In this document: piece after piece, positions 1 through 22,266 of the stretch
Layout of the letters: every line of letters begins with the position of its first letter
Numbering within the stretch: the first letter of the stretch is position 1
Source: a virus
Strand: one strand, 5' to 3'
Length of the DNA stretch: 22,266 nucleotides
IMG/VR virus record: IMGVR_UViG_3300025896_000200
Coordinates: 1-22,266 of that record
The notes under the pieces: generated by a model
The model's input: the letters and a program-made list of their open reading frames with translations, nothing else
Told to the model about the DNA's origin: nothing
Databases searched by the model: none
Position numbers and translations under genes: made by a program

Positions 1-106
1 GCCCGACGGCCCGGAGATCATCCGGCTGGGCGTGTGGGCCTACACGGCGGTGCACGTGAAGTACTCGGCGTCGGTCGAGCGCATCGCCATCACGGCGGCG
101 AGCTGA
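1..106 (+). CDS. Major capsid protein, C-terminal end (partial)
   Basis: An open frame enters from the left edge and stops at TGA 104-106, giving about 34 residues that end in KYSASVERIAITAAS. A short beta-rich tail of this kind, just upstream of a head fibre gene and a head-tail connector, is what the end of an HK97-fold major capsid protein looks like in actinophages. The start and the bulk of the gene lie outside the window, so the assignment rests on the tail sequence and gene order. It is the first gene of the late, rightward structural operon. Confidence 0.6.
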   Translation, partial: PDGPEIIRLGVWAYTAVHVKYSASVERIAITAAS

Positions 107-108
107 CC

Positions 109-306
109 ATGGGCGCGCAGTGGAAGCTCCTGGACGCGAAGAAGGTGCACGCCGAGGCGTTCGGCCTCGGCGTCACCCCGGCCGCTGCCCAGACCAACAT
201 CGCGGACCCGACCGGGGGCGCGACCACCGACGCCGAAGCGCGCGCCGCTATCGCGGACATCCTCGATGTCCTGGAGGCGTTCGGGCTGATGGCCGAGGCG
301 GAGTAG
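109..306 (+). CDS. Small head fibre protein
   Basis: 65 residues. The start at 109 lies two bases after the capsid stop, indicating translational coupling. The middle carries GVTPAAAQTNIADPTGGATT followed by an alanine/leucine-rich helix (AIADILDVLEAFGLMAE). Similar short proteins with this helix occur directly after capsid genes in actinophages and are called head fibre proteins (Phage_fiber_2-like), with the helix thought to trimerise on the capsid surface. I see no signal peptide or membrane segment. The family call is from motif memory; a general head decoration role is the safer reading. Confidence 0.55.
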   Translation: MGAQWKLLDAKKVHAEAFGLGVTPAAAQTNIADPTGGATTDAEARAAIADILDVLEAFGLMAEAE

Positions 307-310
307 CGCC

Positions 311-814
311 ATGACCCTCGTCTCTGACCTCACGGTCAAGGCGGCGTGCACGCTGTCGCGGACGCTGGACCTGGGCGCGGTGTCGGCGCCGCTGAGCCTG
401 ACGGAGCGTATCCGTCTGGCCAGCGGCACCGGCGCCGACCAGGCCGATCTCCTGTTCCACGACACGCGCACCCTCGCCGCGTCCGCGACGGAGGATCTCG
501 ACCTTGCGGGGTCGCTGACCGACGCGCTGGGCACGTCGCTGACGTTCGCCCGGATCAAGGGGCTGATCGTCGCTGCGGCGGCCGGGAACACGAACAACGT
601 CAACGTGACCCGGCCGGCGTCCAACGGGGTGCCGCTGTTCCTGGCCGCGTCCGACGGGATCCCGGTCCGCCCGGGCGGGGTGTTCGCGTGGTTCGCCCCG
701 GACGCGACTGCGGTCGCGGTGACCGGCGGTACTGGGGACCTGCTCACGTTCACGAACAGCGCGGGTTCCACCTCCGTGACGTACGACGTCGTGATCGTAG
801 GTGCCTCCGCGTGA
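311..814 (+). CDS. Putative head structural or decoration protein
   Basis: 167 residues, ATG start four bases after the upstream stop, no membrane segment. Composition is rich in Ala, Thr, Ser, Val and Gly with alternating hydrophobics (LTFARIKGLIVAAA, LLTFTNSAGSTSVTYDVVIV), suggesting a beta-sandwich. Several actinophages carry a protein of this kind between capsid and connector genes with no established function. Its stop overlaps the GTG start of the next gene (GTGA at 811-814). From its place in the head cluster I infer a virion or head-maturation role; nothing in the sequence proves it. Confidence 0.5.
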   Translation: MTLVSDLTVKAACTLSRTLDLGAVSAPLSLTERIRLASGTGADQADLLFHDTRTLAASATEDLDLAGSLTDALGTSLTFARIKGLIVAAAAGNTNNVNVTRPASNGVPLFLAASDGIPVRPGGVFAWFAPDATAVAVTGGTGDLLTFTNSAGSTSVTYDVVIVGASA

Positions 815-1308
815 AGACGTGCCGGAAGTGCGAGGCAGAGAAGCCGACCAGCGAGTTCTACGCCGACCGCCGGACGCCCGACGGGCTGCGGCACTGGTGC
901 AAGCGCTGTTGGAACGCCTACCAGCGCGAGCGGTGGGCGGACGGTCGTACCGACCGGGCCAAGAGGTATGCCGCGGACAAGGCATGGCGTCATGCAAATC
1001 CGGACAGGGTGGCTGCGACGCACCGGCGGAGCAACCTGAGGCGGAAGTTCGGCATCTCCACTGACGACTACGACGCCATGTTCGCAGCGCAGGGCGGCAG
1101 GTGCGCGGCATGCGGATCTGAACAGAACGGAGACCGCAGGTTCGACACCTTCAACGTCGATCATGACCACAGGACCGGCGCGGTTCGCGCCCTCTTGTGC
1201 TCCCCGTGCAACCGCGCGCTGGGGCACGTAGGTGACGACCCGGACCGGCTCATGTCCCTGGTGGCGTACTTGCTGCGCTTCCAGGACGTCATCGGCTGCT
1301 CGGCGTAG
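811..1308 (+). CDS. HNH / recombination endonuclease VII-like nuclease
   Basis: 165 residues. An N-terminal zinc-ribbon part (CRKCEAEKPTSEFY, then CKRC, about residues 4-33) precedes a basic linker. The C-terminal part carries CAACG (about 100) and the endonuclease VII signature NVDHDHRTGAVRALLCSPCN with the catalytic DHDH and second CxxC. These enzymes bind zinc through four cysteines and cut branched DNA or act as free-standing homing nucleases. It sits between head genes, and GTG overlaps the previous stop, so it is expressed with the structural operon. Because it interrupts an otherwise conserved head-gene order, a homing-type insertion is likely; a role in DNA packaging is the alternative. 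Confidence 0.85.
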   Translation: MKTCRKCEAEKPTSEFYADRRTPDGLRHWCKRCWNAYQRERWADGRTDRAKRYAADKAWRHANPDRVAATHRRSNLRRKFGISTDDYDAMFAAQGGRCAACGSEQNGDRRFDTFNVDHDHRTGAVRALLCSPCNRALGHVGDDPDRLMSLVAYLLRFQDVIGCSA

Positions 1309-1317
1309 GCGGCTGCG

Positions 1318-1944
1318 ATGGCGTGGGCCCCGGACTACTGCACCGAGGACGAGCTGAAGGCGTTCGTTCGGATCGCGGACGACCTCGACGACGACCAGGT
1401 GGCGCTCGCCGTCACCGCCGCGTCGCGCGCGGTCGACCAGGCGACGGGGCGGCAGTTCGGGCTCGTCGCCGACTTTGTCGAGGCACGCACCTACGTGCCG
1501 CGCTACGACGCCCGGCGGCTTTGCTGGACGGTCGACATCGACGACCTCATGACCACCTCGGGCATGGAGGTGGCGTTCGACGAGGACGGGGACGGCACGT
1601 TCTCCGCGGACATCACGGATTACGTGCTGCGCCCGTCCAACGCCGCCCTGGAGGGCCGTCCGTGGACGGAGCTGGTGGTTCGGGCGACCTCCGCGGTGCA
1701 GCCGTCCGGGCCGGATGAGAGCGTGCGGGTCACGGCCTGTTGGGGCTGGACGTCGGTGCCCTCCGCGGTGAAGGAGGCGACTCTCCTCCAGGCGTCGCGT
1801 CTCCTGGCCCGCCGGGACTCCCCTTACGGCGTGGCCGGCTCCCCGGACGCCGGGTCGGAGGTGCGTCTCCTCGCGCGTGTCGACCCGGACGTGGCGGTGG
1901 CGCTGCGGCTGTACCGCCGCCGCGGAAGGCGGGTGTTCGCCTGA
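1318..1944 (+). CDS. Head-tail connector (gp6-like adaptor)
   Basis: 208 residues, ATG at 1318. It opens with a helical segment (CTEDELKAFVRIADDLDDDQ, then AVTAASRAVDQATGRQFG) typical of gp6/gp15-type connector proteins, where helices pack under the portal ring. A beta-rich insert carries VRVTACWGWTSVP, and a final helix (VKEATLLQASRLLARRDSPYG) is also family-typical. It would form the adaptor ring below the portal. The stop overlaps the next start (TGATG at 1942-1946), so the two genes are coupled. Assignment comes from motif pattern and order. Confidence 0.75.
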   Translation: MAWAPDYCTEDELKAFVRIADDLDDDQVALAVTAASRAVDQATGRQFGLVADFVEARTYVPRYDARRLCWTVDIDDLMTTSGMEVAFDEDGDGTFSADITDYVLRPSNAALEGRPWTELVVRATSAVQPSGPDESVRVTACWGWTSVPSAVKEATLLQASRLLARRDSPYGVAGSPDAGSEVRLLARVDPDVAVALRLYRRRGRRVFA

Positions 1945-2348
1945 TGGATCTCGCCGCCGTTATGGATGACCTGGGCGACGCGCTGGCCACGATCCCCGGT
2001 CTGCGCGTCTTCCCGTACTGGGCGGACCGGGTGCAGCCGCCGGCCGCTGTGGTCGGCTGGCCGGACCCGCTGACCTACGACTCCACGATGGCGCGCGGCG
2101 CCGACCAGGTGGAGCTCCCCATCACGGTGCTGGTCGGGAAGGTCGATGCGCGTTCGTCGCGGGCCCTGCTCGCTCGGTACGCGGACGGCTCGGGCGAGGC
2201 GTCGGTGAAGGCCGTCGTCGAGGCGCATACGCCGTCCTCCTACGACTCGGTGCGGGTGACGCGGGCCGAGTTCTCCGTGGCGACCGTGTCCGGGGTCGAG
2301 TACCTCGCCGCGACCTTCTACGTACAACTGACCGGAACAGGGAGTTGA
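1944..2348 (+). CDS. Tail terminator / neck protein
   Basis: 134 residues. It begins MDLAAVMDDLGDALATIPGL and contains a region for 'price-tag' style beta strands (VELPITVLVGKVDARSSRALL, read as separate short segments) and an ending EYLAATFYVQLTGTGS. Size, an early helix followed by a beta sheet, and a place just before the tail tube gene match tail terminator (gpU-like) proteins that cap the tail tube and join it to the head. A separate head-closure gene is not visible between connector and terminator, so this protein could alternatively be a neck component. Confidence 0.6.
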   Translation: MDLAAVMDDLGDALATIPGLRVFPYWADRVQPPAAVVGWPDPLTYDSTMARGADQVELPITVLVGKVDARSSRALLARYADGSGEASVKAVVEAHTPSSYDSVRVTRAEFSVATVSGVEYLAATFYVQLTGTGS

Positions 2349-2353
2349 TCTAG

Positions 2354-2764
2354 GTGGCGTTCGTCCACGGCAAGGCCACGGTCACCACGATCGACGGTGA
2401 CGACCTCTCGGCCTACAGCAACAGCGTCGAGTTCACTCGCACCGCGGAGGCGCACGACGTCACCACGTTCGGGAAGAACAGCAAGGTGTACAACCCGGGC
2501 CTGAAGGACGGCACCGCGACCATCTCCGGCATCTACGACTCGACCGCGAGCACCGGGCCGGGCGCCGTCCTGCGACCCCTCGTCGGTGCCGCTGCCGTGA
2601 CGCTCGTGTACCGCCCGGAGGGCACCGGCAGCAGCAAGCCGGAGGCGGAGGTGGACGTCCTCGTCACCGAGTACGCGGAGACGGCCCCGGTCGCGGACAT
2701 GATCACGTGGTCCGCCTCCCTGCAGCTTTCCGACGACATCGACGACACCGCGCAGTCCGCCTGA
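2354..2764 (+). CDS. Major tail tube protein
   Basis: 136 residues with a GTG start at 2354, five bases after the upstream stop. The sequence has the features of siphovirus tail tube subunits: an early beta strand (HGKATVTTIDGDDLSAY), then EFTRTAEAHDVTTFGKNSK, GTATISGIYDST, and a late AVTLVYRPEGTG strand. Subunits stack as hexamers around the tape measure. The gene lies directly upstream of the tail chaperone pair, the standard position. Confidence 0.75.
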   Translation: MAFVHGKATVTTIDGDDLSAYSNSVEFTRTAEAHDVTTFGKNSKVYNPGLKDGTATISGIYDSTASTGPGAVLRPLVGAAAVTLVYRPEGTGSSKPEAEVDVLVTEYAETAPVADMITWSASLQLSDDIDDTAQSA

Positions 2765-2793
2765 CCTGCGCACCCAACGGGAGGAGCGTTCCC

Positions 2794-3120
2794 ATGACCA
2801 CGGTCGACAAGGCCGCACTGCTCGCGAAGCGGTTCGGCGTCGAGCCCGTCGAGGTCCCCGGCGTCGGGACGGTGAAGATCCGTCCGCTGTCCCGCGCCGA
2901 GGCCTACGAGCTGCGCAACCGGGAGATGCCCGAGAAGGACATGGAGGTCCGTCTGCTCGCGCTCGCGCTCGTCGAGCCGAAGCTCACCGAGGACGACGTC
3001 CGGGCGTGGCAGGAGGCATCCCCGGCGGGCGAGATCGACCCGGTGGTGAAGGCGGTCCTGCGGCACTCCGGGATGGAGAAGACGGCCGCGAAGGCCGCGT
3101 TTCCTGAGGTTCGAGGCTGA
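2794..3120 (+). CDS. Tail assembly chaperone, short form (gpG-like)
   Basis: 108 residues, ATG at 2794 with a good ribosome site (GGGAGGAG, 2780-2787). It carries VPGVGTVKIRPLSRAEAYEL and a stretch of charged helices, as in gpG-type chaperones that coat the tape measure protein during tail assembly. It lies between tail tube and tape measure. The reading frame ends at TGA 3118-3120 in the zero frame, but a second open frame continues without its own start, so this is the shorter of two products (see the frameshift extension). Confidence 0.75.
   Translation: MTTVDKAALLAKRFGVEPVEVPGVGTVKIRPLSRAEAYELRNREMPEKDMEVRLLALALVEPKLTEDDVRAWQEASPAGEIDPVVKAVLRHSGMEKTAAKAAFPEVRG
3100..3103 (+). promoter_or_regulatory. 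Probable +1 ribosomal frameshift site (TTT C)
   Basis: In frame zero the codons are GCG TTT CCT GAG. A one-base forward slip of tRNA-Phe from TTT (3100-3102) to TTC (3101-3103) restores its preferred pairing and continues CTG AGG TTC GAG in the chaperone extension frame. TTT is a rare codon in such GC-rich DNA. The junction then reads AAKAAF-LRFEAEPE. A -2 slip gives the same frame and cannot be excluded. Confidence 0.5.
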
Positions 3121-3286
3121 GCCGGAGCGCGAGCTGGAGTTCGCGCTCGCGGAGATGCTCGGCAAGACCGTCGGGCAGCTCCGGGTGGAGATGACGGAGG
3201 CCGAGTTCGTCGAGTGGGCGGTGTTCCTGGGCCGCCGGCAGCAGCGGCAGCAGCTCGCGGAGATGCAGGCCAAGGCGAGGAGGTGA
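3101..3286 (+). CDS. Tail assembly chaperone, frameshift extension (gpT-like part)
   Basis: Frame +2 is open from upstream of the short form's stop to TGA 3284-3286 and reads LRFEAEPERELEFALAEMLG, then KTVGQLRVEMTEAEFVEWAV and ending in QQRQQLAEMQAKARR. The segment 'LGKTVGQLRVEMTEAEFVEW' is a strong family signature of the second tail chaperone. There is no credible start codon with a ribosome site near 3100-3125, so it is most likely made as a fusion with the short form by programmed frameshifting, as in many siphoviruses. The long product would be about 163 residues. Confidence 0.75.
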   Translation, partial: FLRFEAEPERELEFALAEMLGKTVGQLRVEMTEAEFVEWAVFLGRRQQRQQLAEMQAKARR

Positions 3287-3290
3287 CGAC

Positions 3291-3701
3291 GTGGCCGACG
3301 TGATCAAGGTCGAGGGGCTGCGGGAGTTCCGCAGCAGCCTGCGGAAGATGGACGCCGGTCTGCCGAAGACCCTGCGCGTGGCCGGCAACCGCGCGGCCAA
3401 CGTCGTCGTCGACGAGGCGAAGCCCCGCGTCCCGCGGCTCACCGGGCGCGCCGCCGCGTCCATCCGGGTCGCGTCCACCCAGTCGTCGGTCCGAGTCCGG
3501 GCGGGCTCCAAGAGGGTGCCGTACTACCCCTGGCTGGACTTCGGCGGCCGGGTCGGGCCGAACCGCAGCGTCAGCCGCCCGTTCCTGAAGCGCGGCCGGT
3601 TCATCTGGGCGGCGTTCGGGGACAAGCGCGACGCCGTGGAGCGCGAGCTGCAGGACGCCCTCGTGGACGTCGCCCGCACCGCCGGGGTGGAGGTCCAGTG
3701 A
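3291..3701 (+). CDS. HK97 gp10-like tail completion protein
   Basis: 136 residues, GTG at 3291 with GAGGAGG seven bases upstream (3277-3283). Family signs are an N-terminal helix GLREFRSSLRKMDAGLPKTL, then VVDEAKPRVPRLTGRAAASI (the PxxTGxLxxSI motif of HK97 gp10 proteins) and YYPWLDFGG near residue 80. Such proteins usually act at the head-tail joint or tail terminus. Its place here, after the chaperones and before the tape measure, is unusual: in most HK97-like phages it comes before the tail tube. The stop overlaps the next GTG start. Confidence 0.8.
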   Translation: MADVIKVEGLREFRSSLRKMDAGLPKTLRVAGNRAANVVVDEAKPRVPRLTGRAAASIRVASTQSSVRVRAGSKRVPYYPWLDFGGRVGPNRSVSRPFLKRGRFIWAAFGDKRDAVERELQDALVDVARTAGVEVQ

Positions 3702-4093
3702 CCTTGTACGAGGTACTGCTGGGCACGCTGTCCGCCGCGCTGCTCGGGCTTGTCGGCGTCGGCATCGAGGTGTTGCGCCGCAAGCTCGGCAACGTCCTGC
3801 ACGAGATCACCCCGAACAGCGGCGCGAGCATGCGTGACGCGGTCGACCGGATCGAGGACGAGAGGGGTACACAGATTGTGCGTACCCCTGGCGGTGAGCA
3901 GCGGATGACCGTCTTCTACGAGGACGGCATCTGGGAGCTGATCTTCCGGTCGTCGAAGCCGGAGGCGAAGCTGCTCAAGAAGCGGATCAAAGCGATGCTC
4001 TTGGGGCTGGCCTACGACAACCCGGCCACTCTCCTCGCGCTCGCCGACTACCTGGGGAGGTGGACGCCATCGGAGCGCAAGGTCCGACCGTAA
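3698..4093 (+). CDS. Small membrane protein: DUF2746-like N-terminus joined to Bro-N fragment
   Basis: 131 residues; GTG at 3698 overlaps the previous stop. Residues about 5-25 form one membrane segment (LLGTLSAALLGLVGVGIEVL), followed by EITPNSGASMRDAVDRIED, which matches actinophage DUF2746 proteins. From about residue 53 the sequence switches to GTQIVRTPGGEQRMTVFYED and GIWELIFRSSKPEAK, which closely resembles the second half of the Bro-N (BRO family) DNA-binding domain. The first half of Bro-N is missing and the usual WVxxEVLPxIR ending is lost. I therefore read it as a chimera; function unknown. An 8-bp inverted repeat lies on the join (3863-3889). Confidence 0.6.
   Translation: MTLYEVLLGTLSAALLGLVGVGIEVLRRKLGNVLHEITPNSGASMRDAVDRIEDERGTQIVRTPGGEQRMTVFYEDGIWELIFRSSKPEAKLLKKRIKAMLLGLAYDNPATLLALADYLGRWTPSERKVRP
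3863..3889. repeat. 8-bp inverted repeat at the DUF2746/Bro-N junction
   Basis: AGGGGTAC (3863-3870) and GTACCCCT (3882-3889) are exact reverse complements separated by 11 bases. The repeat lies inside the coding sequence exactly where the protein changes from the DUF2746-like to the Bro-N-like part. Confidence 0.6.
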
Positions 4094-6024
4094 CCCTCAC
4101 GTTCGCCGGGGACTCCGCGGACCTGGAGAAGTCGATGCGCAAGGTCGGCGACTCCGCCGACCAGATGGAGAAGACGTTCAGCCTGAAGGGTGCCGCGATG
4201 GCGGCCGCGGGAGCGGCAGCCGGCGCTGGGCTGGTGGCCGCGTTCACCGACTCCCTGGAGTTCGAGTCTTCGGCGGCGAAGCTGCAGGCGCAGCTGGGCG
4301 CCGGGACCCCGATCGCGGAGCAGGCCGGTGCGGTCGCGGGCAGTCTCTACGCGCAGGCGTACGGCGAGAACCTCGGGCAGGTGAACGAGGCCGTCCGCGC
4401 GGTGCTTCAGTCCGGCGCGGTGATGGCCGGCGCGAGCAACGCGGAGATCGAGTCGGTCACCGCGAACGTGATGAGCCTGGCCGATGCGTTCGGGCAGGAC
4501 ACGACGGGCGCCGTGAACGCGGTCGCGCAGATGATGAAGACGGGCCTTGCCCCGAACGCGCAGGCCGCGCTGGACATCCTCACCGTCGGGTTCCAGCAGG
4601 GCAACGACAAGGCGGGGGACCTGCTCGACACCTTCAATGAGTACGGCACCCAGTTCCGCAAGGTGGGGCTGGACGGGCAGACCGCGATGGGTCTCATCTC
4701 CCAGGGGCTGCAGGCGGGCGCGCGGGACGCGGACATCGTCGCCGACTCGATCAAGGAATTCTCGATCCGCGCGATCGACGGCAGCAAGTCGACGGCCGAG
4801 GGGTTCGCGGCCATCGGGCTGAACGCGCAGGAGATGGCCGGGAAGATCGCGGCCGGGGGGCCGGAGGCGCAGGCCGCGCTGGACCTCACCCTCGACCGGA
4901 TCCGGGCGATGAAGGACCCGACCGACCAGGCAGCCGCGGCGGTGGCGCTGTTCGGGACGCAGGCCGAGGACATGGGCGCGGCGCTGTTCGCGCTCGACCC
5001 CTCGGAGGCTGCCGCGAAGCTGGGCGAGTTCGGCGGTGCGGCGCAGCAGGTGAACGACACCCTGGCCGACACCGCACAGAACAAGATCGAGGGCGTCAAG
5101 CGCGGGTTCCAAGACTGGATGAACAGCATCGTCGGCGTGCAGGGCCCGCTCGGCGACGTCGCCGCCGGAGTCGTGGGGCTCGGCGGCGACGCAGTGGACA
5201 TCGTCGGCAGCCTCGGCATGGCCGCGTTCGCGCTGCGCGGGCTGGGCATCGCTACCGGGGTCATGACGGCGGCGCAGTGGCTCTTGAACGTCGCCATGTC
5301 GGCCAACCCCATCGCGCTCGTGGTGATCGCCATCGCGGCTCTCGTGGCCGGTCTGATCTGGGCCTGGCACAGCAGTGAGACGTTCCGCTCGATCGTCCTC
5401 GGCGTCTGGGACGCGGTGAAGGGTGGCATCTCGGCTGCCGTCGACTGGGTGAAGGGCGCGATCGCGTGGTTCGGCGAGCTCCCCGGGAAGGCGTCCGCGT
5501 GGTTCGGCGGAATGAAGGACTCTGCCGTGAGCCGGATGATGTCCCTCGTCGACTGGGTGAAGGGCATCCCCGGCCGCATCCTGTCCGGGCTGGGGAACCT
5601 CGGCAGCCTCCTGATCGGCTCGGGCCGCGCGCTGCTGGAGGGTCTGTGGCAAGGCGTGCAGAACGCGCTCGGCTGGGTCAAGGACAAGATCAGCGGGGCG
5701 CTGTCGAGCATCCGCAACCTCTTCCCGTTCAGCCCTGCGAAGGAAGGCCCGTTCTCGGGGACGGGCTACACCACGTACTCCGGGCGCGCCCTGATGGAGG
5801 GCTTCGGGGAGGGCATGGAGTCCGCCAACGCAGACGTGCGGACGACCGCGACGAGCGTCCTCGGGGGCGCACAGCGCGCCCTCAGTGGCTCGCAGAGCCC
5901 CGCTGCGAGCGGGCCTGGGGTGTCGGGAGGCTCCCGCGCGGTGACGTTCCACGGCAACACCGCCGACGCACTCGCGAAGGTGATTCAGCAGATGATCCGC
6001 ACCGGCCAGATCCAAATCTCGTAG
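4060..6024 (+). CDS. Tail tape measure protein
   Basis: 654 residues, the second longest gene of the tail cluster, at the standard place after the chaperones. GTG at 4060 overlaps the previous gene; the protein then starts MDAIGAQGPTVTLTFAGDS, as is usual in actinophage tape measures. The GGGGAGG at 4054-4060 is too close to be a normal ribosome site, so coupling to the upstream gene is likely. Ala/Gly-rich helices dominate; hydrophobic segments lie at about 387-440 (ANPIALVVIAIAALVAGLIW), and the conserved end motif LFPFSPAKEGPFSG occurs near residue 560. At the known ~1.5 angstrom per residue this predicts a tail near 100 nm. It sets tail length and is ejected with the DNA. Confidence 0.92.
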   Translation: MDAIGAQGPTVTLTFAGDSADLEKSMRKVGDSADQMEKTFSLKGAAMAAAGAAAGAGLVAAFTDSLEFESSAAKLQAQLGAGTPIAEQAGAVAGSLYAQAYGENLGQVNEAVRAVLQSGAVMAGASNAEIESVTANVMSLADAFGQDTTGAVNAVAQMMKTGLAPNAQAALDILTVGFQQGNDKAGDLLDTFNEYGTQFRKVGLDGQTAMGLISQGLQAGARDADIVADSIKEFSIRAIDGSKSTAEGFAAIGLNAQEMAGKIAAGGPEAQAALDLTLDRIRAMKDPTDQAAAAVALFGTQAEDMGAALFALDPSEAAAKLGEFGGAAQQVNDTLADTAQNKIEGVKRGFQDWMNSIVGVQGPLGDVAAGVVGLGGDAVDIVGSLGMAAFALRGLGIATGVMTAAQWLLNVAMSANPIALVVIAIAALVAGLIWAWHSSETFRSIVLGVWDAVKGGISAAVDWVKGAIAWFGELPGKASAWFGGMKDSAVSRMMSLVDWVKGIPGRILSGLGNLGSLLIGSGRALLEGLWQGVQNALGWVKDKISGALSSIRNLFPFSPAKEGPFSGTGYTTYSGRALMEGFGEGMESANADVRTTATSVLGGAQRALSGSQSPAASGPGVSGGSRAVTFHGNTADALAKVIQQMIRTGQIQIS

Positions 6025-6033
6025 GAGGACCCG

Positions 6034-6507
6034 ATGGCCTACACCCCGCCCGTTGCCGGCACGGAGAACTGGGACGTCCCCCTGAACGCCGCGCTGGCCG
6101 CGATCGACAGCGACGTGCAGGACGCCCTCTCGGGCAACGGGGCGAGCGTCGCCACGCAGCAGGACACGACGTCGACGAGCTACACCGACCTCAGCACCTC
6201 CGGCCCGGCGTGCAGCGTCACGCTCGACTCCGCTCGGACCGTGCTGGTGCTGCTGAAGACGCAGATCCTCAACACCTCCACGGCCGATGACATCTACATG
6301 AGTTTCGTCGCGTCCGGGGCGACCACCGTTGCCGCCGCCGATGGCAGCGCGGTCCGCTCGAACGGCTCCGGCACCGCCGAGCAGTTCGCGTCGTTCGCGC
6401 TGGTGGCCTGCAACGCGGGGACGACCACCTTCACGGCGAAGTACCGAGTCGATGGTGGCAACGGGCGGTTCACGAACCGCTCGATCGCGGCGGTCGTGAT
6501 CGCGTGA
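6034..6507 (+). CDS. Minor tail protein (small beta-rich)
   Basis: 157 residues with AGGAGG (6023-6028) upstream of ATG 6034. The N-terminus TPPVAGTENWDVPLNAALAA resembles the anchoring start of tail fibre or appendage proteins ('GTxNWDVPLN'). The remainder is Thr/Ser/Ala-rich with alternating beta strands and a final TNRSIAAVVIA. It lies between tape measure and hub, where a distal tail (Dit) protein is expected, yet it is much shorter than a usual Dit (250-300 residues). A virion appendage is more likely than a true Dit. Confidence 0.6.
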   Translation: MAYTPPVAGTENWDVPLNAALAAIDSDVQDALSGNGASVATQQDTTSTSYTDLSTSGPACSVTLDSARTVLVLLKTQILNTSTADDIYMSFVASGATTVAAADGSAVRSNGSGTAEQFASFALVACNAGTTTFTAKYRVDGGNGRFTNRSIAAVVIA

Positions 6508-8750
6508 CCGGGTACGGCGGCGGCGGCTACGGCGGCGGGCTCTACGGGGGCTCGACCGGCGTTGCGCTGCTGCCCGCCCAGCTCGCCGGCGCCTGGGTGA
6601 CCGTAGAAGTCGCGTGGGGTGCCGACCCCGCCGGGGACCCGGACAGCTGGACGTGGGCGCCGATCACCGAGGACGTCCGGGTGGACCCCGGGCTGGCGTG
6701 GCGGTACGGCCGGGCCGATGAGTCGTCCCGCTCGAACCCGGCCACCCTGACGCTGACCCTCGACAACAGCGCCGGGGCGTACTCGCTCGGGCCCGCCTCG
6801 CCGCACCACCCGCACGTCCGGCGCGGCACCCCCGTGCGGGTGCGGGTCGCGCTCCCGGACGACGCCGGGTGGCGGACGGCGTTCCTGGGGTTCGCCGACG
6901 GTTGGTCCCCGGCATGGGCGTCTACGCGAGGCAACGTCGGGGAGGTGGAGCTGTCGGCGTCCGGGACGCTGCGGCGCCTCACGCAGGGCGCCGCCCCGGT
7001 CACCGGCCCGTACCGCCGCGCCATGTCCACCACCTCGTCGGTCGTGGCGTACTGGCCGATGGAGGACGGCGACCTGGCCACGGTGTTCGCCCCCGCGGTC
7101 GGCACGGCCGCAATGACCTACCTCGGGGAGGTCGACCTGGCGCAGGACACCACGTTCCTGTGCTCGGACCCGCTCCCGACGATGGGCGCCGGCAGCATCG
7201 ACGCGCTGGTGCCCGAGTACACGAGCAGCGCCGGACAGCATCAGGTCCGGTTCCTCGCGGCGTTCCCCGACTCGCCGTCCTGGTCGAACCGCTCGGTGAT
7301 CGCACGGATCTACACCGATGGCAGCGTGGGCCGCTTCGACCTGCAGTGGCGCACCGGGGGCGGGTTGACGCTGGTCGGGTTCAACGCGGACGGCTCGGAG
7401 AACTTCGACGGCGGTAACTGGGCGTTCGACGTGAACGGTGCGGCGGTCCGGCTGTCCGTGGAGATGCTGCAGGAGGGTTCGGACGTCGGGTGGGGGCTAC
7501 GGCGTCTCGCACAGTTCGCGACGGGCGGCAACTACGTAGACGACACGGTGGCCGGAGTGAAGGCGACCAGCCGGACGATCTCGCGAGTGACGCGGGTGGA
7601 GCTGTGCCCGGACGGGAACCTGGACGGGCTCTCGCTCGGGCACTTGGCGGTGCAGGACGTGCAGACGTCGGGGTACGAGGCGGATGCCGAGTTCAACGCC
7701 TTCAACAACGAGAGCGTCACGGCCCAGCCGACGGGCCGGCTGGTGCGGCTGTGCACTGAGAGCGACGTCGGGTTCACCCTCTACACGGGCACGACGGACG
7801 CCACAACCCCGCCGGACCGGATGGGACCGCAGCCTGCTGCCACGCTGGTGGAGCTGCTCCGCGAGTGCGAGGACGCCGAGCAGGGGCAACTGTGGGACGG
7901 CCTGGACGCGGGCCTGGCGTACACGACCCGCCGCCGCCACGAGAACGCCGACCCAACCCTGACCATCGACGCCGGGGCTGGTGAGCTCGCCCCGCCGTTC
8001 GAGCCCGTCGACGACGACCAGCGCACCCGCAACAGGGTCACAGTGAAGCGCTCGCGGGGCGCGGAGGCCACCTACGAGGACGTGGACGGCCCACTGGGGA
8101 CGGAGGCCGTGGGGGTCTACTACGACTCCGTGACGGTGAACGTCTCGTCGGACGGGGCGCTGCTCGACCTGGCGGGGTGGCTGGTGCGGCGCGGCACCGC
8201 CACCGGGTACCGCTATCCCTCCGTGACGGTCGACCTGGGCGCGTCCCCGCACCTCGCGGAAGCGGTGCTCGACCTCATCCCGGGTGCCCGGGTGGACGTG
8301 ACGAACCTCGACTCCGCCCTCGTCGGGCTCGACGGCGAGACCGTGCCCCTGGTCGTCGAGGGGATCCAGCACCGTCTCGACCCGACGCGGTGGCTGGTGA
8401 CGATGACGTGCTCGCCCTACGGGGCGTTCGAGATCGCGACCATTGCGGAGGCGTCCGGGGACGTCACGGACGAGGCGTTCCGGCTCGACGAGGACCCCAC
8501 CGTCTCCACGCTCGTGGCCGACGTCGGGGAGGGCGTGACGTCATTCCAGGTCGCCACGTCGGGCGGCCCGCTGTGGTCGACGACGGCGGACGACTACCCG
8601 CTCGACCTGGAGGTGGGCGGGGTGCGGGTGACCGTGACCGCATGCTCGGGCGGGAGCTCCCCGCAGACGTTCACGACCGCCGGGGTGCCTCGCGCGCTCA
8701 CGGCCGGCGCACTGGTGCGGCTGTACGAACCGGCCGGACTCGGACTGTAG
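6504..8750 (+). CDS. Large minor tail protein with LamG-like insert (tail hub/tip)
   Basis: 748 residues; GTG at 6504 overlaps the previous stop. The start is glycine-rich (GYGGGGYGGGLYGG), followed by a beta domain (VEVAWGADPAGDP, RSNPATLTLTLDNSAG) typical of actinophage tail-tip proteins. Around residues 177-390 there is a concanavalin/LamG-like segment beginning VVAYWPMEDGD, a fold that binds sugars. The C-terminal part (TVDLGASPHLAEAVLDLIPG; HRLDPTRWLVTMTCSPYG) looks like the end of hub proteins (Gp37/Tal type). It probably combines distal tail, hub and carbohydrate binding, so one gene may replace the missing separate Dit. Confidence 0.75.
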   Translation: MTGYGGGGYGGGLYGGSTGVALLPAQLAGAWVTVEVAWGADPAGDPDSWTWAPITEDVRVDPGLAWRYGRADESSRSNPATLTLTLDNSAGAYSLGPASPHHPHVRRGTPVRVRVALPDDAGWRTAFLGFADGWSPAWASTRGNVGEVELSASGTLRRLTQGAAPVTGPYRRAMSTTSSVVAYWPMEDGDLATVFAPAVGTAAMTYLGEVDLAQDTTFLCSDPLPTMGAGSIDALVPEYTSSAGQHQVRFLAAFPDSPSWSNRSVIARIYTDGSVGRFDLQWRTGGGLTLVGFNADGSENFDGGNWAFDVNGAAVRLSVEMLQEGSDVGWGLRRLAQFATGGNYVDDTVAGVKATSRTISRVTRVELCPDGNLDGLSLGHLAVQDVQTSGYEADAEFNAFNNESVTAQPTGRLVRLCTESDVGFTLYTGTTDATTPPDRMGPQPAATLVELLRECEDAEQGQLWDGLDAGLAYTTRRRHENADPTLTIDAGAGELAPPFEPVDDDQRTRNRVTVKRSRGAEATYEDVDGPLGTEAVGVYYDSVTVNVSSDGALLDLAGWLVRRGTATGYRYPSVTVDLGASPHLAEAVLDLIPGARVDVTNLDSALVGLDGETVPLVVEGIQHRLDPTRWLVTMTCSPYGAFEIATIAEASGDVTDEAFRLDEDPTVSTLVADVGEGVTSFQVATSGGPLWSTTADDYPLDLEVGGVRVTVTACSGGSSPQTFTTAGVPRALTAGALVRLYEPAGLGL

Positions 8751-8759
8751 GAGGTCAGG

Positions 8760-9383
8760 ATGACGTGGGTCGCTGGTCAGAAAGTCCGCGCTTCCGCGAT
8801 GCCGGGCTACGTCTGCACGTCGGGCACCCGCCCTTCGGGGCACTCCGGTCAGATCATCTACGAGACCGACACGGGCATGACCGCGATCTACACGGGCTCG
8901 GCGTGGCGCTACCTGGTGCCCACGGGGGAGATCGCATCTGACGCGCAGTACCAGGCCGCGAGCGACCAGACCATCTCGTCGGGCTCGGACACGCTCGCGG
9001 CGTTCGGCACCACCAAGCTGTCGTCGACGCTCGTCACGAGGAACACGAGCGGAGCCGGCCACGCATTCCGGCTGAACCGCGCCGGGCGGTGGGCGATCAA
9101 CACGACGGTGCGGTGGGAGAACAGCGCCTCCGGCGGGGAGCGGTTCAACAGCATCATGTACGCAGGCTCGAACGTCGCTTCGCAGGGCATCCTGAAGGCT
9201 GCCAGTTCGTCCCCGATCACGTTCAATCTCTCGGTGCTGGTGCGGGTCACCACCGCCGCGGCCGGTACCTCGTCGGCGGACGTGGCCATCAACGCCTACC
9301 AGTTCGCGGGCTCCAACCAGGTCCTGGAGGCGGACGACGGGAGCGCGTGGGGCCGGATCAACCTCTCGTGGCTCGGGCCGTGA
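8760..9383 (+). CDS. Tail fibre / receptor-binding protein with C1q-like head
   Basis: 207 residues, ATG 8760 with AGGAGG at 8749-8754. The first 50 residues contain ETDTGMTAIYTGSAWRYL, a common short fibre-stalk motif linked to particle attachment. The C-terminal ~110 residues (FRLNRAGRWAINTTVRW, then SPITFNLSVLVRVTTAAAG and ending in GRINLSWLG) follow the strand pattern of C1q/TNF-like jelly-roll heads found on phage fibres. It is the last gene of the late operon, a standard place for host-recognition proteins, and is followed by a hairpin terminator. Confidence 0.7.
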   Translation: MTWVAGQKVRASAMPGYVCTSGTRPSGHSGQIIYETDTGMTAIYTGSAWRYLVPTGEIASDAQYQAASDQTISSGSDTLAAFGTTKLSSTLVTRNTSGAGHAFRLNRAGRWAINTTVRWENSASGGERFNSIMYAGSNVASQGILKAASSSPITFNLSVLVRVTTAAAGTSSADVAINAYQFAGSNQVLEADDGSAWGRINLSWLGP

Positions 9384-9397
9384 CGGCCGCGCAGACT

Positions 9398-9432
9398 CCG
9401 GCGGGGGCGGGACGCTCCACCGTCCCCGCCGG
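9398..9432 (+). terminator. Hairpin terminator after tail operon
   Basis: CCGGCGGGG (9398-9406) pairs exactly with CCCCGCCGG (9424-9432); an inner GGGACG/CGTCCC pairing is an alternative. No U-tract, as usual in this GC range. It lies 15 bases after the tail fibre stop. A second weak hairpin follows at about 9444-9465. Confidence 0.6.
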
Positions 9433-9505
9433 TTCCACCACCCCACCCCTGCACAGTTGGGGTCTCACAGGGGATCTGAGGGCGCGCTGTACGGCCCTGT
9501 GGCGG

Positions 9506-9585
9506 TGGAGGTAGGCGGACTCGAACCGCCGTCTCCCGGCGCTCCGCGTGCGGCTCTCGCCGGGATCGACACCTGACGTACCCCC
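9506..9585 (-). other. tRNA-like element (degenerate tRNA gene or attP-type tRNA fragment)
   Basis: Read on the minus strand, the right end is a perfect T-arm: stem GGCGG/CCGCC with loop TTCGAGT (9514-9530), followed by a seven-base acceptor strand TACCTCC, discriminator A, then CC. A matching 5' acceptor strand GGGGGTA lies at 9579-9585 (one G-U pair). Between them I cannot draw a D-arm or anticodon arm: the middle folds instead as a strong hairpin (CCCGGCG...CGCCGGG). It is 80 nt overall. It could be a decayed or odd phage tRNA, or the tRNA 3' end kept in an attachment site; the integrase, however, is 1.8 kb away. Confidence 0.4.
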
Positions 9586-9682
9586 GAGTGGGCCACCGGA
9601 CGGGGGGACCGCTGGGGGAGCTGTTCATCCGGCCGGTGACCCAGCGATCAGGCTACCGCCCGGTTGTCACTCCGTCACGCGA

Positions 9683-9720
9683 ACGAACGCCCCCGGCCGG
9701 GTGGGCGCGGGGGCGTTCGT
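9683..9720. terminator. Strong bidirectional hairpin terminator
   Basis: A perfect 12-bp stem, ACGAACGCCCCC (9683-9694) and GGGGGCGTTCGT (9709-9720), with a 14-base loop. It lies between the rightward tail operon and the leftward gene that stops at 9746, so it separates convergent transcription. Apart from this, the 9384-9745 gap holds the tRNA-like element and no gene I can support. Confidence 0.8.
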
Positions 9721-9745
9721 CTGTGCGCAGCGGGTCAGTGGCCGG

Positions 9746-9940
9746 TCACCGGGCGTCCCTTCCGGTCGGGTTGCTGGTCCACTTGAACGGTCCGGGCAGG
9801 TCGACCGTCCAGCGGCGGGTCCGGGAGTTCCACGACACCCGCGGGAACGGGCGGATCGTGTAGGACGACAGCCCGCGGTGCGTGAAGTTCAGGACGAGCA
9901 GGCCGAGGTTGACCCGCTTCCGCGCGCTGAGGCGACCCAT
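9746..9940 (-). CDS. Small protein, DUF4236-like
   Basis: 64 residues. It begins MGRLSARKRVNLGLLVLNFT and ends with SWNSRTRRWTVDLPGPFKW. The pattern of basic start, 'lGplrlnfs-rG' core and WNSRTRR-x-VDLPGPF end is what I associate with DUF4236-type proteins common on actinomycete mobile elements; function unknown. The ATG shares a base with the stop of the gene upstream (TAATG at 9938-9942), so both are made from one leftward transcript. No membrane segment. Confidence 0.6.
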   Translation of the reverse strand: MGRLSARKRVNLGLLVLNFTHRGLSSYTIRPFPRVSWNSRTRRWTVDLPGPFKWTSNPTGRDAR

Positions 9941-10203
9941 TACGCGGCTGCCTTCCGGGCGTTGCGGTGCGGGGTCTCCCCCATCATCGCGGCGAGCCGC
10001 GACATCTCGGGCGCGGCCCCGTCCACCTCATGTTCGGTGGTCTCGGCGAGCATCGCGGCGAGGGCGGGCTGGCACCGGAGGACGTACTCGAACACCCGGA
10101 CCCGGACGTCGCGCGGGGTGTGCGGGTGCACGGGCGGGACGGCCAGCAGGGTGTCCGCGTCGACGCGGATGGCGAGCCTCGGCCCGGTGACGATGTTGCG
10201 CAT
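9940..10203 (-). CDS. Hypothetical protein, leftward accessory gene
   Basis: 87 residues, ATG at 10201-10203, purine-rich AGAGGAAGG about eight bases upstream on the minus strand. The sequence (IVTGPRLAIRVDADTLLAVP, then RDVRVRVFEYVLRCQPALAA) shows a short beta part followed by helices, with no motif I recognise. It is coupled to the DUF4236-like gene by a one-base overlap. Coding is supported by that overlap, the ribosome site and the third-position G/C bias. Confidence 0.55.
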   Translation of the reverse strand: MRNIVTGPRLAIRVDADTLLAVPPVHPHTPRDVRVRVFEYVLRCQPALAAMLAETTEHEVDGAAPEMSRLAAMMGETPHRNARKAAA

Positions 10204-10236
10204 GGGGGGTGCCTTCCTCTGGGTAGGTGGAGAGCA

Positions 10237-10271
10237 CCCCGGCCGAGCAGGGGTCAGCTACCCGGCCGGGG
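10237..10271. terminator. Intergenic hairpin in leftward accessory operon
   Basis: CCCCGGCCG (10237-10245) pairs exactly with CGGCCGGGG (10263-10271), loop 17. It lies between the stop of the membrane protein gene (10303) and the start of the next leftward gene (10203), so it may act as a partial terminator or mRNA stabiliser. Confidence 0.5.
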
Positions 10272-10302
10272 GCGGATCAGGTGCGGTGCGGTCGCTCTCG
10301 CC

Positions 10303-10638
10303 CTACAGGGCGGCCGCGCGGAACGCTGCCTCATCGGCCGCTGCGGTGAGCTCGCGGCGCAGCTGCCGGGACTGGGCGAGCAGCTCGTCGGTGGTGCTGC
10401 GGATGAGCGCCACGGCGTCGTCGTGCTCACGCAGCGACCGGGCCCGGGTGTCCAGGGCCCGTCCGTAGCGGGCGGCGAACACGCAGATGGACGTGGTGAT
10501 GAGCGCCGTCGCGCCGACGGTGTGGATGATGAGGTTCGGCCCGCCGAACGTGGCCAGGTAGGCGTAGAAGAGGCCGAGGGCGAGGACGACCCAGGCCGAC
10601 ACGGCGGACAGGGCGTATCCGAGGGGGGATGTGTTCAT
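10303..10638 (-). CDS. Small two-helix membrane protein
   Basis: 111 residues. Two predicted membrane segments, about 8-30 (ALSAVSAWVVLALGLFYAYL) and 36-56 (IIHTVGATALITTSICVFAA), are followed by a charged, probably coiled C-terminal part (LREHDDAVALIRSTTDELLA). AGAAGGGA precedes the ATG. It sits in the leftward accessory set with the RHH and DUF4236-like genes. A holin has a similar size and two segments, but no lysin is next to it and it is transcribed away from the late operon, so I do not call it one; a lysogeny-expressed envelope protein is as likely. Confidence 0.55.
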   Translation of the reverse strand: MNTSPLGYALSAVSAWVVLALGLFYAYLATFGGPNLIIHTVGATALITTSICVFAARYGRALDTRARSLREHDDAVALIRSTTDELLAQSRQLRRELTAAADEAAFRAAAL

Positions 10639-10695
10639 CGGGGCGGGTTCCCTTCTGGGGGGCGAACAGCTGGGCGGCGGGGTCAGCGCCGGGGC

Positions 10696-10881
10696 TCAGC
10701 GGGTGTGCAGGGGTTCGGGCGGGGTGCCGCGTTCTGCCTCCAGGCCGCGGCGCAGGAGGTAGACGACGGCGTTGTTCACGCTCCGGTCGTGCGCGGAGGC
10801 GTACTCGGAGAGTTCCGCGTGGAGGTCATCGGGCAGCCGGGGGTGGATCACCTTGCCGCTCCGGGGCTGGCGGTCGGTCAT
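10696..10881 (-). CDS. Ribbon-helix-helix DNA-binding protein (Arc/ParG-like)
   Basis: About 61 residues. After a basic start it reads GKVIHPRLPDDLHAELSEYA and AHDRSVNNAVVYLLRRGLEA: a beta strand, then two helices with the 'S-NNAVVYLLRRGL' second helix, the RHH fold that binds DNA as a dimer. I chose the second ATG (10881) because TACTGT lies six bases before it and no ribosome site precedes the first ATG (10887): a leaderless mRNA. The gene is divergent from the ParA-like gene, with repeats between them, so it may be the centromere-binding partner of ParA as well as its own repressor (see operator). Confidence 0.7.
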   Translation of the reverse strand: MTDRQPRSGKVIHPRLPDDLHAELSEYASAHDRSVNNAVVYLLRRGLEAERGTPPEPLHTR

Positions 10882-10915
10882 AGCCATACAGTACCACGTG
10901 GCTATGCAATGGCTA
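10879..10915. promoter_or_regulatory. RHH operator overlapping a leaderless promoter
   Basis: CATAGCCA (10879-10886) and TGGCTATG (10899-10906) form a perfect 8-bp inverted repeat; a third half site TGGCTA begins 11 bp further on (10910-10915), one helical turn away. The repeat brackets TACTGT (10888-10893, minus), the probable -10 box of the RHH gene. This layout fits autorepression by RHH dimers. Confidence 0.65.
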
Positions 10916-10930
10916 CGAGAGGTGGAGGCA

Positions 10931-10984
10931 TGCCGTCACGGCACCGCGCCGTCATGACGGCGACGGCATGGCACCGCGACGGCG
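10931..10984. repeat. Iteron array A: 16-bp spaced GACGGC repeats in inverted orientation
   Basis: Reverse copies (TGCCGTC 10931, CGCCGTC 10947) are 16 bp apart; forward copies (GACGGCA 10962, GACGGCG 10978) are also 16 bp apart, with another forward copy at 10956. The middle is a perfect 16-bp palindrome (10947-10962). It lies between the RHH gene and the ParA-like gene and abuts the ParA promoter. The same repeat at the same spacing occurs in array B (12505-12559). Likely a binding site for one DNA-binding protein, either a partition site or operator. Confidence 0.7.
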
Positions 10985-10991
10985 CAGCCGC

Positions 10992-11006
10992 TACCGTCCC
11001 GCCGTG
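10992..11006 (+). promoter_or_regulatory. Leaderless promoter of ParA-like gene
   Basis: TACCGT (10992-10997) fits the actinobacterial -10 pattern TANNNT and ends six bases before the GTG at 11004, so transcription would begin at the start codon. There is no ribosome site before this GTG. The -35 region is poor and lies inside array A, so the array's binding protein could control it. Confidence 0.45.
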
Positions 11007-11435
11007 CTCACCCTCGCCATCGGCTCGCCGAAGGGCGGCGTCGGGAAGACCGTCACGGCCGTGCACCTCGCCACCGTCGCCGCTACCGTGCTCGGGCTGC
11101 GCGTCCTCCTGGTCGACGGCGACGAGAACCGCAGCAGCCTGGACTGGGTGACCCGCGCCGGAGACGCCTCCCCTCTCGACGTCGCTCCCGGCACCCCCGA
11201 CGAGGTCCGCCGGCTACGGCAGGGGTCCGGATACGACCTCGCCGTCGTCGACCTCCCGGGCGCCCGCGAGGGCGCGTTCCAGGCCGTGCTGACCGGCGAT
11301 GGGGACGGCCCGGTCGCCGACTACCTCCTCGTCCCCACCGGGGCGGAGGTGATGGACCTGCGGCCCGTCGTGCGCGACTTCGGGGAGCGGGGAGCGCGTC
11401 ACAGGACACCTCGGAAGGGATGGTCTTTCCACTGA
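11004..11435 (+). CDS. ParA-like ATPase, 3'-truncated
   Basis: 143 residues from GTG 11004. The start is a textbook ParA: VLTLAIGSPKGGVGKT (deviant Walker A, residues 10-16), VLLVDGDENRSSLDW (A' motif) and YDLAVVDLPG (Walker B), then DYLLVPTGAEVMDLRPVV. After about 130 residues homology stops: the last ~12 codons (RTPRKGWSFH and neighbours) are the antisense of the integrase 3' end. Full ParA proteins have about 190-250 residues, so helices at the C-terminus are lost. I infer that an integrase module replaced the end of the gene. ATP binding may survive; partition function is doubtful. An upstream ATG (10968) is possible but less supported. Confidence 0.75.
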   Translation: MLTLAIGSPKGGVGKTVTAVHLATVAATVLGLRVLLVDGDENRSSLDWVTRAGDASPLDVAPGTPDEVRRLRQGSGYDLAVVDLPGAREGAFQAVLTGDGDGPVADYLLVPTGAEVMDLRPVVRDFGERGARHRTPRKGWSFH

Positions 11436-12433
11436 TCCACGGCCCGGATGTAGCCGAGGACGACGGGGCTGCCTTGCTTCCACCTGCCCAGGCGGCAGAT
11501 GGTCGAGATCGGGGCGCCGTTCATGTAGGCGATCGTTGCCGCGCCCGCGCGGAGTGAGTGGGCGGTATACCCCGGGTCCAAGCCCGCGCGCGCCGCGCAG
11601 CGCTTGACGATGTCGTTCACAGCCTGGGTCGACAGCCGCTCGCCGAGATGCCCGTGCCGGTCCACCGACCGGAGCAGGGGGCCAGAGGTGATGCCCCGGC
11701 TCGCGCAGTGGTCCCGCCATCGGTTCAGCACCCGCACCGGATCGGTGCCCGGGAAGGCGCCGTAGAGCACCGGGACGGTGGCGCCCTTCGCGTCCTGGTC
11801 GGTCTTGCTTCGCCGGATTCGGAGGATCAGGCCCTCGGGCGCCTTGCTCACGTCCTCCCACGTGAACGCCACGATCTCGGACCGCCGGCCGAACGACACG
11901 ATGCCCAGGAGCAGGAGGGCGTGGTCGCGTAGCCCGATGGGTGTGGTGCGGTCCAGCCGCTCGACCATCTTCCGGAGCTGCTCGACGACTACCGGGGTGG
12001 ACTGGCGCTGGTTCGCGAGCCCGGCGTCCGCCCGGAACCGCCGATGCGCCCGGAGCACCTTCAGCGCGGCCTCCGCGTCCGGCCGCTCGTGACCGGCGGC
12101 GTGGTGCACGGTGCGGATGGCGGCGATGGCCTGCTCGATGGTGGACGGCGCTCTGCCCTCGTCGCAGAGATGCGAGACGTACTCCGCGAGGGTCTCGGGC
12201 GTCGCGGGGAGCGGAGTGCGGCCCGCGCGGAGGCACCATCCGAGGAACCCACCCGGCGGGGACGGGGCTGGGGCGTCCGGGCTCGGGCGGCCGTCCCACA
12301 CCCGGCCGTACGCGCGCACGGTGTTCGGGGCGACCGCCGCGGCGATGCGCTCCCGGGCGGCGGGGGACAGGGCGCGGTCGACGAGCGCGACGTCCACGGG
12401 GCTCGCGGGGACCAACTCGGCACCCTCGGACAC
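11399..12433 (-). CDS. int: Tyrosine-family site-specific integrase
   Basis: 344 residues, GTG start with GGAGGG upstream on the minus strand. The N-terminal ~140 residues contain a SAM-like core-binding domain (APSTIEQAIAAIRTVHHAAG). Catalytic residues of tyrosine recombinases are all visible: R184 (FGRRSEIVAFTWEDV), K210 (IRRSKTDQ), H292-R295 (AHSLRAGAATIAYMNG), W318 (GRWKQGS) and nucleophile Y328 (VVLGYIRAVD). It would recombine attP with a host attB. No excisionase gene is recognisable nearby. Its 3' end runs into the truncated ParA gene, and the attachment site is probably close to that end (11380-11400), though I cannot define a core. Confidence 0.92.
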   Translation of the reverse strand: MSEGAELVPASPVDVALVDRALSPAARERIAAAVAPNTVRAYGRVWDGRPSPDAPAPSPPGGFLGWCLRAGRTPLPATPETLAEYVSHLCDEGRAPSTIEQAIAAIRTVHHAAGHERPDAEAALKVLRAHRRFRADAGLANQRQSTPVVVEQLRKMVERLDRTTPIGLRDHALLLLGIVSFGRRSEIVAFTWEDVSKAPEGLILRIRRSKTDQDAKGATVPVLYGAFPGTDPVRVLNRWRDHCASRGITSGPLLRSVDRHGHLGERLSTQAVNDIVKRCAARAGLDPGYTAHSLRAGAATIAYMNGAPISTICRLGRWKQGSPVVLGYIRAVDQWKDHPFRGVL

Positions 12434-12465
12434 GGGGGCTCCCTCCTGGGAAAACGGCAGATCCT

Positions 12466-12496
12466 AGCTTTCGCTAATGGACGTTATCGTTTGCCA
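12466..12496. promoter_or_regulatory. Operator pair in the int/transfer divergent promoter region
   Basis: TTTCGCTAATGG (12469-12480) and TATCGTTTGCCA (12485-12496) are related sites 16 bp apart. The first, extended to AGCTTTCGCTAAT (12466-12478), matches AGCTATCGCTAGT in the repressor promoter (17355-17367) at 11 of 13 positions. TAGGAT (minus, 12466-12461) is a possible int -10 box just beside it. A shared repressor for int, transfer and its own gene is the simplest reading. Confidence 0.5.
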
Positions 12497-12520
12497 GCGT
12501 ACACGACGGCACGGTACCTT
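12491..12520 (+). promoter_or_regulatory. Promoter of transfer operon
   Basis: TTGCCA (12491-12496), 18-base spacer, TACCTT (12515-12520): a good match to the TTGACn/TAnnnT pattern. The second operator half overlaps the -35 box, the first iteron of array B lies in the spacer and the second follows the -10 box. The predicted leader to 12669 is about 140 bases and contains a strong hairpin. Confidence 0.5.
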
Positions 12521-12559
12521 GACGGCACGACACCACGACGGCATGGAGGCATGACGGCA
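12505..12559 (+). repeat. Iteron array B: four GACGGCA repeats, exact 16-bp period
   Basis: GACGGCA begins at 12505, 12521, 12537 and 12553, each 16 bp from the next, all in one orientation. Flanking bases are partly conserved (CAC or CAT around it). The array overlaps and follows the transfer promoter. The identical core and period in array A imply a common binding protein. Confidence 0.8.
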
Positions 12560-12595
12560 TGGTGTCGGGCACAGTAGGACCCGCAAGACGAAGGC

Positions 12596-12631
12596 GGGCC
12601 GGGCCGGGGCACCACCCCCGGACACCGGCCC
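12596..12631 (+). terminator. Leader hairpin before transfer operon (attenuator-like)
   Basis: GGGCCGG (12596-12602) pairs with CCGGCCC (12625-12631), with an inner CCGGGG/CCCCGG stem and CACCAC loop. It follows a purine-rich AAGACGAAGGCGGG, as do two similar hairpins at 17859 and 18077. It may terminate or attenuate transcription in the leader. Confidence 0.5.
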
Positions 12632-12668
12632 TTGATCGAACCCCTACCAAGGACAGGAGGCACGACCC

Positions 12669-12866
12669 ATGCCGCAGTCTGCCGCACGCGGGCCTGAGCC
12701 CCGCCGCGTGCTCTACACCGAGACGGGCCTGCCGCTCTACGGCGGCATCGTCACCGACCCCGACGAGATCACCGCCATCCGCCGGCGCATCTACGGCCGC
12801 ACCGACCCCGGGATCGCCCGGCGCGCCTGGCGCCGCGTGCTCCGCCGGATCCGGCGGGGGAGGTGA
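12669..12866 (+). CDS. Small basic hypothetical protein
   Basis: 65 residues, ATG 12669 with AGGAGG (12655-12660) upstream. It contains VLYTETGLPLYGGIVTDPDE and a very basic end (ARRAWRRVLRRIRRGR), so it may bind nucleic acid or the membrane face. Small proteins of this size and basic tail often stand first in transfer operons of actinomycete integrative elements, just before a DUF2637 gene. No named family recognised. The stop is five bases before the next start. Confidence 0.55.
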   Translation: MPQSAARGPEPRRVLYTETGLPLYGGIVTDPDEITAIRRRIYGRTDPGIARRAWRRVLRRIRRGR

Positions 12867-12870
12867 CCCG

Positions 12871-13638
12871 GTGGCTCCGCAGCCTGTTCCGGCGGGGGAG
12901 GCACCGCGCCCGCCGTGGATCGTCTGGGCGGGGCTGGCCGTCGTCCTGGCCGCCGCCGCTGTCCTCTCGTTCGACGCGCTCCGTGCGCTGGCCCTGGCCG
13001 TGGGCATCTCGTCCCGGTTCGCGTGGCTCCTGCCGGTCGCGGTCGACGCCGGAGCCGCCGTCTCCTGCGCCACGTGGCTCGGCGGGCGGACCACCCGGAC
13101 CGCCGCCCGGTTCGCCGGACGCATGACCTGGGCGCTGCTCGCGGTCACCGTGGCCGGCAACGCCGCGCAGCTCGGGATGCACGCGCACAACGTCGCCCCG
13201 CCGTGGTGGGTGGCCGTGCTCGTCGGCTCCATCCCGCCGGCCGTGGTCGGCTCGGTGGTCCACCTCGTCGTGCTCCTAGTCCGCCGGACCGACGACGAGG
13301 CGGTGGACCGGCCCGGACCGATCGAGCTGGACGAGCCGGACCGGCCCGGCCCGGAGGAGTGGACAGATCCCTGGGAGCGCTGGGCCGACGAGGCGGTCCC
13401 GGTCGGACCGAACCAGGCCGACACGCCGGCCCCGGTGCCCGCCGGACCGGCCCCCGACCAGCGCGGACCGGCGGACCGGACCGACGACGAGCTGATGGCG
13501 CAGCTGCGGGCCTACGCGGACCGCCTGGGCCGCCGGCCGGGCCGGAACGCCGTCGCGACGGAGCTGGCGATCGGAGCGGGTCGGGCCGCACGCCTGCTGG
13601 AGAAGTTCGACCGGACCGGGCCGAGGAGGGCCGCCTGA
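12871..13638 (+). CDS. DUF2637 membrane protein
   Basis: 255 residues, GTG 12871 preceded by GGGGGAGG. Four membrane segments are visible: about 16-36 (WIVWAGLAVVLAAAAVLSF), 47-66 (FAWLLPVAVDAGAAVSCATW), 86-104 (WALLAVTVAGNAAQLGMHA) and 113-134 (VAVLVGSIPPAVVGSVVHLV), as in DUF2637 proteins. A Pro/Asp-rich linker leads to a C-terminal helical part (ELMAQLRAYADRLGRRPGRN, then ELAIGAGRAARLLEKF) resembling a winged helix. DUF2637 genes commonly stand next to traB/ftsK-like genes on actinomycete mobile elements and a role in the transfer complex is suspected. Start of the next gene overlaps the stop. Confidence 0.8.
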   Translation: MAPQPVPAGEAPRPPWIVWAGLAVVLAAAAVLSFDALRALALAVGISSRFAWLLPVAVDAGAAVSCATWLGGRTTRTAARFAGRMTWALLAVTVAGNAAQLGMHAHNVAPPWWVAVLVGSIPPAVVGSVVHLVVLLVRRTDDEAVDRPGPIELDEPDRPGPEEWTDPWERWADEAVPVGPNQADTPAPVPAGPAPDQRGPADRTDDELMAQLRAYADRLGRRPGRNAVATELAIGAGRAARLLEKFDRTGPRRAA

Positions 13639-13954
13639 TGTGGTTCCACCGCTTCATCGAGTTCATCCGCCGGATCGTCGAGGCGGTCCGGCACGTGCGG
13701 ACCGGCGGCCGGTCCACCAGGGCCGTCGCCCGACGTCGGGCCGCTGCCCCGCCCCGCCGCTGCCAGTGCTGCGGGCAGACGGTCCACCACAGCGGGGACT
13801 ACAGGGATCACCTCGGACCGGACCGCCACCGCTACTGACCCCCCGGGGCGCACCACCGCCCCACCCCACGAGGCCACCAAGGAGGGCCCCGACCATGAGC
13901 ACGCCCGACAACACGCCCGTGCCGGACCGGACCGGACCGGCCACCAGCGGACCG
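13286..13954 (+). repeat. Strand-polar GGACCG cluster
   Basis: I count 18 copies of GGACCG on the plus strand from 13286 to 13954 and about five on the minus strand; fewer than one per strand is expected from base composition. Many are in runs (for example at 13466-13475 and 13922-13940). They cover the end of the DUF2637 gene to the start of the translocase gene, partly as Gly-Pro/Asp-Arg codons. They recall the polar 8-bp recognition repeats of TraB-type translocases, but no identity with a known site is claimed. Confidence 0.45.
13638..13838 (+). CDS. Small zinc-finger-like protein
   Basis: 66 residues; ATG shares one base with the previous stop (TGATG at 13636-13640). An amphipathic basic first half (WFHRFIEFIRRIVEAVRHVR) is followed by CQCCGQTVHHSGDYRDHLGP and an ending DRHRY, a spacing of cysteines and histidines that could hold one zinc. 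Membrane-surface or DNA binding is possible. It is part of the transfer operon between DUF2637 and the translocase; no named family recognised. Confidence 0.55.
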   Translation: MWFHRFIEFIRRIVEAVRHVRTGGRSTRAVARRRAAAPPRRCQCCGQTVHHSGDYRDHLGPDRHRY

Positions 13955-16159
13955 ACGGTCCGCCCCACACCGCTCGCGCTGGTCCGCGGCGAGCGCAAGC
14001 CGGCCCCCGTCGACCTGGACACCAACCCGGTGCCCATGTGGATGCGGGACCGGCACACCTTCACCGCTGCGACCCGGCAGCTCCGCCGGACCGTCACCCA
14101 CCGCACCCTCGCGTTCCTCGTCCAGATCCCCGGGATCCTGTGGTACCTCGGGCTCGTCTACCCCTGGCGGGGCCTGTGGCGGGTGATCGCGAAGGTCAGC
14201 GCGTTCATCTACGACAGCGACACCGCGGATCTGCGGCACGCGCACGCCGGGACGCTCGACACGCCCGAGTACGTGAAGGTGAGCCGCGAGCGGAAGGCCA
14301 ACCTGCACGCCCGCTGGCTGGTCGCCGGCCTGCTCGCCGCGCCGGTGCTGGTGCCGGTCCTCGCGTGGACGGCGCCGAGGGTCCTGTCCGCGCTGGTGGC
14401 CGTGCTCGTGTTCGCGCTGGTCGTGAAGCTCATCCCCGGGCGCGGGCCGCAGGAGGTGGCCGCCGCTGCGGTGCTCGCCGTGGTGACCTACCTCGGGCTT
14501 CCCCGCCTTCTCGCGCTCATCCCGCAGCCGTCCATGTGGTCGTTTGTGCTGGTGGGGACGCCGTTGTGGCTTGTGCTGGGCTGGCTCGGACGCCCGGCGG
14601 GCACGAAGCTGCTGAAGGACAACGGGCTGGTCGGCGGGGCGGGCGTGCCGCTCCGCGCCCCGATGGTGCGCGAGGCCCTGTGCCAGCTCGGCATCGCGGG
14701 ACTGAAGGACCCGGACAGCATCCGGATGCTGCACGACATCCACCGCCACGGCCCGGGCGTGCAGATCGACGTGGAGCTTCCCGGCGGGATCGCCGCCTCG
14801 CAGGTCGTCGAGCGCCGGGAGCGGCTCGCCGCCGCGCTGAAGCGCGAGCTTGGGTGCGTGTGGCCGACCGGCGGCCGCCGGCACGCCGCGCACCTCGCGC
14901 TGTACGTCTGCGACGAGCCGATGACGCAGCAGGTCCAGCGCCCGTGGCCGCTGGAGAAGGGCCCGGAGGTGGACATCTTCCAGCCCGTGCCGGTCGCGAC
15001 CGACCAGCGCGGGGAGTGGGTGGACCTCACGCTCGCCTACTGCGGAACGGTCATCGGGGCGCAGCCGCGCATGGGCAAGACGTTCTTCCTGCGCGAGTTG
15101 CTGCTGGTCGCGGGCCTGGACCCGCGGACGAAGGTGTACGCGCTCGACGGGAAGGGCACCGGGGACCTCGCCCCGTGCCGCCTGTTCGCGCACTTCTACT
15201 CCGTGGGCGACGACGCCGACGAGGTGGAGGGCCGCGTCCTCCCGGCGCTGCGGGAGCTGTCCGCCGAGCTGCGTCGCCGCGCGAAGGTCATCCGCGAGCT
15301 GCCGCGCGAGGAGTGCCCGGAGTCGAAGGTCACTTCCTCGCTCGCGTCGCGCCGGGAACTGGGTCTCGAGCCCATCGTCGTCGGGATCGACGAGACGCAG
15401 TCGTACTTCGCCTACGGCGCGAAATCGAACCGGAAGCACAAGGCGGTCCGCGAGGAGATCGTGGAGATCGTCACGGACCTGATGAAGCGCGGGCCGGCGC
15501 TCGGGTTCATGGTGAAGCTCGCGACTCAGAACGTCTGTGAGGAGACCATCCCGCGGCAGATCGGCACGAACGCGCAGGTCAGGGCCGCCCTGAAGCTGTT
15601 CGACCACGTGACGAACGACCAGGTGCTCGGCACCGGGGCCTACTCCCGCGGGTACGACGCCACGTCGTTCGACATCACGGACAAGGGCCTGCTGTACCTG
15701 CACGCGGACGGCGGCGTGCCGCAGATCGTCCGGTCCGTGGTCGGGCTCGACACCCTCGCCGCGGAGCGGGTCGCGGCCATCGCTCGGGCCCGCCGGGAGG
15801 CGAAGAACCGGCTCAGCGGGTACGCGCTCGGCGACGAGGCCGTGGCGGAGGCCGTGCAGGTCGACTTCCTCGCCGACGTCCGGGACGTCATGGACCACCC
15901 GCCCGTCACCGCGATGCACTTCGGCGAGCTGGTCGAGGCGCTCACCGCGCTGCGCCCGCAGACGTGGGGGCAGCTCGACGTGGACGCGCTCGGCTCGATG
16001 CTGCGGGAGGCCGGCGTCCGCACCGGGACCGTGTGGTCGAAGGCCGCCGGGAAGGGCGGCAAGGGCGTGAAGCGGGAGTGGCTGAACGTGGCCGCGACCG
16101 CCGACGCGGACCCCGGCGAAGACGACGGCGGGGCCGAGGTGGTGCCGATCCGGACCTGA
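13895..16159 (+). CDS. FtsK/TraB-like DNA translocase
   Basis: 754 residues, ATG 13895 with AAGGAGG (13879-13885). N-terminal third has several hydrophobic segments (about 75-100, 145-185, 190-225), anchoring it in the membrane. The ATPase part carries Walker A GAQPRMGKTFF at about 388-398 and Walker B PIVVGIDE at about 493-500, with RAALKLFDHVTNDQVLGTG later as in FtsK/SpoIIIE motors. The C-terminus holds a short winged-helix-like region (TWGQLDVDALGSMLREAGVR). On actinomycete plasmids this protein alone moves double-stranded DNA between cells through the hyphal wall. In this phage setting it could serve conjugation, or chromosome-like DNA segregation. Its lack of homology to terminase rules out packaging as first choice. 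Confidence 0.85.
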   Translation: MSTPDNTPVPDRTGPATSGPTVRPTPLALVRGERKPAPVDLDTNPVPMWMRDRHTFTAATRQLRRTVTHRTLAFLVQIPGILWYLGLVYPWRGLWRVIAKVSAFIYDSDTADLRHAHAGTLDTPEYVKVSRERKANLHARWLVAGLLAAPVLVPVLAWTAPRVLSALVAVLVFALVVKLIPGRGPQEVAAAAVLAVVTYLGLPRLLALIPQPSMWSFVLVGTPLWLVLGWLGRPAGTKLLKDNGLVGGAGVPLRAPMVREALCQLGIAGLKDPDSIRMLHDIHRHGPGVQIDVELPGGIAASQVVERRERLAAALKRELGCVWPTGGRRHAAHLALYVCDEPMTQQVQRPWPLEKGPEVDIFQPVPVATDQRGEWVDLTLAYCGTVIGAQPRMGKTFFLRELLLVAGLDPRTKVYALDGKGTGDLAPCRLFAHFYSVGDDADEVEGRVLPALRELSAELRRRAKVIRELPREECPESKVTSSLASRRELGLEPIVVGIDETQSYFAYGAKSNRKHKAVREEIVEIVTDLMKRGPALGFMVKLATQNVCEETIPRQIGTNAQVRAALKLFDHVTNDQVLGTGAYSRGYDATSFDITDKGLLYLHADGGVPQIVRSVVGLDTLAAERVAAIARARREAKNRLSGYALGDEAVAEAVQVDFLADVRDVMDHPPVTAMHFGELVEALTALRPQTWGQLDVDALGSMLREAGVRTGTVWSKAAGKGGKGVKREWLNVAATADADPGEDDGGAEVVPIRT

Positions 16160-16235
16160 CCGGGTCAGGAAACCTGACCGGCGGGTCAGGTGCCCCGGTA
16201 AGTGCTCCGACCTGCGGGAACCCCGGAACCTGACC
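16155..16235. repeat. CCTGACC / GGTCAGG heptamer cluster
   Basis: CCTGACC at 16155, 16173 and 16229 and GGTCAGG at 16163 and 16184 form alternating inverted pairs, one with only AAA between arms (16163-16179). The first copy includes the translocase stop codon. May be a regulator site or stem-loop; function unknown. Confidence 0.5.
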
Positions 16236-16250
16236 GACAGCCCCGGAACG

Positions 16251-16298
16251 ACAGAACCCCCTCCAGGGGCCTGATTCGGCCCCTGGAGGGGGTTCTGT
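16251..16298. terminator. 21-bp perfect bidirectional terminator
   Basis: Bases 16251-16271 and 16278-16298 are perfect reverse complements (21 bp) with the six-base loop TGATTC. The hairpin lies between the rightward translocase gene and the leftward repressor gene, ten bases from the latter's stop. Confidence 0.9.
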
Positions 16299-16308
16299 GT
16301 GAGTCAGA

Positions 16309-17319
16309 TCAGGCCGCGCCCGAGGCGGCGGGCTCCCGCCCGGCGGTCTCCTGTTCCGCCGGGTTGGGATCCATCTCGCGCTCGCACTCATCGAGCTGCC
16401 GGGCGATCAGGTCCGGCACGGCCGCAGCCGCGGCGCGGACCAGCTCCCGGATGGCCGGCGTCTGGGTCTGCTCCCGGGCCAGGCGCTCCAGGACCCGGTT
16501 CACCATCTCCAGCACCGTCGGCTGCTCGGTCGGCACGTGCGACGCGGCCATGGCGAGCGCCCGCGACGTCTCCGGGCCCACGGCGGGCCAGCGAGAGCTC
16601 TCCCGCTGCTGGCGCGGCGAGTTGGTCCTGGTCTGGTCCGCGAACGGGGCGAGCCCGCCCACCACCGTGACGTCCTGCCCGGTGGCGGTCTTGATGAGCC
16701 CCGTCATCACGCGGTCGTCCGCGAGCGCGCGCTTCACCGTGCCCGGGACCAGGCCGAGCAGGCCGTCCAGCGCGGCGTAGCTGCGGTCCCTCACCGGCAG
16801 GCCGTCCTCGATGCGTCGGACGGTCATCGGCGCGAGCTTCGCGTGGTGGGCCGCGTCGAGCACAGTCCAGCCGTTGCTGGCGCGGACGAGCTGCAACGCC
16901 CCGCCCAGCGCAAGCCGGCGTGTTCGTCGGTTGTCTTCCTCGCGGTCACGGTTCACCGCAAGCTCATCGAATGGTCGAGTCATCGTGCGCGCGGCGGCGG
17001 TGTCGACCTCGGCCAGGCCCGTCAACGACACCATCACGAGGTCGTCGTCGAGGGCGCGGCGCACCGTGCCGAACGGCTGGCCCAGCAGTGAGTCCAGCGC
17101 GGTCAGGGTGCGCTTGCGCACGTCGAGGCCGTCCTCCAGGCGCCGCCACGTCATCGGCGCGATGCTCGCGGCGCTCGCGGCATCGTTCACCGACCAGGCG
17201 TTACGCCCACGGATGAGGCGGAGGATGCCGCCCAGGACCTGCCGCCGAACCGCGCGCCGCTCGGCCGGATCTGGGCCATGTCTCAGATCTGGATCGTCAA
17301 ACAGCGAGTCGTCCACCAT
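16309..17319 (-). CDS. Tandem-HTH transcriptional repressor (putative immunity repressor)
   Basis: 336 residues from ATG 17319, chosen because GGGGAG lies about eight bases upstream; longer starts lack one. Two copies of one helix-turn-helix unit stand in tandem, about 24-103 (ILRLIRGRNAWSVNDAASAA, APMTWRRLEDGL) and 132-211 (ALQLVRASNGWTVLDAAHHA, APMTVRRIEDGL), 46 of 79 positions identical in my alignment. The C-terminal ~120 residues are helical with no enzyme motif. A covalent pair of DNA-binding units, divergent from an XRE gene, suggests the lysogeny repressor. Its promoter contains a site also found upstream of int, so it probably controls both. Convergent to the translocase gene. Confidence 0.7.
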   Translation of the reverse strand: MVDDSLFDDPDLRHGPDPAERRAVRRQVLGGILRLIRGRNAWSVNDAASAASIAPMTWRRLEDGLDVRKRTLTALDSLLGQPFGTVRRALDDDLVMVSLTGLAEVDTAAARTMTRPFDELAVNRDREEDNRRTRRLALGGALQLVRASNGWTVLDAAHHAKLAPMTVRRIEDGLPVRDRSYAALDGLLGLVPGTVKRALADDRVMTGLIKTATGQDVTVVGGLAPFADQTRTNSPRQQRESSRWPAVGPETSRALAMAASHVPTEQPTVLEMVNRVLERLAREQTQTPAIRELVRAAAAAVPDLIARQLDECEREMDPNPAEQETAGREPAASGAA

Positions 17320-17343
17320 GTCTCTGCTCCCCAGCACTGGGCC

Positions 17344-17373
17344 ATGATGCGTCAAGCTATCGCTAGTTGTCAA
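17344..17373 (-). promoter_or_regulatory. Repressor promoter with operator in the spacer
   Basis: On the minus strand TTGACA (17373-17368), 18-base spacer, CATCAT (17349-17344). The spacer contains AGCTATCGCTAGT (17355-17367 on the plus strand), the site shared with the int region. Binding there would block the promoter, giving autoregulation. Confidence 0.5.
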
Positions 17374-17391
17374 AAGTCGCCACGCCGCCCC

Positions 17392-17404
17392 CTACCTGCG
17401 GAAA
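17392..17404 (+). promoter_or_regulatory. Switch-region copy of the CTACCTGCGGAAA motif
   Basis: Identical over 13 bp to 20974-20986 in the origin palindrome, whose right arm has the inverted copy. A near copy (one mismatch in 11) is at 16210-16220. It lies between the divergent repressor and XRE genes. A protein that acts on both switch and origin is implied. Confidence 0.55.
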
Positions 17405-17468
17405 GAGGTGCGACCACCTGGTCTATGTCCGGGTACACCGTGGCCCGACACGCCGGTGGGGACATCGT

Positions 17469-17510
17469 GAGTTAACTCCGGCCAGGTGCGGGGTTATGAT
17501 CGTGCGCGTG
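17469..17510 (+). promoter_or_regulatory. Leaderless promoter of XRE gene with palindromic operator
   Basis: TTAACT (17472-17477), 17-base spacer, TATGAT (17495-17500), then seven bases to GTG 17508. The -35 box sits inside the perfect 10-bp palindrome GAGTTAACTC (17469-17478). There is no ribosome site before the GTG, so a leaderless mRNA is likely. Confidence 0.55.
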
Positions 17511-17831
17511 GTCCAGTCCAGACCCGCCGCTCCCACTGCGGTCCGACTCAACGGCCCCGCGCTGCGCACCATCCGTGAGCTGCGCGGGGTCTCCTGCACG
17601 GCCCTGGCCCGCGCGGTCGGCGCCGATCACTCGTTCCTCGCTCGCGTCGAGCGTGGCGAGAAGCGCGGGGTGCGCGAGGCGACGTTCGTGGCGCTGGTCC
17701 GGGAGCTGCGGCTGTCGGACCCGCGGGCGATCCTCGCGGACCCCTTCGCATCATCCGTAGCCATTAGTGAGCCTCCGGCTGACGATGTGATACGGTTGGC
17801 TCGTTCGACCGGCAAGACCAAGGCCGCCTGA
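17508..17831 (+). CDS. XRE-family HTH regulator
   Basis: 107 residues from GTG 17508 (leaderless, see promoter); GTG 17502 or ATG 17496 would overlap the -10 box. The HTH reads LRTIRELRGVSCTALARAVG with recognition helix DHSFLARVERGEKRG, followed by ATFVALVRELRL, a standard Cro/CI-type fold. It is divergent from the tandem-HTH repressor and heads the replication operon, so it may be the Cro-like member of the switch or the activator of replication genes, as the HTH genes at this place in AICEs. The C-terminal 30 residues are unstructured-looking. Confidence 0.75.
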   Translation: MVQSRPAAPTAVRLNGPALRTIRELRGVSCTALARAVGADHSFLARVERGEKRGVREATFVALVRELRLSDPRAILADPFASSVAISEPPADDVIRLARSTGKTKAA

Positions 17832-17858
17832 CTCCCCAGCGGCCTTGAACAGCAAAAA

Positions 17859-17892
17859 GCGGGCCCCGGCGCCGGACGCGCCGAGAACCCGC
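17859..17892 (+). terminator. Leader hairpin 1 in replication operon
   Basis: GCGGG (17859-17863) pairs with CCCGC (17888-17892); an inner CCGG-CG-CCGG stem strengthens it. It follows AACAGCAAAAA after the XRE stop and comes before the 45-residue gene. The same layout (stop, TCCCCAGC, A-rich stretch, GCGGGC hairpin) recurs at 18052-18108. Confidence 0.5.
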
Positions 17893-17916
17893 CACTCACG
17901 AGAGGCGTCCGCTCTC

Positions 17917-18054
17917 ATGCCCTACACGCCAGAGTCTAGCGAGACGGACGGCGCGAGCCAGTCCACCCCGCTCCCCGACACCGTCCGCGCACTCCTCGTG
18001 CGCGACTTCGCCAACCAGACCCCCGCCGACAGCCCGTCGGCGGACGCCGCCTGA
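17917..18054 (+). CDS. Very small hypothetical protein
   Basis: 45 residues, ATG 17917, with AGAGGCG about ten bases upstream. It reads MPYTPESSETDGASQSTPLP, then a helix DTVRALLVRDFANQ. Coding is supported by G/C-rich third positions, a ribosome site and its place between two like spacers, one before each of two successive genes. Its sequence suggests a small acidic partner or antirepressor but no family is recognised. Confidence 0.45.
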   Translation: MPYTPESSETDGASQSTPLPDTVRALLVRDFANQTPADSPSADAA

Positions 18055-18076
18055 TCCCCAGCAGGCGCAACGAAAA

Positions 18077-18108
18077 GGCGGGCTCGGTGCTCGCAACACC
18101 GGCCCGCC
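18077..18108 (+). terminator. Leader hairpin 2 in replication operon
   Basis: GGCGGGC-T-CGGTG (18077-18089) pairs with CACCG-GCCCGCC (18097-18108), 12 bp with one bulged T. It follows CAACGAAAA and lies 23 bases before the next ATG. Similar to hairpin 1, and to 12596-12631. Confidence 0.6.
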
Positions 18109-18131
18109 GTGACCACGGAGGCAACAACTCC

Positions 18132-18572
18132 ATGAATCCCGACAAGGGTACCCGCCCCGACGGCCCCGACGCGACGCCCGACCAGGCGACGCCCGTCTTC
18201 GACCTGTTCAACCTGCCCCCCGAGGAGACCAGCCCGCCCGCTGCCCGGCCGCTCACGAAGGCGGCGAGGTTCGAGCTGTTCAACGCCGAGAACCCCCACG
18301 TGCTGCGCCTGCTCATCACGCAGTGCGAGCAGGCCGCCAGCGCCGACAACACCCGGTTCGGGCTCCGTCAGCCTTGGGAGTCGATCCGCTGGGACATCCG
18401 CACCAGGACGGTCCGTCTGCCCGGCGACCCGAAGCTGAACGACCACCTGGTGCCGTACTACGCCCGGCTGATCGCGTTCCTGCGGCCCGACCTGGGGGAG
18501 CTGCTGGAGTTCCGCGCCGCCCCGGACGCCGACGCCTGGATCGCCGACATCCGCCACGGGCGGGCCGCCTGA
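18132..18572 (+). CDS. Phage-associated conserved hypothetical protein
   Basis: 146 residues, ATG 18132 with CGGAGG upstream. After a Pro-rich start it holds ARFELFNAENPHVLRLLITQ, RFGLRQPWESIRWDIRTRT and KLNDHLVPYYARLIAFLRPD. This 'F-NPHV...WE-IRW...LN...YYARL' pattern is shared by a widespread phage hypothetical protein family without established function. It heads the tightly coupled replication genes (TGATG overlap with the next), so a part in DNA metabolism is inferred. Confidence 0.65.
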   Translation: MNPDKGTRPDGPDATPDQATPVFDLFNLPPEETSPPAARPLTKAARFELFNAENPHVLRLLITQCEQAASADNTRFGLRQPWESIRWDIRTRTVRLPGDPKLNDHLVPYYARLIAFLRPDLGELLEFRAAPDADAWIADIRHGRAA

Positions 18573-18886
18573 TGACCGACGAGAAGCACCTGAAGACCAT
18601 GCAGGAGCTGGTCCTCGGTGGCCGCGACCCCTGGTGGTGGCCCGAGGACGAGCAGGTCGTGCCGGAGAAGCTGCGGCCCCTCCGGCGCGCGCTGGGCGCC
18701 GCCATGCTCATCGGGCACTACGCCGAGAGGCTGGGCAATCCGCAGGCGCCCGAGGTGCTGTTCCTGAAGCGGTCGATCGTGGAGGAGATCGAGTACGAGG
18801 CTTCCCGTCTCGCCGACCCCGAGGTGGCCGCGTTCCACAACGAGGTGTCGGCCGAGTGGAACGCCGAGCACGGGACGTCCGTCTGA
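18572..18886 (+). CDS. Hypothetical protein of replication operon
   Basis: 104 residues, starting at an overlap with the preceding stop and overlapping the next start (both TGATG). Contents: TMQELVLGGRDPWWWPEDEQ, then helices RALGAAMLIGHYAERLGNP and RSIVEEIEYEASRLADPEVA. Helical and acidic with no membrane segment. No recognised family; coupling to prim-pol suggests an accessory replication role. Confidence 0.6.
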   Translation: MTDEKHLKTMQELVLGGRDPWWWPEDEQVVPEKLRPLRRALGAAMLIGHYAERLGNPQAPEVLFLKRSIVEEIEYEASRLADPEVAAFHNEVSAEWNAEHGTSV

Positions 18887-19695
18887 TGGACGCCGCCGAA
18901 CTCATCCCGCAGTACATCGCTGCCGGGCTTGCCGTCCTGCCCCTGCACAGCGCCCCCGGCGGGCGGTGCACCTGCCGTAAGCCCGACTGTCGCGTCCTCC
19001 CCGACGGGGCGGTCCTGGGCTCTCCGGGCAAGCACCCGCTGACCCGGCACGGCAAGGACGACGCCACCACCGACCTTGGCGTCATCGCCGAATGGGCCGC
19101 CCGGTTCCCGGGCTGCAACTGGGGCGGACGTCCTCCCGTCGGCGCGATCATCCTCGACGTCGACCCGCGCAACGGCGGCGCGACCACCCTCGTCGCGCTG
19201 CAGGACCAGCACGGGCGGCTGCCGCGCACCCTCACCGCGCGCACCGGCTCCGGCGGATTCCACATCTGGCTGTCCTACGACGGCCCCACCCGCGGCAAGC
19301 TCGGAGAGGGCATCGACATCAAGTCGAACTCCGGATACGTCGTGCTGCCGCCCAGCCTGCACGCCTCGGGTGGCCGCTACGAATGGATCAGTGAGCGGCC
19401 CGCCGCGTACGCCCCGCAGTGGGTGCGCGACCTCCTGAACCCGCCCCGGCGCGAGTTCACCGGCACGCCCAGCGGGGACATCGCGCCCCTCGTCCGGTTC
19501 GTTACCGAGTCCGTCGAGGGCGAACGCAACCGCAGGTTGTTCTGGGCGACCTGCCGGGCGGCGGAGCAGGGGGTCGACCCCGCTCCGCTCATCGCGGCCG
19601 CCGAGTCCATCGGCGTCCCCGCCCACGAGGCCCGCGCGACCGCGCGCAGCGCCATGAACACCGCCGGCTCTACCCCCGCCGGAAGGGCCAGCTGA
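18886..19695 (+). CDS. Bifunctional DNA primase/polymerase (prim-pol)
   Basis: 269 residues. Prim-pol signature: CTCRKPDC with a later H50 (probable zinc site, C28, C30, C35), KHPLTRHGKDDATTD, NWGGRPPVGAIILDVDPRNG with metal-binding D91 and D93, and GSGGFHIWLSYDGPT with H126, then SNSGYVVLPPSLHASGGRYEW. It makes primers and short DNA from dNTPs at the element's origin. The C-terminal ~80 residues form helices (NRRLFWATCRAAEQGVDPAP) as in primase C-terminal domains. In pSAM2-type elements prim-pol acts with the replication initiator; here it pairs with the ATPase encoded next. Confidence 0.88.
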   Translation: MDAAELIPQYIAAGLAVLPLHSAPGGRCTCRKPDCRVLPDGAVLGSPGKHPLTRHGKDDATTDLGVIAEWAARFPGCNWGGRPPVGAIILDVDPRNGGATTLVALQDQHGRLPRTLTARTGSGGFHIWLSYDGPTRGKLGEGIDIKSNSGYVVLPPSLHASGGRYEWISERPAAYAPQWVRDLLNPPRREFTGTPSGDIAPLVRFVTESVEGERNRRLFWATCRAAEQGVDPAPLIAAAESIGVPAHEARATARSAMNTAGSTPAGRAS

Positions 19696-19696
19696 C

Positions 19697-20890
19697 ATGA
19701 CCACTGCACGCACCCCCCGACGCGAGCACCCCTTCACGGTCTTCGACGGCGTCCCCGCGCAGGAACCGGCCGTCGACGACACCGACGCGATCCCCCACCG
19801 GAAACTCCTCGTGCACCGGGCCTCCCAGGTCCCGAAGAGGCGCGCGGTGTGGCTCTGGTCCACCGACGGCATCGGGCGCATCCCCTGCGGGGAGGTCACC
19901 ATCGCCGCCGGCCGCGGCAACGTCGGCAAGTCCCCGTTCGCGCTGTGGCTCTGCGCCCGCCTCACCCGCGGCGACCTCACCGGCCACTTCGACGGCACCC
20001 CCGTGCGCGCCGCGGTCTACGCCTCCGAGGACAGCCACAACCACACCACCGTCCCCCGCCTGGAGGCGGCCGGTGCGGACCTGGACATGGTGGACCTGAT
20101 CGTAGGCACCACCGCGCTGACCGGCGAGGAGGAGTCCCTCCTGTGGTACCGGGACCTCGATCTGATCGAGGAGCACCTCCAGGAGACCGGGGCGAAGTTC
20201 CTCGTGATCGACCCGCTGCACGACGTCTACAAGAGCGGCGCCGACTCCAACAAGACCGACGACGTCCGGAACGGCATCCGCCCGCTCGTGCAGATGGCGC
20301 ACCGGCTCAACGTGACCATCCTTGGGATCGCCCACTTCAACAAGGCGAAGACCACCGACGTGGGCTCGCTGCTGTCCGGCTCCCACGGGCTCCGCGACAT
20401 CGTCCGGGCCGTGCTGGTGTTCGTCGAGACCGAGGACGGCCAGAAGGTGCTGGGCCAGGACAAGAACAACCTCGGCCGCGCCGGGGCGGACGTCCCCCGC
20501 ATCACCTACGACATGGACATCGTCCCGGTGGAGATCGACGGCATCACCGACGACTTCCCCGTCTTCAACCCCACCGGCACCACGGAAGCCACCATCGCGG
20601 ACATCGTCGGCGGCAAGGCCGACGCGGCGGACCTGCCGATCCCGCAGACCGTGGAGTGGATGTACGACGCGCTGGTGAAGGCGTCGCCGTACCCGATGTC
20701 CGTCGCCGTGCTGGAGGCGGAGGCCAACCGCCGCGGGCTGAAGTGGGACACCGTCCGACGGCAGGCGAAGAGGTCCACGCTGATGGAGCGGCAGAAGCGG
20801 GGCGGCACCGAGCACGGCGGGTGGGAGTGGCGGCTCACCGACGCAGGCAAGGCCCGCAGCAAGGCCCGCGACGAGGACGGCGACGACTGA
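19697..20890 (+). CDS. RepA-like RecA-fold ATPase / helicase
   Basis: 397 residues, ATG one base after the previous stop (with the TGACATG layout). It carries Walker A AAGRGNVGKSPFALW (about 69-83), Walker B KFLVIDPLHDVY (about 170-180) and the sensor region VTILGIAHFNKAKTTDVGSL, as in RepA/AAA_25 hexameric helicases. C-terminal ~90 residues hold a winged-helix-like segment (SVAVLEAEANRRGLKWDTVR, then RQKRGG). It would unwind or remodel origin DNA for the prim-pol. The large iteron palindrome starts eight bases after its stop, as expected for an initiator acting near its own gene. Confidence 0.85.
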   Translation: MTTARTPRREHPFTVFDGVPAQEPAVDDTDAIPHRKLLVHRASQVPKRRAVWLWSTDGIGRIPCGEVTIAAGRGNVGKSPFALWLCARLTRGDLTGHFDGTPVRAAVYASEDSHNHTTVPRLEAAGADLDMVDLIVGTTALTGEEESLLWYRDLDLIEEHLQETGAKFLVIDPLHDVYKSGADSNKTDDVRNGIRPLVQMAHRLNVTILGIAHFNKAKTTDVGSLLSGSHGLRDIVRAVLVFVETEDGQKVLGQDKNNLGRAGADVPRITYDMDIVPVEIDGITDDFPVFNPTGTTEATIADIVGGKADAADLPIPQTVEWMYDALVKASPYPMSVAVLEAEANRRGLKWDTVRRQAKRSTLMERQKRGGTEHGGWEWRLTDAGKARSKARDEDGDD

Positions 20891-20897
20891 TGACTGG

Positions 20898-21131
20898 CAA
20901 GACGGACAAGGCGGACGGCATGTCCTCTCGCACGCGCGGGGGAGCCCGGTATCCGCCTTGTCCGTCTTGGTATCTACCTGCGGAAACACCCATCCGCCTT
21001 GCATCCGCCTTGGTCCGTCTTAGCGTCCGCCTTGGCTCAACCCCAATGCAAGACGGAAGGCAAGGCGGAGCAAGGCGGAGCCAAGACGGAACCCTGTTTC
21101 CGCAGGTCAAGGCCAAGACGGACAAGGCGGA
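20898..21131. repeat. Iteron palindrome, probable replication origin
   Basis: Fourteen copies of the 9-mer CAAGRCGGA or its reverse. Forward: 20898, 20907, 21049, 21061, 21071, 21082, 21114, 21123. Reverse: 20952, 20961, 20993, 21004, 21014 (one mismatch), 21026. From 20952 to 21131 (180 bp) they are placed with exact mirror symmetry about 21041.5: two adjoining units, six bases, ACCTGCGGAAACA (20976-20988), four bases, four units with spacers 2/1/3, then 14 central bases and the same in reverse (TGTTTCCGCAGGT 21095-21107). An extra unit pair stands at 20898-20915. Location after the helicase gene supports an origin or initiator site. No other gene in the 295-bp gap is convincing. Confidence 0.75.
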
Positions 21132-21185
21132 CGCGCATCCCCCCACGCGACCCCTCCCGACATCTCCCGAGAAGGAGAACACCCG

Positions 21186-21500
21186 ATGAAAGCCCCCGTC
21201 CTGGACGCCTACCGCACCCCCGACGGGCAGCTCGCCGTCTGGTGCGAGCACGACCGCCGCTGGCACTGGCACGGAGCGTGCGACACCACCGCCCCCTGCC
21301 CCCGCCCGAAGCGCCGGCTCGTCCTCGCCGGGACGCCCTGCCGGTGCCCCGTCGGGAACGGCGACGGCCACCGCGTCGCGCACTGCCTCGACCCCAAGTC
21401 GCCCTACGACACCACGGGCTACGTCATCCGCGAGGTCGGCCCGCTAACACCCGCCGTCCGCCGCGCGCACAAGCCCCGCAGGACCCGAGGTGCCCGATGA
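21186..21500 (+). CDS. Cys/His-rich hypothetical protein
   Basis: 104 residues, ATG 21186 with GAGAAGGAG (21170-21178). Motifs: AVWCEHDRRWHWHGACD, CRCPVGNGDGHRVAHCLD and SPYDTTGYVIREVGP, with cysteine and histidine pairs that could bind zinc. Proteins with 'WHWHG...GHRVAHC...SPY..TGY' occur on actinomycete mobile elements without a known role. The stop overlaps the next ATG (ATGA). Confidence 0.6.
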   Translation: MKAPVLDAYRTPDGQLAVWCEHDRRWHWHGACDTTAPCPRPKRRLVLAGTPCRCPVGNGDGHRVAHCLDPKSPYDTTGYVIREVGPLTPAVRRAHKPRRTRGAR

Positions 21501-21955
21501 ACCCGAACATCCTCACCACCGTGGTCCTCGCGCTGTGCCCGTTCGCCGGTGCAGGAGCCGTCCTCGTCCTCGACCCGGCCGCCACCACTGACCCGCCGGC
21601 CATCGTCGCCGAGGCCCCTGCCGACCCGCCGGTGCCACCCCTGACGCAGGTGCCGGAGTTCGAGCCCCTCGACGAGCCCACCGTGGCGCCCACGTCCGAG
21701 CGGCCCGCGGCCACCACCGTGCCAGCCACACGCACCGCCACGGCCGCCCCAGTGGCCCCTACAGCGGCTCCCACGGCCACCCCGACACCCCGGCCGACCG
21801 CCACCGCGACCCCTGAGCCCGAGACGGTGGAGCCTGAGCCCGAGGTGCAGAAACCCACCGAACCCGACCCCCCGCGGCAGCCGTGGATCGAGTGCGAGGA
21901 AGACGGGGTGCTCGTCCACCTCCCGCCCGGCAACGAAGACCGCTGCGACGGATGA
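21497..21955 (+). CDS. Membrane-anchored or secreted Pro/Thr-rich protein
   Basis: 152 residues. The first 26 residues (ILTTVVLALCPFAGAGAVLV) form one hydrophobic segment or uncleaved signal. A long low-complexity part follows, rich in Pro, Thr, Ala and Glu (VAPTAAPTATPTPRPTATAT), then an ordered end PWIECEEDGVLVHLPPGNED with two cysteines. A stalk outside the membrane carrying a small cap is suggested; roles could be envelope-spanning lysis helper or surface exclusion, but none can be shown. It is coupled by overlaps to both neighbours. Confidence 0.6.
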   Translation: MNPNILTTVVLALCPFAGAGAVLVLDPAATTDPPAIVAEAPADPPVPPLTQVPEFEPLDEPTVAPTSERPAATTVPATRTATAAPVAPTAAPTATPTPRPTATATPEPETVEPEPEVQKPTEPDPPRQPWIECEEDGVLVHLPPGNEDRCDG

Positions 21956-22224
21956 GCAAGCGCTGGGCCGGAGGGTCCACCACCGCATGGCGCAAGGTGC
22001 GAGCCCAGGTACTACAGCGCGACGGCTACCGCTGCAGGCTGAAGCTGCCCGGCGTGTGCAGGGGCAGGGCAGACCAGGTCCACCACACCAGGGCACGCGA
22101 GATCGCAGGCGACGACCCGACGCACCTGCTGTCCAGCTGCGGCCCATGCAACCGCCGCATCGGCGACCCCACCAGACACGACCCCGCACCGCAGCCGAGC
22201 GCGTGGTGGGACGAGCCAGCGTGA
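21952..22224 (+). CDS. HNH endonuclease next to (expected) terminase genes
   Basis: 90 residues, ATG overlapping the previous stop. It has WRKVRAQVLQRDGYRCRLKL, VCRGRADQVHHTRAREIAGD and the final CGPCNRRIGDP: the RDGYxC...HH...CxxCN layout of small phage HNH nucleases. HNH genes at this place act with terminase in cutting cos DNA in HK97-type phages. It is the last complete gene; terminase genes are expected just outside. A GTG at 22221 overlaps its stop and a GGAGG follows at 22255-22259, so a further gene starts at the edge. Confidence 0.85.
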   Translation: MSKRWAGGSTTAWRKVRAQVLQRDGYRCRLKLPGVCRGRADQVHHTRAREIAGDDPTHLLSSCGPCNRRIGDPTRHDPAPQPSAWWDEPA

Positions 22225-22266
22225 GCGGACCGAGTTTTTTGATCAACCGGGAACGCGGAGGAACAC

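Follow-up and report, generated by a model that had tools for sequence, protein, structure and literature searches.

The mirrored array of short repeats that directly follows an ATPase gene in the window, by which we mean the whole virus contig of 22,266 bases (about 72% G+C in a record-level check), is very probably the replication origin of a phage-plasmid-like element and would be read by the adjacent ATPase, a reading to which we assign, from sequence comparison, a probability of about 0.85. The original prediction had proposed an origin next to this gene, on which initiators would assemble bidirectionally or as a pair of hexamers, and the comparison of relatives favours that proposal. As far as related sequences allow, the comparison establishes the layout of the array, its linkage to the ATPase, the conservation of units over spacers and a correlation between the unit core and the predicted recognition helix of the ATPase. 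The features concerned are as follows.

18886..19695, + strand: Prim-Pol (PF09250), predicted replicon primase-polymerase; start codon inferred from the frame
19697..20890, + strand: AAA_25 (RecA-fold) ATPase, predicted helicase-initiator (PF13481 match, PHROG matches, predicted structure)
20898..20915, + strand: extra unit pair without mirror partner, 8 bp past the ATPase stop
20952..21131, no strand: mirrored iteron array, predicted origin core, 12 units CAAGRCGGA, six per strand; centre 21041.5; layout recurs in relatives
20952, 20961, 20993, 21004, 21014, 21026, - strand: starts of the left six units
20952..20969, - strand: left outer unit pair, 9-bp step
20976..20988, + strand: left box ACCTGCGGAAACA, 13 bp; ACCTGC core common to Streptomyces plasmids and the Pseudonocardia phage-plasmid
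20993..21034, - strand: left inner four units, spacers 2/1/3
21035..21048, no strand: centre without units, 14 bp
21049, 21061, 21071, 21082, 21114, 21123, + strand: starts of the right six units
21049..21090, + strand: right inner four units, spacers 3/1/2
21095..21107, - strand: right box TGTTTCCGCAGGT, left box in inverted orientation
21114..21131, + strand: right outer unit pair, 9-bp step

All fourteen CAAGRCGGA units that had been described are found at their coordinates, thirteen of them exact and one, at 21014-21022, reading TAAGACGGA; over the whole 22 kb window the same pattern with at most one mismatch occurs 32 times against 11.4 expected by chance. The units are direct repeats within each arm and the arms are inverted relative to each other. 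The exact mirror about 21041.5 holds for 12 of the 14 units, with each mirrored pair summing to 42083, the 2/1/3 spacers are identical in each half, the matching 13-bp elements are complementary at 13/13 positions, and the extra forward pair left of the array is indeed present, its mirror partner being absent. The 14-bp centre, CTCAACCCCAATG(C), is not distinctly AT-rich.

The symmetry is not a property of the DNA as a whole. Between the arms the units are complementary at 50/54 positions and the 13-bp element throughout, and the remaining positions match at only 4/23, which is the chance level, so that the symmetry resides in the units, their spacing and one box. In two sets of 20,000 trials, six pairs never shared one centre: random placement gave at most 4 and shuffling of the observed gaps at most 5. 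The palindrome score peaks window-wide at 21041.5 (z 7.6). As judged from the sequence, mirrored units combined with chance-level spacers are the signature expected for repeated protein sites, and not for a hairpin or a recent inverted duplication.

Prim-Pol gene, ATPase gene and array are directly consecutive, and the array follows the ATPase gene as originally stated. The ATPase has PHROG matches to DNA polymerase/primase, primase/helicase and DnaB-like helicase families, and the structure predicted for it (mean pLDDT 80) shows a RecA fold whose nearest PDB chains are RadA, KaiC, RecA/RAD51 and DnaB. In the model the C-terminus forms a helix-helix-helix-strand-strand arrangement (residues 317-380), which is predicted to be a winged helix; the predicted recognition helix spans about residues 350-359, and its first residue, W350, is the tryptophan of GLKWDTVRRQ.

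We have searched for relatives of the ATPase with alignment queries, single-sequence protein scans of the viral and genome contigs having given none, and obtained 32 loci in viral contigs and 80 in genome contigs. The nearest relatives by protein are in Streptomyces plasmids, C. glutamicum pCG2 and mycobacterium and microbacterium phages, and the genome-contig loci extend to Pseudomonadota, Chloroflexota, Acidobacteriota and Planctomycetota. Searches at the DNA level recovered no relative of either the array or the entire window from phage records, nor of the window's Prim-Pol gene from plasmid records, and the exact CAAGRCGGACAAGRCGGA pattern detects in viral contigs only short one-direction tandem repeats and scattered matches, with no mirrored array.

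After dereplication by clustering at 60% identity, 39 of the 60 clusters have the strongest inverted repeat of their locus no further than 300 bp from the ATPase stop, where 7.7% would be expected (p 6e-29); the figure is 34/60 when arms are required to span at least 30 bp, a cut-off that removes short terminator hairpins. A bidirectional exact 7-mer statistic gives a weaker result (near beats far in 56 of 113 loci and loses in 41), as the units differ from one another at one or two bases and GC-rich words of the background disturb the count. About a third of the relatives, for example the Mycobacterium Rando14 group, are without a clear array near the gene. At the locus of the S. chartreusis plasmid (L058) the strongest inverted repeat 3' of the ATPase was rejected as the array, being a short near-perfect terminator-like hairpin; the true array lies at 7143-7339, about 4.7 kb from the ATPase gene. 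Since it retains the units and boxes of its close homologue at this distance, the array is linked to the protein rather than to a position.

Among distant relatives (ATPase 24–38% identical) the unit letters differ and the layout stays. In L062, whose ATPase is 34% identical, ten CAAGRGRG units and an inverted GACGGTTAG box form an exact mirror about 4154.5. The Streptomyces group has TGACGNGATTG units; its boxes (ACCTGCGG / C-GCAGGT) and outer units are in mirror register, and only some of the inner units mirror one another exactly. The distance between the box and the adjacent outer unit, centre to centre, is 15.5 bp in L057, L058, L064, L065 and L077, and 14.5 bp in the window when the unit is counted as 9 bp. 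Conservation of unit positions over intervening bases had been named in advance as a sign of protein binding, and the column conservation of nine aligned Streptomyces-type loci amounts to 0.914 for units and 0.965 for boxes against 0.802 for spacers (p 5e-10), the unit mask having been drawn from the consensus of those same loci, which favours the result somewhat. The opposite outcome, a loss of unit spacing in relatives, is not what we see, as box and outer-unit spacing is kept despite the changed units. In the array behind the ATPase stop at one locus (L126) the units of both arms have changed together relative to sister loci, from ...GATTG to ...ACATG, which suggests concerted evolution.

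The letters of the units appear to follow the protein. AAGR-rich arrays occur in 8/8 clusters with a tryptophan at the predicted recognition-helix position and in 8/34 clusters without it (Fisher p 1e-4), a correlational result obtained at a threshold of our choosing and with related proteins that are not fully independent. The W-type helices (SWATVRR, AWRTMHR, WDTVRR) and their AAGR pairing span Actinomycetota and Pseudomonadota; as the figures imply, AAGR units are also present in clusters without W. This correlation supports the view that the ATPase's own winged helix binds the units.

The inverted box behaves differently. An inward-pointing ACCTGC...GCAGGT pair near the ATPase stop was found at 20 of 118 loci, mostly of Streptomyces, two of them being oppositely arranged, and the box is not universal, being limited to the window, the Streptomyces group and the circular plasmid NZ_CP053567 (27,393 bp; Pseudonocardia broussonetiae; locus L094). 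At this last locus (22436-24348) the AAA_25 ATPase is replaced by a D5_N/DUF5906 helicase beside a Prim-Pol of the same family as the window's; the mirrored plan and the ACCTGC...GCAGGT pair (24139-24285) persist, and the units are new, of the GGCCCCGCC type. As the box is kept with another helicase, it is associated with something other than the helicase, and we infer from these sequences a site for Prim-Pol, for a host factor or for priming.

The synteny with this plasmid also bears on the affiliation of the window, which encodes head-tail, tail, tape-measure and tail-tip genes, Prim-Pol and the AAA_25 ATPase, a short ParA-like ORF, a tyrosine recombinase, an FtsK/SpoIIIE-like translocase, HTH proteins and an HNH nuclease. 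Two further features need to be located.

10968-11435: ParA-like ORF, 155 aa only
13640-16159: FtsK-like translocase

Most of the Pfam match of the ParA-like ORF is limited to its N-terminal part, and the ORF may be short or frameshifted. The FtsK-like protein is 45% identical to its homologue on NZ_CP053567, and the two elements have in common the order capsid/tail, ParA, recombinase, DUF2637 protein, FtsK, Prim-Pol, helicase, followed on the plasmid by terminase. Because of this synteny, the window is most likely a phage-plasmid fragment from a Pseudonocardia-like actinomycete. The plasmid (1-27393), syntenic with window positions 1-22266, bears capsid, tail and terminase genes, and the two are probably members of an actinobacterial phage-plasmid family that has an FtsK-like translocase.

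In the mechanism that we propose, the AAA_25 ATPase would act as a helicase-initiator that loads itself, each CAAGRCGGA unit being read by its C-terminal winged helix; its molecules would bind the two arms in opposite orientations. Two facing assemblies, perhaps two hexamers, would form around the 14-bp centre and melt the DNA, giving two outgoing forks, and Prim-Pol, encoded just before the ATPase, would make the primers; the inverted ACCTGCGG-type box in each arm would be a separate site, conserved even with another helicase family. Unit binding, helicase activity, hexamers, bidirectionality and priming are thus what we infer, and a bidirectional start from two facing assemblies is plausible from the symmetry and by analogy with known systems. 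Several observations count against an origin: the array (39% AT versus 28% for the record) has no clear AT-rich stretch and a mixed centre, GC-skew extrema lie near the array in only two of four circular relatives (L058 and pCG2, not L057 or L094), where they are maxima, and a clear array near the gene is missing in the third of relatives mentioned above. GC skew was rejected as an origin locator, being unreliable among these four. On the side of the proposed reading, no DnaA-box-like site (TTNTCCACA, one mismatch allowed) is present within the array.

Other functions can be envisaged for an array of this kind. A partition site (centromere) for the element's ParA system would also consist of multiple short repeats, the window does carry a ParA-like ORF, and the array of L058 lies about 1.3 kb after a parA gene; we nevertheless consider this very unlikely, since in the window about 9.5 kb separate the array from ParA and it directly follows the ATPase gene, arrays track the ATPase stop across the 60 non-redundant relatives, pCG2 has an array and no annotated ParA, and the unit core is correlated with the winged helix of the ATPase. 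The array might also be an operator with no role as an origin, through which the ATPase or a different regulator would act on the small genes downstream; its position between two genes of the same direction would suit this, and plasmids commonly have autoregulatory iterons. This is no more probable than a centromere, as in the Microbacterium-type phages the array is inside the 3' coding end of the helicase gene, the exact 180 bp mirror with its boxes exceeds what an operator needs, and the matching arrangement in pWTY27 and SaPI/PICI belongs to the replicon.

A clt-like transfer site recognised by the FtsK-like translocase seems more improbable still. Streptomyces TraB-type translocases do bind arrays of 7–9 bp repeats (PMC3583192), but in the systems described in that account clt adjoins the translocase gene; here the gene is almost 5 kb away, and L057 and pCG2, annotated without FtsK, keep the array beside the ATPase. 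The original prediction had also considered a hairpin end or a recombination site, and a telomere, an attachment site or a structure folding as single strands would agree with the strong predicted single-strand fold of the array (-88 kcal/mol, z -10) and with the tyrosine recombinase gene on the window. These alternatives fared worst and we give them hardly any credence: with 4/23 spacer positions complementary, pairing as such is not maintained, the inner units are off register in many relatives, the relatives include no linear form but circular plasmids, and about 8.5 kb lie between the array and the integrase, the array following the ATPase instead.

Classical iteron origins, of the P1, RK2 and pSC101 type, have short units bound by a plasmid-encoded winged-helix initiator, and are organised as tandem direct repeats with DnaA boxes, an AT-rich element and loading of the host DnaB. 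The window resembles them in its short repeated units and in an element-encoded initiator that is predicted to be a winged-helix protein; it differs in that its arms are inverted, a DnaA box was not found in the array and the initiator itself is predicted to be a helicase. The RSF1010 oriV is served by an element-encoded RecA-fold hexameric helicase (RepA) and by its own primase (RepB'), with primase start sites on both strands, and it uses direct iterons and a separate iteron-binding protein (RepC). A helicase of this fold and an own primase are likewise predicted for the window, whereas in the window the DNA-binding domain is predicted to be part of the helicase itself.

The SaPI/PICI origins and pWTY27 come closest among known kinds. 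The SaPI origin is directly downstream of rep, Rep binding the iterons through its C-terminal domain, apparently as two hexamers, and SCCmec Cch2 has an origin of similar type (PMC7581432); in PICI origins an AT-rich region is always flanked by two sets of iterons, a plan said to be common to no other known replicon (PMC6092414). The window and most relatives likewise have the predicted origin directly 3' of the helicase-initiator gene, and the window has two mirrored sets of six, with a primase gene alongside as in those islands (PMC6092414, PMC7581432). Where the C-terminal domain of the SaPI/PICI helicase reads the iterons, the window's would have a predicted C-terminal winged helix that correlates with the unit core. 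Differences are also evident, in that Rep is DUF927 or D5/Primase_Cterm and the window's helicase is AAA_25/RecA-fold (D5_N occurring only in the syntenic L094), the window's units mirror one another exactly and are accompanied by an inverted ACCTGC box, the sets are not separated by a marked AT-rich segment, and the element is phage-plasmid-like rather than an island.

According to the excerpts of its description, the repA-repB-iteron locus of the Streptomyces plasmid pWTY27 combines RepA and a prim-pol gene with iterons of both orientations; an inverted iteron array of about 105 bp is footprinted by RepA, and replication is bidirectional (PMC3583192). The window agrees with it in having, beside its prim-pol gene, an array of short iterons that is long and inverted; the RepA of pWTY27 is described as a 522-aa hypothetical protein, and those excerpts mention no inverted box, unlike what is found in the window. 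Mycobacteriophage RepA origins so far described have no such repeats (PMC7157519). The layout had originally been called unusual, which is justified with respect to direct-repeat iteron origins; it is not unique, as the architecture is shared among relatives and similar to that of SaPI/PICI origins and pWTY27. In the open-licence literature we found no experiment on this element or any AAA_25 relative, and no paper on mirrored iterons for AAA_25 helicases. The category of origin is already known, and this variant and its breadth appear to be new.

Taking these results together, we lean, with some reserve, towards a joint claim: that mirrored iterons read directly by the winged helix of a RecA-fold AAA_25 helicase are where replication starts in a widespread class of replicons, comprising plasmids, phages and elements of the chromosome in Actinomycetota, Pseudomonadota, Chloroflexota and others, that the PICI plan is matched in unrelated helicases, that winged helix and unit coevolve under a readable code, and that the ACCTGC box is a helicase-independent origin element kept on helicase replacement. 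An odd palindrome would thereby become a recognisable origin signature for many poorly studied elements, among them C. glutamicum pCG2, Streptomyces plasmids, Microbacterium phages and actinobacterial phage-plasmids. The comparison suggests that the plan called unique to PICIs (PMC6092414) also occurs with an unrelated helicase; if so, it would have arisen by convergence or by exchange among elements, and one could test whether self-loading helicases follow a common plan. The pairing of recognition helix and unit likewise offers a specificity that can be tested directly and swapped, as well as minimal replicons on which vectors for high-GC actinomycetes could be based.

Two minor observations concern the surroundings of the arrays. 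The extra pair and the left outer pair (20898-20915 and 20952-20969) constitute a perfect 18-bp inverted repeat, 36 bp apart and without a T run, possibly a copy-control or transcript structure. In Microbacterium-type phages (L061, L070, L074, L075, L078, L081 and L093) the in-gene array encodes a low-complexity TPVTPVT-like linker, which joins the winged helix to a CxxC...HxxC tail.
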